Shown here: one piece after another, positions 1-64,000 of the stretch
Layout: each line of letters opens with the position of its first letter
How positions within the stretch are numbered: the first letter of the stretch is position 1
From: an uncultured Poribacteria bacterium
GTDB taxonomy: Bacteria; Poribacteria; WGA-4E; WGA-3G
Reading direction: 5' to 3'
Length of the DNA stretch: 64,000 nucleotides
Assembly: GCA_951828385.1 (NCBI GenBank)
Contig: OX639973.1
Coordinates: forward strand, 4,455,200 to 4,519,199
The notes under the pieces: generated by a model
Seen by the model: only the letters and a program-made list of their open reading frames with translations
Databases searched by the model: none
What the model was told of the DNA's origin: nothing
Program-made: the position numbers and the translations under genes

Positions 1-582
1 TTTATCGAGTTCCACTTTCGCACGTTGTAATGCCTGTTCAGCATTTATTTTTGAGCGTTCAATTGTCGCCAGTGCTGCCTTATACGCGGATTCTGCCTGT
101 GTGAGTTGATTACGGATGCGCATTTCAGCGAGGGATTTTGTCTCCACAAGTGTCGCTTGTGCTGCCATCAAGGTTTCTTGTGCAACCGCTAATTGTGATT
201 CAACACGTGCCTGGGCACTGGCTTGCGTCGTTGTCAGTTGCGATTGTGCACTGCTTAACGCGGATTCTGCGCGTATGACAGCTAGCGCAGCTTCTTTTGT
301 GCTGCTCTGTGCAAGCACATCGCCTTTCATCACACTTTGCCCGACTTGAGTCTCGATTGAAACAAGTTTACCCGAAACATTGGCAAATACTTTAACTTCG
401 GCGTTGGGTTGTAGATGCCCGGTGTAATCTTTCGCAGAGACAAATGTCCCACGCCTTGGTGTTGTAACGGATACAGTTACGAGGGATGCTGTGTTTTGCG
501 CCATCACGGTGCTAACACTGACGCAACAGATGATGACGAGAAGCCATAGCACCTGTGTTTTTAAAACATGTTTACTGCTCAT
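1..582 (-). CDS. RND/HlyD-family periplasmic adaptor subunit (partial, C-terminus outside window)
   Basis: Membrane-fusion (periplasmic adaptor) protein of a tripartite efflux system. The first 194 residues are in the window. A hydrophobic signal segment (about residues 8-28) is followed by a biotinyl/lipoyl-like hairpin (VFANVSGKLVSIETQVGQSV, then KGDVLAQ) and a long Ala/Gln-rich alpha-helical hairpin typical of these adaptors. The ATG lies inside the 3' end of msrA (overlap of 11 bases), so translation is probably coupled to it. The RND or ABC pump partner must lie beyond the left edge. Family call is firm; the substrate cannot be told. Confidence 0.85.
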   Translation of the reverse strand, partial: MSSKHVLKTQVLWLLVIICCVSVSTVMAQNTASLVTVSVTTPRRGTFVSAKDYTGHLQPNAEVKVFANVSGKLVSIETQVGQSVMKGDVLAQSSTKEAALAVIRAESALSSAQSQLTTTQASAQARVESQLAVAQETLMAAQATLVETKSLAEMRIRNQLTQAESAYKAALATIERSKINAEQALQRAKVELDK

Positions 583-1114
583 TTTTCAGTTTATCCTTAA
601 AATCCTTTGTGAATTTTCGCATCTTCGGATGGATTACAAATTGGCAGTACGGCTGCCTTGAATTTAATAGAAAATAGTTTTGGTGATAATCTTCAGCAGG
701 GTAGAAGGTGTCACTTGGCGTGATCTCTGTAACAATCGGATCATTCCACATATCGGATGTATCCATCTCTGCTTTGGATTGTTCGGCGATGCGCCGTTGT
801 TCTTCTGAGTGATAGAAAATCGCGGAACGGTACCGGGTACCGACATCAGCCCCCTGTTGATTTAACGTTGTCGCATCGTGCGTGTGCCAAAGCACTTCCA
901 ATAGCTCTGCGTAAGAGATGACCGTCGGATCGAATTGGATCTGGATCACTTCGGCGTGTCCAGTCATTTCCGAGCATACGGCTTGATAGGTTGGATTGAC
1001 GGTCGTGCCGCCGGTGTATCCTGAGACGACCTCGTGAACGCCTTCCAATTGCTGAAAGACTGCCTCAACACACCAAAAACAGCCCGCACCGAATGTCGCT
1101 GTTTCTAATTGCAT
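572..1114 (-). CDS. msrA: Peptide-methionine (S)-S-oxide reductase MsrA
   Basis: Reduces the S-epimer of methionine sulfoxide in oxidised proteins. The 180-residue protein carries the catalytic GCFWC motif near residue 10, the SGYTGG segment, GHAEVIQIQFDP, and the EDYHQNY motif near the C-terminus, all standard for MsrA. Upstream in-frame ATG codons would add about 67 residues with no MsrA homology, so I chose the ATG at 1114, which places the TFGAGCFWC segment at the usual N-terminal position. No signal peptide is seen, so it is cytoplasmic. Its stop overlaps the start of the downstream efflux adaptor, indicating a two-gene operon. Confidence 0.93.
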   Translation of the reverse strand: MQLETATFGAGCFWCVEAVFQQLEGVHEVVSGYTGGTTVNPTYQAVCSEMTGHAEVIQIQFDPTVISYAELLEVLWHTHDATTLNQQGADVGTRYRSAIFYHSEEQRRIAEQSKAEMDTSDMWNDPIVTEITPSDTFYPAEDYHQNYFLLNSRQPYCQFVIHPKMRKFTKDFKDKLKNEQ

Positions 1115-1253
1115 CTTTTTGTTAACGGGTTTTCGCACTGCCGCGAACCCGTACTTCTCCTTTTGTGTCTTGTAACGTGGATTTGCTGGCGAGGTTTCTG
1201 ATCTCGCCTTTCTTCGCTTCGCAACCTTGTATGACTTGAAAAGGCACTGTAAC

Positions 1254-1282
1254 TTGCAAAAAGCAGGCAGCTGTGGTATAGT
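1254..1282 (+). promoter_or_regulatory. Sigma70-type promoter, possibly leaderless
   Basis: TTGCAA (1254-1259), 17-base spacer, TATAGT (1277-1282). The predicted transcription start falls at about 1289-1290, the A of the lipoprotein start codon, so the mRNA would have almost no 5' leader. No Shine-Dalgarno sequence precedes that ATG. Confidence 0.5.
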
Positions 1283-1289
1283 GGGTGCT

Positions 1290-1964
1290 ATGCAACGCCT
1301 TCTCTTAATTCCCATATTTCTCTGCCTGATAGCATGTCAATCAGAGGAACAGCGAGCACAGAAATTTGTTGCTCAATTCGGTGCAACGGATGCCGCTCGC
1401 CGTACGGAAGCGTCCAAAGCCTTAGTCGCCATAGGTCCCGGGGCGATTGATGCTCTCATCCGAGGCTTATCCGATGAGAACCTACAGGTTCGAGAGATGT
1501 CGGCGTGGACCCTCAGCGAAATCGGGGTGCCGACTGCCCGCGTCGCGCCTGCTCTTATTTCGACACTCGCCGATCCGGACGAAAATATTCGCGTCGTCGG
1601 TTCTGTCGCGCTACAGAATTTAGGTGAGCCTGCTGTGCCGTATCTTATTAATGCCCTAAAAGCCGAGTCAATGGAGATTCGATTGAATGCGGCTTACGCG
1701 TTAGGCGAAATCGGTACACCGCTTGATACAATTCTGCCGGCACTCATTAGCACACTTACCGACCCTGAGTGGAACGTCCGTCGTCTTGTCGTGCGTGCCT
1801 TGGTTACCATAGGGACTCCCGCTATTGATCCGTTAATTCAAGCACTTCGTTCGGATAATCCTGACCTTCGCCGTATGGCAGAACGCGCTTTAAACGACAT
1901 TGGCACCCCACAGGCACGCCGGGCGATTGCTGATGCGAAGCGACAATTTCCCTCCGATCGCTGA
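1290..1964 (+). CDS. HEAT-repeat lipoprotein
   Basis: 224 residues: a lipoprotein signal ending LIAC (Cys16), then six or so HEAT/PBS-lyase-type helical repeats of about 30-37 residues, recognisable by recurrent units such as DENLQVREMSAWTLSEIG, DPDENIRVVGSVALQNLG and DPEWNVRRLVVRALVTIG. HEAT arrays are protein-interaction scaffolds; no catalytic residues are visible. Start chosen at 1290 because it places the signal peptide at the N-terminus. A consensus promoter sits directly upstream, compatible with leaderless translation. It is divergent from msrA and convergent with the next gene, ending 5 bases before it. Confidence 0.85.
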   Translation: MQRLLLIPIFLCLIACQSEEQRAQKFVAQFGATDAARRTEASKALVAIGPGAIDALIRGLSDENLQVREMSAWTLSEIGVPTARVAPALISTLADPDENIRVVGSVALQNLGEPAVPYLINALKAESMEIRLNAAYALGEIGTPLDTILPALISTLTDPEWNVRRLVVRALVTIGTPAIDPLIQALRSDNPDLRRMAERALNDIGTPQARRAIADAKRQFPSDR

Positions 1965-1969
1965 GGCTC

Positions 1970-2926
1970 TTAAGATAAAACTGTCTGTCCCTCAATGCGG
2001 AGACAGTCATCCCAATAGGCGACAGCGTACGTTTTCACAGGTTCAGGTTGCTGTGTCTGTTCGAGATACTTTGCAATCCAGTCGAGCAGCTGTTGCCGGA
2101 ATGATGCTCGGATCTCACCGTCAACATAAGCCAATTGGTGAAAATCCTGCCGAGCGTCCGCGTCTAACTGGAAGTCAACTTGACGATAAAGCACAAGGTT
2201 CGTTATCAATCCGATCGTGAGGTGTTCAATCGGATTCGGAAAGATACTGAGCGGCGGATCCAATGCGAACAGATTATCTAACGGCAAGGCTTTCACGTAA
2301 TCGCATCGGTGCTCTATGCATGCTAATTGTCGGTCAATCATCTCGATTTCAGCCAAGTGGAGGAGTGGACGTGGGGTATCCGTATCTCTGATTGTCACCT
2401 GGAGCGTCCGGATTGAAGACCGATATATCAGCAACGCCTTTAGAAATTCGAGTTCTGCTTGGGTATAGATTTGGATGCCTTCAGTCTCTAAGTCGGTGTA
2501 AGTCGTACCAAGCGGACCTTCCTCATCTCTACTCGGTGGTCGGATCACGGCATGTTCTAAAAGGTGGCGTGCTCTATCCAGCAATTTCTCCATTAACGTA
2601 TTACCGATTTGGAAAAATTTAACGGTCCGGGTTTTATGAAGGAGTTGCGCCGCTTTATCCAGATCGCCTTTACTGCCGTATTCTAATCCGAGACTGGTGA
2701 GCGTAAAGGCGGTTTGGATCTGTGTTCGGAGTGCTGATTCGTCGGAGAGATCTGCTGTCTTCATTGTGATGAGTTTATGCGCAATGGCGGCAATACTTTG
2801 GTAGAGTGCATCTGCCTGCTCACGCGGCATACGACCGAGCGTATCACCGTGCGCCAGTGCTCGTGCAAGGTATAGCCGTCCGTCAAGACTTGCCTCAGCG
2901 ACAAGAGAAAACTTATTCGTCGTCAT
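1970..2926 (-). CDS. DUF6178-like protein, C-terminal half (split gene)
   Basis: 318 residues, mostly helical, soluble, no signal peptide. The segment TLTSLGLEYGSKGDLDKAAQ followed by LLHKTRTVKFFQIGNTLME matches what I remember of the C-terminal part of DUF6178 proteins, where the upstream gene supplies the N-terminal part. Start set at 2926, preceded by GGAGAAGACG; an ATG at 2947 is the alternative. It overlaps the 3' end of the upstream gene by 14 bases in another frame, so translation is coupled. Function unknown. The DUF assignment is from memory and needs a profile search. Confidence 0.7.
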   Translation of the reverse strand: MTTNKFSLVAEASLDGRLYLARALAHGDTLGRMPREQADALYQSIAAIAHKLITMKTADLSDESALRTQIQTAFTLTSLGLEYGSKGDLDKAAQLLHKTRTVKFFQIGNTLMEKLLDRARHLLEHAVIRPPSRDEEGPLGTTYTDLETEGIQIYTQAELEFLKALLIYRSSIRTLQVTIRDTDTPRPLLHLAEIEMIDRQLACIEHRCDYVKALPLDNLFALDPPLSIFPNPIEHLTIGLITNLVLYRQVDFQLDADARQDFHQLAYVDGEIRASFRQQLLDWIAKYLEQTQQPEPVKTYAVAYWDDCLRIEGQTVLS

Positions 2927-3716
2927 CGTCTTCTCCGTCCTCATCAAATGAGATCAAATCTAAGTCAACTTTTTCCATGAGGTCGGCTTCAGTGACATCA
3001 ATACCTGCTGCCTTGTCGCGTTCGGTGACGCGTTCGGCTCTGTCTGCCTGCGCGGCATCGAAAATAGCGGCAAGCTCTTCCTCAACATTGCCCTCGGTGT
3101 CGATAGTGAAGAGTTCGCTGATGAGTATTTCAAAGATTTCATAATCTGCTTCCCAGATAGCATCAGAGATTGCCCGGGCGCGTTCGTCGACGTAATCAAG
3201 TGCTGCTGAAGTCGGATCGAGAAGTCCACTTTCGAGGAGCAAGCCGGTGTAGTTGTCCCGAATTTTGATGCGTCCGTGGAGGAGAGCTGCGAGTAGACGA
3301 ATGTCTAACTCTCTGAGGAGCCTTCCGAGGTCATTTCGGTCACATTCAGCCAGCTCAAAGAGCCAGAGGTCCAATGATGCTTCATCAAGTTTTCCATCGC
3401 GCCAGACGGCAATGTCTAACAGTTCCTCAAATTGATCGTTTGACAGACAGGGCAATAGGGCTGAGGCGAGACCTGTGCCGAGCATTGTGTCCAAAACCTG
3501 GAGCACATCCTCAGTCGGGCTTTCCTGAATAAGTTCCGTGCAATCGGGTACAAGGTAATAGATTCGCTCCCGTGCTCTCGGGTTGCGCGTTGCGCTGAGA
3601 ATCTCCAATTGCTGTTGCTTCCCGTAGCTTTGAAAGAGTTGTTCTGCTTCGCGCGTCGGTAAGGCAAGCAGTTTCTCGCTTTCGGAGCGTGGGATTATCG
3701 TTTTTGGACTGTTCAT
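2913..3716 (-). CDS. DUF6178-like protein, N-terminal half (split gene)
   Basis: 267 residues. Helical repeats containing LLALPTREAEQLFQSY, LVPDCTELIQESPTEDVLQV and QFEELLDIAVWRDGKLDEAS resemble the N-terminal part of DUF6178 proteins, which in other taxa are single chains of about 550-600 residues. The C-terminus is highly acidic (FDEDGEDDDDE), and the next gene begins inside the DNA encoding this tail but in a different frame. Together the two products total about 585 residues, so this is probably a gene fission or frameshift. ATG at 3716 is preceded by GGAGTTGGC. Function unknown. Confidence 0.75.
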   Translation of the reverse strand: MNSPKTIIPRSESEKLLALPTREAEQLFQSYGKQQQLEILSATRNPRARERIYYLVPDCTELIQESPTEDVLQVLDTMLGTGLASALLPCLSNDQFEELLDIAVWRDGKLDEASLDLWLFELAECDRNDLGRLLRELDIRLLAALLHGRIKIRDNYTGLLLESGLLDPTSAALDYVDERARAISDAIWEADYEIFEILISELFTIDTEGNVEEELAAIFDAAQADRAERVTERDKAAGIDVTEADLMEKVDLDLISFDEDGEDDDDE

Positions 3717-3794
3717 GCCAACTCCTCCGTGTGGGACGGGTTCCGATATTCAAACGTACAAGTCTCCGATAACAGATAGCAGGGTGCTATCACC

Positions 3795-4559
3795 TCAAAA
3801 ATTGTTCCTCACGAAATTGAGGTTCTTTGCAGCGGACGCGGCCGGATCGTCCTTACCCGGCGTTTCGAGTACAAACCAACTATCGTAGCCTACAGCATGC
3901 GCAGCATCAAAGACTGCCGGAAAGTCAACATCACCCTCGCCAGCGTGATTGCCACCCGTGTCCTTGATGTGCATCTGCGTGATTGCGGTCCCTAAACTCC
4001 GAATTTCAGTCGGTGAATCGTAGCCGAACCCGGTTGCGTTCCCCATATCGTAATAGACACCAACAGCTGATGAACCGACATTATCAATAATTTGTTGATG
4101 TTGTTCCGCACTGAGTGTTGATTCGATCGCGAGAAAGACCCCATGTTTTTCAGCGGTTTCTGCAGCTGTTTTGAGTCCATCAATAAACCGCGGCGCGTTG
4201 ATGTGATCGTCTTGGATCTGGCCGCCACCGAAAAAGGGCACCAGAATCACCTTCGCACCGAGGTGCGGCGCGGTCTCTGAGAGATATTGCAGCTTCGCAA
4301 TCCCTTCGGTTCGCGTACTGTCAGTCGGATGCATAAACGAAAAGGCTGTGAAACCCCCCGGCGATAGCGAGGACACCTCAATGCCTGCGGCATCTGCCAA
4401 ACCGTTCACCTTATCAATCCCGCCGTCCTGCCAAAGCGCGTGTTCACGGTAGTTGACTCCCATACAAAGTTCGATGCCATCAAATCCAATATCTTTTGCT
4501 TTCTGAAACGATTCTTCAAACGAAACGGGTAGCATGCTGTCCCGAATACCTACCTTCAT
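3795..4559 (-). CDS. Sugar phosphate isomerase/epimerase-like TIM barrel
   Basis: 254-residue xylose-isomerase-like TIM-barrel protein (AP-endonuclease 2 fold). Seen: GFDGIELCMGV at the second strand, HGVFLAIEST (metal-ligand Glu), VGVYYDMGNATGFG (Asp), ITQMHIKDTGG (His and Asp) and WFVLETPG (Glu), the usual metal-ligand positions of the family. It probably isomerises or epimerises a keto sugar or polyol derivative; the substrate cannot be told. Strong Shine-Dalgarno AGGAGG 7 bases before the ATG. No signal peptide. Confidence 0.85.
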   Translation of the reverse strand: MKVGIRDSMLPVSFEESFQKAKDIGFDGIELCMGVNYREHALWQDGGIDKVNGLADAAGIEVSSLSPGGFTAFSFMHPTDSTRTEGIAKLQYLSETAPHLGAKVILVPFFGGGQIQDDHINAPRFIDGLKTAAETAEKHGVFLAIESTLSAEQHQQIIDNVGSSAVGVYYDMGNATGFGYDSPTEIRSLGTAITQMHIKDTGGNHAGEGDVDFPAVFDAAHAVGYDSWFVLETPGKDDPAASAAKNLNFVRNNF

Positions 4560-4703
4560 AGTCTACCTCCTGAGGGAAATAACGTGCGATTGAGATTGAA
4601 TTTCGATTAATTCTGAATTTTAACATATTCATCATACGCATTGCAAGGCGATCTGCAATCTTTTTTCGATTTATTGTTTAAGTACGAAATAGCAAGAAAA
4701 AAG

Positions 4704-4732
4704 TTGAATTTTTCCTATTAATGTGCTAATAT
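4704..4732 (+). promoter_or_regulatory. Sigma70-type promoter for the secreted lectin-like genes
   Basis: TTGAAT (4704-4709), 17-base spacer, TAATAT (4727-4732) in an AT-rich stretch. The start codon at 4843 has an AGGAG ribosome site, giving a leader of about 105 bases. Confidence 0.45.
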
Positions 4733-4842
4733 ATATGTAATTAATCACTTGTACGGACGAAACCAAAATTATTTGAGAGAAGCAGATGTTCGCTCAAAAT
4801 AGACAGGTGCTGTTCTGTACGAAAAAATAAAGAGGAGATGTA

Positions 4843-5622
4843 ATGAAACAGATTACGTGTATAGTTGCAATTTTGTTTTTGTCAGCGTGCCTTAGCCCCG
4901 GCGTTTTCGCGCAAACATTGATGAGTGACGAATTCGTTGGCAGCGGTCAAGACCTTCAATCCTTCTGGCAAGTCAAGGATGGCGACAAAAGCCCGTGGGA
5001 ACTGAAAGGTGGCATGCTCGTTTCTGAGGCAGGTTTCGATCAGAACGTGTGGGGGGATGATACCAGCACACGTTTCTATCAGATCACCGATCAAGCGCAA
5101 TTTGATATCGAAACCGCAATGACGGTCGATTATGGGGACGCTTGCACTGTTGCTGGCATTATCGTGTATTCTGCGACGACGAAGGATCACCAAGATCGCG
5201 ATGGTCAGTGGGTGACATTGAAGTTGTGGGGTCGTGGTGCTGCGCAAGACAACAATGCCGTGCTACAATACCAACGCCGTGAAAATGATGATGCCGCTTT
5301 GGGATATGTCGGTACACAACCCGACTACAATCCCGCGCAAGGCGTTATTCCTGTTGAATTTCGTGTCAAGCGCGATGGCGATGAATACGAGTCATGGTTC
5401 AAGCCGAATGCAGAAGGCGACTGGGTTTCTGTAGGTACAGTGACCAATGAACTCGCCGATCCACTTGAAGTTGGCATTTATGTCGGTATCTGTGAAGGTG
5501 AAAGCGAAGCCGGCAGGATGACAGTTACGTTTGACTATTTCCGGGAAGCCTCAAGCCCCGCAACTCCCGTTGATCCGCGCGATCGACTCGCCGTCACGTG
5601 GGGTGAATTGAAAAAACAGTAG
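4843..5622 (+). CDS. Secreted concanavalin-like (DUF1349-type) protein with WG tail
   Basis: 259 residues with a cleavable signal peptide (about 1-23, ending VFA-QT). The body looks like a beta-sandwich of the DUF1349 / beta-xylosidase C-terminal type: SFWQVKDGDKSPWELKGG, TAMTVDYGDACTVAGIIVY, WVTLKLWGRG, VEFRVKRDGDEYESWFK. Such domains bind carbohydrate or act as accessory modules; no catalytic site is evident. The C-terminus RLAVTWGELKKQ is shared with three other secreted proteins in this window. The next gene is a paralogue, so this is a tandem duplication. Confidence 0.85.
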   Translation: MKQITCIVAILFLSACLSPGVFAQTLMSDEFVGSGQDLQSFWQVKDGDKSPWELKGGMLVSEAGFDQNVWGDDTSTRFYQITDQAQFDIETAMTVDYGDACTVAGIIVYSATTKDHQDRDGQWVTLKLWGRGAAQDNNAVLQYQRRENDDAALGYVGTQPDYNPAQGVIPVEFRVKRDGDEYESWFKPNAEGDWVSVGTVTNELADPLEVGIYVGICEGESEAGRMTVTFDYFREASSPATPVDPRDRLAVTWGELKKQ

Positions 5623-5653
5623 CAGCGAACGTTGTTCGTAATTTTGCTAAATC

Positions 5654-5686
5654 GCTGGCGGCTTTCCATGTCGCCAGCATTTTTAT
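5654..5686 (+). terminator. Rho-independent terminator or attenuator
   Basis: GCTGGCG (5654-5660) pairs with CGCCAGC (5672-5678), followed by ATTTTTAT. It lies between two tandem paralogues and ends just before the ribosome site of the second, so it should reduce downstream transcription. Confidence 0.6.
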
Positions 5687-5697
5687 GGAGACGAAAT

Positions 5698-6501
5698 TTG
5701 AAAATAGCAACTACTTTATTGTTTATCGGTGTCGTTATCGTTTACGGGACTTTCTCTGCCGAAGCGGCACCTTCGCTCGGCGATCCATTTGATGGAAACG
5801 CCTTGAAGAATCCGAATTGGAAGTGGAAAACTTCTGACGAAGCAGGTGTTGAACCCAAAGAGTGGGACATGGGTAAAACGAAAGCCAGATGGCTGCATGT
5901 CACGGGTGAACTGAATCGCAATCTCTGGCCCTCAGACACAACGAACCGACTCTATCAGGAACATGAAGGTGATTTTGATGTAGAGACGCATCTCTATATG
6001 GATTACGAAGATGCCTGTGTGGTTGCAGGGATCGCTGCCTACTCGCCGACAACGAAGGACCGTCAAGGACGCGACGGCGAATGGGTGACGATCAAACTTT
6101 GGGGACGCGGACCCGCAAACGGCAACAATGCTGTCATCCAGTATCAAAAACGGGAGTTTGATGGTGGCGAAGGGCTTGCTGGCACGGTTCCCAATTTCCA
6201 AGACCCAGCGGGTGAAATGGATATTTACATGCGGCTCCGCCGTGAGGGTGACGCCTTCACAGCGTGGTGGAAACGGAAAGCAAACGACAAATGGATTGAC
6301 ATCGGCGAAACCGAACAGGAGTTTGATGAACCCCTTGAGGTCGGCATTTACGTCGGTATCTGTGATAGCAAGGGCAAGCAGATTGCGCAGTATGAATACT
6401 TTGAAGACCTCCTCGTGCCGTTTGATGTCTCACCGCGCGCGAAATTACCAATCGCTTGGGGCGACCTAAAACGCCGGCATAGTGTGTCACGTGGTCGTTA
6501 G
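5698..6501 (+). CDS. Secreted concanavalin-like (DUF1349-type) protein, tandem paralogue
   Basis: Paralogue of the preceding gene; both share D-A-C-x-V-A-G, T-T-K-D, W-V-T-[LI]-K-L-W-G-R-G and P-L-E-V-G-I-Y-V-G-I-C. I chose the TTG at 5698 because it has GGAG 7 bases upstream and gives a clean signal peptide (KIATTLLFIGVVIVYGTFSA then EAA); the in-frame ATG further upstream lies before the terminator and gives an odd N-terminus. 267 residues, predicted secreted. It carries the WG tail (KLPIAWGDLKRR) but with a short basic extension after it. Probable carbohydrate-binding or surface protein. Confidence 0.8.
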   Translation: MKIATTLLFIGVVIVYGTFSAEAAPSLGDPFDGNALKNPNWKWKTSDEAGVEPKEWDMGKTKARWLHVTGELNRNLWPSDTTNRLYQEHEGDFDVETHLYMDYEDACVVAGIAAYSPTTKDRQGRDGEWVTIKLWGRGPANGNNAVIQYQKREFDGGEGLAGTVPNFQDPAGEMDIYMRLRREGDAFTAWWKRKANDKWIDIGETEQEFDEPLEVGIYVGICDSKGKQIAQYEYFEDLLVPFDVSPRAKLPIAWGDLKRRHSVSRGR

Positions 6502-6522
6502 CGTTACTTAAGAGAAGCTATC

Positions 6523-7131
6523 ATGAGCATGTATGAAATTCGTAGCATTGACTTGAAAAAAGTGCCGGGCAATGATTTCATCAAGTTCCTTAGGATAGAA
6601 ATACTTGAAAGGGAGGGTTATGCTCCCTGTCGCTTCGCTAGGGTTCGGTACGCTTTAAATGGAGAACACAAGGAACAAGAGAACGGTTTGCCGATGGACT
6701 TAGGCAAGGGAATTTTTACCGCAACGTTTGAGGATGAAGAGCTCGAAGAACTCGGCGAAATTTCTCGTGAAGACTTGGAGAAGACTTTGCAAGAGGCGGC
6801 AGTAGAAATTATTAAGATTGTCCGGAAAGAATTGGGACAAGAACCGGATACTGCTCGTATTCTTGGACGTATTTTAAAAGATTATGCTTATCTAGCGTAT
6901 GATGAAAGCTCCTCTAAACCGCCCGATGTTTTGAAGTGCCGTGTTACCAAACCCAAAAGTCCACGGGATGTAGAAGATATTTTTGAAATAGCCCATAGAT
7001 TACGCATCGCCACCGGCGAGAGTTATATAGTAGCATACGGTGGTTCCTCCAGCCCTGCGGATAACCCTGATGAAGTCTGGACCAGATTTTCTTTAAGAAA
7101 GTTAGATTTTCCAAAAGCTAAGCCTAAATGA
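6523..7131 (+). CDS. Hypothetical cytoplasmic protein
   Basis: 202 residues, not recognised. No signal peptide or membrane segment. An acidic helical middle (EDEELEELGEISREDLEKTL) is followed by a region with RVTKPKSPRDVEDIFEIAHR. The stop codon overlaps the next start as ATGA, so it is translationally coupled to the formylglycine-enzyme-like protein, which suggests a shared role. AAGAGAAG precedes the ATG at 6523; a second ATG two codons later is possible. Confidence 0.7.
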   Translation: MSMYEIRSIDLKKVPGNDFIKFLRIEILEREGYAPCRFARVRYALNGEHKEQENGLPMDLGKGIFTATFEDEELEELGEISREDLEKTLQEAAVEIIKIVRKELGQEPDTARILGRILKDYAYLAYDESSSKPPDVLKCRVTKPKSPRDVEDIFEIAHRLRIATGESYIVAYGGSSSPADNPDEVWTRFSLRKLDFPKAKPK

Positions 7132-8009
7132 AATGCGCCTGTTTTGTGATTCTTATACTCACTCTTGTGATCTGTAGCGATTTTGCTATTGCTGAAATTA
7201 GCGGAGCAGCCCAGCAAGTCCTTGCGACTATAGAATGGGTCGCTATCCCAGAAGGTGAGTTCCTGATGGGTTCAACGCCCGAAGAGGCAAATGCCGCTTA
7301 TGAGGACGCGAAATTGCGCAGCTCCATGCTTGAGCAGCATACCTTCGATGCCGAACTGCCACAACATCAGGCCTATCTAAGTGCTTACGAAATCTCACGA
7401 TATGAGATTACCAACGCGCAGTATCGCGCCTTCATTGAAGCAACGAACCGTCCTGCACCCCGCGGACACAACGGTGAAAAAACGTGGGAAGATGAGACAC
7501 TCAACGGCGACACGCAACCCGTTGTGGGTGTGACATGGTTTGATGCCCAAGCGTTCGCGGAGTGGATCGGCGGAAGCCTTCCGACTGAAGCACAGTGGGA
7601 ACGCGCCGCGCGTGGTACAAAGGGGCGCATCTATCCCTGGGGAGACACACCCCCGAAGGCGCGTCAGCATGCCAACTTCGCACGCCGCTACAATCGTCCG
7701 ATACCGGTCGGTCAATTCCCGAAAGGTGAATCGCCGGACGGCATCGCGGATCTCGCGGGGAACGTGTGGGAATGGTGCCTTGATGAATACAGTCCGACAA
7801 CTTACCAGCGAAACGGGAAAGGCGTGCCACGCAATCCGATCCATCTCCGTTTCCGTGATGTACTTCGCTCAAGGGTTATTCGAGGCGGCGCGTGGGATGT
7901 CGGCAGCGCGTTTCTCCGTTCAAGTTTGCGGTTCAAATTTTATCCTCTGGATTCAACACATACAATCGGGTTTCGGGTCGTTCGTCCGCGCCCAGAAATC
8001 AAAAACTAA
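7128..8009 (+). CDS. Formylglycine-generating-enzyme-like secreted protein, catalytic cysteines absent
   Basis: 293 residues with a signal peptide (about 1-22) and the FGE-sulfatase/SUMF1 fold: IPEGEFLMGS, YEISRYEITNAQYRAFIEA, PVVGVTWFDAQAFAEW, LPTEAQWERAARG, YPWGDTPP, GNVWEWCLDEY, RVIRGGAWDVGS, IGFRVVRP. In true formylglycine-generating enzymes a Cys pair follows the GGSW segment; here that stretch reads SAFLRSSLRFKF with no Cys, so sulfatase-activating oxidase activity is unlikely. Many bacterial homologues are ligand-binding or have other functions. Start codon overlaps the upstream stop. Confidence 0.88.
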   Translation: MKCACFVILILTLVICSDFAIAEISGAAQQVLATIEWVAIPEGEFLMGSTPEEANAAYEDAKLRSSMLEQHTFDAELPQHQAYLSAYEISRYEITNAQYRAFIEATNRPAPRGHNGEKTWEDETLNGDTQPVVGVTWFDAQAFAEWIGGSLPTEAQWERAARGTKGRIYPWGDTPPKARQHANFARRYNRPIPVGQFPKGESPDGIADLAGNVWEWCLDEYSPTTYQRNGKGVPRNPIHLRFRDVLRSRVIRGGAWDVGSAFLRSSLRFKFYPLDSTHTIGFRVVRPRPEIKN

Positions 8010-8022
8010 CCTACCTATCACT

Positions 8023-9681
8023 ATGTTCCAACGAAAACACTATCTGTTCCCGCTGTTGGCACCGCTGCTTCTCTTCATATTTCCACTGCTCGGTAGTACT
8101 GAACCTTATTTTCGCGACGTAACCACTGCTATGGGACTTGACTTCAAGCATATCAACGGCTTTTCTGCCGAGCGCAGACTCGTTGAAACGATGGGCAGCG
8201 GCGGCGCGCTCTTTGACTTTGATAACGACGAAGACCTGGATCTCTACCTCGTTCAAGGCAACGCTCTTTCTCCATCGACAGCACCTCTGCCCACAAACCG
8301 TCTTTATCGAAACGATGTGGGTGTTTTCGTTGATGTCACGGCATCTGCAAACGTCGGTGATACAGGGTACGGACTCGGTGCTGTCGCTGCGGATTACAAT
8401 TCTGACGGGTACCGCGACCTATACGTAACGAACTTGGGAAAAAATGTGCTTTATCGCAACAACGGCGATGGCACGTTTACCGACGTAACCGAGCAGGCAC
8501 AAGTAGGGTGTCCGCTACTGAGCGCGAGTGCCGCGTTTGCTGACATTGATAGGGATGGCGATTTGGATCTCTATGTTTGCAACTACGTTGAATACGCGCT
8601 CGAAACCGATATTCCGTGCTATTACAAGAACACCTTGCGTATCTACTGTGGGCCCAACGAATATCACGGCATCGCTGATGTGCTTTACCGGAACAATGGC
8701 GATGGCACGTTTACAGATATTACTGAAGCCGCCGGTGTCTATGAACCGACGACACGCGGATTAGGCGTTGTCTTTACAGATGTAAATAGTGACGGATGGT
8801 TGGACATCTACGTAGCAAACGATATGTCTCCGAATACGCTTTTTATGAATCAAGGGGACGGAACTTTTCGTGAGGAAGGTGTCCTCCGCGGCGTTGCCTA
8901 TAACGGCGACGGTTTGGCAAATGGGTCAATGGGGATAGACGCGGCGGACTATGATAACGACGGTGATATTGACCTGTGGGTGTCGAATTTTTCGTTGGAG
9001 GCGAACTGCCTCATGCAGAACGATGGCGACGGCTATTTCGAGGATGTGACGTTCGACACCAATCTCGCTGACCCATCTTTCTATTCACTCGGCTTCGGCA
9101 CCCGTTTCATTGATTTCGATAACGACGGTTGGTTAGATATACTCGTCGGAAATGGACACATCTGGGACAACGTAAAACAGATTGACGCGAAAATGAGCTA
9201 CGCACAACCTGTGCAACTTTTTCATAACCGTGGAAGCACCTCAGCGGACGGTGTCGTCTTCACTGAGATTACCGCTGAAGCGGGTTTGAATGAAACGCCT
9301 TATGTGGTGCGTGGCATGCTCTTCGGGGATATAGATATGGATGGCGATGTGGATGTTGTGCTGTGTCAGTCCAACCGTCCGGCAGTCATCTTAAGCAACG
9401 CGGTCGGGAATGCGAACGCATGGCTAACGGTGAAATTGGTCGGTACAGATGGCAACACCGATGCGATCGGTGCACAGGTTCAGTTGGAAGCTGGCGGGAC
9501 GACGTTGTTAAGAGAAATCGTCTGTGGCGCAAGTTATCTCTCAGGCAATGACCTCCGCCTCACCTTCGGGTTAGGCGGTGCCTCACGCATAGATAGTTTC
9601 AAAATTCGTTGGCACAATGGAAAAGTTCAGCAATTAGGTGAAGTACCGATTCGGCAATCTATAACATTTTCACAGCATTGA
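8023..9681 (+). CDS. Secreted FG-GAP/VCBS beta-propeller protein with ASPIC/UnbV domain
   Basis: 552 residues. Signal peptide about 1-27, then repeated calcium-loop motifs of the FG-GAP/VCBS type (DFDNDEDLDLYL, DYNSDGYRDLYV, DIDRDGDLDLYV, DVNSDGWLDIYV, DYDNDGDIDLWV, DFDNDGWLDILV, DIDMDGDVDVVL), forming an integrin-like propeller. The C-terminal 90 residues (IGAQVQLEAGG, RLTFGLGG, IRWHNGKVQQL) are the ASPIC/UnbV module of CRTAC1-like proteins. Likely extracellular or surface adhesion; calcium binding is expected. Start set at 8023, 13 bases after the upstream stop, because it begins the signal peptide; no clear ribosome site. Confidence 0.9.
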   Translation: MFQRKHYLFPLLAPLLLFIFPLLGSTEPYFRDVTTAMGLDFKHINGFSAERRLVETMGSGGALFDFDNDEDLDLYLVQGNALSPSTAPLPTNRLYRNDVGVFVDVTASANVGDTGYGLGAVAADYNSDGYRDLYVTNLGKNVLYRNNGDGTFTDVTEQAQVGCPLLSASAAFADIDRDGDLDLYVCNYVEYALETDIPCYYKNTLRIYCGPNEYHGIADVLYRNNGDGTFTDITEAAGVYEPTTRGLGVVFTDVNSDGWLDIYVANDMSPNTLFMNQGDGTFREEGVLRGVAYNGDGLANGSMGIDAADYDNDGDIDLWVSNFSLEANCLMQNDGDGYFEDVTFDTNLADPSFYSLGFGTRFIDFDNDGWLDILVGNGHIWDNVKQIDAKMSYAQPVQLFHNRGSTSADGVVFTEITAEAGLNETPYVVRGMLFGDIDMDGDVDVVLCQSNRPAVILSNAVGNANAWLTVKLVGTDGNTDAIGAQVQLEAGGTTLLREIVCGASYLSGNDLRLTFGLGGASRIDSFKIRWHNGKVQQLGEVPIRQSITFSQH

Positions 9682-9722
9682 CACTTTTCGCTGTTAATAC
9701 TACAATGGACGATAAGGTAGAA

Positions 9723-9904
9723 TTAACCCAAGTTGCTACTAACAAATTTTGATGTTTTTGCTTGGGTATTTCTGCGTATTTCAACAAAGAGTCTTAGGCA
9801 TTTTCCTCACCCCAGAGGGGTGGTATGTCTATAGAAACCAAGGTCCACAACTTCTTGCACTCCAGCGGAGTGCTATGTAAGTAAATAGGTGGCAACTTGC
9901 GTTA
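9723..9904. repeat. MITE-like element, family 1, copy A
   Basis: Begins TAACCCAAGTTGCTACT and ends GGTGGCAACTTGCGTTA; the ends are imperfect inverted repeats (TAACsCAAGTTGCyAC). A second copy with the same ends and interior words (a CACCCC-GGGGT stretch, ATGTCTATAGAAAC, GGAGTGCTATGT) is at 59896-60051. No coding potential. Confidence 0.65.
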
Positions 9905-10189
9905 GAATTAAGAGATGGCTATTTTTTCAGGATCCAAGGTGTGTAGCCCGTAACGTAGTGGAGGGGTTTTTGCTTGGGGTTTTTGCTTGGGTATTTCTGC
10001 GGATTTCTGCGGATTTCTTCAGATGTACGGAAAGGAACGTGAAATTTCTAACCTACCTGACCGAACCGCAAGGTATAGTAAAATCAGGAAATATGTTTAC
10101 ACTTCGCCCTTTCGTAGGGGCTGGGTAACCCAGCCCCTACGAGTTAGCGTATGTGCAAATAATTATGGAATCTACTATAAAGTAAAAAT
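9905..10189. repeat. Non-coding stretch with short tandem words and a perfect palindrome
   Basis: TTTTTGCTTGGG and TTTCTGCGGATTTC occur in near-tandem at 9966-10020; related words recur at 9755 and 27555. At 10113-10141 CGTAGGGGCTGGGT and its exact complement flank a single A, a 14-bp perfect stem. No gene is supported here. Confidence 0.6.
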
Positions 10190-10546
10190 ATGAAGATCGT
10201 TGAAGAGAGAGAAGTGTGGATACACACGCACTTTATTGTTGATAGTTTTTTCATCACGGATCAGGAACGCCGACAGATTTCTATCAGCGTCGAGCCGGAA
10301 CTGATGCAATTGGGACTTCAGTATGGGCTGACGTATAACATCGCGCCTTCAAAACATCGCGCCATCATCGTTCTTGAATGTATACCTTTTGATTCAGTCA
10401 AAACGATCATCAAACAATTGATCGCTGACGTGATTAAAGATTTCCCTGTTCGGCTCCCTGAACAGCGGAATGTTGTTACCAATATCACCGTTACAGATCA
10501 GGAAACAGCGCAGTCGGATCTCAATGTCCAAGTCCAGGCGCAGTAA
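10190..10546 (+). CDS. Hypothetical protein
   Basis: 118 residues, not recognised. It starts MKIVEEREVWIHTHFIVDSF and contains ERRQISISVEPELMQLGLQYG; predicted alpha/beta, soluble, no signal. Its last 26 bases overlap convergently the 3' end of the enolase-superfamily gene. No Shine-Dalgarno is evident (AAAGTAAAAAT before the ATG), so both start and reality are only moderately supported. Confidence 0.5.
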   Translation: MKIVEEREVWIHTHFIVDSFFITDQERRQISISVEPELMQLGLQYGLTYNIAPSKHRAIIVLECIPFDSVKTIIKQLIADVIKDFPVRLPEQRNVVTNITVTDQETAQSDLNVQVQAQ

Positions 10547-11912
10547 GGATGTGTGTGCCGACTGTACCATCGGTGATGTCGAAGATTGACGGAAATTCAT
10601 CTCGCCAACCGTCGTTAGCATTCGGACAGAATTGGCGAGCGTTGCCCTCAATAGCCGTCACACCCGGAATGCGTGCAGCGAGTCCAGCGGAATGTAAGAA
10701 CGATGCCCCCGGACACGTCAGGTCCTGTACAGCGAGGAACATACCATATTCTGCGGCAGCGGCACCCATCAACAACGCCTGAGACTGCCCTTTACACGCC
10801 TTGAGTGCGACACCGGAATACCCTTGCTCACGTGCCAATAGGAAGGTCTCAAAGTCGGTTAGCGATTCGTCTATCACCACGGGTTTTATTTCTGCGGCTT
10901 TGTGCATCTTATTTTCAGGATGTGCTTTTAAATCTCGATCTGTCGGTTGCTCGATGTAAGCAAGGCGTTGGAAGGCTTTACTATCTGCCGCTTGAATCCG
11001 GTTGAGAAACTCCAATAGATATTCAACATTCTGACAGGTTTCGTTAAAATCAGCAGAGTAGTGCCAAGTACCAACGCCACGTTCCGCCTGTGTTTCCGCG
11101 GTGACTTTATCAATCGCGAGGACGCGTGCGACATCCCAATTGAGATCGTCGCCGTTGAGTTTGATTTTCAGGTGTGTTAGTCCGTCGGCGATAATCCATT
11201 CGGGGAGCGTCTCCGGTAGACCGTCATTGAGGCGTTCTGAAATATCGGCATCGGTGAGCGGGTCCAGCGCGCCGATGAGATGGTAAAGCGGCATGTGAGG
11301 CTTCGGTTGGCGTGAAGTGTATTGGTCGAGATATTTTCCGGTGAACCGTTCGTTCACACTTTTGTCAAGCAAGTTTTGGTTTGCAAGCGGCACCAAAAAA
11401 TGTGATACATCCGCCTGAATAAAGTCTTCACCTAAGCCGTCGTAGCTATTGATACCGTTTGCTTTTCCGAACGCATCGTGGATTGCGGCATCAATGGGAC
11501 TCGTTGTAACGACGGCGCAAAGTTTCGGCATCGGCGATGCGAGTTGCATGTCGTGAGACAACTCGTCCGCGATGCGTAAAAATTCGGGTTCAAGCACTTC
11601 GGAGAGTTCGAGTGGATGCGCGCATAGCGTGCAATCTCGTGTCGCTGATACCGCTAATTCGGCGAGTTTTTTCATCGCCGCAAGACTTTGGTCAAAAGGC
11701 GCGTAGCGCGGCGGAAATGCCCAGACGTTACCGAGCGGCATGGAACCTTTACCTTCTGCCTCTTTGCCGTCGCGCGTCTGAACTTGCATGCGGACGTTAA
11801 AGAGAACGCAGTGATCTGTTGGCACGCCTCCGAACTTCAGCGGGGTTCGGTATTGGTGATCTTCAAAATCGTAGTGAACGTCAAGGATGCGGATATCTGT
11901 CGGTTTTGACAT
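10521..11912 (-). CDS. Enolase-superfamily (mandelate racemase/muconate lactonizing-like) enzyme
   Basis: 463 residues. The capping domain is followed by a barrel with the superfamily residues: HLKIKLNG (K-x-K base), WHYSADFNET (metal Asp), YIEQPTDRD (metal Glu) and PVVIDESLTD (metal Asp/Glu), then GVALKACKG. Members abstract the alpha proton of a carboxylate (racemases, dehydratases, cycloisomerases). The chain is longer than the usual 370-400 residues, with an extended N-terminal domain rich in Cys/His around residue 95. Specific substrate unknown. Cytoplasmic. Divergent from the SHMT-like gene. Confidence 0.85.
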   Translation of the reverse strand: MSKPTDIRILDVHYDFEDHQYRTPLKFGGVPTDHCVLFNVRMQVQTRDGKEAEGKGSMPLGNVWAFPPRYAPFDQSLAAMKKLAELAVSATRDCTLCAHPLELSEVLEPEFLRIADELSHDMQLASPMPKLCAVVTTSPIDAAIHDAFGKANGINSYDGLGEDFIQADVSHFLVPLANQNLLDKSVNERFTGKYLDQYTSRQPKPHMPLYHLIGALDPLTDADISERLNDGLPETLPEWIIADGLTHLKIKLNGDDLNWDVARVLAIDKVTAETQAERGVGTWHYSADFNETCQNVEYLLEFLNRIQAADSKAFQRLAYIEQPTDRDLKAHPENKMHKAAEIKPVVIDESLTDFETFLLAREQGYSGVALKACKGQSQALLMGAAAAEYGMFLAVQDLTCPGASFLHSAGLAARIPGVTAIEGNARQFCPNANDGWRDEFPSIFDITDGTVGTHILTAPGLGH

Positions 11913-12021
11913 GGTTCCCTCATTGCTAATGTGTGTTTTCTTTCATCGTAACCGATTTCTTGTGGCACGTCAAGCAATTTCTCTGCCCCTTACGCTACAA
12001 TCCAAATGGAGGCTTCTTTCA

Positions 12022-13260
12022 ATGACGCATAACGCAAAAGTCCAAAAACTCACCTCACTTCTCGATAAACATCAAACATATCGGGACACCTGTCTCAATC
12101 TCATTGCTTCGGAGAATACACCTTCACCGTTAGTCGAAGAACTGTTTGACGAGCGGTTGGCGCGGCGGTATGGAAATTATTCTGGGGTTGATATTTATCA
12201 ACGGAATTACAAGGGCAACCGCTATATTGCCGAAATAGAAGGGTACACGCAGGCGTTAGCAAAGGAACTTTTCGGCGCAGCGCACGTCGATTTCCGCCCA
12301 TTATCAGGGAACATCGCAGGGATCGCAACAACGTTCGCGTTAGCAAAGCCGGGCGATACAGCATTAGAGGTACATAACGGACACCACTATGCCGAAAAAC
12401 TACTCTCTTCGCCGCTCAAGATAAACCTCCAGTCAATCCCGATTCCGTGGGACGGACAACGTTCAAACATCGATCTCGATGCAACCCTCGCGCTGATTGC
12501 AAAGCACAAACCCAGCATCGTCAACGTCGGTTCCGGTGTGTTTCTCTTCCCACAACCCGTACGGGAATTGAAACAGGCGATGCGCCAAGCGAATCCAGAT
12601 GCTTACCTCATCTACGATGCCTCACACGTCATTGGACTCATCGCCGGTCAGCGATTTCAATCCCCCTTTGAAGAAGGTGCCGATGTCATCATTTCTAGCA
12701 CGCATAAGACGCTCGCTGGCCCCCAAGGCGGGATGGTTTTGACCAATGATGCATCTATTGCTGAGCGGGTTGCGAGAGGGGTCTATCCATTACTAATGAG
12801 CAACCACCACCTGAATCGGCTCCCGGCGTTAGCAGGAACGTTTATAGAGTGGATGGAATGCGGTGAGGCACAAGCGGATGCGATTGTTGCGAACGCAAAA
12901 GCACTCGGTCAAGCGTTAGCAGAACGGGGTGTTCCGATGCTCGGTGCGGATCTCGGTTTCACGGAGTCGCATACTTTGATACTGATTGTGGATAAGTATG
13001 GGGAGGGTGGCGCGCTCGCAAACCATCTCGAAGCGTGTCATATTATTACAGGCGCAGCAGGATTAGCACCGGAAGTCGGGACATCTGGATTGCGTATCGG
13101 TGTTCAAGAAGTCACCCGATGGGGCATGACACCAGAAGACGCACCAGACATCGCCGAGTGTATTGTTGCGGCATTTTCTGGCGGAACGCCTGAAGAACTC
13201 AAACCAAAAGTCGAGGAAGTCGCACGCCGTTTCGATACAATCCAGTTCACCGTTGACTAA
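12022..13260 (+). CDS. Serine hydroxymethyltransferase-like PLP enzyme
   Basis: 412 residues, fold-type I PLP enzyme close to SHMT (serine to glycine with one-carbon transfer to tetrahydrofolate). Seen: LNLIASENTPSPLVEELF, YKGNRYIAEIE, RPLSGNIAGIATTFALAKPGD, YDASHVIGLI (Asp/His contacting PLP), ISSTHKTLAGPQGG with the Schiff-base Lys, and TSGLRIGVQEVTRWGM. The GNRYI segment is more like the archaeal type than GlyA of Escherichia coli, so it may be a paralogue with another aldol substrate. Start at 12022 has GGAGG 9 bases upstream; longer in-frame starts overlap the divergent gene. Confidence 0.85.
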   Translation: MTHNAKVQKLTSLLDKHQTYRDTCLNLIASENTPSPLVEELFDERLARRYGNYSGVDIYQRNYKGNRYIAEIEGYTQALAKELFGAAHVDFRPLSGNIAGIATTFALAKPGDTALEVHNGHHYAEKLLSSPLKINLQSIPIPWDGQRSNIDLDATLALIAKHKPSIVNVGSGVFLFPQPVRELKQAMRQANPDAYLIYDASHVIGLIAGQRFQSPFEEGADVIISSTHKTLAGPQGGMVLTNDASIAERVARGVYPLLMSNHHLNRLPALAGTFIEWMECGEAQADAIVANAKALGQALAERGVPMLGADLGFTESHTLILIVDKYGEGGALANHLEACHIITGAAGLAPEVGTSGLRIGVQEVTRWGMTPEDAPDIAECIVAAFSGGTPEELKPKVEEVARRFDTIQFTVD

Positions 13261-13560
13261 AAACAGAAACATGAGTACGATTTGATGAGGTTTAAGTATT
13301 TAAACCGGTAATTCTGATTTCCCCAGGCCCGGTAGGTTCGGTTTCGCGGTGTACCATAAGCGTCAATTTTAGAAGAAAAACCGCCTCGGTCCCAGGTCCG
13401 GAGGTCGAGGCGGTTATTTTCCCTTAAATTGACAGGTATGGTGCGGTTTGGAACCGAACCGAGTTTTACACAGAAACCTTGAGGTTTCCTTCAAAAACCT
13501 CTTGAATCCCGTACGGATGGTATCTGTGTAGAATTTCGTTTCTCCAAAAGCACACTATTT
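13261..13560. repeat. Non-coding gap with nested inverted repeats
   Basis: GGTTCGGTT (13335-13343) and AACCGAACC (13452-13460) are inverted arms enclosing a terminator hairpin; a further hairpin AAACC-TTG-AGGTTT lies around 13475-13490. No open gene is supported. It separates two convergent genes and looks like a dispersed palindromic repeat. Confidence 0.5.
13379..13420 (+). terminator. Rho-independent terminator for the SHMT-like gene
   Basis: AACCGCCTCG pairs perfectly with CGAGGCGGTT across an 18-base loop and is followed by ATTTT. Confidence 0.65.
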
Positions 13561-14583
13561 CTATTTCAATTTTCCCCACATTGTGGTTAGCAATTCTGCA
13601 TTAGGTTGAACAGGCAGCGTCTTTGGATCAAACCAATCTGGACTACTATTACGCCCTGTGTCGGTGAGTTGTTCTGGTCTACCACCCTCTACAGGAATTT
13701 TGAAAATCTGATATTGATTTAATTGATTACCGACTTGTTGTTTGTAAAGAAGTTCGTTTCCAAATGGTGACCATGCTGGTTCGAGCGCATAGGGTCCCTC
13801 TTCAGAAACGATTTGTTGAAACTCGCCTCCGTTGCGCGCTGCAACATAGATAGTTTGTGCATCAAACACCTGTTTTCCCCATTTGTCATGGACCCATTTT
13901 GCCCATAGGTCCCTGTTCATCCAAGAAAACGCGAGCCGCTCTCCGTCGGGCGACCACGCTGGATCTCCCATTATTGGCAATTGTTTTGCATATAGCGTTC
14001 GCATCGCACCGCTGTTTAGATTGACGACACGAAGTTGCCGACTGTTAGGTAAGCGCATGCCGAATTTCTCTGCTGCTCCTGCCAAAATAAAAACTATTTC
14101 CGCCCCATCGGGCGACCACGCTGGATTTCCACCATCTTCCCCTGTATCAGCAATTTTTTCAACTGTTTTTCCATCTATTGTGGCAATATAGATAGCCCAT
14201 TCATCAGTCCGCAGATATGCAATCTGTTTGCCGTCGGGTGCCCATGTCGGCTGGTGTCTATCTGCTGATTTCGCAAATACCTTTCGCACGTTCTTTCCAT
14301 CCGCATCCATAAAGTAGAGATCCCATTCGCCATCACGGTTGGAGTTGAAAAGAATTTGCTCACCTGTCGGGGACCAGGCAGGATCGAAGTCGGCAGCAGG
14401 ATGCTTGGTTAAATTTACCGGCTGACTTCCATCGGGGTTCATCGTCCAGATATCCCAATTCCCATCTCGGTTGGATGAAAATACGATTTTTGCAGTCGAG
14501 GGTGCTTTTGCCCATGTTGAGGTGCCGCTGTTGAACAGCAAAAAACTGATGCAACAGAACAAGGCAAAAAGTCTCATGTTCAT
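13561..14583 (-). CDS. Secreted TolB-like beta-propeller (PD40) protein with WG tail
   Basis: 340 residues. Signal peptide (about 1-25), then PD40/WD40-like units of the TolB type: SSNRDGNWDIWTMNPDG, DPAWSPTGEQILF, NSNRDGEWDLYFMDADG, QPTWAPDGKQIAY, NPAWSPDGAEIVF, DPAWSPDGERLAF, EPAWSPFGNELLY. The chain is clearly paralogous to the propeller half of the upstream sigma-factor fusion and lies 47 bases downstream of it on the same strand, so it arose by duplication and is probably co-transcribed. Its C-terminus ELLTTMWGKLK carries the WG tail that the fusion lacks. Likely extracellular or surface; ligand unknown. Confidence 0.85.
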   Translation of the reverse strand: MNMRLFALFCCISFLLFNSGTSTWAKAPSTAKIVFSSNRDGNWDIWTMNPDGSQPVNLTKHPAADFDPAWSPTGEQILFNSNRDGEWDLYFMDADGKNVRKVFAKSADRHQPTWAPDGKQIAYLRTDEWAIYIATIDGKTVEKIADTGEDGGNPAWSPDGAEIVFILAGAAEKFGMRLPNSRQLRVVNLNSGAMRTLYAKQLPIMGDPAWSPDGERLAFSWMNRDLWAKWVHDKWGKQVFDAQTIYVAARNGGEFQQIVSEEGPYALEPAWSPFGNELLYKQQVGNQLNQYQIFKIPVEGGRPEQLTDTGRNSSPDWFDPKTLPVQPNAELLTTMWGKLK

Positions 14584-14630
14584 GGTCTGACTCCTTTTGG
14601 GTTTGGAATTCTTTATTTTTATAAAACTGA

Positions 14631-16310
14631 TTATTGTTCCTTGGATTGGACAGGCAACGCCGGAGGCACAAGCCAGTCTGCTCCGGTATTGCTACCTACG
14701 TTTGTAAGTTGAGTCTTTATCCCGGTATTTACATTAATTTTGAAAAGTTGCCTGATGTCTCCAATTTCTGGCAGGTGGATTCCCTGCTGGTAGATAATTT
14801 CATTTTCGTGTGGAGACCAGGTCGGATGAAGTGCATCCGGTCCCTTCTCCGAAACAAGTTGACGCAAATTACGCCCATCGCGGTTAATAATGTAAATCGT
14901 TTCTTCGTCCCGCCAAGCAATCGCGTCTGTGTGGCTTAATATCGGTCTGAATTTGTGTAGAACGAAGGCAATTTGTTCTCCGTTGGGAGACCACGCGGGA
15001 TCAAACTTAACTGGATATTTCTCTAATTCACCGAGAAAGACAGTTTGTTTGCGCGTTTCAACGTTGAGAAGGCGAAGTTCATAGCCCTGTTTCGGTTTAT
15101 AGTGGATGAAGGCAATTTCCTTTCCATCTGGAGACCAAGCGGGATCTCCAACACTTCCGAAGCCGGTCTGTGCCACAGGCACGACGGATTCGTCATCTAA
15201 CGTTATGATATAAAGCACACCATCGCGCACAGAGGCGATCCGTTTTCCGTCGGGTGCCCACGCTGCATGGGATCTGCTGTACCAATTATCAAGAACTTTT
15301 CTTATATTATTTCCATCTGCATCCATCAGGTAAAGGCTTGATTCTTTTCCTTCTTCTCGGAAGGAGACAAAAAGAATTTGTTCTCCTGAAGGGGACCAAG
15401 TTGGGTGAAGATCGATCGCGATATCTTGTGTCAGATTTATTGGATCACTTCCGTCTGGATTCATCGTCCAGATATCCCAACTCCCGTCTCGGTTAGAGGT
15501 AAACGCGACTTTCCCAGTTTTAGGTGCTGTCATCACGGTAGAACCTTCGGAATCAGGCGACAGTCCGAAACGGTTGAAGTAATGGTACCCGATACCTAAC
15601 ACTAATAGTGCCACAGCCAGAATAGATGCAGCGATTGCCCACGGCACGAACCTTTGGCTTCCACCCGTAGAAGGAGTAGGCGTGATACGTGAAACCTCGC
15701 GCATGACGTTCTCCGTGAAATTCGGCGCGATTTGGAAACCGCTCAGAGCCTCTCGAACCATCGGTGCCTCTTTCTTCAAACGCTGCTGCGCACGCCGGAG
15801 CCGACTTTTAATCGTACCCACCGATGTCCCTAAAAACTCGCTGATCTCTTCATGCGTCATTTCCCCATAGTAATGGAGCGTGATGACGGTACGTTCATTC
15901 TCTCGTAGTTTCGCAAGCAACTTTTGAACGACTTCGCGCTGTGCTTCTGCTGTCATCTGCTCGTTCTCCTGAATCACATACCCCGAATACGTTGCTTTTT
16001 CTAATTGGGCGTGACTCGTGTCTTCCAAAGACTGTGTGGACAAACGCTTTTTGCGCAACCATGCGATACAACTCCGCGTTGCGATCACAGACAGCCAACG
16101 AGCAAAGCGGTGCGGTTTTTTCAACGTTGCCAACTCCTTATACGCTTTCAGGAAGGTGTCCTGTGTAATCTCTTCAGCAATGTGAAAATCTCCAACTTTC
16201 CGCCACACAAGCCCGTGAACCGGTTTCTGGTATTTCCTCACAAGCACAGAGAAGGCATGTTCGTCACCACCAAGAACACGCTGGATCAATTCAACATCAT
16301 CGTTTTTCAT
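14631..16310 (-). CDS. ECF sigma factor fused via a transmembrane helix to an extracellular TolB-like propeller
   Basis: 559 residues in three parts. Residues 1-180 are a complete ECF sigma-70 factor: region 2 (SVLVRKYQKPVHGLVWRK, AEEITQDTFLKAYKEL, ARWLSVIATRSCIAWLRK) and region 4 (LRENERTVITLHYYGEMTHE, ISEFLGTSVGTIKSRLRRAQ). Residues 221-245 form one membrane helix. Residues 265-559 are a PD40 propeller predicted outside the cytoplasm, with SNRDGSWDIWTMNPDGSDP and repeated PxWSPxG units. This is a one-chain sensor/regulator rather than a sigma plus separate anti-sigma. The downstream gene encodes a free propeller paralogue. Sigma/WD40 fusions are known in Planctomycetes-like bacteria; the ligand and regulon here are unknown. 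Confidence 0.9.
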   Translation of the reverse strand: MKNDDVELIQRVLGGDEHAFSVLVRKYQKPVHGLVWRKVGDFHIAEEITQDTFLKAYKELATLKKPHRFARWLSVIATRSCIAWLRKKRLSTQSLEDTSHAQLEKATYSGYVIQENEQMTAEAQREVVQKLLAKLRENERTVITLHYYGEMTHEEISEFLGTSVGTIKSRLRRAQQRLKKEAPMVREALSGFQIAPNFTENVMREVSRITPTPSTGGSQRFVPWAIAASILAVALLVLGIGYHYFNRFGLSPDSEGSTVMTAPKTGKVAFTSNRDGSWDIWTMNPDGSDPINLTQDIAIDLHPTWSPSGEQILFVSFREEGKESSLYLMDADGNNIRKVLDNWYSRSHAAWAPDGKRIASVRDGVLYIITLDDESVVPVAQTGFGSVGDPAWSPDGKEIAFIHYKPKQGYELRLLNVETRKQTVFLGELEKYPVKFDPAWSPNGEQIAFVLHKFRPILSHTDAIAWRDEETIYIINRDGRNLRQLVSEKGPDALHPTWSPHENEIIYQQGIHLPEIGDIRQLFKINVNTGIKTQLTNVGSNTGADWLVPPALPVQSKEQ

Positions 16311-16446
16311 CAGTCATCTCCAGAAACGGATAATTTCATGATTTCGCAATTAAACATATAGTGACGCGACTTACAGGTAAAATAGATGCATAATTCTGCA
16401 AAAAGGCGAAAAGATATAAAACGTCTATATGACAACATAATGTTAC

Positions 16447-16475
16447 TTGACGCTCAATAATCTGTACAATCTAAT
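16447..16475 (+). promoter_or_regulatory. Sigma70-type promoter for the sulfatase
   Basis: TTGACG (16447-16452), 17-base spacer, TCTAAT (16470-16475), giving a leader of about 75 bases before the ATG at 16559. Confidence 0.45.
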
Positions 16476-16558
16476 AATTGAACATATTTAGGAAAAATAT
16501 GTTAGAATGAAATGTGGTAATCTTAGAGGTAGAACAGTAGAACAGAATGGAGGTAAGA

Positions 16559-17980
16559 ATGCGTTCACCCAATATAATTTTAATGATGTGCGACGACCTT
16601 GGATATGGCGATGTCGGATTTAACGGAAATGAAATTATCAAAACCCCGAATTTGGACAAACTGGCGAGTCGTGGGATCCGATTTACGCGGTTTTACGCGG
16701 GCGGCCCGGTCTGTTCCCCAACGCGAGGGACGTGTTTGACCGGGAGACATTATTTTCGATACGGCATCACACATGCCAATCGTGGGCATCTACCCGCACA
16801 GGAAATGACACTGGCGCGCATGCTAAAATCGTTTGGCTATGCAACCGGACATTTTGGAAAATGGCATCTTGGAACGCTGGACCCGAATTATTCGGGGAAG
16901 CCGAATCGTAATCCTGCGCGTAATTACGCGCCGCCGTGGGAGCGGGATTACGATGCATCTTTTGCTACGGAATATGCAGTGCCAACGTGGGATCCCGCAG
17001 TCGGTGTCCAGAGTGGGGGTAGACGTTCGGAGCGACCATGGGCATCGCCTTACTACGAGAATGGGAAACTATCTACGGAGAATCTAAAAGGATGCGATTC
17101 CCGGGTGTTGATGGATCGCGCAATTCCATTTATTGAACAAACGCTTGAAAAAGGCGAACCGTTCTTTACGACAATCTGGTTTCACGCGCCGCATACCCCG
17201 GTCTTTGCCGGACCCGAATACCGCAAAATGTACGCCGAATACAGCGAAAATGAGCAACACTATTACGGCTGTATTACCGCAATAGACGATCAGGTCGGAC
17301 GGTTGTATCACACTTTGGCAGCATGGGGTGTCTCCCAAAACACGATGATCTGGTTCTGTGCGGACAACGGACCCGAAGGACGCACAGGTCAGGAGGGTCG
17401 TAACCGGGGCTCAACAGGTGGCTTGCGCGGACGCAAACGTTCTTTGTTTGATGGCGGTGTCGGCGTGCCTGCACTCTTGCACTGGCCGGGTCATGCAGAC
17501 CCCGGACGTGTGGTGGAAATGCCGTGCAGCACCCTCGATTACTTCCCGACAATCGCCGAAACCCTGCAATTTGAAATGCCCGATAATCGCCCCATTGACG
17601 GTATCAGTCTGCTACCGACCATTGAAGGAGACATGACGGAACGTCCGACCCCGATTCCGTATCGGTTCAATAGTGGAAAAAACGCGATGTTTCACGCACC
17701 GACGATCGCTATGATGGATAACCGATATAAATGCTTGACCAATCTATCAAATGATGGCAGCGAAGATTTGTGTTTTGATATGATTGAAGACCGCGCAGAA
17801 ACCATCAACTTGGCAGACGAACAACGCGAGCGATTAGGGCAAACCCGCAAGTCCCTGCGTCAATGGCTCCACTCCTGTAAGGTGAGTCATAAGGGTGGGG
17901 ATTATGATGAGGCGTTTGAACCTGTTGCACCGTTTGAGGATGTCACAGGAGATTGGCTGTCAAGAAGAAACAGAAATTAG
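16559..17980 (+). CDS. Cys-type sulfatase (arylsulfatase family)
   Basis: 473 residues. Alkaline-phosphatase superfamily sulfatase: NIILMMCDDLGYGD (calcium Asp pair), CSPTRGTCLTGR at residues 52-63 with the Cys converted to formylglycine, GHFGKWHLG, IWFHAPHTPV and WFCADNGPEG. Such enzymes hydrolyse sulfate esters, often of polysaccharides. No signal peptide is seen, so it is predicted cytoplasmic unless export is unusual. Start at 16559 rather than the ATG at 16547 because GGAGG is at 16549-16553. Maturation needs a functional formylglycine-generating enzyme; the FGE-like protein at 7.1 kb lacks the cysteines. Confidence 0.92.
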   Translation: MRSPNIILMMCDDLGYGDVGFNGNEIIKTPNLDKLASRGIRFTRFYAGGPVCSPTRGTCLTGRHYFRYGITHANRGHLPAQEMTLARMLKSFGYATGHFGKWHLGTLDPNYSGKPNRNPARNYAPPWERDYDASFATEYAVPTWDPAVGVQSGGRRSERPWASPYYENGKLSTENLKGCDSRVLMDRAIPFIEQTLEKGEPFFTTIWFHAPHTPVFAGPEYRKMYAEYSENEQHYYGCITAIDDQVGRLYHTLAAWGVSQNTMIWFCADNGPEGRTGQEGRNRGSTGGLRGRKRSLFDGGVGVPALLHWPGHADPGRVVEMPCSTLDYFPTIAETLQFEMPDNRPIDGISLLPTIEGDMTERPTPIPYRFNSGKNAMFHAPTIAMMDNRYKCLTNLSNDGSEDLCFDMIEDRAETINLADEQRERLGQTRKSLRQWLHSCKVSHKGGDYDEAFEPVAPFEDVTGDWLSRRNRN

Positions 17981-18032
17981 TCGGGGCTATTTAGGGTAGT
18001 GGGTTGTCCAGTCTAAAGTTGCAAGTAACCCT

Positions 18033-18100
18033 GTTCGTAGTAGGGCAATTCATTGCCCGTTCTGACCTACGGACGTGCGATAAATCGCACTACTACGAAC
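18033..18100. repeat. Nested palindromic repeat, family 3, copy A
   Basis: Outer arms GTTCGTAGTA / TACTACGAAC enclose two inner perfect palindromes, GGGCAATTCATTGCCC (18043-18058) and GTGCGATAAATCGCAC (18075-18090). The same start (GTTCGTAGTAGGGCAATT) and end (ACTACGAAC) recur at 26260-26362 with a different interior. The surrounding gap 17981-18243 has no gene. Confidence 0.7.
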
Positions 18101-18243
18101 TAATCTATCTATAATTTTAGTGTGGACAGCCCAGTAGATTTTATTTTTGGTAAATTTGCTGGTATGAACCAGCATCTGATGTAAGACGACTCACTTTCAG
18201 AAAGAAGAGTCAACCCTTACACGATAAAAAAGCCTCGCGAGTT

Positions 18244-18966
18244 TTAGTTATCATTATCATCATCCTGTTTATTCTCATCCTGTCCTCGAAGTTGCTGAAG
18301 ATGTAAAAGTGCAGCGTTCATTTCCTGACGTTCCGCATCTGTGAGTCTTTCTCCCAAAAACTGTTTTCGTAGGAGATTCAGATAAGTGTGGACTTCTGGG
18401 ATGTCTCCGTATTTTTCCACATATAATAATCGCTGGGTCTCAATGAGTCCCTCAGGATCCTTCTTCATCCATGCCTCTACTTCATTTTTAGGTTCATCTT
18501 GTGGTGGTAGATACATATCGGGAGGCAGTGCGCTGATAAATCTCAGTGCTCTTAGGTTTTCTGTATTTGGGAAGAGGCGGTACATGGCTTCAGAAAGAGC
18601 GATGGCTTGCTCAAGTGTGATATTATCCTTGGGTTTTAGATCAAATACTATAATGTAGCGGAGCTCGGGAATGTCCCCGAACTGCTTGAGGAGTTGGGCG
18701 AAATAATATTTGTTACGCAACTCGGGGTCTTCTGTTTCGGGCCAGTTTGGCGGTGGGTTCAACGCTAATAGCTCAGCGACATCCGCATCTGTGAGTTCCC
18801 ACGATTCACCTGTGGCTCCGGAGGGCCATTTGAATTCGGATACAAAGGTGCCTGTTGGATTGATGGGGTCGTCCTCGCTGTCGCCACACCCCCCAAAAGA
18901 GAGTAAACTGACGAGAATTGTAAGTATGAAAAAAGAACAGATCCCGAGAAGATTGAGAGTTTTCAT
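18244..18966 (-). CDS. Hypothetical lipoprotein
   Basis: 240 residues. Hydrophobic signal followed by SFGGCGDSEDDPINP, a plausible lipobox with Cys27, then a helical soluble domain with repeated ELRYIIVFDLK / LRFISALPPDM segments and an acidic tail (ENKQDDDNDN). Not recognised; predicted anchored in the outer or cytoplasmic membrane. ATG at 18966 is preceded by AAGGAGA; in-frame codons further upstream fall in repeat DNA and were rejected. Confidence 0.75.
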   Translation of the reverse strand: MKTLNLLGICSFFILTILVSLLSFGGCGDSEDDPINPTGTFVSEFKWPSGATGESWELTDADVAELLALNPPPNWPETEDPELRNKYYFAQLLKQFGDIPELRYIIVFDLKPKDNITLEQAIALSEAMYRLFPNTENLRALRFISALPPDMYLPPQDEPKNEVEAWMKKDPEGLIETQRLLYVEKYGDIPEVHTYLNLLRKQFLGERLTDAERQEMNAALLHLQQLRGQDENKQDDDNDN

Positions 18967-18990
18967 GAAGTCTCCTTTAACGTGAGCTCG

Positions 18991-19156
18991 GTTTATAGGG
19001 AAGCCTATAAATAAGTGGACATTTTTGTAGCATAATGCACGTCGCATCTGGGCGAGTACGCCGCAAAACTGTTAGTTTGGGTTTCCAGTTTGAATGCCTG
19101 TTATAGGTATTCAGACTGCTTGAAAGTGCCCAATTAACTATAGGTTTTACTATATA
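18991..19156. repeat. MITE-like element, family 2, copy A
   Basis: Ends GTTTATAGGG / TTTTACTATATAAC are loosely inverted. Inside are a near-perfect palindrome (GAATGCCTGTTATAGGTATTC with CAG...CTG arms, 19086-19118) and the words AGTGCCCAATTAA. A second copy is at 28693-28821. This copy also contains a GCGAGTACGCCGCAAAA word shared with 26330-26347. Confidence 0.6.
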
Positions 19157-19249
19157 ACTAACGCAAGTTGCTATGTAGTGTTTACATTGCCGGGCTATTT
19201 AGTTTTCTGGATTTTTTCTTATATTTTCACAGTTGTTAATATTTTGAGA

Positions 19250-19393
19250 TAAAAAAATGCAGCGTAACTTTTCACGCTGCATCTGCTATACTTCACCATA
19301 AAATGATTGGAATCCATCTGCAAGGATGGAGCAGATCAAAATTGACGCGTCAACGATTAATTTTACTTGACATTTAATAATATATGTAGTATA
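19250..19393 (-). ncRNA. Candidate small RNA with promoter and terminator
   Basis: Read on the minus strand: TTGCTA (19415-19410), 16-base spacer, TATACT (19393-19388), predicted start about 19381; then a perfect 9-bp stem ATGCAGCGT/ACGCTGCAT (19257-19282) followed by seven T. This would give an RNA of about 130 bases with no open frame. Purely signal-based. Confidence 0.3.
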
Positions 19394-19395
19394 AT
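19367..19395 (+). promoter_or_regulatory. Consensus sigma70 promoter P1 of the Rieske cassette
   Basis: TTGACA (19367-19372), 17-base spacer, TATAAT (19390-19395): perfect consensus. A 12-bp palindrome TTGACGCGTCAA ends 13 bases upstream and could be an operator. Confidence 0.6.
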
Positions 19396-19594
19396 AATTA
19401 ATACAGATTTAGCAAAAATATGTATGCTGAAAATAAGGTGTTTGTGACAAATAGATTGGCGTTTTTAAGGTACACATTCTAACGGAATATTTTGTAACAC
19501 TTGCCTAATTTTTTTCGTGTATTTCAGTGAAAAGTGCCACCCCAAAGTTCGCTTTTCAAATACTACTTTGTTTTTAATTATTATCTATTTCCTA

Positions 19595-19623
19595 TTGAAA
19601 TTTTAATATGAGTATGATATACT
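19595..19623 (+). promoter_or_regulatory. Sigma70-type promoter P2 of the Rieske cassette
   Basis: TTGAAA (19595-19600), 17-base spacer, TATACT (19618-19623), with the start codon at 19680. Confidence 0.5.
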
Positions 19624-19679
19624 ACTTTGTGGTAGTTAAGTTTTGACGATCGAAATACAATTTGGAGGAACGTAATATT

Positions 19680-21416
19680 ATGGGACATCAAACGCAAAAC
19701 TGGGTGAAAGTCGCCGAGTTAAGTGAGGTGCCTGAAGGACAACCGAAAGCGATTCAGATGGGTGAAGGGCGCAGCATCGCGCTTTTCAATGTTGATGGAA
19801 AGATTTACGCAACGGATAACCAGTGTCCGCACATGGGATATCCACTCACACGCGGAACCGTCCGAAACGGTATCTTAACATGTGATTGGCACCGCCGCAG
19901 TTTCGATTTGGAAGGTGGCGGTTGTTTCCATGTTGAATGCGACGATCTGCGCGTCTTTCCCGTTGAGCTTCGGGGTGATGACATTTGGATTGAACCCGGA
20001 GATATGACCTATCGCCGCGCAGAAGAGCATAAGCAGCTACTTCGAGAAGGTCTTTTGAGCGAAGACCGATGGACAATGTCCAAGGCGATCGCACTCTTAC
20101 TAAAGGGCGGTGTGCCGGAAGAAGAGGTCATGGGTTCGATTCTGGAACACGTCAGTCGGCACATTGCGACCTCTCACGGCGCAGAAGGCGGCAGCGATGT
20201 CTCCAAGCTAATCAATGGGCTTAAGGTGGGACGTAAATACAACGGTGCTGATAGACTTATCGCTGTTACCACTGCCGCTTGCTCTGCTGCAGGTCCTGCT
20301 TCAGAACGGCTGGAGGTGGTGCCGTTGCCTGAGCCGGTTGCGTGGGAGAAGATTAGTCGATGGGTTCGCAATTTCTCTTATGAAGGGCAGTCGGGACGCA
20401 TTGAACGATGCTTGTTCACTGCATATCACAAGGGTGATGCAGATAAGTTGTCCGCGCTCCTCTTTGAATGCGCAGTTGAACCGCATTTTATTGACGCACC
20501 GCATATTCCGCTCTATGTCAGTTATCTCGCTGAAGTCGTTGATGAATTTGGGTGGGAGCACGCAGCGGAATTGTTCTTCTACCTCGGAGCCCAACTCGTC
20601 GGACATCGTCCAGATGATCCGGAACGGTATCGGAGAGACGCGATTCAACTCATGAGAGAGATCCTCCCTACCGTTGAAGGGGCTGCCTTAGAGCGAACCG
20701 TTAAATTTGACGAAGATGATTTCGTTGCAGCACTCACAAGTGTCAATCTCCAACGATCATTTGAGGCAGTGCAGGCAGTCTTGGTTGATGGTGTCCAGTT
20801 AGACAGGATTATTACAACATTGGTCTTGCTCGCAGCAGACCGTATGGCAAGCACGCCTGTAAATGTTGATGCGGGTTGGGAAAACTTGACAACGGAACTC
20901 AACCTCGCGGCATCATTACGCAGTGCCCAACAGATTGGCGGAAATCTTGTCGCGGCGAAAGGTGTTTTTCACGTTGCGTGGCAAATCTTCGCAGATCGCT
21001 GGATAAACATTCCCACACGAGAACTCAGCGAACCTTTGGGTCAAGAAAAACTGGATGTCGCGAATGAGGCAGAGGGGCTCAAGCACATTATTGATACAAT
21101 TGAAACGCTCGATGTTCAAGGTGTCGGGTCAAAGGTGCTGGGTTACCTAAACGCGGGTTATTCTGCTGATCGGTTGATGGAAGAGATCGGTCATACAGTG
21201 CTGTGGGATGATACGGGAAGTGAGGTCCTACCGACGCTGCGTACCGTGTTTGAAGAATGGAAGCATGCCGACGGACATCCTGCACAGTACCAACTGTTGG
21301 TCGGATTGGCTCGCTATGTTACAGATATCCGATCGAACACGGATAATAAATCTGCAGCGACGACCGCGATGCGTTTTGCCGAAGGCAGAACAACAATTGA
21401 GGTCTTTGAGGAGTAA
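19680..21416 (+). CDS. Rieske [2Fe-2S] domain protein with large helical C-terminal domain (paralogue 1)
   Basis: 578 residues. Residues 1-110 are a Rieske ferredoxin domain with ligands Cys49-His51 (QCPHMGYP) and Cys68-His71 (LTCDWH). The remaining ~460 residues are helical and not recognised; they contain conserved His-rich stretches such as ILEHVSRHIATSHG and FECAVEPHFIDAPHI and a duplicated-looking core (FVAALTSVNLQRSFEAVQAV). Predicted cytoplasmic. Start chosen at ATG 19680 with GGAGG 11 bases upstream; it aligns exactly with the paralogue at 22728. An ankyrin gene follows after 6 bases and a paralogue after that, so this is a three-gene operon. Likely redox or oxygenase-related; reaction unknown. 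Confidence 0.88.
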   Translation: MGHQTQNWVKVAELSEVPEGQPKAIQMGEGRSIALFNVDGKIYATDNQCPHMGYPLTRGTVRNGILTCDWHRRSFDLEGGGCFHVECDDLRVFPVELRGDDIWIEPGDMTYRRAEEHKQLLREGLLSEDRWTMSKAIALLLKGGVPEEEVMGSILEHVSRHIATSHGAEGGSDVSKLINGLKVGRKYNGADRLIAVTTAACSAAGPASERLEVVPLPEPVAWEKISRWVRNFSYEGQSGRIERCLFTAYHKGDADKLSALLFECAVEPHFIDAPHIPLYVSYLAEVVDEFGWEHAAELFFYLGAQLVGHRPDDPERYRRDAIQLMREILPTVEGAALERTVKFDEDDFVAALTSVNLQRSFEAVQAVLVDGVQLDRIITTLVLLAADRMASTPVNVDAGWENLTTELNLAASLRSAQQIGGNLVAAKGVFHVAWQIFADRWINIPTRELSEPLGQEKLDVANEAEGLKHIIDTIETLDVQGVGSKVLGYLNAGYSADRLMEEIGHTVLWDDTGSEVLPTLRTVFEEWKHADGHPAQYQLLVGLARYVTDIRSNTDNKSAATTAMRFAEGRTTIEVFEE

Positions 21417-21422
21417 CAGCTA

Positions 21423-22685
21423 ATGGACCAAAACGCTCAGCACTTTCCACGTACGGAGTATATTGAGGCTGTGAATAAAGGGGACGCGAACCGCGTCAAA
21501 TCCTTGTTAGCAGATAATGACGCACTTCTTGCGTTCATTGATGCGCCTTGGTTTTCCTTTGATGCTCCCGCTATTGTGTTCGCCGCTGCGTCTGGTAACC
21601 GCGAACTCATCAAGGTTTTGCTTGATGCTGGTGCTGATATTGATGTCAAGAGCAGCTGGTGGGCAGGGGGTACATCGGCGTTACAGCACGCTGCGGGTTC
21701 GATGCTGAGTTACAACAGAGAACTCGCTGAATACTTCATCGAACAAGGAGCGACAATTGACGCGCACTCCGCTGCAGGCTTGGATATGTCCGACACGCTT
21801 GCGACGTTGATACGTGAAAACCCTGATGTCGTCAACGCTCCAGGGAGTGACGGTATGTCGCCATTGCATTTCGCTGCGACACGGCGAATCGCTGAATTGC
21901 TACTTGAAAACGGCGCAGATATAAACCTCCGGGACCGCGACCATTACGGGACCGCAGCGCAATGGACGCTGCGCAGACGACCTGAAGTGTGTCGCTATCT
22001 TCTTGAACAGGGTGCCGAGGCAGATGTTGTACTCTATTGTGCAATGGGTGATGTTGAACGCGCAAAGGCGGAATTTCAAAAAAATCCGGAACTCCTCAAT
22101 CTCCGGATTAATGTGAAATCGCCTAAAGGTTATGTAATACCAACGTCGGAGTCGCCTCAAATTGAGGAAGTTCCCGGTGGGCATGTCTATGCCTATCAGG
22201 TTGGACCCACCATGCCGCTGCTTGAGATTGCACTTCAATCTAAGCAGATGGCAATTGTTGATCTGTTGATTGACTCAGACTATGAGATTAATCTGCGAGA
22301 TTGGTATGCGCTTGTTGGGCAGGGCCCTGAACAGTTTGATACATTGGTGAAAGGGTTTCTTGCCAAAGGTCGGGACATCAACGCTTCTCAGAAGCATCGA
22401 CGTGGGATGTGGACACCCCTACATTGGGTTGCACAACGTGGTTTGACAAACGGTGTCGCCTGTTTATTGGCAAACGGTGCTGACCCGAATGTGACTGATG
22501 ATAAAGGGCAAACGCCGCTACACTTCATTGCCCAGAAGGGTGTCGGTAAAAACCAAGCAGCGTTGCTAATTGAACACGGTGCAGATCCAAACGCTCGTGA
22601 TGATGCAGGACAGACACCACTTGATTACGCCAAGAAAGCGAAACGGAAAACGGTTGCAACATTTCTAACAGAATTAGTTCGGTAA
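21423..22685 (+). CDS. Ankyrin-repeat protein
   Basis: 420 residues with ankyrin repeats over most of the length: GNRELIKVLLDAGADIDVKS, YNRELAEYFIEQGATIDAHS, DGMSPLHFAATRRIAELLLE then NGADINLRD, RRPEVCRYLLEQGAEADVVL, MWTPLHWVAQRGLTNGVACL then NGADPNVTD, and a last unit ending HGADPNARDDAGQTPLDYAK. A non-repeat insert near 220-260 (IEEVPGGHVYAYQVGP) breaks the array. Soluble, no signal. It lies between two Rieske paralogues with gaps of 6 and 42 bases, so it is probably a scaffold or inhibitor working with them. Confidence 0.88.
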   Translation: MDQNAQHFPRTEYIEAVNKGDANRVKSLLADNDALLAFIDAPWFSFDAPAIVFAAASGNRELIKVLLDAGADIDVKSSWWAGGTSALQHAAGSMLSYNRELAEYFIEQGATIDAHSAAGLDMSDTLATLIRENPDVVNAPGSDGMSPLHFAATRRIAELLLENGADINLRDRDHYGTAAQWTLRRRPEVCRYLLEQGAEADVVLYCAMGDVERAKAEFQKNPELLNLRINVKSPKGYVIPTSESPQIEEVPGGHVYAYQVGPTMPLLEIALQSKQMAIVDLLIDSDYEINLRDWYALVGQGPEQFDTLVKGFLAKGRDINASQKHRRGMWTPLHWVAQRGLTNGVACLLANGADPNVTDDKGQTPLHFIAQKGVGKNQAALLIEHGADPNARDDAGQTPLDYAKKAKRKTVATFLTELVR

Positions 22686-22727
22686 GAACAGGCGTGTCTT
22701 ACCAGTAATATGATAGGAGAAATTATA

Positions 22728-24467
22728 GTGTTATCCGAAAATGGAAATTTCGTCAAAGTCGCTGCCCTCAGTGAAGTCGCAGACGGGAAACCGAGGGCGG
22801 TCAGAGTTGAAGGACATAGCATTGCGCTCTTTCAGCATGAAGGGGCTGTCTACGCGACAGATAACCAGTGTCCACACATGGGCTATCCATTGGTGAGAGG
22901 ACGCGTCCGAAAAGGTGTTTTATCGTGCGATTGGCACGGTTGGAGTTACGACATGGAAGGTGGCGGATGTTTCACCGGCGGTTGTGATGACCTTGCCACG
23001 TTCCCCGTTGAAGTTCGCGATGGCGATATCTATATAGATGTTGCCAACGGCGGAAAGAAACGGGATGATGCCCATTTTTTGTTATTGAAAGAGGGTTTAC
23101 TATCCCACGACAGCTGGACGCTTTCTAAAGCTATTGCCATTATGTTAGCAAGGGGCGTTTCCGAAGACGAGACATTAGAGATAATGGTTAAGCACATGGT
23201 GCGCCATATTTCTACAAGTGAGGGCGGTGGTGGAAGCCTATCAATGATGATGAATGGACTTAAGGTCGCGCACATGTATGAACCCGAAGACCGACTCATT
23301 CCGTTGATGATGTCGGCAACAGGTGCAGCGGGTACGCTCGGTGATCGACCGGACCGCCAGCCCTTACCACCACCTATTGACTGGGAAAAACTCGAAAACT
23401 GGATTCGAGTTTTCACCGCCGATAAAGAGTGGGAAGGTATCGAAAAATGCCTTATCACCGCACGACAATTGGGCGGACATGATGAGAAGATTATCCCGCT
23501 TTTCTTTCAATGTGCGGTTGAATCCTTCTTCCTCAACCATTCTGACAACCTCATCCATCTTTCACACTTGGCTGAATTGCAAGCACAATTCGGATGGGAG
23601 CTTACTGGGGAGTTAGTCTGCAGCCTCGGCGCAAAGATTCTTGGGCAGGGACGTGGTAGACCCGGTGAACTTCACCGTGAAGCCATCCAAAAACTCGGAG
23701 AAATTGATCATATTTTTGATGAGCTGCCACAAGGCACATCCGCCGAGAGTGCTGCTGATTACGATGAAGATAAATTTTCAGCAGCGCTCGTGAGTGGTGA
23801 TCTCGACGAGGTCTTTGATGCTGTAACCGAAATGCTCACCGCTGGTGTCCCTATTAACACGCTCGCAACAACTATGGTCATGACTGCTGGCGATAGGATG
23901 GCACGCACACCCGTGAACATGAGTCCGGGGTGGTGGGATCTACAGGAAGAGATGGAGTTGGGATATACGGTGAGAAAGGTGCTTCGATACGGTGGCACCA
24001 AAGTCGCTGCGAAGGCACTCTACCATGCCGCATGGCGATTCTTCAACAACCGATGGCTTAACATTCGGCATCAACCCATCACAGCGTCGAGGGCATCTAC
24101 AACGCCTATAGAGCTTGATGAAGATGCGGCGATCACCGAAATTTTAGACGGTATTGAGTCTGTCCGTATCCAAGAAATTGGACGACGGACGCGTGAGTAT
24201 CTTAATGCCGGAGGCTCGGCGGAACGGTTAATGGCTGAAATGGGGCTATGTATCCTCAAGGATGATAGAGGCGACAATCTCCTCAGTTCAATTAACATAG
24301 TGTCTGAGGAATGGAAAACGTGCGAGTCGCATCCTGCCAGAAATCAGTTGATTGTTGGGTTAGCACGCTGGGCAACGGATATCCGCAGAAATGCGGGCAA
24401 CGATTCTGCCGTGCAAACTGCGCATCGTTTCGCACGCGGTGAGACCGCGACGGAACTCTATGAATAG
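22728..24467 (+). CDS. Rieske [2Fe-2S] domain protein with large helical C-terminal domain (paralogue 2)
   Basis: 579 residues, same architecture as the gene at 19680: ligands Cys48-His50 (QCPHMGYP) and Cys67-His70 (LSCDWH), then the helical domain (LLKEGLLSHDSWTLSKAIAI, KHMVRHISTSEGGGG, FSAALVSGDLDEVFDAVTEM, DRMARTPVNMSPGWWDLQEE). GTG at 22728 is the likely start: AGGAGA is 7 bases upstream and the N-terminus then matches the paralogue residue for residue. The upstream ATG at 22710 contains the ribosome site and is rejected. A strong terminator follows, closing the cassette. Confidence 0.87.
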   Translation: MLSENGNFVKVAALSEVADGKPRAVRVEGHSIALFQHEGAVYATDNQCPHMGYPLVRGRVRKGVLSCDWHGWSYDMEGGGCFTGGCDDLATFPVEVRDGDIYIDVANGGKKRDDAHFLLLKEGLLSHDSWTLSKAIAIMLARGVSEDETLEIMVKHMVRHISTSEGGGGSLSMMMNGLKVAHMYEPEDRLIPLMMSATGAAGTLGDRPDRQPLPPPIDWEKLENWIRVFTADKEWEGIEKCLITARQLGGHDEKIIPLFFQCAVESFFLNHSDNLIHLSHLAELQAQFGWELTGELVCSLGAKILGQGRGRPGELHREAIQKLGEIDHIFDELPQGTSAESAADYDEDKFSAALVSGDLDEVFDAVTEMLTAGVPINTLATTMVMTAGDRMARTPVNMSPGWWDLQEEMELGYTVRKVLRYGGTKVAAKALYHAAWRFFNNRWLNIRHQPITASRASTTPIELDEDAAITEILDGIESVRIQEIGRRTREYLNAGGSAERLMAEMGLCILKDDRGDNLLSSINIVSEEWKTCESHPARNQLIVGLARWATDIRRNAGNDSAVQTAHRFARGETATELYE

Positions 24468-24480
24468 CCAGTTTACTGGT

Positions 24481-24524
24481 AAAGTAGGGCGAGGTTTTTG
24501 TGTTTCAGCCCTACTTTTTTTATT
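24481..24524 (+). terminator. Rho-independent terminator of the Rieske cassette
   Basis: AAAGTAGGGC (24481-24490) pairs with GCCCTACTTT (24508-24517), followed by TTTTATTATT. Strong 10-bp stem. Confidence 0.8.
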
Positions 24525-24681
24525 ATTCAACTTACGTTAGTATAATGTTACACTTTCTATCAAATTATTTTTTCGTACGGAAAAGAAAAAATATCTATGA
24601 ACCCTCGCGCCCACTGTAGTTACGCCGATACCCTCTATACCCTCAATGTTACGCCAGTGTAACATTTTTAGGCTTTATTAT

Positions 24682-25716
24682 ATGAAAAATTTACTTGTCT
24701 GTTTTCTGTTTAATTTGTTATGTTTATCAGTCCAAGGGGCAGCGTTGGAGTTCGCTTTTCAGCTTGGCGAGAAGCAGCAGCCACGCCTCGACGAATTGCT
24801 CCCCGATGTCGCGCGACAGATGGCATTTAGTAAACATAGCACGAAGTTGATAACGAAAGGGATGGCGGGTGCCGTCGTAGCGTGGGATATCCAGAGCCGA
24901 CAAAAACGAGCGATCGGCAACATCCATACGAAGCGTTGGTTTTCCTATGCCACCGGCACAGATCAACTCTTAGTCCAAAAAGCGGATGATAACATTACCG
25001 TCCTCTCCGTAGACAGTGGCGATGAAACACGACTGACGCATGGACAGTATGAAAGCGGTAGTCTCTCTACGGACGGCACGCTTGCGGCGTTATCAAAAGG
25101 TGATAATGAGGTTGAGGTCTGGCAACTCACTCAGCAGAGCCCAGAGCGTGTGAAAAGTGAGGAATCTGCCCAAAAGTTGAAAACCCTACTGACAGATTTC
25201 CCTGTTAGAAACGGCCTCACACTCTCTGATGACGGTCAATTGATCGCGGCAGCAGAAGGCAGCTACCGAGACGGTGAGGGGCATCGGACAGTCATTGAGG
25301 TTTGGAACACAACCGATACGGATCCGATCCAAGTTCTCAATACCGGCGAGATTTTGGGAATTTGGAACGTGCTATTTTCACCTGATGCGACAATGGTAGC
25401 CGTTGACACACAGAAAAATGCACAATCCGGGATCCGTGTCTGGGAAGTTGGGACAGGCAGGCAACGTCTTGCGAAGAGCGGTTTTGAGGCGTATTGGACG
25501 CGTGCACTCGCCTTTTCGCCGACTTCAGATTATCTCGCTTCGGGGGATGAGGCAGGGAATCTGCGGGTGTGGGACCTCTCTGAGGGCGAATCGGTCATTT
25601 GGGAGACCTACCCGACCGGTATTCAAGCGTTAGCATTCTCGCCAAGTGGTGAATATCTCGCTGTTGCACTATGGGATGCCACAATTCAGATATTACACTG
25701 GAGGAAAAAACAGTGA
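24682..25716 (+). CDS. Secreted WD40-repeat protein
   Basis: 344 residues. Signal peptide (KNLLVCFLFNLLCLSVQGA), then WD40-type blades: SGSLSTDGTLAALSKGDNEV then EVWQL, GLTLSDDGQLIAAAEG, NVLFSPDATMVAVDTQ with IRVWEVGTG, ALAFSPTSDYLASGDEAG with LRVWDLSEG, and ALAFSPSGEYLAVALWDATI. Probable periplasmic or surface propeller for protein binding. ATG at 24682 chosen because it starts the signal peptide. Its stop overlaps the next gene (GTGA), so the two are coupled. Confidence 0.82.
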   Translation: MKNLLVCFLFNLLCLSVQGAALEFAFQLGEKQQPRLDELLPDVARQMAFSKHSTKLITKGMAGAVVAWDIQSRQKRAIGNIHTKRWFSYATGTDQLLVQKADDNITVLSVDSGDETRLTHGQYESGSLSTDGTLAALSKGDNEVEVWQLTQQSPERVKSEESAQKLKTLLTDFPVRNGLTLSDDGQLIAAAEGSYRDGEGHRTVIEVWNTTDTDPIQVLNTGEILGIWNVLFSPDATMVAVDTQKNAQSGIRVWEVGTGRQRLAKSGFEAYWTRALAFSPTSDYLASGDEAGNLRVWDLSEGESVIWETYPTGIQALAFSPSGEYLAVALWDATIQILHWRKKQ

Positions 25717-26231
25717 ACGACGAGAAAAATTTAGAAGAGGGTTCTTACATTGATGGAAAAGGACGCACGCGCTGGTATCAGAACGATGAAATCGCGCTGA
25801 AATTCTTGGAACTTCATACTTTTCTGATTATCGCCGACTATCCAGAAGACCACGCGTCCCGATATCCGTGGTTGGCGAATTATATCTCTCGGTTTCCCGA
25901 ACCTATGTCGGATCTCATCGCCCAAGGACGATTGATAGAGGAAATTCCAGGGGCTGGTGAAGTCGTGGCGAAAATCGTTGAGGAATTTCTGAACACTGGC
26001 ACGAGCGCAAAACTGGAAGAATTCGCCGGTGATACACCACGAACCGTTGTGGAACTCGTGCCTATACCCGGATTGGGTGCCAAAACGATTAAGCGACTTT
26101 ATGAAGAAGTCGGTGTAGATAGTCTCGTCTCACTCCGCACAGCAATTGATGACGGGAAACTCAAGGGTTTCAAAGGCATCGGCAAAAAAACTTTGGAGAA
26201 ATTTGAGGCGTATCTTGATGAGGTTTTGTAG
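25713..26231 (+). CDS. Helix-hairpin-helix protein resembling the N-terminal region of PolX
   Basis: 172 residues. N-terminal helical part (NDEIALKFLELHTFLIIADY) followed by two HhH-type motifs, IEEIPGAGEVVAKIVEEFLN and PIPGLGAKTIKRLYEEVG, and a third, FKGIGKKTLEKFEAYL. The order matches the DNA-binding N-terminal part of PolX-family polymerases; the nucleotidyltransferase and PHP domains are absent, so it is a stand-alone DNA-binding protein. Start GTG at 25713 has GGAGG 8 bases upstream and overlaps the previous stop. Likely a DNA repair or structural role. Confidence 0.75.
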   Translation: MNDEKNLEEGSYIDGKGRTRWYQNDEIALKFLELHTFLIIADYPEDHASRYPWLANYISRFPEPMSDLIAQGRLIEEIPGAGEVVAKIVEEFLNTGTSAKLEEFAGDTPRTVVELVPIPGLGAKTIKRLYEEVGVDSLVSLRTAIDDGKLKGFKGIGKKTLEKFEAYLDEVL

Positions 26232-26259
26232 CACAAACTGCCAGTTTGATGGTAATCTT

Positions 26260-26362
26260 GTTCGTAGTAGGGCAATTTATTGCCCGTTGCTCTTACTGTG
26301 AGGTAGTGTGATAATGCACGGCGCATTTGGGCGAGTACGCCGCAAAATCGCATGACTACGAA
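26260..26362. repeat. Nested palindromic repeat, family 3, copy B
   Basis: Starts GTTCGTAGTAGGGCAATT and ends ACTACGAAC, with inner palindrome GGGCAATTTATTGCCC. The interior also has ATAATGCAC and GCGAGTACGCCGCAAAA words shared with the repeat at 19030-19069. Confidence 0.65.
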
Positions 26363-26406
26363 CTTACCCTCAAATTCAAAGTTGAAAGACTACTATAGGT
26401 GAAATT

Positions 26407-26877
26407 ATGGCAAACTCATTAACAACTGGCGAAACGGTTGATGGCAAGAAGCACGGGTATTGGGTTACATATTACGCGAACGGACATAAGCGGAGCGAAG
26501 GTGGTTATATTCATGGCAAGAAAGACGGACCTTGGATCAATTACCACAAGAACGGCAACAAGGCAGGCGAAGCCTCCTTCCGCGATGGAAAATACGAAGG
26601 GCCTTGTATCACCTATCATGAGAACGGGAACCTCAGATCCAGTGGAGCCTATCCGAAGCATGTCGGCAAATCCTACGACGGCAAAAAGGAAGGTCCGTTT
26701 TACGGTTACGAAGAGGACGGTGAGACGATATGGATCATCGTAACCTACAAAAAGGGAGGCAGCCGTGCGAAACCGGATGAATACCCGCTCGGTGTCTGTG
26801 ATGTTTGCAGTGAGGTCAGGCGTTTGGCATGGAAGGATACCTGTCCGAAGTGTGGTGCTGAACTGGAGCGACACTAA
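26407..26877 (+). CDS. MORN-repeat protein with C-terminal zinc ribbon (paralogue 1)
   Basis: 156 residues. Repeated GKKxGxW-type units (VDGKKHGYWVTYYANGHKRS, IHGKKDGPWINYHKNGNKAG, RDGKYEGPCITYHENGNLRS, YDGKKEGPFYGYEEDGETIW) of the MORN_2 / YwqK-like type. The C-terminus has CDVCSE and CPKCGA, a CxxC...CxxC zinc ribbon. A close paralogue is at 42781, on the other side of the accessory island. Role unknown; similar proteins are sometimes annotated as antitoxin-like, which I would not infer here. Confidence 0.8.
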   Translation: MANSLTTGETVDGKKHGYWVTYYANGHKRSEGGYIHGKKDGPWINYHKNGNKAGEASFRDGKYEGPCITYHENGNLRSSGAYPKHVGKSYDGKKEGPFYGYEEDGETIWIIVTYKKGGSRAKPDEYPLGVCDVCSEVRRLAWKDTCPKCGAELERH

Positions 26878-26948
26878 GACGGTGGACTCTATGAGTAAAC
26901 CGCAGTTGCTATCAAACCGAAGTCTACGCTTTTAGGTGTTGGGTACTA

Positions 26949-27371
26949 TCACTTATCACCTGAACCCGAGTGATGCGTTCCTTCACTCGCACCGTTAGCA
27001 CGGAGATCCGCTTTTGCGGCTTCATAGCCTTCTTTATAGGCTTCTTTTCTCACTTTTTCAATCTCTTTTGCGACCTCTTTTGCGATCCTCTGTTTCCGTC
27101 TATCGCGATATTCTTGCAAACGCGTAAGCATGACATCTACTCCTTCCTTGAAAATAGTCAACAGTGTCGAAAACGAGAAAACGTGAGGGACTTTTTCCCA
27201 AACAGCAACAAATGCCGGACCCAATGCCGTATACCACGCACCTTTTACCTGAAAAAAGTGATACAAAAAGATGACAACGAGCGTCAAAAAACCTATGATC
27301 GTAAAAAAAATCATAGCACTTTCGGTACTTCGTGTTGTAAACAACGTAGACCTGTCATTGTCATTCACCAT
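26949..27371 (-). CDS. Small membrane protein with cytoplasmic coiled coil
   Basis: 140 residues. One strong membrane helix near the N-terminus (AMIFFTIIGFLTLVVIFLYH), a second amphipathic segment, then a highly charged coiled coil (YRDRRKQRIAKEVAKEIEKV, RKEAYKEGYEAAKADLRA). Not recognised. GAGG precedes the ATG. Its architecture (membrane helix plus charged coiled coil) resembles the two small paralogues at 28.9-29.7 kb, though in a different order. Confidence 0.6.
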   Translation of the reverse strand: MVNDNDRSTLFTTRSTESAMIFFTIIGFLTLVVIFLYHFFQVKGAWYTALGPAFVAVWEKVPHVFSFSTLLTIFKEGVDVMLTRLQEYRDRRKQRIAKEVAKEIEKVRKEAYKEGYEAAKADLRANGASEGTHHSGSGDK

Positions 27372-27785
27372 AATCTTGCCTCATAACGATACCCTGATGG
27401 ATCGTCACTTAAAGGATACTACTTTTCGCGTCAACGTGTCAAGTCAAATTAAAAAATCCTTCATAGGGGTAATATAGCATGCAAAGTTCTATATGGGTTA
27501 TAATAGGATTTACCAAAGGTCACGACAAAAAATAAAAATCTTCTATAGGAGCAAGTGTTTTTGCTTGGGTATTTCTGCGGATTTCTTGTCGCTCGCGATC
27601 CCCTTGGAAACATCGCAAAAAAGTTTGTGTTTTAGAAGACAGATTTGTTATAATTTTAAAACCAGTTTTGGGTGGCACTGCTACGAGACGGTCCCCAACG
27701 CCGTTCTCTACCACCCTACCACTATAGCAAGTAGATAAAACTGACTGGTGACTGGAACCCCAAAACACGATAAACGGAGTACACG
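27372..27785. other. Non-coding gap with dispersed repeat word
   Basis: About 410 bases without a supported gene. Contains TTTTTGCTTGGGTATTTCTG at about 27557, the same word as at 9757 and 9980; its complement (ACCCAAGCAAAAAC) is at about 42732. No clear promoter or terminator seen. Confidence 0.45.
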
Positions 27786-28669
27786 ATGAACTTTGAGAAC
27801 CGAACGCTTTTTATTGCAGATAACCTTGATATTATGCGCGGTATGGATTCAGAGACGATTGACCTGATTTATTTGGATCCGCCGTTTAAATCGGGCAAAC
27901 AGTGGAAAGCACCGATCGGTTCACCCGCAGAAGGCGCGGAATTCAAAGACATCTGGACCGACGAGGATATCAAATACGAATGGCACGGCGTGATCGCTGA
28001 TGAACACGAGGAACTCTATCAGATAATCCAAGCGTCTGAAACCGTCTATGATAAGTCTATGAGGATATACCTAACGGCGATGGCGGTAAGATTGTTTGAG
28101 ATGCACCGTATTTTGAAGCCGACAGGTAGCATCCGCAGAAACCTCTCGCCCTTTTAGAACGCATCATCAAAGCGTCATCAAACCAAGGCGACATGGTATT
28201 AGACCCGTTCTGTGGGTGTGCGACAGCGTGTGTCGCAGCGGAGCGTTTACATCGGAAATGGGTCGGCATCGACATATCGCCCGATGCTGGGGACATCACA
28301 AAGCTACGCTTGTCGGATGAGGTCAACAAAGCCGCTAATTTATTCGATCCGTTGGCAGATGTGATTGTTCGCAAAGACGCACCGGAACGGACGGACAACG
28401 CCGAGGAGATAGCCATTCAGAGGCATTTACCGAGATACCAAACGCACAAACCCGAGTTGTTTGGTAGGCAGCAAGGCAAATGCAATGGGTGTCAATATTG
28501 GTTCCATTATCGCAACTTGACGGTAGACCATATCACACCACAAAGCAGAGGTGGCACTGACCATATAGAGAACCTACAACTGCTTTGTGCTGCGTGCAAT
28601 TCAACGAAAGGTAAAGGTACACAAGCAGAACTAATTTCACGATTGAAAGAACAAGGCGTGCTAAAATAG
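27786..28669 (+). pseudogene. Decayed DNA methyltransferase-HNH fusion (internal deletion and frameshift)
   Basis: The first 123 codons encode the N-terminal methyltransferase part (LIYLDPPFKSGKQW, MHRILKPTGSI) and then jump, out of frame, to DNA matching the intact gene's segment QKPLALL; the rest continues to 28669 with DPFCGCATACVAAERLHRKW and the HNH domain (CNGC, LTVDHITPQSRGG, CAACNSTKG). About 540 bases carrying the target-recognition region are missing relative to the intact copy at 30420. The 3' half is nearly identical in DNA to that copy, the 5' half much less so. Ribosome site GGAG before the ATG. The C-terminal ORF might still be expressed as a free HNH protein. Confidence 0.8.
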
Positions 28670-28692
28670 CAAGTCCAAAATAACGTATTACA

Positions 28693-28821
28693 TTTATAGT
28701 GAATCCTAAAAATAAATAGACACATTCGTAGCACAAACTTCCAGTTTGTGCCAGTCTGAATGCCTATTATAGGTATTCAGACTGTTTGAGAGTGCCCAAT
28801 TAATTCTAAACTTTACTATAA
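28693..28821. repeat. MITE-like element, family 2, copy B
   Basis: Ends TTTATAGT and ACTATAAAT are inverted and TA-rich. Inside: a GCACAAAC/GTTTGTGC hairpin and the palindrome GAATGCCTATTATAGGTATTC flanked by CAGTCT/AGACTG, then AGTGCCCAATTAA as in copy A (18991-19156). Confidence 0.65.
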
Positions 28822-28881
28822 ATATATATCATCTCCTTTTTCCAAATTAGGAACCGCCTCAAAATAAGCTGAAAATACCCA

Positions 28882-28910
28882 TTGACACACAAGCACAAAT
28901 ATGATTTACT
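28882..28910 (+). promoter_or_regulatory. Sigma70-type promoter
   Basis: TTGACA (28882-28887), 17-base spacer, TTTACT (28905-28910), 21 bases before the ATG at 28932, which has AAGGAG. Confidence 0.45.
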
Positions 28911-28931
28911 ATCTCTAAAAGGAGACACTCT

Positions 28932-29309
28932 ATGAAAAACATTCTCGTCCTCTCGATACTCTTTTCTGCGATCGCTTTGCCCGCTCTGGGTGAGTTAACC
29001 GATGCTGACCTTGATAAGATCCGCTTGATTGTCAACGAGGGGGTCAAGAAAGAGAACACGGCATCCGAAACCCGCATGAAAGAGTACATCAACTTGAAAC
29101 TCGATAATGTAAACAACCAAATCAAGACAAACAGTAGCGAAATAGGTGCCATCAGAAGCCAAATGAACGTCTTTATAGGCATCCCTTTACTCATAATAAC
29201 GCTACTTTTCGCATGGCGTGCTTTGAGGGACCGGGCAAACGACAAACAGATACAAGCACTCATCGCTGAAAACGAGCACCTAAAACGCCAACAGACCATA
29301 ACACCATGA
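28932..29309 (+). CDS. Small membrane protein with signal peptide and coiled coil (tandem paralogue 1)
   Basis: 125 residues: cleavable signal (MKNILVLSILFSAIALPALG), a helical extracytoplasmic segment (LTDADLDKIRLIVNEGVKKE), one membrane helix (MNVFIGIPLLIITLLFAW) and a short basic cytoplasmic coiled coil (KQIQALIAENEHLKRQQ). Not recognised as a named family. The next gene is a close paralogue, with an identical start ELT-[DE]-ADL and the same layout. AAGGAG lies 10 bases before the ATG. Confidence 0.7.
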   Translation: MKNILVLSILFSAIALPALGELTDADLDKIRLIVNEGVKKENTASETRMKEYINLKLDNVNNQIKTNSSEIGAIRSQMNVFIGIPLLIITLLFAWRALRDRANDKQIQALIAENEHLKRQQTITP

Positions 29310-29353
29310 AGGGCATATCGGTTTAGTGCTTGAAATTAGGCAAGGAACACCGC

Positions 29354-29719
29354 ATGAAAACCATACTCGCCCTCTCGATACTCTTTTGTGTGATCGCTCT
29401 ACCAGTTCTTGGTGAGTTGACGGAGGCGGATCTCAACCAGATACGCTTGATTGTCAAAGAAGAAATCAAGAAAGAGATCACCAGTGCCGAGAAACACATA
29501 AATGAGCATACCGATGTCAAAATAGACAGTCTGAAAACACCCTTCGCATGGCTCATAGGTATCCTTGTCGCTCTGATAGCACTCATAGGTATTCCTTTAG
29601 TCGTTGTGACAATCATAGTAGGTTGGCGAAGCGTTAAAGACAACTCACAAGAAAAAATCAATCGAGAACTCCGAGAAGAAATCGAAGCACTGAAGCAACA
29701 GCGGGTGGTAAACCGCTAA
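29354..29719 (+). CDS. Small membrane protein with signal peptide and coiled coil (tandem paralogue 2)
   Basis: 121 residues: signal (MKTILALSILFCVIALPVLG), helical segment (ELTEADLNQIRLIVKEEIKK), membrane helix (WLIGILVALIALIGIPLVVV), then a charged tail (REEIEALKQQRV). Same organisation as the preceding gene, so a tandem duplication. ATG at 29354 chosen because it starts the signal peptide; AAGGA lies upstream. The likely topology is a single membrane pass with helical stalks on both sides. Function unknown. Confidence 0.7.
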   Translation: MKTILALSILFCVIALPVLGELTEADLNQIRLIVKEEIKKEITSAEKHINEHTDVKIDSLKTPFAWLIGILVALIALIGIPLVVVTIIVGWRSVKDNSQEKINRELREEIEALKQQRVVNR

Positions 29720-29735
29720 CAAAGCACCGTGGGTG

Positions 29736-30221
29736 ATGTTCGTATACTTCATCAAAACTCTTGAATATAAGATCAACATACTCGTAGATAATGAAGATAC
29801 TCAAGGTCTCATAGAAACCACTCGAAAGTTTCGATGGATAAAGGCGATTTTCTTCTGTAAGTGCTTTTTAGACCTGCTCATCATCGTTACAACAATTATT
29901 TTTTGTAAACTTTTCGCAGTCATTTATCTCGGAATACGAACAGTCGGCGTTGACATAGTTCAAATAGCTCAAATCAAGTGGGGGGTCTTACCCATTCATG
30001 CGGGTGTGGCGTTGGCGATTTACCTGTTCAAATACTTTTTCAGTGTTATGTGTTTTTTACTTATTTTGGAAAATTCACTTTCATTAATTTCACTTAATTA
30101 CTGGATGCTTTTTTTACTGGTAGTTCTGGTGAGGACGCTCGGTGCAGATTTTATTAAGATGTTCTTGACCATTCGATTTCTTTTGTCTGGACGTACTTTA
30201 GATGATTTTTTACACAAGTAG
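29736..30221 (+). CDS. Hypothetical multi-pass membrane protein
   Basis: 161 residues with four hydrophobic segments (FFCKCFLDLLIIVTTIIFCK, LPIHAGVALAIYLFKYFFSV, MCFLLILENSLSLISL, WMLFLLVVLVRTLGADFIKM) and a charged N-terminus. Not recognised. It follows the two small membrane paralogues on the same strand after 16 bases, so may be co-transcribed. Start could be GTG 29733 or ATG 29736; no clear ribosome site. Confidence 0.55.
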   Translation: MFVYFIKTLEYKINILVDNEDTQGLIETTRKFRWIKAIFFCKCFLDLLIIVTTIIFCKLFAVIYLGIRTVGVDIVQIAQIKWGVLPIHAGVALAIYLFKYFFSVMCFLLILENSLSLISLNYWMLFLLVVLVRTLGADFIKMFLTIRFLLSGRTLDDFLHK

Positions 30222-30239
30222 GAGTAATATAGAAATATC

Positions 30240-30383
30240 ATGAAAGGCACAAGACCCCTAAATAATTCAGAAATCAGTCGTGTATCATCCGCTTTCACCG
30301 GAAACCCGTATGAAATTCGCAATCGCGGTTTATTCATGATAGGCGTTTCCACTGGCGGACGTGCTAAATTTGTTGTTTGCTAA
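30240..30383 (+). pseudogene. Tyrosine recombinase (phage integrase) fragment, start of catalytic domain
   Basis: 47 codons: MKGTRPLNNSEISRVSSAF, then EIRNRGLFMIGVSTGGRAKF. This matches the opening of integrase catalytic domains (...RPL-x(4)-E-[IV]...RN-[RK]-[AG]-LF-x(2)-G-x(2)-TG-x-R), where the last Arg is the first catalytic residue. The frame ends eight codons later, so the His, Arg and Tyr residues are missing. It marks a decayed integrative element. A separate N-terminal integrase fragment is at 38765-38950. Confidence 0.6.
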
Positions 30384-30419
30384 GCATAATAAGCCGCTGA
30401 TCGCTTAGGAGGTGTATGC

Positions 30420-31829
30420 GTGAATGCTAATGTTAATCCCAAGACGATATTTACGGGTGATAATCTGCCTATCATGCGGGGCATGAATAGCAAATCGGTT
30501 GACTTGATATATTTAGATCCGCCGTTTAATTCTAATGCCAACTACGCAGCACCTATCGGTTCAGAAGCAGCGGGCGCAGAATTCAAAGATACATGGACGC
30601 TGAATGATGTTGACGCTGCTTGGCTTGACCTGATTGAAGCGAAACATTCGGCACTCAACAGGGTTATCCACGCAGCAATGACAGACTCCGATAAATCGTA
30701 CCTGATTTACATGGCGGTTCGGTTATTGGAGATGCATAGGATACTCAAATCTACTGGGTCTATCTACCTACACTGTGATCCGACAATGAGCCATTATCTG
30801 AAGTTGGTTATGGATGCGGTGTTTGGGAAGTGGAACTTTCGGAATGAAATCGTCTGGCAGAGAACCAATGCACATAACCTGAAAGCAAAGTACTTTTCCA
30901 AAACGCATGATGTGTTGCTGTTTTATTCTAAAGACAAAGATTATACTTGGAATAAACAATACACTGACTACTCGCAGGCACAACTCTCCCGCTATAAAAA
31001 GGATGAAACTGGACGGCTTTACACAGGTCGAGACCTAACAGTTTCATCCGGGGGGAATCGCAACTTTCAATGGAGAGGAAGTCGTCCGGCTTCAAATCGA
31101 AGTTGGGGGGCATCTCTTGAGCAATTGGAGAGATGGTATACAGAAGGTCGTATCTTACTCAAAAAAGATGGAACACCACGGCTTGACGGGTTAAAAGTGT
31201 ATCTTGACGAATTACCTGGAAAACAAATTCCTGCAATTTGGACAGATATTTCGCGAATTGGAAATACCAGCAAAGAGCGTCTTGGCTATCCAACCCAAAA
31301 GCCTCTTGCTTTACTTGATCGCATCATCCAAGCATCATCCAACGAAGCCGACATCGTATTAGACCGGTTCTGTGGATGTGCGACAGCGTGTGTCGCAGCA
31401 GAGCGTTTACATCGGAAATGGGTTGGCATAGACATATCACCCGATGCTGAGGACATCACAAAGCTGCGATTGTCGGATGAGGTCAGCAAAGCCTCTAATT
31501 TATTTAATCCGTTGGCAGATGTGATTGTTCGCAAAGACGCACCGGAACGGACGGACAACGCCGAGGAGATAGATATTCAGAGGCGTTTACCGAGATACCA
31601 AACGCACAAACCCGAGTTATTTGGTAGGCAGCAAGGCAAATGCAATGGGTGTCAATGCCCGTTCCATTATCGCAACTTGACGGTAGACCATATCACACCA
31701 CAAAGCAGAGGTGGTACTGATCATATAGAGAATCTACAGCTGCTTTGTGCTACGTGCAATTCAACGAAAGGTAATGGTACACAAGCAGAACTGATTTCAC
31801 GATTGAAAGAACAAGGCGTGCTAAAATAG
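30420..31829 (+). CDS. Beta-class DNA methyltransferase fused to a C-terminal HNH nuclease domain
   Basis: 469 residues. Amino-methyltransferase motif IV LIYLDPPFNSN (Asp33-Phe36) comes first and motif I (VLDRFCGCATACVAAERLH) late, around residue 312, the order of the beta class. The middle (FRNEIVWQRTNAHNLKAKYF) probably includes target recognition. Residues about 400-455 form an HNH domain: CNGC, LTVDHITPQSRGG, NLQLLCATCNSTKG. The motif I Pro is Arg here (DRF, against DPF in the decayed copy). GTG start with AGGAGG 8 bases upstream. Likely a chimeric restriction-modification or nickase-type enzyme. Confidence 0.85.
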   Translation: MNANVNPKTIFTGDNLPIMRGMNSKSVDLIYLDPPFNSNANYAAPIGSEAAGAEFKDTWTLNDVDAAWLDLIEAKHSALNRVIHAAMTDSDKSYLIYMAVRLLEMHRILKSTGSIYLHCDPTMSHYLKLVMDAVFGKWNFRNEIVWQRTNAHNLKAKYFSKTHDVLLFYSKDKDYTWNKQYTDYSQAQLSRYKKDETGRLYTGRDLTVSSGGNRNFQWRGSRPASNRSWGASLEQLERWYTEGRILLKKDGTPRLDGLKVYLDELPGKQIPAIWTDISRIGNTSKERLGYPTQKPLALLDRIIQASSNEADIVLDRFCGCATACVAAERLHRKWVGIDISPDAEDITKLRLSDEVSKASNLFNPLADVIVRKDAPERTDNAEEIDIQRRLPRYQTHKPELFGRQQGKCNGCQCPFHYRNLTVDHITPQSRGGTDHIENLQLLCATCNSTKGNGTQAELISRLKEQGVLK

Positions 31830-31889
31830 CAAGTCCAAAACAACTTATTACGTAATTTTTTATTAAACATAACAGACAGGAGATAATCA

Positions 31890-32936
31890 GTGCTGAAAAA
31901 GGTCGTAAATTTAATTACCATCCTTACCATCCTTGCCACCACTACCTGTACAAGCGAGGATACTTGGAATTGGGAAGATGATATCAATATAGATAATATC
32001 CAAGAAGACCAATGGATTTTACCCGAAAACCCAACTGTTAGAGGGCATAGAGATTCAATAAGGGAAATTCGGTATTCCACTGATGGGAAAGTGCTTGCTG
32101 TAGCAAGGGGCTATGGCATTACGCTATACAATATAGAGACAAGAAAAGAAATCTTCGTACTCTCTGGTCACACAAATTGGGTTCAATCCATATCTTTAAG
32201 TCCTGCTGGAGAAACACTCGCAAGTGCAAGTTGGGATAAGACTATCCGTCTTTGGGATACCAACACAGGTACGCTCAAATATACACTCACCCAACCTAAA
32301 GATTGGACATGGAGCGTATCTTTCAGTCCAACTGGAGAGACACTCGCAAGCGGAAGTTGGGGTACTATCTACCTATGGAATACCGGTACAGGAAAACTCA
32401 AAGAAACATTTACGAACCCAGATAAGTGGGGAGAGATTAAATCTATATCCTTCAGTCCAGATGGTCAAACGCTTGCAAGTTCAAGTGAAGACAAATACAT
32501 TGATATCTGGGATGCCAATACAGGAGAACTCGAAAAAACATTACCACCTACTAACCAATTTGGAGAAATAAATTACATATCGTTCAGTCCGGATGGTAAC
32601 ATGCTTGTAAGTGCAAGTGAAAAAACAATCCAATTGTGGGATATTAACACAGGAAAACTCAAAAAAATACTCACTGGACATAAAAATTGGGTCGAAGACA
32701 TAGCTTTCACTCCAGATGGACACACATTTGCAAGTGCAAGTAGATATGGAGATGTCCGCCTCTGGGATACCAGCACGGGGACTCTCAAACACACACTCAC
32801 CGCATATCGTGAAAATCAGCATGGAAGGTTTCGGGACCCTAAATGGACGGTAGCCTTCAGTCCGGATGGAAACACACTCGCGGCTGGAAGTGATTTTGGA
32901 ACAATTTACTTCTGGAGACACAGAAAAAAGTTTTAA
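31890..32936 (+). CDS. Secreted WD40-repeat protein
   Basis: 348 residues. N-terminal hydrophobic signal ending in LATTTCTSED (possible lipoprotein Cys), then seven WD40 blades with the usual ends: VLSGHTNWVQSISLSPAGET, SASWDKTIRLWDTNTGTLK, SVSFSPTGETLASGSWGTIY, SISFSPDGQTLASSSEDKYI, YISFSPDGNMLVSASEKTIQ, DIAFTPDGHTFASASRYGDV, TVAFSPDGNTLAAGSDFGTI. GTG start 60 bases after the methyltransferase stop with AGGAG upstream. Likely a periplasmic or surface interaction protein; it may be island cargo. Confidence 0.85.
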   Translation: MLKKVVNLITILTILATTTCTSEDTWNWEDDINIDNIQEDQWILPENPTVRGHRDSIREIRYSTDGKVLAVARGYGITLYNIETRKEIFVLSGHTNWVQSISLSPAGETLASASWDKTIRLWDTNTGTLKYTLTQPKDWTWSVSFSPTGETLASGSWGTIYLWNTGTGKLKETFTNPDKWGEIKSISFSPDGQTLASSSEDKYIDIWDANTGELEKTLPPTNQFGEINYISFSPDGNMLVSASEKTIQLWDINTGKLKKILTGHKNWVEDIAFTPDGHTFASASRYGDVRLWDTSTGTLKHTLTAYRENQHGRFRDPKWTVAFSPDGNTLAAGSDFGTIYFWRHRKKF

Positions 32937-33039
32937 CGCTCTTCCGTCAAATTCCTCTGCTTTAGCTTGCGGAATGTAGACGGAAATCCATGGTGTGAAG
33001 TGCCAACGTTTACTTAAACCCAAAATTGAAGGAGTATAA

Positions 33040-33462
33040 ATGCTTACTAACGATATTTTCTCAAAAGATGTATTGTGTAACATAATTACAGATAATTTAG
33101 ACATTTTGCGCCAGTGTATTGAGGGCACAATTTACCAGCAATGGACAGCTGTTGTACTGCTAATGCAATTTATAGAATATTTGCTAAAGTATAAAATCCA
33201 GAGTGCTGGCGAGCGTTTTTGCAGAATACACAAGATCAAAGAGCTTTATTGTGATCTTACGAACGGCGAACGGAACGCCATAGAAAGAATCTTTACCAAG
33301 TTGATGAAGGATCGTAAGGTCAGAGATCCAAACAGTTTTGACTCTATAGAGGAATTCGCGAGACGATATAATAAAGCATATCAGTATTATTGGCGTTATG
33401 GCATACTTAATACCAATTCTAACTCGGACGAGGAGTGCTTTTATCTTGCAGATACGGTTTGA
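33040..33462 (+). CDS. HEPN-like helical protein
   Basis: 140 residues, all-helical, cytoplasmic. The pattern WTAVVLLMQFIEYLLKYKI, then HKIKELYCDLTNGERNAIER and RRYNKAYQYYWRYG, resembles HEPN domains (helical bundle, HK[IL] after the second helix), many of which are toxins or defence RNases; the catalytic R-x(4-6)-H is not evident. GAAGGAG lies 5 bases before the ATG. It is followed by a small-gene operon interrupted by an IS982 element. Assignment is by pattern only. Confidence 0.55.
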   Translation: MLTNDIFSKDVLCNIITDNLDILRQCIEGTIYQQWTAVVLLMQFIEYLLKYKIQSAGERFCRIHKIKELYCDLTNGERNAIERIFTKLMKDRKVRDPNSFDSIEEFARRYNKAYQYYWRYGILNTNSNSDEECFYLADTV

Positions 33463-33509
33463 AACAATAAACACGGGACTCGTGAGTCCTAATTTTCAAG
33501 GAGATTCCT

Positions 33510-34199
33510 ATGACGAGAAACGAACGTATCACTACAATTCTGGCAAGAATCAGGCAGATCGCCCCCGATCCACTCCCCAGAGATAATACAGTGTTAGATC
33601 AATCGCCAGCTGTTAAAGTTATCAATTCCGTCCTATCGCTGGGTCTGGGTTATAGAAAAGTCGAAAAGAAACTCGATGCTTTTCAGGAGAACAACCCTGA
33701 TGTCAGACAGGTCACCGAATTAGCTGCTTTTATCAAAGAAGACTATCAAACCCCTATTGATTTCCTGAACAAAGAATTCAACTACGAGCATAAACCGAAA
33801 AGCATAAGGAAAGCAAATGCCATCAATTCTGTGTGCGAAAAACTTTGTGGTATTATAAATGCATCGCCAAGCGTTCCTGAAGAAGATACCATAGGACAGT
33901 GGGCACTTCGGGCTAAACCAAAAGGGTATCGCGTATGGAATATCACAGAATTTAGAATCGCTGGTTTTCAGTGGTTACGGGTGCTCTTTGGTGCGGACAC
34001 TTCCAAGCCTGACACACATATCCTTAACTTTTTAGCTGACACCTTAAACGAGAAGTTCCCGCAAACAAATGAAAAGAAAAAATTAGAGGCGGTTAATCTT
34101 ATAGAAGAAACCTCTGCGCGTTCAGAGTTTTCCGCGCGGGATATTGATCGTATCATTTGGGCTTTTATGTCGGAAAAAAAGAGCGATAAATGTGAGTAG
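33510..34199 (+). CDS. Hypothetical helical protein, weakly HhH-glycosylase-like
   Basis: 229 residues, predicted all-helical and cytoplasmic. The segment FRIAGFQWLRVLFGADTSKP, then DTHILNFLADTLNEKFPQ, faintly resembles the HhH-GPD glycosylase core (a glycine loop followed by a helix and D-T-H), but the catalytic Lys/Asp cannot be assigned. AAGGAG lies 7 bases before the ATG. It is followed after 4 bases by a 34-residue membrane peptide gene, suggesting an operon with 33040 upstream. Confidence 0.6.
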   Translation: MTRNERITTILARIRQIAPDPLPRDNTVLDQSPAVKVINSVLSLGLGYRKVEKKLDAFQENNPDVRQVTELAAFIKEDYQTPIDFLNKEFNYEHKPKSIRKANAINSVCEKLCGIINASPSVPEEDTIGQWALRAKPKGYRVWNITEFRIAGFQWLRVLFGADTSKPDTHILNFLADTLNEKFPQTNEKKKLEAVNLIEETSARSEFSARDIDRIIWAFMSEKKSDKCE

Positions 34200-34203
34200 A
34201 GAC

Positions 34204-34308
34204 ATGAGCGACATTCGGACTGACCGGCATTTTTGGACGCTTGCAATAGGTCCAACAGGGATGGTAGTTTTGGTTGTAGTTAAACTTTTAGGTGGACTAT
34301 GGACATGA
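34204..34308 (+). CDS. Tiny single-pass membrane protein
   Basis: 34 residues: MSDIRTDRHFWTLAIGPTG then MVVLVVVKLLGGLWT, one hydrophobic helix. It lies 4 bases after the stop of the gene at 33510, and its own stop overlaps the next start as ATGA. That packing is typical of a real small gene in an operon. No family is recognised. Confidence 0.4.
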   Translation: MSDIRTDRHFWTLAIGPTGMVVLVVVKLLGGLWT

Positions 34309-34361
34309 ATTATAAGTCTGCTTGGAATATTGTTTTTACTTATAACCGAATTACTCAATTA

Positions 34362-35491
34362 ACGGGTTGTGCTAAATAACTAATTGTAATATATTTTTTC
34401 ACATAATTAAGGCGTTGTGCTCATTGTTTTTGTTCCATCCTTATGTTATCCTATAAGTCACTAAACAAAAGGAGACATAAGGATGGACTTACAGTTTACT
34501 TTACAACGTTATGCTTTGCAACTGAAAAATCAACCGCGCACCCTCCGTCGGGTTGCGCGGGTCTTCCAGAAGATCATGAAAACACTTTATGATACCCACT
34601 TCCCGAATGCCGAAGCACGCCGTCCGGGACGCAACCCCGACTCCCAAGATGCCGATATCCTCACAGTCGCATGGTTGCTTGAATACATCGGTGAAGACAG
34701 CGAGAACAAAGGGTATCAACGGATCAAGGCAGAACTGAAAACCGTCTTTCCGAACTTACCGGAGCGTTCGCGTTTCAATCGCCGACGGAGAAATCTTTGT
34801 GCCGCGAGTGAAGTGATCCGTCGTGCTTTGACGACCTACTTACCGAAGACAGAAGTCTTTATCGTGGATTCTTTTCCAGTCCCTGTCTGCGATTTCAAGC
34901 GTGCGAATACTTCAAAGTCTGATTTCAAGTGGGCAGATGGCACCGGAACTTATGCGACTTATGGACACTGTGCAACGAAAGGTCTTGGAACGTTTTTCGG
35001 TTTTCGCTGCAGCCTGATAACGACAGGTATCGGTGTTCCTGTTGACTTCTGTATGACCGCTGCGAATACAGATGACCGAGAGGTTCTTCGGCATCTTGCG
35101 GAGCAGGGCGAGTATCCGATTCTTCTTGGCGATAAAGGTTATATCTCTGAAGACCTTCAGACAGAACTCATGGAGACCGAAGGGAGCGTCTTATTACCGA
35201 CGCTCAAACGCAATCAGAAGCGACAATATCCCGATGAGTTTCGTAAACTTCAAGTGCGGATACGTCGCCGCATTGAGACGACCATCGGTCAGTTGACAGA
35301 CCAGTTTCATGTGTCTCGTGTGCGTGCGTTGAAGCATTGGGGGTTGCTGACGCGTATGAGCAATAAGTTCGGCAGTTGTCTGCTAGGTGCTTTCGTGAAT
35401 CAATGTCTCGGACGCCCCTTGATGAAACTCAAAGACCTCGTTCTCGCATAAGGATATATCTATGCTTACAACATTAATTAGCACAAGTCGT
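34362..35491. mobile_element. IS982-family insertion sequence (1130 bp), intact
   Basis: Imperfect terminal inverted repeats (left ACGGGTTGTGCTAAATAA, right complement ACGACTTGTGCTAATTAA) flanked by 7-bp direct target duplications TCAATTA at 34355-34361 and 35492-35498. It encodes one full-length transposase, and the intact duplications point to a recent insertion. Confidence 0.85.
34483..35451 (+). CDS. IS982-family transposase
   Basis: 322 residues, DDE-type. Characteristic IS982 segments: VFIVDSFPVPVCDFKRA (first Asp), YGHCATKGLGTFFGFRCSLI, PANTDDREVLRHLAEQG in related form (TAANTDDREVLRHL), ILLGDKGYISEDLQTEL (second Asp), and the C-terminal RRRIETTIGQLTDQFHVSRV (Glu) followed by RALKHWGLLTRMSNK. 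All three catalytic acids are present, so it is probably active. AAGGAGA lies 7 bases upstream of the ATG. Confidence 0.92.
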   Translation: MDLQFTLQRYALQLKNQPRTLRRVARVFQKIMKTLYDTHFPNAEARRPGRNPDSQDADILTVAWLLEYIGEDSENKGYQRIKAELKTVFPNLPERSRFNRRRRNLCAASEVIRRALTTYLPKTEVFIVDSFPVPVCDFKRANTSKSDFKWADGTGTYATYGHCATKGLGTFFGFRCSLITTGIGVPVDFCMTAANTDDREVLRHLAEQGEYPILLGDKGYISEDLQTELMETEGSVLLPTLKRNQKRQYPDEFRKLQVRIRRRIETTIGQLTDQFHVSRVRALKHWGLLTRMSNKFGSCLLGAFVNQCLGRPLMKLKDLVLA

Positions 35492-35687
35492 TCAATTACA
35501 CAAAATGAAGTTTTGGGGCAGTTCAGTGAAAAAAGAGACAGACGAGACGCTTTTCCTCGAACTTGCACTCCGCGGGTACGACCTCTCCAAACTACGAGAA
35601 AACGACGAGACAGCCGCAGAGGTTGTCAAGATCGGATAACTTCCGGGAAGGATTTACAATGATTGACAAAAAAGGAGTAGAAAGCCA

Positions 35688-36134
35688 GTGAACAAGTCTT
35701 TGCTTATTATTAGTTGCTCGGGTAGAAAAATAAAAACGCCTGGACGCATGCCTGCATTTGAGCGGTATGATGGGCAGTCGTATCGGATAATACGTAAGGC
35801 TATCAGAGAGGGCTGTTTTCCTGCCAACCTTGACATTCTCATAATTTCCGCGAAACTCGGGCTACTCCGCTGGGGTGAGGAAATTGAATACTATGATCTG
35901 TTAATGTCAAAAGAGCAGGCTCACAAGTTACGCCCCAGTATACAGGAAAATCTTGAATCTTTTTTAGATGGGCGAGACTATGACAAACTCTTCGTTAACA
36001 TGGGTGCTACCTACCGCGAAACGCTCGAAGGCTTTGAGTGGAAAAAACACTTTAATGAAAAGATTGAAGCGAAAGGGCGGATCGGAGAAAAATCGTCCCA
36101 GATGAAATCGTGGGTGAGAGGGCAATCTGAATAA
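35688..36134 (+). CDS. DUF6884-like protein
   Basis: 148 residues. LLIISCSGRKIKTPGRMPAF, ERYDGQSYRIIRKAIREG, LDILIISAKLGLLRWGEEIE, YYDLLMSKEQAHKLRP and LFVNMGATYRETLEG match DUF6884 as I remember it, a family with an N-terminal SCS-x-[RK]-K loop, often found near defence or nucleic-acid-modification genes. Cytoplasmic. GTG start with AAGGAG 10 bases upstream. The reaction is unknown. Confidence 0.7.
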   Translation: MNKSLLIISCSGRKIKTPGRMPAFERYDGQSYRIIRKAIREGCFPANLDILIISAKLGLLRWGEEIEYYDLLMSKEQAHKLRPSIQENLESFLDGRDYDKLFVNMGATYRETLEGFEWKKHFNEKIEAKGRIGEKSSQMKSWVRGQSE

Positions 36135-36180
36135 GCCCTAAACTTGGCGTGTTTCCGGCCATTTTCGGTACGAAGAGGTG

Positions 36181-36233
36181 CAGGAAACCAACGGTCTCCT
36201 ATGCTACAAAGTGGCAACTTAGGTTAGAAGTAA
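36181..36233. repeat. Fragments of dispersed repeat families 5 and 1
   Basis: CAGGAAACCAACGGTCTCCT with ATGCTACAAA (36181-36210) is the complement of the GTAGCATAGGAAACCG word at 48245; it runs into AAGTGGCAACTTAGGTTAGA, which resembles the right end of repeat family 1. Confidence 0.55.
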
Positions 36234-36243
36234 GGAATTTTGT

Positions 36244-37377
36244 ATGATTGATTTGAGTAACACTATTGCGCATATTCTTGAACACAAACAACATTTAGCA
36301 GAAGCCAACGAAGCGACTATCCAGCAGTACGTTATTTTACCGATTCTGCGTGCTTTGGAATGGGATGATGTCAATTTAACATCCATGGAAATTATACCTG
36401 AATATCAGGTTGAGAGTAGAAGAGCCGATTATGCCTTACACATCAAACAAGAGCAGAACCCTATGGTGTTAATTGAGTGTAAACGATGGACTCAGCCAAT
36501 CGGAAGAAACGAAGAGCAAATATGCTTCTACGCCTATAGTGGGAACGTACCACTTGCGATAATTACAAACGGTAAACTCTGGCGATTTTACCTTTCTCGA
36601 TGGGAAGCCTCCAGCCTGAGTGACAGGATTTTCTGTGAAACCGATATTGAGAATCGAGAGACTGCTATATCGGATTTGGAGAAATATCTTTTGAAATCCA
36701 ATGTAATATCAGGTGAGGCAGAATTGAATGCTGAAATCGCATTGGAAGAAAAAGGGAAAACGATCCCTTCCGAAATTAGTCCATCCCTTCCAAATTCTAA
36801 TCCAGCTGCTGATGTCCCTGATAATCCTTCGGAAGAAAAACCTGTTACGTTTCTTCCTAAATCGGATGTTGAGTGGACAATGGACACGGTTAGAGACTCA
36901 TTATCCGAAGAGCTTAGAGATTACCACAAGAAAACGTACCGTGAAGAAAAATGCAGGATATTTTATCATGCGGTCGTAGGGCTACAGAATTTAATACAAA
37001 AAGCGGGATGGAAACTAAATCAACCAAAACTTTCAAAAATGCTTTGTGGTTTTTGGCTAACAGATAAAGGGGTTATAGGACGGATAGAAAGGATATTTGG
37101 AATTCTGCCGCAAGGTCGCTTTCCAGTTATGGAGATTGTAGATAGAGATGGTGAGTTAATTCCAAATAGTTCGACTTCTATTCCACCGAGACTCTTTGTT
37201 AGGGTAACCGAGGAAGACGCAGAGCAATTGGAACTTAAACATGATGAGTGTAAGTTCTGTGGTGTTGCCAAGGGTAAATCAGTGGATTATGTCTATTATG
37301 ATATCCCTGAAGATATGTCAATCCTTCTCCCGGTACTTGAATTTGCCTATAAAAAGCATACCGGTAATTTATTCTGA
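36244..37377 (+). CDS. Stand-alone HSDR_N-type PD-(D/E)xK nuclease with C-terminal domain
   Basis: 377 residues. N-terminal 150 residues match type I restriction R-subunit N-terminal domains: EATIQQYVILPILRALEWD, VESRRADYALHI with the Asp, MVLIECKRW (E-x-K), YSGNVPLAIITNGKLWRFYL. A Pro/Ser-rich linker (180-210) leads to a helical region and a C-terminal domain (FGILPQGRFPVMEIVDRDGE) with a possible CKFC site. No helicase motor is present. Predicted cytoplasmic nuclease, likely defence-related. Not followed by S or M subunits. Confidence 0.78.
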   Translation: MIDLSNTIAHILEHKQHLAEANEATIQQYVILPILRALEWDDVNLTSMEIIPEYQVESRRADYALHIKQEQNPMVLIECKRWTQPIGRNEEQICFYAYSGNVPLAIITNGKLWRFYLSRWEASSLSDRIFCETDIENRETAISDLEKYLLKSNVISGEAELNAEIALEEKGKTIPSEISPSLPNSNPAADVPDNPSEEKPVTFLPKSDVEWTMDTVRDSLSEELRDYHKKTYREEKCRIFYHAVVGLQNLIQKAGWKLNQPKLSKMLCGFWLTDKGVIGRIERIFGILPQGRFPVMEIVDRDGELIPNSSTSIPPRLFVRVTEEDAEQLELKHDECKFCGVAKGKSVDYVYYDIPEDMSILLPVLEFAYKKHTGNLF

Positions 37378-37555
37378 TTTGCACTCACAGCGGACGCTGT
37401 ACTGCCATCGGAAATTAGGGCCACCTTCTAAACCAAGATAGTGATACACTGCTCGGCGTTAGGGTATTTGACACCTCTCGAATTTCAACGACAAACCTTA
37501 TCTTAACTTTGCGAAATTGTGGTCTAAATAAGCGTATACACTTCAAGTAGTTCTA

Positions 37556-38107
37556 CTAATACGGACTATGAATCAGGTATTTATCTATTTCTTCTTCAGG
37601 TATACCTAAAGCGGAAAGCATTGCGACACTCTGTTCATAACTCCACTGTCTAATATCTGCTGAAGTAATAGAGGCTGATCCTATTCTAACATTTGTATAT
37701 CCCTCTTTTTGCAATTCACTCATAGCAGCAATGATATAGACTCGCCATTTATATTTTGAATACTTACGACTTTTGAAAATCTTTCCCCATATTCCTATTT
37801 GTTTACGTCGTTCTATATCTAATATTTTAGACATTTCGGTAGGATTAGCTTCACCTAATGAGGCATATCTAACCCATATTTGAAGACCTATTGGATTTTG
37901 TATAAAGTTTAATATCTCACATTTAAGAATGTCTGTTTTCTCTCTACTGTTAGGTTTGTTCGCATTCACCGCGGCAATAGCAGCTACAACAGCACCAAGA
38001 GCAGCAAGAGCTGTAAACAAAACTATAGGGTCACTAAAAAAATTAATGATATTTGTGAAAATTCCAATATGTAACAGGTGGTCATAGAGCGAATAGAGAT
38101 ATTCCAT
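37556..38107 (-). CDS. Hypothetical protein with N-terminal membrane helices
   Basis: 183 residues. Two hydrophobic N-terminal stretches (IFTNIINFFSDPIVLFTALA, ALGAVVAAIAAVNA) followed by a cytoplasmic basic/helical domain (RRKQIGIWGKIFKSRKYSKY) and a C-terminal helical part (EQSVAMLSALGIPEEEIDKY). Not recognised. ATG 38107 begins immediately after the upstream stop and has GGGAG nearby. It is the last gene of the four-gene minus-strand TIR operon, and a membrane helix plus cytoplasmic domain suits an effector or anchor. Confidence 0.6.
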   Translation of the reverse strand: MEYLYSLYDHLLHIGIFTNIINFFSDPIVLFTALAALGAVVAAIAAVNANKPNSREKTDILKCEILNFIQNPIGLQIWVRYASLGEANPTEMSKILDIERRKQIGIWGKIFKSRKYSKYKWRVYIIAAMSELQKEGYTNVRIGSASITSADIRQWSYEQSVAMLSALGIPEEEIDKYLIHSPY

Positions 38108-38108
38108 T

Positions 38109-38750
38109 TTATTTCTCCCATGACCAAGTGAGGTGGTCAAATTGAATGTTTTTTATGTATGCGTATGTGTCATATCTAAGGTTATCTTGAGTTTGAGGAA
38201 GTTTATGCACAATAAGTTCTTCCGGAGACACCTTTCTAAATTTATGAGCTTGCGCAATAAAAATGATTTCAGATTCTGCGTTAATGCATACGAGAGCAGA
38301 TTTATTACGAACAGGCATTCTGCTGGCATATCCGTTGCCGGATCTCCACAAATCGTCAGCATATACCGTAATATCAGCGAATACTAATTTTTGTTGAGGG
38401 TTCACAAATGGGGAAACGGATATAGGGTTGTATAACTCCACGTTGTCACCCAAATGCCTGAATTCTTGCCATGATTCGTAGTTTAAATGTAGATTACTGT
38501 GTTGAGAGCCGTTGATTATTTTTGCGAATGCGAGGGGTTTGTATTGTATGTCAATATGCGAACCGTGTTGAATTATCCTATCACGCATATCACGTGAAAG
38601 ATCGGGAATCCACATGCCAAGTTGCGTAAATACGCCTCGGTATGCCGCGTGTGTAGGGCGGTTATCCTCATTTAATATCACCAACGCGTTTTCATTTTTC
38701 AGCGGGAATCCCAACGCCTGATATTCCATAGATACAAATGCAAAATTCAT
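38109..38750 (-). CDS. Hypothetical protein in TIR operon
   Basis: 213 residues, soluble, not recognised. Contains YRGVFTQLGMWIPDLSRDMR, HIDIQYKPLAFAKIINGSQ and AESEIIFIAQAHKFRKVSPE. I set the start at 38750 because AGAGGT precedes it by 7 bases; ATG 38768 (6 residues longer) overlaps the upstream stop as ATGA. It sits between the integrase-like fragment and the membrane gene, on the same strand as the TIR gene. Confidence 0.6.
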   Translation of the reverse strand: MNFAFVSMEYQALGFPLKNENALVILNEDNRPTHAAYRGVFTQLGMWIPDLSRDMRDRIIQHGSHIDIQYKPLAFAKIINGSQHSNLHLNYESWQEFRHLGDNVELYNPISVSPFVNPQQKLVFADITVYADDLWRSGNGYASRMPVRNKSALVCINAESEIIFIAQAHKFRKVSPEELIVHKLPQTQDNLRYDTYAYIKNIQFDHLTWSWEK

Positions 38751-38764
38751 AAGATTTACCTCTT

Positions 38765-38950
38765 TCATTTCAATTTAATTTTACTCGGTCGTCCGCGGAG
38801 CCATTTCTCAAAACTCTGTAGAGCATGTAGGTGGTTGCGTAGCGTGTTCTCGGCAAAGGGCTTTTCAACAAGCCGTGCTGTCGGTTCTGATATTAGTTCC
38901 GCAGTCGTTTTGGTTAAGGGGACGATAGCGTTTGTCTGCTCTTCTTTCAT
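38765..38950 (-). CDS. Short integrase-like N-terminal (SAM-like) fragment or small protein
   Basis: 61 residues: the C-terminal half ENTLRNHLHALQSFEKWLRG resembles the core-binding SAM-like domain of tyrosine recombinases, and the chain then stops, so the catalytic domain is missing. AAGGGAAG precedes the ATG and its stop overlaps a possible ATG of the next gene (ATGA). It could be a small DNA-binding protein reusing this fold, or an integrase remnant inside the TIR operon. The catalytic-domain piece at 30240 lies on the other strand. Confidence 0.45.
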   Translation of the reverse strand: MKEEQTNAIVPLTKTTAELISEPTARLVEKPFAENTLRNHLHALQSFEKWLRGRPSKIKLK

Positions 38951-38962
38951 ACCGACTTCCCT

Positions 38963-39754
38963 TTAAGTGATGGATTCTCGTTTCAACACTCTGCGAATTT
39001 TCTCGAAAGCTGCCTCTATATTCCCCTTTGGAAATCGAATCTGACCAAGCCCGTGTATGTTGCTGAATTCCTGACAACCTTTTTCCAGTAAAACGATTGC
39101 TCTTTCAAAACCAAGCCTACCTTGAAACAAGCCCACTTCATGTATTACGTTCTCACGAGCATGTAGTGAGCCGTCTGCTTGTTCGTCTTCGCCTGTCATG
39201 ATCAGGAATGCCATACATGATTCGTCCAACATTTCTTTCAGGCGGTTGCCGGTAAAGTGACCAGCTGTTGAAACACGATTGAATTCTTCATAAGGAAGCC
39301 CTAATGTACCCTCTATAAAATCCTTAAGTTCCCGCCATACAAGCGAGCCACCATGTCCAATAAAGATTTTCTTGTTTTCGTTATTCATAGTCTGTGGGGT
39401 GTTGCTTGGCAATTCCTCGTATAATTCCAATTGCCCATAAATGCTTTCCAAATCGTTAATCCAACGCGATATTCTCTCCTTATGATCGGTTATTTCTTTA
39501 CCCAAACTCTGACCCGCTACAGCAACCATTACTGATCCATGCAGAAATGATAACGGAGATTTGTCAAATAAAGTGCCAAACAGTGTTCTATTGTAATCAG
39601 TCCATTTACGTGTTTCACGTTCAAGGACGGTCAATTCTTGTTCAGAAGCCGGTTGCCCCTCAAGCAGGTCTTTGCCTATATCAATTTGCTTGCTAATTCT
39701 TTCGGAGGCTTCTACTCTACTTATACGTAACTTGGAATTTTTGTTATCTGCCAT
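38963..39754 (-). CDS. TIR-domain protein of the Pycsar/CAP12 type (candidate NAD-degrading effector)
   Basis: 263 residues. N-terminal ~120 residues are helical; residues about 129-263 form a TIR-like domain of the nucleotide-binding PF10137 type: KKIFIGHGGSLVWRELKDFI, TAGHFTGNRLKEMLDESCM, MAFLIMTGEDEQADGSLHAR, ENVIHEVGLFQGRLGFERAI (Glu206 candidate catalytic), VLLEKGCQEFSNIHGLGQIR. In related proteins this domain cleaves NAD on infection. Start chosen at 39754 with AGGAGAT 5 bases upstream. The helical N-terminus may sense or oligomerise. First gene of a four-gene operon. Confidence 0.82.
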   Translation of the reverse strand: MADNKNSKLRISRVEASERISKQIDIGKDLLEGQPASEQELTVLERETRKWTDYNRTLFGTLFDKSPLSFLHGSVMVAVAGQSLGKEITDHKERISRWINDLESIYGQLELYEELPSNTPQTMNNENKKIFIGHGGSLVWRELKDFIEGTLGLPYEEFNRVSTAGHFTGNRLKEMLDESCMAFLIMTGEDEQADGSLHARENVIHEVGLFQGRLGFERAIVLLEKGCQEFSNIHGLGQIRFPKGNIEAAFEKIRRVLKRESIT

Positions 39755-39832
39755 AATATCTCCTTGCAGTACATTCTGCTTTTTTAGTTGTTTTTGAAGG
39801 GTTTTCAAGCCAAACTACCCACTGCGTTCCCA

Positions 39833-40132
39833 TTACTCGTCGAGATCGTCATACTCGTCACTTGGAAAATACTTTTCAAGTTCTGGTTTTATACGATAGG
39901 CGGTATCACAATCACTTTCCAATCCTACCTCTGAAGCGGGAACAACGTCTGCGTAATCTTCTATCGCCTTTTTAATTTTAGGTGTAACTGCTATCTTGCC
40001 ACAAGCAAACAGAATTCCGAGGTTGTCAAGCAGTGAGACAATTAGGGGCTGCCCTAACTCACTTGCGATATTTTCATACCTATCAGGATTCAGTTGGTAA
40101 TAAAAGTTTAGCCTCGTGCCAAACAGAATTCA
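39833..40132 (-). pseudogene. Degraded coding remnant without a start codon
   Basis: An open minus-strand frame of about 98 codons ends with YFPSDEYDDLDE and contains LGQPLIVSLLDNLGILFACG and KIAVTPKIKKAIEDYADVV. It has no ATG, GTG or TTG start and begins directly after a stop; neighbouring frames continue with coding-like composition toward 40228, suggesting frameshifts. Not recognised. Confidence 0.35.
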
Positions 40133-40228
40133 AAATCGGGACATCCTCATAAAAACGGCTTACGAGAATGCCCTATAAGCCTTCTCGAAAAGGGGTGTTC
40201 TGTGGTGTACCCCATCTGTTTTACTCCT

Positions 40229-40561
40229 TTATGTTTTATTTAAAGATGGATTATATTTAGCGATAAGTCTATTTTGAATCGCCACGTGATTATTAGTAGG
40301 ATAGACGCATATATGACTGAAACCCTTTTTGCGAGCATCTTGCCATTTCGGGTGACCGTTATCAAGGGGGCGATCTTTAAATGATTGGGTTTCTCCTACG
40401 TAGATGAGAGTATGGACGACTTGTCTTCGCTGGTTAATCCATCTCTTTGTAAAGATATAAACACCTGCTACCGAATTAAAAGTCGTCCCCGCAGGGTAAA
40501 CCTCAAATTCATAAGATGTCCCGTTTTTATCGTAGAAAGTGAAATCTTCAACTTTGGACAT
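40229..40561 (-). CDS. GIY-YIG domain protein
   Basis: 110 residues. GVYIFTKRWINQRRQVVHTL then IYVGETQSFKDRP is the GIY-YIG strand pair and loop, with Arg in the helix and ICVYPTNNHVAIQNRLIAKY then NPSLN giving the Glu/Asn end. Such single-domain nucleases cut DNA and occur in mobile elements and repair. It lacks extra DNA-binding domains, so its target may depend on partners. AGGAGG lies 8 bases before the ATG. Confidence 0.75.
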   Translation of the reverse strand: MSKVEDFTFYDKNGTSYEFEVYPAGTTFNSVAGVYIFTKRWINQRRQVVHTLIYVGETQSFKDRPLDNGHPKWQDARKKGFSHICVYPTNNHVAIQNRLIAKYNPSLNKT

Positions 40562-40708
40562 GATTGCGTCCTCCTACTACGCTATCTTAATAGACATCGG
40601 TTATCAGTTACTAAGATTTAAATGAGGCTTGACGCGTTTTGGTGGGTATGTTAGGATAGAAATAGCACCAGAACATCTCAATCCTCATTGATAGTGTTTG
40701 GTCATTTT

Positions 40709-40737
40709 GGGGAGGTTACCGCCTCCCCTTCTCTCTT
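40709..40737 (+). terminator. Terminator-like hairpin
   Basis: GGGGAGG (40709-40715) pairs with CCTCCCC (40722-40728), then TTCTCTCTT. Orientation uncertain because it sits in the divergent gap before 40887. Confidence 0.4.
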
Positions 40738-40886
40738 AATACTGTACAATTTTCTAATCCATTTTATCAAGGAAAACGACGATTTTGGATTTAGTGAGAT
40801 TATTAGCAAATAACAGTTGCGATTTTCGCAACATAACCAGAGAGGATTTTACCTCTCCAACACCACGCTATATCAAGGAGTATCGC

Positions 40887-41285
40887 ATGGATAAACCGAA
40901 TCCAAGCCCTGAAATCAAGATGGATGCTTACGTTATAATGTTGCACCTTCGTTCACAAGGCTGGACAAATTTTACAGAGATACGGAAACTATTGGGTTGG
41001 GAACGATTTTATGGCGAAATGGCACGACATAGAGTCGGACACATAAACGCCATGATTATGTATCTCTCGGAACAATGGGGCGAGGATATACCGAGAATTA
41101 ACGCTTTCGTTTTTACGGGAGTAACTGAATGCACGTCTTACATTTGCGAGCATGTTTTTGGTAAGGACGAAGGTGAGCAACCAGCCCCCAAAGAGATCGC
41201 TGAACACGCTGCGAAGATTGCTGCATATCCCAAATGGGACGAAATTGTAGAAATCTTAAGGCGTGAAGCGTTTGAAGCAGTGTAG
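40887..41285 (+). CDS. Hypothetical protein
   Basis: 132 residues, soluble, not recognised. The N-terminal half SQGWTNFTEIRKLLGWERFY resembles a small helix-turn-helix-like region; then INAFVFTGVTECTSYICEHV and KIAAYPKWDEIVEILRREAF. Start at 40887 rather than the upstream TTG because AAGGAG is 6 bases away. No operon partner; followed by 620 bases without a gene. Confidence 0.6.
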   Translation: MDKPNPSPEIKMDAYVIMLHLRSQGWTNFTEIRKLLGWERFYGEMARHRVGHINAMIMYLSEQWGEDIPRINAFVFTGVTECTSYICEHVFGKDEGEQPAPKEIAEHAAKIAAYPKWDEIVEILRREAFEAV

Positions 41286-41907
41286 GGGTTACCATACAGC
41301 ACAATCAAATCCATAGAAGACCCACCCACATACCCTGCAGTGTGCAAAGATATTAAGGTGCGCTGGCGGTTTCTCGTGTAAAGGTTACCAGAACCCTCAC
41401 CACTACCGCGGGAAACCTACTACGTGCCCCCAGCGTTGCATTCCGGTCACTTCACTTTGTGGACGGCCTGGGCAGCCTGCCATGGCAAAGATGGCATTCC
41501 GTGCTGCGTAGCCACCTCACCGGTGAGATTTATACCGTCGGACGCAATTCAATCACCTCACCAGACATTTCCCATCGTTTTGAAATTGAGAATATTACAG
41601 ATTATCTCGGCAGGGTCATTCAATTGTCCGTTTTTAGTGTTGTCCTTTTCGCAGGTGTTAACACTTAATATATGTTATGCTTTAAGACAAACTGCCGAAA
41701 TTTTCGCAGCCTGTCGCAGCATTTCGCAGCATTTCACACCGGATCTTGGAAAAAAGACCTAAAATCCAATAATTTCTTAAAGATTGAATGCTCTGATTAC
41801 CTCGGAAGAGAGTATTGCTTTGTAGATGGATTTAGAGTATAATCTTGACAACGGAAAGACAGCAAATCTGAACTGAATGCATAGTTTGAAAACGGAGGTT
41901 AAAAACG
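41286..41907. other. Long gap without supported gene
   Basis: Only a repetitive TTTCGCAGCxTxTCGCAGC stretch (about 41700-41730) and the promoter at 41814-41842 are noteworthy. A 112-codon frame at 41424 has no ribosome site and unusual composition; rejected. Confidence 0.5.
41814..41842 (+). promoter_or_regulatory. Sigma70-type promoter
   Basis: TTGCTT (41814-41819), 17-base spacer, TATAAT (41837-41842), leader of about 60 bases to the ATG at 41908. Confidence 0.5.
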
Positions 41908-42681
41908 ATGAGAGTTATAAGTACTTTGATCGCTATAACGGTTCTCTTTATTTCAGGGATATGGGTTCAGGAAGGCATCTCGGAAATTGACCCAGAATCC
42001 TTGATGGGAATGTGGCACTTTGATCACGGGAAAGGCGGGACGGTTAAAGACTCTTCACCGAACGGGAACGATGGAAAGATCGTTGATGCCGAACGGGTCG
42101 AAGGCAAGGAAGGCATGGGCATCGAATTCGATGGAAGCAACCATGTCGTTATCCCCGCGAGCAAGACTACAGATGATTTTCTTGACGGATTTACGTATCT
42201 GCTCTGGGTGAAACCGCTTGGTGCACCTGCGGGCCCACACGTTCGATTGATGGAACGGGATTGGCACAATCCAAACATTCTTATCGGTCCAACGGATTTT
42301 TATGGGAGTTTCCTATTCAACGGTGCCATAGATAACAGCCAAGTCCGGGGCGGGACATGGGAGATGGACGAATGGAGTTTTGTCGCCTTAACCCACGACG
42401 GCGATATACTTGCGCTCTTTGTTGATGGCGAGATTGTCGCGGATTTGAAGGTGGGCAACCCGGATTTTAGTCAGCAACACGATGGTGGTTCCATCTGGTT
42501 AACCCGCTGGAAAGGCGGAGCAGGCTGGGATTTCAGCGGAGTCCTTGACGAAATTGCGATCTTCAATACAGCACTCAGTGAAAATGACCTGAATACTGTT
42601 ATGGAGGACGGACTTGAGAAAGCGCTCGCTGTTTCACCCATCGGTAGATTGACAACGACTTGGGGCAACATTAAGCGGTAA
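41908..42681 (+). CDS. Secreted LamG/concanavalin-like protein with WG tail
   Basis: 257 residues. Signal peptide (VISTLIAITVLFISGIWVQE), then a LamG-like jelly roll: MGMWHFDHGKGGTVKDSSPN, GKEGMGIEFDGSNHVVIPAS, FTYLLWVKPLG, MDEWSFVALTHDGDILALFV, GVLDEIAIFNTALSENDLNT. LamG domains bind carbohydrates or matrix proteins. The C-terminus GRLTTTWGNIKR is the WG tail found on three other secreted proteins here. ATG at 41908 has GGAGG 8 bases upstream. Confidence 0.87.
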   Translation: MRVISTLIAITVLFISGIWVQEGISEIDPESLMGMWHFDHGKGGTVKDSSPNGNDGKIVDAERVEGKEGMGIEFDGSNHVVIPASKTTDDFLDGFTYLLWVKPLGAPAGPHVRLMERDWHNPNILIGPTDFYGSFLFNGAIDNSQVRGGTWEMDEWSFVALTHDGDILALFVDGEIVADLKVGNPDFSQQHDGGSIWLTRWKGGAGWDFSGVLDEIAIFNTALSENDLNTVMEDGLEKALAVSPIGRLTTTWGNIKR

Positions 42682-42780
42682 GGATAATCTTCTACGTTTT
42701 AAAAAGGGAACATCAAAGTTCTAGGGGAAACACCCAAGCAAAAACACCCACGTTGTTTAACCACAAGGAAAATTAGAAAA

Positions 42781-43248
42781 ATGGCAAGTTCACGAGATAC
42801 CGGCGAAATGGTTGATGGCAAGAAGCATGGGTATTGGATTACCTATTACGCGAGTGGGTTAAAACGAAGCGAAGGGAACTACATTCACGGTAAGAAGGAT
42901 GGTCCCTGGATTCAGTACCATAAAAATGGCAACAAAGCGAGCGAAGCCTCCTTCCGCGATGGCAAGAACGAAGGCGACTATATATGCTATTATGAGAACG
43001 GCAACCGCAAATGGGGCGGTCCCTACCGGAAACATGATGGCGGCTCCGCCGACGGCAGAAAAGAAGGGGTCTGGCTCTGCTATGAAGAAGACGGCGAGAC
43101 GGTATGGCGCATCATCACCTACAAAAAAGGCGGTGCTCGCGCGAAACCGGATGAGCATCCGTTCGGCGAATGCGATGTTTGCGGTGAAGGCAGACGTTCA
43201 ACTTGGGGCGAGACCTGCCCACGATGCGGGGCGGAGATTTCTGACTAA
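42781..43248 (+). CDS. MORN-repeat protein with C-terminal zinc ribbon (paralogue 2)
   Basis: 155 residues, same architecture as 26407: MORN-type units (VDGKKHGYWITYYASGLKRS, IHGKKDGPWIQYHKNGNKAS, RDGKNEGDYICYYENGNRKW, ADGRKEGVWLCYEEDGETVW) and a C-terminal CDVCGE ... CPRCGA zinc ribbon. Strongly similar in residues and DNA to the copy 16 kb upstream. AAGGAAAATTAG precedes the ATG. It lies just before the IS607 element. Confidence 0.82.
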   Translation: MASSRDTGEMVDGKKHGYWITYYASGLKRSEGNYIHGKKDGPWIQYHKNGNKASEASFRDGKNEGDYICYYENGNRKWGGPYRKHDGGSADGRKEGVWLCYEEDGETVWRIITYKKGGARAKPDEHPFGECDVCGEGRRSTWGETCPRCGAEISD

Positions 43249-43367
43249 TTCTCAAAAATTCTGAAGTCTTTTATCTCGACGGGGCTTGTTGCAGTTCGGT
43301 ATTTTCTTCTAAAACCTATAAAAACCTATAAGCACCTCATAAAATCTAAAGTTATGTAGTTTTTTTC

Positions 43368-43397
43368 TTGATAAACCTTTTATTTTTCTGCTATAAT
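43368..43397 (+). promoter_or_regulatory. Promoter of IS607 tnpA, possibly leaderless
   Basis: TTGATA (43368-43373), 18-base spacer, TATAAT (43392-43397); predicted start at about 43404, the A of the start codon. No Shine-Dalgarno precedes it. Confidence 0.5.
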
Positions 43398-43403
43398 ATA
43401 TGT

Positions 43404-44078
43404 ATGAATAACAGATTTGTTAAGATTGGCGAAGCTGCTAAACTCTTAGGTATGTCCGTTCAGGCACTTCGGAATTGGGAAATGGAAGGTAAAATCATGC
43501 CTTCTCACCGCACGCCCGGCGGTCAACGTATGTATGATTTAGCAGAACTCTTAGGTGTAAATGATTTGACCTATCCTACGATTGGTTATGCCCGCGTCTC
43601 GAGTTCGGATCAAAAGGAAGATTTAGAACGTCAGCATGCTGTCCTTGAGGCATTTTGTAATAAGAAGGGTTGGCAGACTGAAATCATAAGAGACCTCGGC
43701 AGTGGAAACCTGAATTACCATAAGAAAGGCTTACTCCGCCTCCTTGAGTTACTGGTGCGGGGTCAAATGTCGCGTCTGGTTATCACACATAAGGACAGAC
43801 TCCTTCGCTTTGGTGCAGAGATCGTTTTTCGTATCTGTGAACTCAAAGGTATAGAGGTTGTCATTATCAACAAAGGTGAGCAGCCTTCTTTAGAGGAAGA
43901 ACTCACACAAGATGTCCTGGAAATCATGACTGTATTTTGTGCGAAACTCTACGGACGACGTTCTCATAAGTCAAAGAAAATGGCAGAAGAAATAGAGAAG
44001 ATCGTCTCCGAAGAAAAACAGCAATTGGAACTACATTTTGGCACTCCGCACACAGAAAATAGCACTGAATCCGAATAA
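43404..44078 (+). CDS. tnpA: IS607-family serine recombinase (TnpA)
   Basis: 224 residues. MerR-like helix-turn-helix (FVKIGEAAKLLGMSVQALRN then WEMEGKIMPSHRTPGGQRMY) followed by a serine resolvase catalytic domain: IGYARVSSSDQKEDLERQ with the nucleophilic Ser, then LVITHKDRLLRFGAEIVFR. This is the classical IS607 TnpA layout, which makes double-strand cuts without long target repeats. ATG 43404 fits the promoter and MerR start. The 3' end overlaps tnpB by 41 bases. Confidence 0.92.
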   Translation: MNNRFVKIGEAAKLLGMSVQALRNWEMEGKIMPSHRTPGGQRMYDLAELLGVNDLTYPTIGYARVSSSDQKEDLERQHAVLEAFCNKKGWQTEIIRDLGSGNLNYHKKGLLRLLELLVRGQMSRLVITHKDRLLRFGAEIVFRICELKGIEVVIINKGEQPSLEEELTQDVLEIMTVFCAKLYGRRSHKSKKMAEEIEKIVSEEKQQLELHFGTPHTENSTESE

Positions 44079-45129
44079 CAAGCAATCCACGCTTATGTCT
44101 GAACATGCTGGCTATGCCCGTGTTGCCTTCAACTTTGGTTTGTCGTCTTTTAAAGTCGGCTTAGACCAAGACGAATGGCGAAGTCATGTTGACATAAAGC
44201 GTGAGTTTAACGCTGTCAAATACGATAAGTTTCACTGGTGTAAAGACCTCTCACAGAATGCGTCTAAGAATGCTATCCACAATCTTGGAGACGCTGTAAC
44301 CCGTTGGAAAAAAGGACAAAACAAGTTCCCCGTCTATAAGAACCGATCTGGTAAATGCTCTTACCAAGCAGACAATGGCTACGGAACTGTTGAAGTCCAT
44401 AAGAAACGTATCAACCTTCCGAAAATAGGGTGGATACGCATGCGTGAGGCACTGCGCTGGACAGGTGAAATCACCAAGGTCGTTGTGTCAAAGCACAATG
44501 ACAAATGGTATGCTTCTATCACGGTGAGACGCCTCGATAGCAACAACTACAAGCACCAGTCTGTCCTATTTGACGACAGACACCCTATCGGCATAGACGT
44601 AGGGATCAATACGCTTGCGACCTGTTCTAATGGCGATATTTACGACAACCCACGCCCCCTAAAGCGATATGAGCGGAAGTTAGCACGCGAAAATCGGAAG
44701 TTCGCACGTAAGCAGAAAGGCAGTCAGAATTGGCATAAGCAGAAAAAACGCTTATCAGCCGTCTATGCGCGTATCGCGAATATCCGTGAAGACGCTCACC
44801 ACCAAGCGACAATCCGGATTGTCCGCAAAGCAAGTGCTATCGGTATTGAGACACTGAACATTTCGGGTATGCTCAAGAACCCAAAGATAGCTAAAGCCTT
44901 ATCGGATTCAGCACTTGCCGGATTTCTGTCTAAACTCAAATACAAAGCAGATAGACGCGGGATACCCGTAGACGAAGCCGATAGGTTCTTTGCGAGTTCT
45001 AAAACCTGTAGCCACTGCGGACAGAAAAAAGCAGATTTGCTGCTTTCTCAACGCACCTATCACTGCTCCGAATGTGGCTTTGACTGCGATAGAGACCTAA
45101 ACGCGGCTATCAATCTATGTCCCGCTTGA
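44038..45129 (+). CDS. tnpB: TnpB RNA-guided nuclease (IS607-associated)
   Basis: 363 residues. OrfB/TnpB nuclease, ancestor of Cas12. RuvC residues are present: IGIDVGINTLATCSNG (Asp), IGIETLNISGML (Glu), CDRDLNAAINL (Asp). A zinc ribbon CSHCGQKK ... CSECGFDC splits the third RuvC motif. The N-terminus KIALNPNNKQ is typical. TTG start at 44038 inside tnpA; no other start retains the N-terminus. In known TnpB elements the guide RNA is encoded over the 3' end of the gene and right end of the element. Probably active. Confidence 0.9.
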   Translation: MALRTQKIALNPNNKQSTLMSEHAGYARVAFNFGLSSFKVGLDQDEWRSHVDIKREFNAVKYDKFHWCKDLSQNASKNAIHNLGDAVTRWKKGQNKFPVYKNRSGKCSYQADNGYGTVEVHKKRINLPKIGWIRMREALRWTGEITKVVVSKHNDKWYASITVRRLDSNNYKHQSVLFDDRHPIGIDVGINTLATCSNGDIYDNPRPLKRYERKLARENRKFARKQKGSQNWHKQKKRLSAVYARIANIREDAHHQATIRIVRKASAIGIETLNISGMLKNPKIAKALSDSALAGFLSKLKYKADRRGIPVDEADRFFASSKTCSHCGQKKADLLLSQRTYHCSECGFDCDRDLNAAINLCPA

Positions 45130-45275
45130 CCTTCAAACCGTCGCCACGAGTTGCGAGGAGACGTAAAACGCCTGTGGAGTTTCTCTAAGACCTCACTTGA
45201 GAGGCACGAAACGCTGAAGCAGGAAGTATGGCAGAAATCAAAGAACAGTGTAGAGTTTTATAGGTTTTTATAGAT
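45100..45275 (+). ncRNA. Candidate omega RNA of TnpB (3' end of element)
   Basis: Position only: TnpB guide RNAs span the tnpB 3' end and the right end of the element, with the guide reading into flanking DNA. The non-coding tail has complementary words (CGAGTTGCGAGG, GACCTCACTTGAGAGGC) that could fold. The guide would then be the bases after about 45275 (starting TTCTATCACATTC). Confidence 0.35.
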
Positions 45276-45334
45276 TCTATCACATTCTTGAGGTTTTGTT
45301 AAGTCCTACACAACGGTACACGCAGCGCGGCGAT

Positions 45335-46240
45335 ATGATGCGATGGTTCCATGACCTCATGTTCAAGAAAGAACAACCTTTCAGTATTTCCCGAGAAGTG
45401 ACTTTGGGATTCTTTGGATGGCGAGAATGGAATTATGACGGTGTCAGCATCGGTCGCTACTCCGAGATATGGATAGATGGTAAACTAAAAAATTATTGGG
45501 ACTATGACCTTTGGATCGGACGGAATTTGGAGTCGTTTAACGATGCCGATGTCCGGCGCGGCGGAACGCTGATTAAGAATCCCGCAGGTTGGTGGATTTT
45601 TACACAGATTAGAACCGATAGCCGTAAAATGGTTCAGCTGGAATTGAATCCGATTTTCGCATGGGACGACGATAACAAGAGTTCTGAAAAGGAAGTCAGT
45701 CTCCGTCTGAACATTCGTCCTGCGTCGAACATTGAATTGAGTATTGGACCCATGTATCGCTATCGGGTTGACGATGCACAGTGGGTCGAGCGCGTTGAAG
45801 AAAACATTGACGGTCACATCAAAAAACACTACGTTTATGGCGAATTAACGAGTCAAACGCTGGACTTCACTACCCGTGCGAACATTAGTTTTACCCCAAC
45901 ATTGAGTCTCCAGTTCTACGTGCAACCCTTCATTACCATCGGTGACTATGCCAACTTCAAAGCGTTGGTTGAGCCGAGATCCTATCAGTTCAAACCGTAT
46001 CCACTGAAGAAGAATCCTGATTTCCACATGCGTTCATTGCGAGGCAACACCGTCCTTCGCTGGGAATTCCGTCCCGGCAGCACCCTGTTTTTGGTGTGGT
46101 CTCAGTCGCGTGCGATTGCGTTAGAATATGTGGGGGCGGAGGACTTGGAGTTTCGTCCGTTTCACCGATTACGAAGCAGTTTTACCGATGAAGGAAAAAA
46201 CATCTTCCTCATAAAATGCCGGTATTGGTTCGGGATATAA
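45335..46240 (+). CDS. C-terminal fragment of a DUF5916-type outer-membrane protein (5' part missing)
   Basis: 301 residues. GGTLIKNPAGWWIFTQIRTD, SRKMVQLELNPIFAWDDD, RPASNIELSIGPMYRYRVDD, FTPTLSLQFYVQPFITIGDY, FHMRSLRGNTVLRWEFRPGS then TLFLVWSQSRAI match the C-terminal beta-barrel part of DUF5916 (CBM9-associated) proteins, which usually run 700-850 residues. Here the carbohydrate-binding N-terminal half and signal peptide are absent, and the IS607 element ends just upstream. It is most likely a pseudogene; the start codon used is arbitrary (the frame is open back to the element). Confidence 0.65.
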   Translation: MMRWFHDLMFKKEQPFSISREVTLGFFGWREWNYDGVSIGRYSEIWIDGKLKNYWDYDLWIGRNLESFNDADVRRGGTLIKNPAGWWIFTQIRTDSRKMVQLELNPIFAWDDDNKSSEKEVSLRLNIRPASNIELSIGPMYRYRVDDAQWVERVEENIDGHIKKHYVYGELTSQTLDFTTRANISFTPTLSLQFYVQPFITIGDYANFKALVEPRSYQFKPYPLKKNPDFHMRSLRGNTVLRWEFRPGSTLFLVWSQSRAIALEYVGAEDLEFRPFHRLRSSFTDEGKNIFLIKCRYWFGI

Positions 46241-46419
46241 CCTTTTGATGCCATTTGAAATCTGACTTTTGAACAAAGCTGTCCAGAAATTGGACAATAG
46301 AAACCACTTCCTTTGTCGGAATCAGTGGGAAGTCTCCTTTCAGACGTGATTTCACGCACAAATCGTTATTGGCATGAAAATTGCAAACTCCGTTTACGAA
46401 GATAAAAGTTAAATTTTTC

Positions 46420-46448
46420 TTGACAAATAATGTAGGAAATGTTATCAT
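46420..46448 (+). promoter_or_regulatory. Sigma70-type promoter
   Basis: TTGACA (46420-46425), 17-base spacer, TATCAT (46443-46448), about 60 bases before the ATG at 46516. Confidence 0.5.
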
Positions 46449-46515
46449 GAAAGGTAAAATTAGATATAACATTACGTTAACGCGCGAACATTTAACCACA
46501 CAGGAGGTGGGTCTC

Positions 46516-47301
46516 ATGAAATCGCGTCGGATACCTCTGGCGTGGATGGTGTCGTTTGTCCTACACGTCTGCCTGGCAATCGTTGTAGGCTACGTCGCTA
46601 TCTCGTCGAATCAGCAGAAAGCGCAAGATGCTATTGATCTCAGTTTTTTCATTGTTACACCACCACAAGCTGCGAAAAGGGATGTCGTTCCCAAGCCTGA
46701 AGTGGTTGTACCGACCCCTGTTCCAGACTTAAAAGTGGTTCCACAAACTGAAACAACACCGCGTCGCACAACAATCGCACGTGCAGCAAGATCGTCTGCC
46801 ACCGCAGCACCTGCAGCATCATTAATGGCTAGTGCACCAGCCGCACCAAGGGGACAGCAAGTCAAAGTTCCCAGCACAACTCCTGCGATCCAACATACAG
46901 CGCAGCCGCTGTCAACTGCTGCACAATTACCGACAACATCGGACGCGCTGCCTACCGCCGGATTGCGCAGCAGCGGTCTAACAACAGACGGCATCGGAAC
47001 CGGCATCGGTGATGGGTTGGGCACCGGCACCGGACGTGGTGGTTTCGGTTCCGAAGTGGGTGTCACACAAGGGCGCGGGCAAAACCATACTGGGATAGAT
47101 TCGTTGGTCAAAGCGGACGGTGCCGCGAATGTCAACGCATCGTTGTCAGATGTAACAGCGAATATTGTGTTGGGTAACGGTGTGCCACCGCTCCCGAAAG
47201 GGAGCCCGGGTGCTATTATTCAAGGTCGCGGCAAAGAGATTATTGGACAACTCAACCTTGTGCGTCTTGATGACCCGTTGCATCCGAACCTTGATTTCTG
47301 A
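46516..47301 (+). CDS. TonB-like/DUF4159-type protein, part before in-frame TGA
   Basis: 261 residues to a TGA at 47299-47301. N-terminal membrane helix (SFVLHVCLAIVVGYVAIS), then a long Pro/Ala/Thr-rich linker, a Gly-rich stretch (GIGTGIGDGLGTGTGRGGFG), and the start of a folded domain (IIGQLNLVRLDDPLHPNLDF). The layout is a TonB-like anchor with a periplasmic spacer. The frame after the stop continues without interruption into the C-terminal part (47389-48096), so this is one gene with a stop inside. GGAGG lies 9 bases before the ATG at 46516. Confidence 0.75.
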   Translation: MKSRRIPLAWMVSFVLHVCLAIVVGYVAISSNQQKAQDAIDLSFFIVTPPQAAKRDVVPKPEVVVPTPVPDLKVVPQTETTPRRTTIARAARSSATAAPAASLMASAPAAPRGQQVKVPSTTPAIQHTAQPLSTAAQLPTTSDALPTAGLRSSGLTTDGIGTGIGDGLGTGTGRGGFGSEVGVTQGRGQNHTGIDSLVKADGAANVNASLSDVTANIVLGNGVPPLPKGSPGAIIQGRGKEIIGQLNLVRLDDPLHPNLDF

Positions 47302-47343
47302 GGCAGCGGCATCGGACATCTCCGATTCGGGGCAGGTCTGCCC
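47302..47343 (+). promoter_or_regulatory. SECIS-like hairpins after in-frame TGA
   Basis: ATCGGA-CATC-TCCGAT (47311-47326) and GGGC-AGGTCT-GCCC (47330-47343) follow the TGA. The second contains GCAGGTCTGC, the same core as the fdhF SECIS loop of Escherichia coli, but starts 32 bases after the TGA rather than about 17. Functional status unknown. Confidence 0.25.
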
Positions 47344-47388
47344 TTTTTAGTCAAGTCGCTGAATGAACACACCGGCATCCAAACCCAA

Positions 47389-48096
47389 ATGGTCGACGCA
47401 GTCCAAATTACAGATGCGGCGTTTTTTGAGTCACCGATCATCTTTATGGAACCGATTTCCGGTTCATCAGGAAAACTCCAGAATGGATTGTTGACTGGTA
47501 AGGCTATCTGGCAAACCAAAGGGAGTCGTCCTGCTTTGGGATACACTGATCGCGAGGCACAGCAGATTCGCGAATATGTCGTAAACCGCGGTGGGTTTAT
47601 CTATATGCCCACGCATGGGAACACAGAAGATGCGATGCGTCCTGCGATGCGCGTCCTGCGTCAAATTCTTCCTGAATACCACCTCACCACTATCCCGCAA
47701 GATCACGAGATTTACAATAGTTTCTATGAGTTAAATGGGCCCCTCCGGTTTCCCGTTCGGAAAATGGGGAACACCATCCTCCATCACGGTCCCTACGGCC
47801 AGTTGCAGGGCGTTTTCATCGATGGCCGACTTGCTGTTCTCGTTGATACAGAAGCGATGATACATGTGATGGATGGCGCAGTACAGAAACCGTTCTTCGG
47901 TCACTACCAAGACCGGAATAAGATTTTAGATGAATTCGCACCTGCTGCTGCGAGACAACTCACCAATATCGTTGTCTATGCGGTAACACACGGGAGTATC
48001 TCAGATTACAGCAAATATATTCCCGAAGACGCACGCATTGATGGCGAAGCAGGCAGTGTCCCGAAATCCGCACCGACTGGCGCAAATCGTTTGTGA
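47389..48096 (+). CDS. DUF4159-type C-terminal domain, in frame after TGA
   Basis: 235 residues from the first ATG; the open frame itself begins directly after the TGA at 47301 with GSGIGHLRFGAGLPFLVKSL. Conserved-looking segments AAFFESPIIFMEPISGSSGK, TDREAQQIREYVVNRGGFIY, PTHGNTEDAMRPAMRVLRQI and PQDHEIYNSFYELNGP resemble DUF4159 domains from memory. No ribosome site precedes ATG 47389, so independent translation is doubtful. Either the gene is a recent pseudogene or the TGA is read through. Confidence 0.65.
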   Translation: MVDAVQITDAAFFESPIIFMEPISGSSGKLQNGLLTGKAIWQTKGSRPALGYTDREAQQIREYVVNRGGFIYMPTHGNTEDAMRPAMRVLRQILPEYHLTTIPQDHEIYNSFYELNGPLRFPVRKMGNTILHHGPYGQLQGVFIDGRLAVLVDTEAMIHVMDGAVQKPFFGHYQDRNKILDEFAPAAARQLTNIVVYAVTHGSISDYSKYIPEDARIDGEAGSVPKSAPTGANRL

Positions 48097-48208
48097 TTAA
48101 TCCTATCCAGAAACCATCTCTATATCCAGTGAGTGTAGGTCCAACTGCACTCACCGGTGCACTCTCAATGACTATACTCCCGCTTTATACTAAAGTTTGG
48201 ACAATTTT

Positions 48209-48276
48209 TCGTAGCATAGGCTGTTAGTTCCTGTGGCCTCTTTTGTAGCATAGGAAACCGTTAGTTTCCTGTAGCA
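48209..48276. repeat. Repeat family 5 (TAGCATAGG palindromes), two copies
   Basis: CGTAGCATAGGCTGTTAG (48210-48227) and GTAGCATAGGAAACCG (48245-48260) followed by TTAGTTTCCTGTAGCA; AGGAAAC/GTTTCCT form a stem. Similar words are at 36181-36210 (complement) and 63923-63948. Confidence 0.6.
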
Positions 48277-48380
48277 TTCTTTCTGTTTTCCTAATTCCCT
48301 TCTCGTAGCACCTATTATGCCGGAAAAACTTGACAAATTGCCCAAAAACAGGCAAGATAGTCGTAAAACCGCGTCTCTAT

Positions 48381-48409
48381 TTGACAAATTGCCCTTAGAA
48401 ATGTATAAT
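48381..48409 (+). promoter_or_regulatory. Consensus sigma70 promoter of the rhodanese gene
   Basis: TTGACA (48381-48386), 17-base spacer, TATAAT (48404-48409): perfect match. The 14-mer TTGACAAATTGCCC also occurs 51 bases upstream (48330), with a poor -10, suggesting a duplicated site. Leader of about 85 bases. Confidence 0.65.
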
Positions 48410-48502
48410 ATAAGGAAGTACTATTTCATTTGTCAATAGGATGCAGCTTGCATGTTTCCTATATTGCAAGCCTGAAAAAGAATAAGGGAGAGGAAAATAG
48501 AA

Positions 48503-49351
48503 ATGGCTGATTACGCGAATCCTGATGTTTTGGTAACTACGGAATGGGTAGCCGCACACGGCGGTGATGCCGGTATCCGGCTCCTTGAAGTTGATGTTGA
48601 TACCTCTGCTTATGCTGAAGGGCATATCGCCGGTGCAGTCGGACTGAATTGGCAGACACAACTCTGCGACCAGATTCGTCGCGATATTCTCACGAGGGAT
48701 CAATTTGAAGCACTCTGCAACGACAGTGGTATTGCTAACGATACCACCGTTATTTTCTACGGCGATAATAATAACTGGTTCGCAACTTACGCATTGTGGC
48801 AATTCCGTTACTACGGACACGATGAAAGTCTGTTGAAAGTGATGAACGGGGGCCGCCAAAAATGGATCAATGAAGGCAGAGATCTTGTCACTGACGTGCC
48901 GGATTACCCGAGCACCGGGTATCAGGCGAAGTTTCCTGATGACAACGTTCGCTCTACGGCGGTTAACGTTCGCGACACGCTCGGACAAGGTGTTGTTAAC
49001 CTCGTTGATGTCCGTTCACCTGCCGAATTCTCCGGCGAGGTCATCGCACCTCCTGGTATGAGCGAGACGGCGCAACGCGGCGGACATATCCCGGGCGCAG
49101 CGAACATCCCCTGGGCGACAGCGGTTGCTGAAGATGGCACCTTTAAATCCCACGATGAACTGCAGGATATCTACGGCGGCGCAGGTGTTGATGATAGTAA
49201 AGAGACAATCGCCTATTGCCGTATTGGTGAACGTTCATCGCATACCTGGTTTGTGCTGAAGTATCTACTCGGTTATGAGAAAGTCCGCAACTACGACGGC
49301 AGTTGGACAGAATGGGGCAACCTTGTCGGCGCACCCATCGCACGCGACTAA
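48503..49351 (+). CDS. Thiosulfate sulfurtransferase (two-domain rhodanese, SseA type)
   Basis: 282 residues. Two rhodanese domains: an N-terminal one (IRLLEVDVDTSAYAEGHIAG, AVGLNWQTQL) without the catalytic Cys, and a C-terminal one (NLVDVRSPAEFSGE, GGHIPGAANIPWATAVA) with the active-site loop YCRIGERSSHTWFVL, in which Cys carries the persulfide. It transfers sulfur from thiosulfate or a related donor to a nucleophile. No signal peptide; cytoplasmic. GGAGAGG precedes the ATG, and a perfect promoter lies upstream. Confidence 0.92.
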   Translation: MADYANPDVLVTTEWVAAHGGDAGIRLLEVDVDTSAYAEGHIAGAVGLNWQTQLCDQIRRDILTRDQFEALCNDSGIANDTTVIFYGDNNNWFATYALWQFRYYGHDESLLKVMNGGRQKWINEGRDLVTDVPDYPSTGYQAKFPDDNVRSTAVNVRDTLGQGVVNLVDVRSPAEFSGEVIAPPGMSETAQRGGHIPGAANIPWATAVAEDGTFKSHDELQDIYGGAGVDDSKETIAYCRIGERSSHTWFVLKYLLGYEKVRNYDGSWTEWGNLVGAPIARD

Positions 49352-49555
49352 AGGAATGACTGTCAGCAAGATGGCTGTCGGCTGAATAGTTATCGGGGTT
49401 TCAGTTTTGACCGAGAACTCGTCTACAGATACTTTGACTAAAGCACGAGTTCTCGGTGAAAGTTATCAGTTTTAATGGTTAACAGTTTTCAGTTATCAGT
49501 CGGGGCATCTCTTAACTGATCACTGTTAACTGTTAACTGACCACTATTAAAAAAT
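49352..49555. repeat. Non-coding gap with imperfect inverted repeats
   Basis: The stretch 49455-49545 alternates AGTTATCAGT, GTTAACAG and CTGTTAACTGTTAACTG words that are partial inverted copies of each other. No gene. Confidence 0.5.
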
Positions 49556-49849
49556 ATGCCTAAATTCGTTTCTGCCCATGCTATTGCCTGCATGACTCGC
49601 CAAGATGTGGCGCGGCTGCTGAAGCGGTTCAAGGAAGAAGAAAACACGGATGTTCGGAATATCCGGGTCTTGTGTGATACGCTGTCCGGCAGAATGGTCT
49701 GTGAGTGGGAAGCACGGGACCGCGTTGTCTTAGTCGAATGGCTGAAGAAATGCAACGTCCAGATACGTGGAACAGGCGAATGGCTCATGGCAGTCCAATA
49801 TGAATCTGTAGGCGATGAACTCGTGACACCTCAGCGGGATAACCTGTAA
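49556..49849 (+). CDS. Small DUF4242-like protein
   Basis: 97 residues, soluble, predicted alpha/beta. MPKFVSAHAIACMTRQDVAR, RIRVLCDTLSGRMVCEWEA in related form (NIRVLCDTLSGRMVCEWEAR), then NVQIRGTGEWLMAVQY. It resembles small ferredoxin-fold proteins of the DUF4242 type, but I am unsure. It lies upstream of the PTPS gene with a 35-base gap on the same strand. No strong ribosome site. Confidence 0.55.
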   Translation: MPKFVSAHAIACMTRQDVARLLKRFKEEENTDVRNIRVLCDTLSGRMVCEWEARDRVVLVEWLKKCNVQIRGTGEWLMAVQYESVGDELVTPQRDNL

Positions 49850-49884
49850 ATACGCAGGTATGCAAAATAGCAACGCAAAAACCG

Positions 49885-50712
49885 ATGTACTACTTAACCC
49901 GGCAGGCCGCGTTTGAAGCATCACATTACAATCGTATCCCTGAATTGGGCGATGCCGAGAATTTTGCGTTGTTCGGTGCCGCCGCAAATCCAAATAGCCA
50001 CGGACACAACTATGTGCTTGAAGTGATGGTGAAGGGCGAGGTCGATGCAGATGACGGCATGGTTATCAATCTGGTAACGTTGGATGCCTTGTTGAAGTCG
50101 GAAGTGCTTGCCAATTACGATCACAAACATCTGAATCGTCAACACCCGGTTTTCGCAAAAAATCCGCACCTGCAACCGACGTGTGAGAACATCGTTATGG
50201 AGATTTGGCAACGACTCGTCCCTTCTCTGCCGGATGCGACGTTGCACAGGGTGCGACTCTACGAAAGCACCTCTAATTTTGCCGACTATTATGGGGATGG
50301 ACCGATGGTTTATCTGACCAAGGTTTACGAGTTTAGCGCAGCCCACCGCTTACATAGCCACGCGCTCAGTGACGAGGAAAATCAAGACATCTTTGGAAAG
50401 TGCAATAACCCGGCTGGACATGGACATAACTACGTTCTTGAAGTTACTGTAAAGGGGGACGTAGATAAGAGAACCGGGCTGGTTGCAGGTCTGAATTTTC
50501 TTGATGAAGTCGTTCAAAAACAGGTCTATGCGCGCTTCGATTACAAGCATCTCAATATTGATACGCCTGAATTTGAGACGCTTAACCCAACCTCGGAAAA
50601 TTTCGTCAAAGTACTTTGGGAGGTATTAGCACCGAATTTACGTCCGGTGGTTTTACATCGCCTTCGCTTGAGAGAAACGCCGAAAAATCACTTTGATTAC
50701 TACGGCGCGTAA
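49885..50712 (+). CDS. Tandem-domain 6-pyruvoyltetrahydropterin synthase with split catalytic residues
   Basis: 275 residues: two PTPS/QueD domains (about 1-137 and 141-275). PTPS converts 7,8-dihydroneopterin triphosphate to 6-pyruvoyltetrahydropterin. Both domains keep zinc His (FEASH, HGHNY; FSAAH, HGHNY) and the pterin-anchor Glu (RLYEST; RLRET). The catalytic triad Cys-Asp-His is split: domain 1 has AAANP instead of KCNNP (no Cys) but keeps YDHKHLN; domain 2 has GKCNNP (Cys173) but FDYKHLN (His to Tyr220). The KCNNP-x-GHGHNY segment and surrounding residues are strikingly like animal PTPS. folE follows. Confidence 0.93.
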
Positions 50713-50747
50713 CCTATTTTATCCGAGAAGTGCGGCTAAATAGCGCA

Positions 50748-51347
50748 ATGGAGACAAACTTTAATACAATGAAGCTTGAACAGGAGCCTCCGAACCCAGA
50801 ATTAGCGGATCTCTTCACCAAAATTATTAAAAATTTAGGTGAAGATCCGAGTCGTGAAGGCTTAGTGAAAACACCGATCCGTGCCGCGAAAGCGATGGAA
50901 TTTCTAACAAGCGGCTACCATCAAAATGTTGATAATATTTTGAATGGGGCGATCTTTGATGAAGATTACGACGAGATGGTGATCGTGAAGGAGATCGAAT
51001 TTTATAGTCTCTGTGAACATCATATCCTCCCTTTTTGGGGCAAATGTCACGTCGGGTATCTCCCGCGGAATCGGATTGTAGGTTTGAGTAAAATCCCGCG
51101 TATCGTCGATATGTTTTCCCGGCGGTTGCAAGTCCAAGAACGTCTCACACGTGAGATCGCCGAGGCACTCGAAACTGCTCTTGACCCGCGCGGTGTTGCG
51201 GTTGTGATGGAGGGTCAACACTTGTGCATGATGGCACGGGGTGTGGAAAAGCAGGCACCAAGAATGACAACAAATGTCATGCGTGGGGCATTCCGAGAGG
51301 ATAGTTCAACGCGTGCGGAGTTTTTGAGGTGCGTCCAAATATCCTAA
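50748..51347 (+). CDS. folE: GTP cyclohydrolase I (FolE)
   Basis: 199 residues. Converts GTP to 7,8-dihydroneopterin triphosphate, the substrate of PTPS/QueD. Conserved features: [20 protein letters not shown], the zinc-binding [20 protein letters not shown] then [23 protein letters not shown] then QERLT, and [18 protein letters not shown]. It follows the tandem PTPS gene by 35 bases, on the same strand. ATG 50748 is chosen; a nearer ribosome site (GGAGAC) would fit ATG 50769, which loses only a short N-terminal tail. Confidence 0.95.
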
Positions 51348-51357
51348 TACAGTTTTT

Positions 51358-51453
51358 CAGGACTTACGCACGCTAATCTCCTATTGGTGCCTTTGACAAA
51401 CGGCGAGGTTTCCGACCGCGCTGGCAATTGGAGTAGGTTTGCGCAAGTCCTAA
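51358..51453. repeat. MITE-like element with AGGACTTACGCA ends
   Basis: AGGACTTACGCACG (left) and TTGCGCAAGTCCTAA (right) are inverted; interior contains AACGGCGAGGTTTCCGACCG. About 95 bases, between folE and the SDR gene. Such ends resemble those of non-autonomous elements common in some bacteria. Confidence 0.6.
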
Positions 51454-51506
51454 CTTTTTTGTCATTGTGAGCAGATTCAAACGCGTAATAGAATGTAGAG
51501 GTGAGC

Positions 51507-52271
51507 ATGGTTTCTTCGAGCCATCCGAATGCACCAGAAATAGTGAAACTTGACGGAAAGGTCGTCGTGGTTACCGGCGCGTCAAAAGGGATTGGTAAAG
51601 CGATCGCATCCGCTTTCGCAGCAGCAGGCGCGAAGGTTGTGCTCGCTGCCCGAACACGTGAAACGCTTGAACAGGTTGCAGCTGAGCTTAGCGTAGGAGG
51701 GGTTTCTAACCCCGATTCCATACTGGCTGTTCCGACGGATGTCACTGACGTAGATGCCGTACAGCGACTCATTGAACAGGCACTCGATACATATCAACGT
51801 GTGGATATTCTCGTCAACAACGCCGGGATCGGTTATTTCGGACCCGTCGTCGATTTCGCACCTGACGATTGGGATACGGTGCTCAATTCCAATTTGAAGG
51901 CGGTTTATCTCTGCGCGAAGTACGCACTGCCATCTATGTTAGCACACGGCAGTGGACAGATTATTAACGTACTATCGATCGCTGCGAAGGTTGCGTTTGA
52001 AGCCTCAGCGGCTTATTGCGCCGCGAAGGCAGGTGCGTTAGCACTGACGAAAGTTTTAGCCGCCGAAGTCCGTCAACAGAATATTCGGGTTACCGCGGTA
52101 CTACCGGGTTCGGTGCATACCCCGTTTTGGGATGGCATTCCAGCACATCCAGACTTTGAACAGATGCTTAAACCTGAACATGTCGCGGATACGGTTGTTT
52201 CTGTCTGCCAGCAACCGCTTGGCATGGTAACCGAAGAGATTGTCGTCATGCCGCCACTCGGAATCCTCTAA
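51507..52271 (+). CDS. Short-chain dehydrogenase/reductase
   Basis: 254 residues, classical SDR: TGASKGIGKAIA (NAD(P) loop), DILVNNAGIG (NNAG), catalytic Ser in INVLSIAAKV, and YCAAKAG (Tyr-x3-Lys). Cytoplasmic oxidoreductase; substrate unknown. It lies after folE and PTPS, so sepiapterin-reductase-like activity is possible but not shown. An in-frame palindromic stretch (GGGGTTTCTAACCCC, 51699-51713) encodes SVGGVSNPDS after the second helix and may be a repeat insertion. ATG 51507 has AGAGGTGA upstream. Confidence 0.88.
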   Translation: MVSSSHPNAPEIVKLDGKVVVVTGASKGIGKAIASAFAAAGAKVVLAARTRETLEQVAAELSVGGVSNPDSILAVPTDVTDVDAVQRLIEQALDTYQRVDILVNNAGIGYFGPVVDFAPDDWDTVLNSNLKAVYLCAKYALPSMLAHGSGQIINVLSIAAKVAFEASAAYCAAKAGALALTKVLAAEVRQQNIRVTAVLPGSVHTPFWDGIPAHPDFEQMLKPEHVADTVVSVCQQPLGMVTEEIVVMPPLGIL

Positions 52272-52290
52272 TCGGGACGGATCGCTATGG

Positions 52291-53664
52291 CTACAAGCGT
52301 GATCCAGACCTGAAACGTCCGAGTCTGCGCCGGATGCGAACTTTACGGATACCACGTTCATCGGCATCCGTTACAGTGATGATGGCATCGCTTAAATTGA
52401 GTTCAGTACCGGTTTCTGGAATCGTTCCAGTCCGATCGAGGATATAGCCAGCGACTGTCTCATAGTCACCTTCGGGAATCGGGAGCCCGTAGTATTCTTC
52501 AAGCAGATCGACTTCGGTTCTCGCATCGCATTCAAGGATATGCGGTGCGATTAAACGGATGAGGTCCGGGACATCACGTTCATCGGCGAATTCGCCGACG
52601 ATTTCTTCAACAAGGTCTTCGATCGTAACGAGGCCGACGGTGCCTCGATATTCATCGACAGCGAATACCATCGTGTGTCGGGTATTTTGAATTTCTTTCA
52701 GGAGCGCGTTAATATTTTTCGATTCAGGCACAAAGTGCACGTCTGTCCGAATGAACGGCGCAATGGTTGCAGGGGCGGTGTCCGCTTTATAATGTTTATC
52801 TGCATCGGTTCCTGATTCAACGTCATCATAAATGACATCCAAGAGATTGACAATCCCGACGATGTTGTAAATCTGTTCTTCGTAGACAGGGATCCTTGAA
52901 AAACCGGCATCAGTGGCGATTTGCAAAAAGTCTTCGCGGTTGGTGTTTCTTTCAATTGCGACGATATCAACGAGCGGGACCATAACTTGGGCGACGGTTC
53001 GATCTTGCAAGTTGAGTAGACTGTGGATCATCCGGCGTTGGTCTGTAAGTAGGTTGCCTGAGCGTTCACCCATCGTGGCGAGTAACCGTAACTCTTCACG
53101 TTGGGCATCGGGACTCGGGGTACTCGCACCTCTGTCTATGATCCTGACAATGAGTTTGGTCAAGGTTTGTACAAGATAAATTAGAGGGGCTAATACCGAT
53201 TCAGAGAACCGTAGCGGATAGGCATAGCGCAGCGCGAGGCTATCCGCCTTAACGCGAAAAATCGTTTTCGGCAAAATTTCACCGAAGATGAGAAGCAGCG
53301 TGGTTACCCAGATGATCGCAATCGGTTCTTGTAGGTGCTCTGCGTTAGGGAAGACTCGTGCAGTCAAGCGGTCGCCGAATTGTGAAATCAGAACATTCGC
53401 AAGATTTGTCCCGGCTAAAGTCAGCGCGAGCATCCTATCCGGAGATTCAACCAAGCGGTGAATGATTTTTGCTTGAGCATCCTTAGATTCAACGAGTTGG
53501 TTAATCCGAATTTTATTAACAGATACGAGTGCTGTTTCCGAACCGGAATAGAAGGCTGAAAGTACAAGGCAGACAAGCACCGCGAGTACAAGGGAAATGA
53601 GTACGATAATCTGTCCTGTGCTGCTCGCACCGATTAAAAAGAGGGATAGTAAAAAAATTCTCAA
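52291..53664 (-). CDS. CNNM/CorC (HlyC) family membrane protein with CBS domains (second of pair)
   Basis: 457 residues. N-terminal DUF21/CNNM membrane domain (four helices; FYSGSETALVSVNKIRINQL, IFGEILPKTIFRVKADSLAL), then paired CBS domains (VMVPLVDIVAIERN, GFSRIPVYEEQIYNIVGIVN, TMVFAVDEYRGTVGLVTIED), and a C-terminal CorC-HlyC domain (DYETVAGYILDRTGTIPETG). Family members are linked to magnesium/cobalt efflux. Start is TTG 53664, 24 bases after the upstream paralogue's stop. Likely paralogous partner of the next gene, with which it forms an operon. Confidence 0.9.
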   Translation of the reverse strand: MRIFLLSLFLIGASSTGQIIVLISLVLAVLVCLVLSAFYSGSETALVSVNKIRINQLVESKDAQAKIIHRLVESPDRMLALTLAGTNLANVLISQFGDRLTARVFPNAEHLQEPIAIIWVTTLLLIFGEILPKTIFRVKADSLALRYAYPLRFSESVLAPLIYLVQTLTKLIVRIIDRGASTPSPDAQREELRLLATMGERSGNLLTDQRRMIHSLLNLQDRTVAQVMVPLVDIVAIERNTNREDFLQIATDAGFSRIPVYEEQIYNIVGIVNLLDVIYDDVESGTDADKHYKADTAPATIAPFIRTDVHFVPESKNINALLKEIQNTRHTMVFAVDEYRGTVGLVTIEDLVEEIVGEFADERDVPDLIRLIAPHILECDARTEVDLLEEYYGLPIPEGDYETVAGYILDRTGTIPETGTELNLSDAIITVTDADERGIRKVRIRRRLGRFRSGSRL

Positions 53665-53688
53665 TTGTTTTGTATCTCGTAGCTGTTG

Positions 53689-55035
53689 TTAAACTTCTGT
53701 TTCAGTCTCATCGGTATCCGGGACTTTGATGAACAACCCTGTGATAACATTTCCTTTTGTAGCCGTAATTTCAAATTCAATGCCGTTTTCATCTGTATAG
53801 AATTCACCGACGGAGGGAATTCGTCCGAAAAGCCCAAAGACATAACCGCCAATAGTGTCCACGTCATCTTCGCTGAGTTTTAATTCAAATTGCTGATTGA
53901 GTTTCCTGATGCTCATGCGTCCGGAAGTTTCAAGTAATAAGGGGGATTCAGAGTGTTTGACAAAATCGGGGGGCGCGTCATCTTTGTCATGTTCGTCAAC
54001 GATATCCCCGACGACCTGTTCAATGATGTCTTCGGTCGTAACAATGCCTGAAACACCGCCATACTCATCTCGGAGAATCGCCGTTTTGGTTTTTTCGCGT
54101 GTGAGTTGGAGTAACAACACCCCGATTTTACGGGTCTCAAGGACGAAGATAGGTTCGCGAATCAGGGAGGTACTGGACGGCTCTTCAGAAATACGATCCC
54201 GTTTTTCAAGAAAGGCATCAATCGTAAGCACATTCACATCCGCGTGTCGCCACAACGCGAGATCTTTGACATAGAAGATACCACAGATATTATCAATCTG
54301 TTCCTGATAAACCGGAATCCGTGAGAACCCAGATTCTTTTGCTTGCTTTAAGGTCGCCTGAATCGTGTTTGATGTCGGGACTGCCACGACTTCGGTGCGT
54401 GGCACCATAATCTCTTTTGCCTCAATGTCACGCAGTTGAAGGATATTACTAACGATTTCGCGTTCATCAGACGGGAGTGCTTCTTCGGGGTAAGTATTGA
54501 GAATTTCTATAAGGTCCGTTGCGGTGAGGTGTTCGGTAGGCGGTAGGTGTCCACCAAATATCGGAACGAGGAGATCAATGATTCTGCGCAGAAGTCCGCG
54601 TAACGGGGCGATGAAAACGGAAAATACCCACAACAACGGCGCCGTTATTTTCGCAAAAGACTCCGCATGTTTAATAGCATAAGTCTTTGGGGTCATCTCA
54701 CCGAAAATGAGCATCAGGAAAACATTGAGGACTAAGGCGATGACGAAGCGGATGGATTCGGGGTGTTGCGGAAGCAGTTGCCCGATAAACGAGAGCATGA
54801 GGATTGCGAACGCGACATTGACAAGGTTATTACCAAGCAGAACGGTAATAAACAGTTTGCGCGGATTGTCAACGAAATTGACAATTGCCGACGTGGTGCC
54901 CTTTTCAATACGGATCCGCTCAATTTGGACTTGCGTAAGTGTGCATAAAGCCGTCTCAGAGCCGGAGAAAAAGCCGGAGAGGACAAGTAAACCTGTCAAG
55001 CCAATCAGATAGGGGAGTAGTGGAACAACTTCCAT
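53689..55035 (-). CDS. CNNM/CorC (HlyC) family membrane protein with CBS domains (first of pair)
   Basis: 448 residues, same architecture: DUF21 domain (FFSGSETALCTLTQVQIERI, IFGEMTPKTYAIKHAESFAK), CBS pair (EIMVPRTEVVAVPTSN, GFSRIPVYQEQIDNICGIFY, AILRDEYGGVSGIVTTEDII), CorC-HlyC C-terminal domain (DDVDTIGGYVFGLFGRIPSV). Twin of the downstream gene; pairs of these proteins often act together. The C-terminal tail DTDETETEV is acidic. Metal specificity cannot be told from sequence. Confidence 0.9.
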   Translation of the reverse strand: MEVVPLLPYLIGLTGLLVLSGFFSGSETALCTLTQVQIERIRIEKGTTSAIVNFVDNPRKLFITVLLGNNLVNVAFAILMLSFIGQLLPQHPESIRFVIALVLNVFLMLIFGEMTPKTYAIKHAESFAKITAPLLWVFSVFIAPLRGLLRRIIDLLVPIFGGHLPPTEHLTATDLIEILNTYPEEALPSDEREIVSNILQLRDIEAKEIMVPRTEVVAVPTSNTIQATLKQAKESGFSRIPVYQEQIDNICGIFYVKDLALWRHADVNVLTIDAFLEKRDRISEEPSSTSLIREPIFVLETRKIGVLLLQLTREKTKTAILRDEYGGVSGIVTTEDIIEQVVGDIVDEHDKDDAPPDFVKHSESPLLLETSGRMSIRKLNQQFELKLSEDDVDTIGGYVFGLFGRIPSVGEFYTDENGIEFEITATKGNVITGLFIKVPDTDETETEV

Positions 55036-55221
55036 TCTTTTTTTGAAAGCAATTTTGGGTACACGGACGCACCGAAAATTGCTATTAATGATACTAAATT
55101 AGCGATCGTCTGTTATCTGCTCGCTGCAGTGCTTTAATTATAACATATTGACGGACAAATCGCAACAAAAATATCATCACTGCTAAGCCATTGCCTACAA
55201 ACTGTGTGCCTTTCGCCTCAA

Positions 55222-55245
55222 GGACCTCAGTGAAGGTTGAGGTCC
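55222..55245 (+). promoter_or_regulatory. Hairpin or operator upstream of eda
   Basis: GGACCTCA (55222-55229) is perfectly complementary to TGAGGTCC (55238-55245) with an 8-base loop, 22 bases before the eda start. It could be a repressor site or leader hairpin. Confidence 0.4.
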
Positions 55246-55267
55246 AGTGCTGATTTTGAGGAAGTCT

Positions 55268-55918
55268 ATGACAAAATTAGAACAGATGCAACGGATCGAA
55301 ACCTGTGGTATTGTCGCCATTATTCGTGCCAATAGTGCGGATGAATTGATGGAGACAGCGGCAGCGATTCATGCCGGTGGCGTTAACGTGATTGAAGTTA
55401 CGATGACGACACCGAATGCATTACAAGTTATTAATGATGTTTCATCAGCGTATGGTGATGCCGTTTTGGTGGGTGCCGGGTCAGTATTGGATGCCGAGAC
55501 AGCCCGCGCTGTGATGTTGGCAGGTGCAGAGTTCATCGTCAGCCCGGTTACAAAACCGGATGTCATTGAAATCTGTAACCGCTACGGCAAAGTCGTTATC
55601 CCTGGTGCCTTCACACCCACAGAAATTTTGACCGCCTGGGAAACCGGGGCGGATTATGTCAAGGTGTTTCCATCGAGTGGGGTCGGCCCCGCCTATATAA
55701 AAGATGTGAAAGCACCGCTCCCGCAGATTCCGCTCGTCCCAACAGGCGGGATCAACGCTGAAAACGCCGCTGAGTTTATCACGGCGGGGGCTACCGCTTT
55801 GGGAGTCGGGAGCGCTCTCGTTAATAATCAATTGATTGAAGCCGGGGAATTTGCACGACTCACAGACAGAGCCGAGAAACTTGTTAAGGCGGTACAACGC
55901 GCCCGTTCAGATCCTTAA
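55268..55918 (+). CDS. eda: KDPG/KHG aldolase (Eda)
   Basis: 216 residues. Class I aldolase cleaving 2-keto-3-deoxy-6-phosphogluconate (and 4-hydroxy-2-oxoglutarate) to pyruvate plus an aldehyde. Seen: GIVAIIRANSADELMETAAA, VTMTTPNALQVI, GAGSVLDAETARAVMLAGAE, FIVSPVTKPDV, and the Schiff-base Lys in ADYVKVFPSS, then PLVPTGGINAENA. Start at 55268 with GAGGAAG 5 bases upstream. It ends with its own gap before the kinase gene and may supply the lower part of a sugar-acid route with the nearby sugar kinase and aldolase. Confidence 0.92.
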   Translation: MTKLEQMQRIETCGIVAIIRANSADELMETAAAIHAGGVNVIEVTMTTPNALQVINDVSSAYGDAVLVGAGSVLDAETARAVMLAGAEFIVSPVTKPDVIEICNRYGKVVIPGAFTPTEILTAWETGADYVKVFPSSGVGPAYIKDVKAPLPQIPLVPTGGINAENAAEFITAGATALGVGSALVNNQLIEAGEFARLTDRAEKLVKAVQRARSDP

Positions 55919-55952
55919 TTGCGCTTAAACCCGCTGAAAATGTGTTTTTGTG

Positions 55953-55981
55953 TTGACAATTCGTGTTAATTTTGTTAACCT
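55953..55981 (+). promoter_or_regulatory. Sigma70-type promoter of the Ser/Thr kinase gene
   Basis: TTGACA (55953-55958), 17-base spacer, TAACCT (55976-55981); ATG at 56024. Confidence 0.4.
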
Positions 55982-56023
55982 TATTACCAAGGATTGTAGA
56001 CTGTTCGCTTCTAAGATGCCGCT

Positions 56024-58039
56024 ATGCAGATTGATCAATTAATCTTAGGTAAATATAGATTGCTTGAATTTCTGAACTCAGGAGGTTTCTCCTCAGTTTT
56101 TCGCGCCCGCGAGGAGATGACGAACCGAATTGTTGCCCTGAAAGCCTTAGCAAAAACCGCCTATCCTGCAAGCCGAATGAAGTTTTTGCTAAACGAATTT
56201 CAAGCGATGTCAAAAATTTGGGGGCATCCCAATATAGTCTCCATTCATACCGTTGAACCCGGCGAGGACGACTACGTCGCGTGGATCGTCATGGAGTATG
56301 TTGAAGGGAAAAGCCTTCACGAGCTGATGCAGGAAGGTGCACTCGTCCTAACGGATGCACTCAACATCGGTTTGGACATTTGTCGCGGGCTGAAAGCAGC
56401 GCATGTTCATAAGATTATGCACCGCGACATCAAGCCACAAAATATATTGCTCACCACTGAAAAAGAGGCAAAAGTTGCCGACTTCAGCATCGCGCGTATC
56501 TTTGGTGAGACGACCGAATTCGCTGAAACTATGGCAGGCACCCGACGTTACATGGCACCCGAACAAACCTATGGCTCTTATGACTATCGAGCAGACCTTT
56601 ACTCCACAGCACTTATCCTATATCAAGCCGTAACCGGGCGCTTTCCGTTCTCTGGTGAAAATAAGGAGATGGATAAAAAGAAAGCTGCCGGAGAGATAGA
56701 AGAAATTGACAGATGTCCAGAGGTGCTCCGCAACTTTTTACAAAAAGCACTCCATCGGCAACTCTCAGAACGCCATCAAAGTGCTACCGAGATGTACGAA
56801 GAACTGGATCGCATCCGGCAAGATGAGTACGTCAAACAGGCTTCGGAGCTGATTGATGCAAGCGTCAATTCCAGTAATCCAAGATTAGCAGAAGCACTTG
56901 AACGGTACCGGAAAATGTTCCGTCTGTCGCTCGCAGACGCAGAACGGATGAATCAAAATCTATTTTTCCAGCGGCGACAAAAAGAGGAAAATACAAAACG
57001 CGAAAAACTGTTAACTCAAGTCGAAAGATATTATACGCGTGCTGTCAGTCACGCAGAGAATCGAGACTACCCGAGCGTACTTGCTGAACTTCACAAAGCC
57101 AGCCGCCTTTGTATTGATGATCAGGGGTTAAGCAAAATTGTTGATAATTTGTTTCATACACTTAATACAGTGAATATACCACTCTCGGCAGACCCGACTG
57201 TAGAGGAGGTCGTCTCACTCATTCAGAAGTTGCCGGACAGTGAAAGTGGTGATCTCCGGACATGGCTTGATCATCAAAAATTAGAGACCGAAGCACCAAC
57301 AGATGTAAAGTTGACGGACACTGAAAGTATTGATTTCCGGACATGGCTTGATCATCAAAAATTAGAGACCGAAGCACCGGCGGGCGTAAAGCCGATACAA
57401 CCTCGGGTCAAGGCATCCGGCAGCTATCGACTCGTCATTGAGGAGGCATCCCCGGAATACCTACTTGACCAAGTTCATAGTGATATTCAGTATCCGCATG
57501 AAGAAGAGGCACTGCGTATCTTCCAACAAATTCAGATTTTTGAACAACAGGGACGCACCCGGCAGTGGCTCGCGCTCTATAATAAATTAGGCAAGTTCTA
57601 TCAAAAACAGGCGAGCAATTTTGTTAAGAAAGACGAATTAGAACTCGTTGCCAATTGCTACACGCGCGCTCGGTTCGCTTACACCGTTGCCGAGAAGCAG
57701 CGCCTCGCAAGAAGAAATGCTAAAAAGGGTGCCGTCTACTACACACGCCTCGCGCGGCAATTCGAACTCCAGCGTTCATGGGAAGAAGCAGGGAAATCTT
57801 ATATCCTTTCCGCATACAACCACGGCTATGTGAATATGCCCACGCTCGTTGAGGAGTGCCACAGAATGGCAACTGTCTGTTATTTCAACGCCGCTGAAAG
57901 CGCACATCTCAATAACGAATTACAAACCGCTTACGACTTTTATATGTTGATCTTGGCAATCGGTGAAAAAATGTCTGCACCCACAAAAATGGTGAGCGAA
58001 GCACAAAAATTGATTTCGGAAATCCCGGTTGTCGATTGA
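56024..58039 (+). CDS. Hanks-type Ser/Thr protein kinase with helical repeat C-terminus
   Basis: 671 residues. N-terminal kinase domain (about 1-265): GGFSSVFRARE, VALKALAK (Lys), IMHRDIKPQN (HRD), then ADFSIARIF, where the usual DFG is DFS, GTRRYMAPEQ, and DLYSTALILYQAVTGRFPF. The C-terminal ~400 residues are helical, TPR-like, with no membrane helix. An 81-base tandem duplication (57227-57388) encodes two copies of RTWLDHQKLETEAP. DFS occurs in some active kinases, so activity is uncertain. Its stop is 13 bases before the aldolase gene. Confidence 0.88.
   Translation: MQIDQLILGKYRLLEFLNSGGFSSVFRAREEMTNRIVALKALAKTAYPASRMKFLLNEFQAMSKIWGHPNIVSIHTVEPGEDDYVAWIVMEYVEGKSLHELMQEGALVLTDALNIGLDICRGLKAAHVHKIMHRDIKPQNILLTTEKEAKVADFSIARIFGETTEFAETMAGTRRYMAPEQTYGSYDYRADLYSTALILYQAVTGRFPFSGENKEMDKKKAAGEIEEIDRCPEVLRNFLQKALHRQLSERHQSATEMYEELDRIRQDEYVKQASELIDASVNSSNPRLAEALERYRKMFRLSLADAERMNQNLFFQRRQKEENTKREKLLTQVERYYTRAVSHAENRDYPSVLAELHKASRLCIDDQGLSKIVDNLFHTLNTVNIPLSADPTVEEVVSLIQKLPDSESGDLRTWLDHQKLETEAPTDVKLTDTESIDFRTWLDHQKLETEAPAGVKPIQPRVKASGSYRLVIEEASPEYLLDQVHSDIQYPHEEEALRIFQQIQIFEQQGRTRQWLALYNKLGKFYQKQASNFVKKDELELVANCYTRARFAYTVAEKQRLARRNAKKGAVYYTRLARQFELQRSWEEAGKSYILSAYNHGYVNMPTLVEECHRMATVCYFNAAESAHLNNELQTAYDFYMLILAIGEKMSAPTKMVSEAQKLISEIPVVD
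57227..57388 (+). repeat. 81-bp tandem duplication inside the kinase gene
   Basis: Two units of 81 bases (57227-57307 and 57308-57388), each starting AAGTTG[CA]CGGACA and sharing long identical stretches; the insert is in frame and adds 27 residues. Confidence 0.8.
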
Positions 58040-58052
58040 AGGGACTGTTTAC

Positions 58053-58829
58053 GTGAAAACATCTTTAAAACGTGGAGAGGTACTCGTTGGGACTTTTGTA
58101 CTGGAATTTGGCGGCTCCGCGATTGCAACGCTCCTCGCAAGTGCTGGCGCAGATTTTATGATCGCAGACTTGGAACACAGTTCCTTTTCCATAGAAACCG
58201 TTGGACGCATCATTCGGAACGCGCGCGGCTCGAATCTGCCTTGTATCGTTCGTGTACCTGCACTTGAACGTCATTTTATCTCTCGGGTGCTTGACGCGGG
58301 TGCGACTGGCGTGATGATCCCGCGGGTTGAATCCCGCGAAGATATCGAAAAAATAAAACAGTGGACAAAATACGCGCCCGAAGGCGACCGAGGCGTTGCA
58401 TTCGGGATCGGACACACCGATTATGGCGATTTCACAAAACTTGATACCCAAGAATACGTACGCAACGCGAATCAGGAAATTATCACTATCGGGCAAATCG
58501 AAACCGTCAAAGCTGTCGAAAACCTAAATGACATTCTCACCACTGGCGAGTTAGATGTTGTATTCATCGGTCCCTATGATCTATCAACATCCATGGGCAT
58601 CTCCGGCGAACTCGACCATCCGCTACTTTTAGACGCTATCAAACAAATTATCAGACGGACACAGACACACAATATCGCCTTGGGGTGTTATGTCAATGAC
58701 TTTGAGAGCGGTGAACAGTGGTTGAATTTGGGGGTTCAACTCATCGCATGCGGAAATGATGCGTTCCTCATAACCCGTAAATTTGCTGAGGAGCATCAGA
58801 AATTCAAAGACGCGGCGGATTCAAAATGA
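58053..58829 (+). CDS. HpcH/HpaI-family class II aldolase
   Basis: 258 residues. Metal-dependent aldolase of the 2-keto-3-deoxy sugar acid / 4-hydroxy-2-oxo acid type: VLEFGGSAIATLLASAGADF, MIADLEHSSFSIET, VRVPALERHFISRVLDAGAT, VMIPRVESREDI (Glu metal ligand), IGQIETVKAVEN, VVFIGPYDLSTSMG. Cleaves or forms pyruvate plus aldehyde. GTG 58053 is chosen: AAGGGA is about 8 bases upstream, while an earlier TTG lies in the kinase gene's end. The stop overlaps the iolC start (ATGA), so it is coupled to it. Confidence 0.88.
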   Translation: MKTSLKRGEVLVGTFVLEFGGSAIATLLASAGADFMIADLEHSSFSIETVGRIIRNARGSNLPCIVRVPALERHFISRVLDAGATGVMIPRVESREDIEKIKQWTKYAPEGDRGVAFGIGHTDYGDFTKLDTQEYVRNANQEIITIGQIETVKAVENLNDILTTGELDVVFIGPYDLSTSMGISGELDHPLLLDAIKQIIRRTQTHNIALGCYVNDFESGEQWLNLGVQLIACGNDAFLITRKFAEEHQKFKDAADSK

Positions 58830-59833
58830 AATCCTACGATATTCTCACAATTGGGCGGAGTTCTTTAGATCTCTACGCGAATGACATCGGTGCCGCATTT
58901 CCAGACATTAAAAGTTTCGGTGCTTTCGTCGGAGGGTGTCCTACTAACATCAGCGTTGGTGTTCAGCGGCTTGGGCTTCAAGCTGCCTTGTTGACGGCTA
59001 TCGGCGAGGATCCGGTGGGGGAGTTCCTGCTCAAGTTTTTGAAGAACGAAGGTGTGGAAACCGAGTTTATCCCCTACAAGCCTAAACACCGAACGAGTGC
59101 TGTTGTACTCGGTATTGAACCGCCAGACCGGTTTCCACTCATCTATTATCGTGATAACTGTGCCGACATTCAACTCACGATTGACGATGTTCTCGCTGCG
59201 CCAATCCCTGAAAGTCGGGCTGTGTTGATATCCGGTACGGGCTTGAGCAAAGAACCGAGCCGCAGCGCAACGCTTTATGCTGCTGAGAAGGCACAATCCA
59301 TCGGTTGCCACGTCTTTTTAGACCTCGATTTTCGGGCGGATCAGTGGCATGATCCGAGAGCCTTCGGGGTTGTTGTCCGCGCTGCGTTACGTTATATTGA
59401 TATTGCTATCGGCACCGAGGAGGAGATCAAAGCCGCCACACTTACGGACCTTTCGCAACTCACGATTGAGCACTCCCAAATTTCCAACCCGACAATTGAG
59501 GGAGATATGGCAGTTGCGATTGAAACGCTTTTGGGTGCTGGGCCAGATGCGCTCATAGTGAAACGTGGTATTGAAGGCGCAGATGTCCATCTGGTGAGTG
59601 GTGAAGTTATTCACGGCGCACCCTTTCCCGTTGAAGTCTACAATACCCTCGGGGCAGGAGATGCTTTCGCGAGCGGTTTCATTTACGGTAACCTCAGCGG
59701 CTGGAGTTGGGAAAAGTCTGCCCGTCTTGGCAATGCAACTGGCGCGATTGTCGTAACACGGCACGGGTGCGCGAACTTTATGCCAACGATGCCCGAAGTT
59801 GATGAATTTGTCGCCGAACGCGGCGGATGGTAA
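58826..59833 (+). CDS. iolC: 5-dehydro-2-deoxygluconokinase (IolC-like, PfkB family)
   Basis: 335 residues. PfkB sugar kinase: N-terminal GRSSLDLYANDIG, GGCPTNISVGVQRLGL, and the C-terminal ATP/anion motif NTLGAGDAFASGFIYG with catalytic Asp. The middle DRFPLIYYRDNCADIQLT and RTSAVVLGIEPPDR match IolC, which phosphorylates 2-deoxy-5-keto-gluconate in myo-inositol breakdown. ATGA overlap with the aldolase suggests that aldolase acts on the kinase product (as IolJ would), though it is of a different fold class. iolD lies 260 bases downstream. Confidence 0.85.
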   Translation: MKSYDILTIGRSSLDLYANDIGAAFPDIKSFGAFVGGCPTNISVGVQRLGLQAALLTAIGEDPVGEFLLKFLKNEGVETEFIPYKPKHRTSAVVLGIEPPDRFPLIYYRDNCADIQLTIDDVLAAPIPESRAVLISGTGLSKEPSRSATLYAAEKAQSIGCHVFLDLDFRADQWHDPRAFGVVVRAALRYIDIAIGTEEEIKAATLTDLSQLTIEHSQISNPTIEGDMAVAIETLLGAGPDALIVKRGIEGADVHLVSGEVIHGAPFPVEVYNTLGAGDAFASGFIYGNLSGWSWEKSARLGNATGAIVVTRHGCANFMPTMPEVDEFVAERGGW

Positions 59834-59895
59834 ACGCGATGACCCGGACCTGTATGGCTATATGCTTGTGTCTTAGTTCATACACTACTTTATTA

Positions 59896-60051
59896 TAACC
59901 CAAGTTGCTACTAACGGAGTTTGGGCATCCTAACACGGTTTTCGGACACTTTCTTCACCCCGTAGGGGTAATATGTCTATAGAAACGGCGTATTTAAGCG
60001 ACCGTACTCCGTAGGAGTGCTATGTCTATACATAGGTGGCAATTTGCATTA
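59896..60051. repeat. MITE-like element, family 1, copy B
   Basis: Begins TAACCCAAGTTGCTACTAAC and ends AGGTGGCAATTTGCATTA; shares interior words with copy A (9723-9904). It sits between iolC and iolD. Confidence 0.65.
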
Positions 60052-60095
60052 TTATAGGAGCACATTTTCTTATACTGAAAATGCGGAGTAATTTC

Positions 60096-61961
60096 ATGGA
60101 AATACGAAAACTTACGATGGGACAAGCCATCGTTCAATTTCTTCAACAACAATACGTTGAAAGAGACGGCAACGAAATCCAGTTCTTCGCTGGGATGTTC
60201 GGTATCTTCGGTCATGGAAATGTTGCCGGCATTGGGCAAGCGTTGCACCAGTACGCTGATACCTTCCGTTTCTATCAGACCCGGAATGAACAGTCAATGG
60301 TGCATACCGCTGCTGCATTTACCAAGATGAACAACCGTTTGCGCGCCTTTGCTTGCACATCCTCTATCGGACCGGGCGCGACGAATATGATTACAGGTGC
60401 AGCGGGCGCGACTATTAACCGATTACCTGTGCTCTTGTTACCGGGCGACATCTTTTCGACCCGTTTAGTCGCTCCAGTTTTACAGCAGCTGGAGTCCCCG
60501 AGCTCACAAGATTATTCGGTGAACGATTGTTTCAAACCGATTTCACGCTATTGGGACCGCATTAACCGTCCTGAACAGATCATCACGGCGCTACCAGAGG
60601 CGATGCGGGTGCTAACATCGCAGGCGGAAACGGGTACCGTAACTTTAGCGCTCCCGCAAGATGTTCAAGCCGAGGCGTACGATTACCCCGCCCAGCTCTT
60701 TGAGAAACGCGTCTATACCATCTCTCGTCCGCGTGCAGATGAAGGACTGTTACGTCAAGCAACGGCATGGATCCGTGAGAGTGAACGCCCCTTAATTATC
60801 GCGGGGGGCGGTGTGATCTATAGCGAAGCCACAACCCAACTCGCGCAATTTGTACAGCAGACAGGTATCCCTGTTGGCGAAACCTTCGCAGGCAAAGGGT
60901 CATTACCCTATAATCATCCACAGAATCTCGGCGCAATAGGCGCGACCGGTACACCGGGCGCGAATATCACCGCACGCGAAGCAGACTTGGTTATCGCTAT
61001 CGGTACACGGCTCAGTGATTTTACGACTGCTTCCAAAACGGCTTTCCAGAACCCGAATGTCCGTTTTATCAATATCAATGTCGCTGAATTTGATGCCTAT
61101 AAGCATGCTGCGCTTCCCCTCGTTGCGGACGCACGTGTCACACTTGCGGAGCTTGCCACCGCTGTAGAAGACTATCACGTTGACGCGGCTTACGCTGCAC
61201 AGATTAAGAAATATCGTGCCGAGTGGGAGGAAGAGGTAGATCGACTTTATCATCTCGGTCACGCTCCCTTACCGAGCCAAAGCGAAGTGATTGGCGTGGT
61301 TAATGAATTCTCACGTCCTGAAGATGTTATGGTGTGCGCTGCAGGCAGCCTACCAGGTGATCTGCATAAATTATGGCGTACTCGCAATCCAAAACAGTAC
61401 CATTTGGAATACGGGTACTCGTGTATGGGATATGAAATCGCCGGTGGGTTGGGCATCAAAATGGCAGATCCGAGTCGTGATGTCTATGTCATGGTCGGTG
61501 ATGGTTCATACCTGATGTTAGCACAGGAAATTATTACCTCCATTCAGGAAGGCTATAAACTAATTATCGTACTCGTCAATAATGAGGGACACAGTAGCAT
61601 CGGTGGGTTATCGCGTGCGACGGGCGCACAGGGGTTTGCCACCCGTTTCCGCTACCGTGAACAAGAAACCGGCGAACTTTCCGGCGATTTTTTGCCGGTC
61701 GATCTTGCCGCGAATGCCGCGAGCCTCGGTGCCAAGGTCATTGAAGCGACGACTTTACAAAGTCTCAAAGCTGCTTTACATGAAGCACGCGAAGCGGAAC
61801 ACACAACTGTCGTGAAGATTGATGTAGACTACTACGAAGGGGTTCCGCGCTACGAATCTTGGTGGGATGTGCCGATCGCCGAAGTCTCAGAAGTAGATTC
61901 AGCACAAGAGGCGTATAAAGAATACGAATCAGATAAACAGAAGGAACGTTATTTCCTGTAG
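60096..61961 (+). CDS. iolD: 3D-(3,5/4)-trihydroxycyclohexane-1,2-dione hydrolase (IolD)
   Basis: 621 residues, thiamine-diphosphate enzyme of the acetolactate-synthase superfamily. IolD opens the ring of trihydroxycyclohexanedione in myo-inositol catabolism. Seen: MGQAIVQFLQQQYVERDGNE then IQFFAGMFGIFGHGNVAGIG, FYQTRNEQSMVHTAAAFTKM, CTSSIGPGATNMITGAAGAT, and the TPP motif GDGSYLMLAQEIITSIQEGY ending NNEGHSSIGG. ATG 60096 has GGAG 10 bases upstream; further upstream codons fall in repeat DNA. Cytoplasmic. With iolC upstream it supports inositol degradation. Confidence 0.9.
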   Translation: MEIRKLTMGQAIVQFLQQQYVERDGNEIQFFAGMFGIFGHGNVAGIGQALHQYADTFRFYQTRNEQSMVHTAAAFTKMNNRLRAFACTSSIGPGATNMITGAAGATINRLPVLLLPGDIFSTRLVAPVLQQLESPSSQDYSVNDCFKPISRYWDRINRPEQIITALPEAMRVLTSQAETGTVTLALPQDVQAEAYDYPAQLFEKRVYTISRPRADEGLLRQATAWIRESERPLIIAGGGVIYSEATTQLAQFVQQTGIPVGETFAGKGSLPYNHPQNLGAIGATGTPGANITAREADLVIAIGTRLSDFTTASKTAFQNPNVRFININVAEFDAYKHAALPLVADARVTLAELATAVEDYHVDAAYAAQIKKYRAEWEEEVDRLYHLGHAPLPSQSEVIGVVNEFSRPEDVMVCAAGSLPGDLHKLWRTRNPKQYHLEYGYSCMGYEIAGGLGIKMADPSRDVYVMVGDGSYLMLAQEIITSIQEGYKLIIVLVNNEGHSSIGGLSRATGAQGFATRFRYREQETGELSGDFLPVDLAANAASLGAKVIEATTLQSLKAALHEAREAEHTTVVKIDVDYYEGVPRYESWWDVPIAEVSEVDSAQEAYKEYESDKQKERYFL

Positions 61962-61993
61962 ACAATTGAGTTACTCTAAAATGAAAGGAAATT

Positions 61994-62233
61994 ATGAAAG
62001 CTTCAGAACTTTTAGCGAAAGCCAAGTCGGGGGAAGCGATCCCTTGCAGTGAATGTGAGGGGAAAATCGCCGCCGCCGACATTTTAAGTTTCGTGTTTAA
62101 ATTGGGGAAACTCGCGCCGCGGATGGAAAATGCAAACGTTGGTGATATAACTTGCGTCCAATGCCAAGAGGCGGACCCAGATATCAAAATCACGCCGCGT
62201 GGTCCCGATGTTAAATTCGTCCGTGGTGGCTAA
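61994..62233 (+). CDS. Small zinc-ribbon-like protein
   Basis: 79 residues. CSECEGKIAAADILSFVF and CVQCQEADPDIKITPRGP give CxxC pairs that could bind zinc; the first is at residue 18, the second at about 54. Soluble. AAAGGA lies 6 bases before the ATG. Not recognised; it lies 32 bases after iolD and may be cotranscribed. Confidence 0.65.
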   Translation: MKASELLAKAKSGEAIPCSECEGKIAAADILSFVFKLGKLAPRMENANVGDITCVQCQEADPDIKITPRGPDVKFVRGG

Positions 62234-62237
62234 CTTC

Positions 62238-62262
62238 AATGGGCGGATGCCTTATCCGCCCC
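62238..62262. repeat. Palindromic repeat (GGGCGGAT..ATCCGCCC)
   Basis: GGGCGGAT-GCCTT-ATCCGCCC with CTAC following, the same style as the CGTAGGGGCTGGGT palindrome at 10113. Confidence 0.55.
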
Positions 62263-62272
62263 TACTTCCACT

Positions 62273-63013
62273 ATGCCTGAATACGTCGTTGGCAGAAACC
62301 CAGTCATAGAACGCCTACAGCGTGAGTCTCAAGATGTAGAAAAAATCTGTATCGTTGAAGGGAGCACGCACTCGCGCATCCACCAAATTATCACAATGGC
62401 GGAACGGGCAGGTATTCCGATAGAACACTGCACGCGGCGCGAATTAGATAGACTTGAACCCTCCGTGCCACATCAAGGTGTTATTGCTGTTGTGAGTACC
62501 CCGCATTATAGTGATTTGTCATCAATACTTGCGAAGGTGCAACACGGGGCGCGCGATGCGCTGTTGGTTATGTTAGACGGGGTTCAGGATCCGAGGAATC
62601 TCGGGGCGATCCTCCGAACTGCCGACGCTGCGAATGCCGACGCTATTATCATTCCAAAGAACCGTGCTGTCGGTATCACAGCCGCGGTCCACAAAGCATC
62701 AGCAGGCGCATCCGCCTATATCCCTATTGTCAAAGTAACGAACCTCGCCCGCACCATAGACACGCTTAAAAAAGCAGGCATCTGGGTCGCAGGTGCTACC
62801 GGAGATGCGTCATTGCTATACACCGATGCAGATTTTAACGGCCCGTTATGTCTCGTGTTAGGCAGCGAGGGGACAGGCATCCGACGGCTCGTCAAAGAGA
62901 AGTGTGACTATCTCGTGCATCTACCAATGTTCGGAAAAATTGCGTCGCTCAACGTTTCGGTTGCAGCCGGTGTGCTACTCTATGAAGTGCTTCGGCAACG
63001 TGATGCAAAATGA
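62273..63013 (+). CDS. rlmB: RlmB/TrmH-family 2'-O-ribose rRNA methyltransferase
   Basis: 246 residues. SpoU/TrmH (alpha/beta knot) methyltransferase: an N-terminal substrate-binding part (YVVGRNPVIERLQ, HQGVIAVVS) and the SPOUT domain LDGVQDPRNLGAILRTADAA, VHKASAGASAYIPI, LVLGSEGTGIRRLVKEKCDY, LPMFGKIASLNVSVAAGVLL. The NLGAILRTAD and SLNVSVAAG motifs define this family, which methylates 23S rRNA ribose. The specific target (RlmB against another TrmH member) is inference. Ends 5 bases before convergent radC. Confidence 0.88.
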   Translation: MPEYVVGRNPVIERLQRESQDVEKICIVEGSTHSRIHQIITMAERAGIPIEHCTRRELDRLEPSVPHQGVIAVVSTPHYSDLSSILAKVQHGARDALLVMLDGVQDPRNLGAILRTADAANADAIIIPKNRAVGITAAVHKASAGASAYIPIVKVTNLARTIDTLKKAGIWVAGATGDASLLYTDADFNGPLCLVLGSEGTGIRRLVKEKCDYLVHLPMFGKIASLNVSVAAGVLLYEVLRQRDAK

Positions 63014-63018
63014 ACCCT

Positions 63019-63768
63019 TCAAATGAATCCCTCTTCCTTTAGACTCACAAAAATGCCGTCCCCGATGACGATATGATCTAATACTTTGATCCCGATTTGG
63101 TTGCCAGCCTCGATCAATTGTTTGGTTGCCCGAATGTCTTCCTGACTCGGTTGCGGGTCGCCAGACGGATGATTATGGACGAGGACGATTGAGTTCGCGG
63201 ATTCCTCAATTGCGAATCGAAAAATTTCGCGTGGGTGAAAGACACTGGCGTTGAGTGTACCTTCAAAGACGGTTGTTTCGGATAACAATTTTTTCCCCCA
63301 AGTCAAATCGTCGTTAAGATCACCAGCGACACCTTTGGTTGTCACGCCGCCTTTGGTATCAAGACATAAGACGCAGACAATTTCCTTTTGTAGGTAACGC
63401 ATTTTAGACATCATCAAGTCGGCGACATCGGAGGGTGAGGTAATTTTATCTCGCTCGGCATGGAAACGTGCCAATCGCTTGCCGAGTTCGAGTGCTGCGA
63501 CGATCTGTGCTGCTTTCGCTTCACCGACGCCTTTGATTTTCTCAAATTGCTTAGATTTGTAATCAGCCATCCGTTTGAGGTCACCTTCAAGTGCTGTAAG
63601 GATCTGTTCGCCGAGTTGGATCGCACTCGTTCCTTGGAAGCCGCTTTTGAGAATAATCGCTAAGAGTTCTGAATCCTTCAGAATCTCTGGCCCGTACTTA
63701 TGAAGCCGTTCACGCGGGCGTTCATTTTCGGGCAGGTCCTTAATTCGCGTACGGTATTCGTCAGACAT
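63019..63768 (-). CDS. radC: RadC family (JAMM/MPN) protein
   Basis: 249 residues. N-terminal HhH region (FEKIKGVGEAKAAQIVAALE) and C-terminal JAMM/MPN domain: ESANSIVLVHNHPSGDPQPS then QEDI with metal-binding His-x-His and Asp, plus FHPREIFRFAIEE. The family is called RadC/DUF2466; its role in DNA repair is doubtful. Also ITSPSDVADLMMSKMRYLQK. The ATG at 63768 fits. Convergent with rlmB. Confidence 0.95.
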   Translation of the reverse strand: MSDEYRTRIKDLPENERPRERLHKYGPEILKDSELLAIILKSGFQGTSAIQLGEQILTALEGDLKRMADYKSKQFEKIKGVGEAKAAQIVAALELGKRLARFHAERDKITSPSDVADLMMSKMRYLQKEIVCVLCLDTKGGVTTKGVAGDLNDDLTWGKKLLSETTVFEGTLNASVFHPREIFRFAIEESANSIVLVHNHPSGDPQPSQEDIRATKQLIEAGNQIGIKVLDHIVIGDGIFVSLKEEGFI

Positions 63769-64000
63769 TGGATCCCTTTCAGTCTCATAGAAAATTTAAC
63801 GGCAATTATACCGGATTTTCCGAATAAAAACAAACGAAATCTGATCTTTAGCAAAGTCATTTGGTTTTATAGTTTGGGAACTCATTCTTAATAGCCACCC
63901 TGCTACCTATACACTGAGAACCTTTGTAGCATAGGCTGTTAGCCTGTGCGTGTATAGGGTTTAAACTAACAATAGACGCTACAAAAGAGAAAACTAAATG
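63769..64000. repeat. Non-coding end region with repeat family 5
   Basis: TTTGTAGCATAGGCTGTTAG (63923-63942) recurs from 48209. No gene is supported to the window edge. Confidence 0.5.

Follow-up and report, generated by a model that had tools for sequence, protein, structure and literature searches.

The window, by which we mean the whole 64,000-nucleotide stretch of poribacterial DNA that was analysed, carries a gene for a tandem PTPS followed on the same strand by FolE and an SDR oxidoreductase (Table 1). The PTPS profile PF01242 matches the encoded protein in two stretches, scoring 201.7 bits against a curated cut-off of 22.4, which places it in the PTPS/COG0720 family, and the AF2 model shows two confident domain folds (pLDDT 95.4, pTM 0.90). 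The small ORF directly upstream is conserved, together with a rhodanese gene, in most of the close relatives that were compared. Elsewhere in the window, a recombinase ORF overlapping a TnpB-like ORF resembles an IS607-family element.

Table 1. Features of the tandem PTPS locus and of its surroundings (D1 and D2, domains 1 and 2).
Feature	Position in window	Strand	Basis
MerR-type/serine-recombinase ORF overlapping TnpB-like ORF	43368-45129		
97-aa ORF, no known family	49556-49849		
Tandem PTPS gene, 275 aa + stop	49885-50712	+	ORF; PF01242 matching twice, E 3.6e-60
D1, residues 1-139, proposed Asp-His donor	49885-50301	+	Rat PTPS alignment
D1 zinc His 14, 39, 41	49924-49926, 49999-50001, 50005-50007	+	HHH in 148/154 tandems
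Ala33 codon, D1 place of catalytic Cys (KCNNP position)	49981-49983	+	Alignment
Asp79-His80, catalytic pair retained in D1	50119-50124	+	62/62 in Poribacteria; 23/23 in rows without D2 pair
D2, residues 141-275, proposed zinc/Cys/Glu domain	50305-50709	+	PTPS-II motif CxxxxxHGH; rat/human PTPS best match, TMt 0.94
D2 zinc His 154, 179, 181	50344-50346, 50419-50421, 50425-50427	+	HHH in 154/154 tandems
Cys173, catalytic Cys of D2	50401-50403	+	154/154 tandems
Asp219-Tyr220, altered Asp-His pair of D2	50539-50544	+	Tyr in 44/46 family members, both Tyr codons in use
FolE, GTP cyclohydrolase I, makes PTPS substrate	50730-51347	+	TIGR00063 249.7 bits, cut-off 181.6; adjacency kept across phyla
SDR oxidoreductase, candidate sepiapterin-reductase-like step	51501-52271	+	adh_short 2.2e-58; operon position conserved

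In the alignment with rat PTPS (1b66), Ala33 of D1 and Cys173 of D2 fall on the catalytic Cys, and Asp79-His80 and Asp219-Tyr220 on its Asp-His pair. Each domain has the three zinc His expected of PTPS/COG0720 proteins as well as the pterin-anchoring Glu (Glu127 in D1, Glu264 in D2). A full Cys-Asp-His triad is present in neither domain taken singly, as D1 is without the Cys and D2 without the His, and is obtained only across both. In agreement with the original prediction, which had been made from the letters alone, the ORF translation and this alignment returned all of its residue calls and its numbering.

The genes for PTPS, FolE, and SDR are adjacent in Poribacteria and Chloroflexota, including at the loci of the three-domain protein described below, and follow the order FolE-PTPS-SDR in Bacillota. 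We regard them as a putative BH4-type gene set with the SDR as candidate sepiapterin reductase, and the predicted product of the tandem is 6-pyruvoyl-tetrahydropterin for a BH4-like pterin. The PTPS-II motif is CxxxxxHGH and that of QueD is CxxxHGH (PMC5041015). D2 carries the former (CNNPAGHGH) and D1 a version without the Cys (ANPNSHGH); the PTPS-I/QueD motif is found in neither. When the QueD equivalog model TIGR03367 (cut-off 89.25 bits) was applied, the single domains scored 59.3 and 62.4 bits and their sum 114.4. Because the cut-off is passed only by summing two domains, the automatic naming of tandem PTPS as QueD is unreliable, and such labels should be treated with caution in annotation.

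It could nevertheless be argued that the tandem is mainly a QueD (6-carboxytetrahydropterin synthase) serving queuosine, and not a BH4-type PTPS. The window's genome also encodes QueC, QueF, TGT, and a QueE-like protein, and no PF01242/COG0720 protein was found in it besides the tandem, which may therefore double as QueD. Likewise, Biopterin_H (aromatic amino acid hydroxylase) was not found in 50 genomes, a result on which BH4 supply to such a hydroxylase was also rejected. Against this reading stand the PTPS-II spacing of the D2 motif, an operon containing FolE and SDR instead of queC or queE, and an equivalog cut-off reached only by adding domains (59 and 62 bits versus 89), and we consider it unlikely that QueD is the main function. 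This alternative concerns the product and not the architecture of the site, and both functions may coexist. A PTPS-III folate bypass was ruled out, as ExxHGH is absent and FolB is encoded in the genome. Our literature search found nothing linking Poribacteria and tetrahydrobiopterin.

The tandem PTPS is present in 74 of the 83 genomes of the class and its residue pattern is kept in 62 poribacterial tandems, which excludes a sequencing accident. A decayed pseudogene was also ruled out, since the ORF is intact in these 74 genomes, with one split into two frames, and the key codons vary synonymously. The split gene (L051; genome G068, contig C122, genus g8) appears to consist of two overlapping frames, from a frameshift or an assembly error. 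Among the 62 proteins, position 33 is never Cys, so that the D1 Cys loss is old and universal in Poribacteria; Asp79-His80 and Cys173 are found in all of them (62/62 each). Position 220, on the other hand, is Tyr in 47, His in 13, and Phe in 2. Within the window's own family we found Tyr220 in 44 of 46 members, Asp219 in 46/46, His14 in 45/46, and His39 and His41 in 46/46, figures to be read against the 41-49% or so of alignment columns that do not vary at family level; the codon at position 80 shows synonymous change alone (CAC/CAT). His220 is present in genus g2 of this family (L031, L064) and in most of families f2-f4, one f4 member has Phe at this position, and the D2 pairs of family f5 read DY, GF, HY, and DY. 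Glu127 is missing in genus g2, and His14 in L032. Thus, the proposed loss of the D2 His holds for the protein in the window but is not uniform, and the idea that the two losses are a matched, complementary pair could not be maintained: the D2 His change is later than the D1 Cys loss, recurrent, and lineage-specific.

Dual-domain PTPS is widespread, occurring in Chloroflexota, Cyanobacteria, Bacillota, Armatimonadota, and others, and in Acidobacteriota and Bacteroidota the equivalent pair consists of two adjacent unfused genes. Among 154 distinct tandem proteins, the D2 Cys, the D2 zinc ligands, and the D2 Glu are invariant, and none has lost both Asp-His pairs together. In a set of 74 rows, the D1 pair is kept in all 23 that are without the D2 pair (three phyla), where only 22 of 138 D1 columns are invariant, and the D2 pair is kept in all 29 that are without the D1 pair. 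Rows without the D2 pair show Y, F, L, G, and H at position 220, with variation at position 219 as well. Parsimony on the tree gives at least six changes of the D2 pair, three of the D1 pair, eight of the D1 Cys, and none of the D2 Cys. With five independent (starred) pairs available on this tree, paired sign tests are underpowered. One scan (80 loci) was seeded with the KCNNP and HGHNY motifs and is therefore biased toward retained Cys and zinc, whereas the poribacterial, chloroflexotal, phage, and three-domain cases come from unseeded genome searches.

The search for homologues with the same split, suggested at the outset as a check, was successful in Poribacteria, Chloroflexota, a phage, and a three-domain protein. 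In Chloroflexus, the D1-Cys/D2-His split of Poribacteria is seen separately. In the unfused pairs of Acidobacteriota, gene 1 has both elements and gene 2 has the Cys and is without Asp-His in three of four rows, which suggests a hetero-oligomer whose second gene mostly keeps the Cys without Asp-His. Adjacent unfused PTPS pairs of this phylum lie upstream of FolE (L074, L077, L086, L087, and L089). Full triads in both copies are found in Herpetosiphon (L091/L180), Nitrospirota (L090), and the unfused Bacteroidota pairs. Such homologues had been named beforehand as evidence that would defeat a composite site; they do exist, but they probably represent the ancestral state and, if so, leave the idea standing. 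The opposite pattern is seen in Cyanobacteria, Bacillota, and Armatimonadota, in which the D1 His is lost, the D2 triad is complete, and the D1 Cys is often lost too. L081 has lost the D1 His, the D1 zinc ligands, and the D1 Cys and keeps a full D2 triad.

Two further kinds of protein bear on how the domains cooperate. A 143.9-kb contig (C1 of genome G038) with genes for a portal protein, terminase large subunit, tail, DNA polymerase, and ribonucleotide reductase is evidently a phage, and encodes a divergent tandem PTPS (L190:2547-3296). FDHK survives in its D1, from which the zinc ligands, the Cys, and the PTxEN motif are gone; in its D2, by contrast, zinc and Cys are present and Asp-His is missing. 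With this copy as query we found no relative in phage records, and no related tandem in IMG/VR, where the matches were of single-domain length. In addition, two Chloroflexota genomes (L187:1471-2730 on the minus strand, and L189) encode proteins, 84% identical to each other, with three PTPS domains in one chain (three PF01242 stretches), followed downstream by FolE and SDR; a plasmid search with this protein gave no match. Of the three, the middle domain is complete; domain 1 retains FDHRH but neither zinc ligands nor Cys, and domain 3 retains zinc and Cys, with VAFKR in place of Asp-His. Matching the Cys of each domain (i) to the Asp-His of the one before it (i-1) gives two complete internal junctions and a closing junction that is without every part; if the partner is instead sought inside the same domain or in the next one (i+1), some residues remain unpaired. 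The phage and three-domain cases are the strongest comparative evidence that the D1 Asp-His may serve the D2 zinc/Cys site.

Taken together, these data make it probable, in our view, that the tandem is a PTPS-II-type dual-domain enzyme in which one triad is common to both T-fold domains, with Asp-His from D1 and zinc and Cys from D2. D2 would hold the zinc through His154, 179, and 181 and provide Cys173 as the base and Glu264 as the anchor of the pterin, and D1 would give Asp79-His80 to this site, replacing the neighbouring subunit of ordinary PTPS. The site would most likely be located at the D1-D2 junction within one chain, as in bimodular QueF; we favour this intrachain junction because no residue of the three-domain protein is left unpaired when each Cys is matched with the Asp-His of the preceding domain. 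Contact between these residues in the folded protein, activity at the composite site, the junction that forms it, and its product are all inferred. One composite site per pair had already been proposed for this protein, and this part gains comparative support, sharpest in the phage tandem and the three-domain protein, although Tyr220 itself is later and lineage-specific. Complementary essential residues conserved in homologues, as an interdomain composite site demands, were seen in the Poribacteria/Chloroflexota branch only, and in sister families whose D2 triad is complete the enzyme could do without D1. No evidence supports the obligate trimer of dimers that had been envisaged with it, and side-by-side two-domain chains alone cannot make up a closed ring of three domains. 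The second potential site, comprising the D1 zinc, Ala33, and the D2 Asp-Tyr, is probably no normal PTPS site, since the catalytic Cys is missing; conservation of Tyr220 and of the D1 zinc within the family means, however, that this site does not just drift freely. In the tandem and three-domain proteins, simple point mutants make the old claim of an intersubunit Cys-Asp-His triad in PTPS testable.

An alternative explanation is that D2 alone is the enzyme, working in a homotypic D2 ring in which Tyr220 replaces His, and that D1 is a structural pseudo-domain; the same arrangement is proposed below for the cyanobacterial and Bacillota tandems. The full D2 triad in 29/29 tandems without the D1 His, with L081 also devoid of D1 zinc ligands and Cys, agrees with this, as do the conservation of Tyr220 in the family (44/46) and the closer resemblance of animal PTPS to D2. 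However, such a role for D1 does not account for the retention of its Asp-His in all 62 poribacterial tandems despite the absence of the D1 Cys, nor for the first domains of the phage and three-domain proteins, which retain Asp-His after zinc loss. Moreover, a Tyr acting in place of His is difficult to reconcile with the variety of residues at position 220 (Y, F, L, G, H) in rows without the pair and with the changes at position 219. We judge this explanation to be quite improbable. Very doubtful is the existence of two differing sites per chain, one canonical and composite and one remodelled (D1 zinc, Ala33, Glu127, and D2 Asp219-Tyr220) for pterin binding or another step: the D1 zinc His, Asp219, and Tyr220 are under purifying selection in the family (His14 45/46; His39, His41, and Asp219 46/46; Tyr220 44/46) with synonymous codon change, but genus g2 is without Glu127 and L032 without His14, the phage and three-domain members discard the D1 zinc altogether, and conservation within a family that has about 41-49% invariant columns overall is weak evidence.

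Returning to the composite site as the preferred reading, its scope has to be set against the opposite split. With the D1 His lost and the D2 triad complete, D2 of the Cyanobacteria, Bacillota, and Armatimonadota proteins must pair with the D2 of another chain, and a single quaternary geometry cannot explain every tandem. Homogeneous-ring and four-domain-ring models were considered, and neither accommodates both branches. Probably the quaternary structure is not the same in the two branches, unless one assembly can make both kinds of contact. We give an even chance to a broader scheme in which the intersubunit site was split in two opposite ways. The trans mode, D2 Cys with D1 Asp-His, would comprise Poribacteria, Chloroflexota, the unfused Acidobacteriota pairs, the phage, and the single-chain three-domain ring, and the homotypic mode, D2 with D2, would comprise Cyanobacteria, Bacillota, and Armatimonadota. 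The series would run from two full copies through fusion to a domain that donates only Asp-His, and in Poribacteria the second zinc site would have been remodelled (Ala33/Tyr220). It would offer a natural mutational series in which a homomeric enzyme with inter-subunit sites turns into an asymmetric fusion whose sites are fewer and composite.

Among the closest known systems are the animal PTPS (rat 1b66/1gtq, human 3i2b), which share with D2 the fold (TMt 0.94), 41% of the sequence, the zinc His, the Cys, and the Glu. They differ in being single-domain homohexamers with six identical complete sites, each with its triad between subunits, as the title of Burgisser et al. (1995), cited in PMC7546909 and PMC2229834, describes for PTPS. 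The original prediction had known of no described case of this kind. However, according to the papers that cite it (PMC5041015, PMC5227711, PMC3546692), the work of Kong et al. (2006, FEBS Lett 580:4900) already reported, by its title, PTPS orthologues with one or two domains in bacterial BH4 synthesis, the dual-domain form being bPTPS-II, and PMC5041015 refers to it for the activity of Synechococcus PTPS-II. The cyanobacterial dual-domain proteins that we analysed, without the D1 His and with a full D2 triad, show the opposite split to that of the window's protein. Bimodular QueF of V. cholerae and E. coli, of the same fold superfamily, likewise has a split interdomain site (PMC5372742). It resembles the tandem PTPS in its tandem T-folds, but is an NADPH nitrile reductase with no zinc and other residues, homologous at the level of the fold superfamily only. 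Foldseek also aligned the tandem models with uricase over most of their length (TM 0.43-0.46, about 260 columns), and the Nostoc tandem model with GCYH-IB and uricase (TM about 0.45). Urate oxidase and GCYH-IB have other chemistry and 6-10% identity, and these matches fit side-by-side T-folds, if weakly. Judged by the literature searched, three points appear to be new: the splitting of the PTPS triad, the two opposite ways in which this is solved, and the forms found in a phage and in a three-domain protein.
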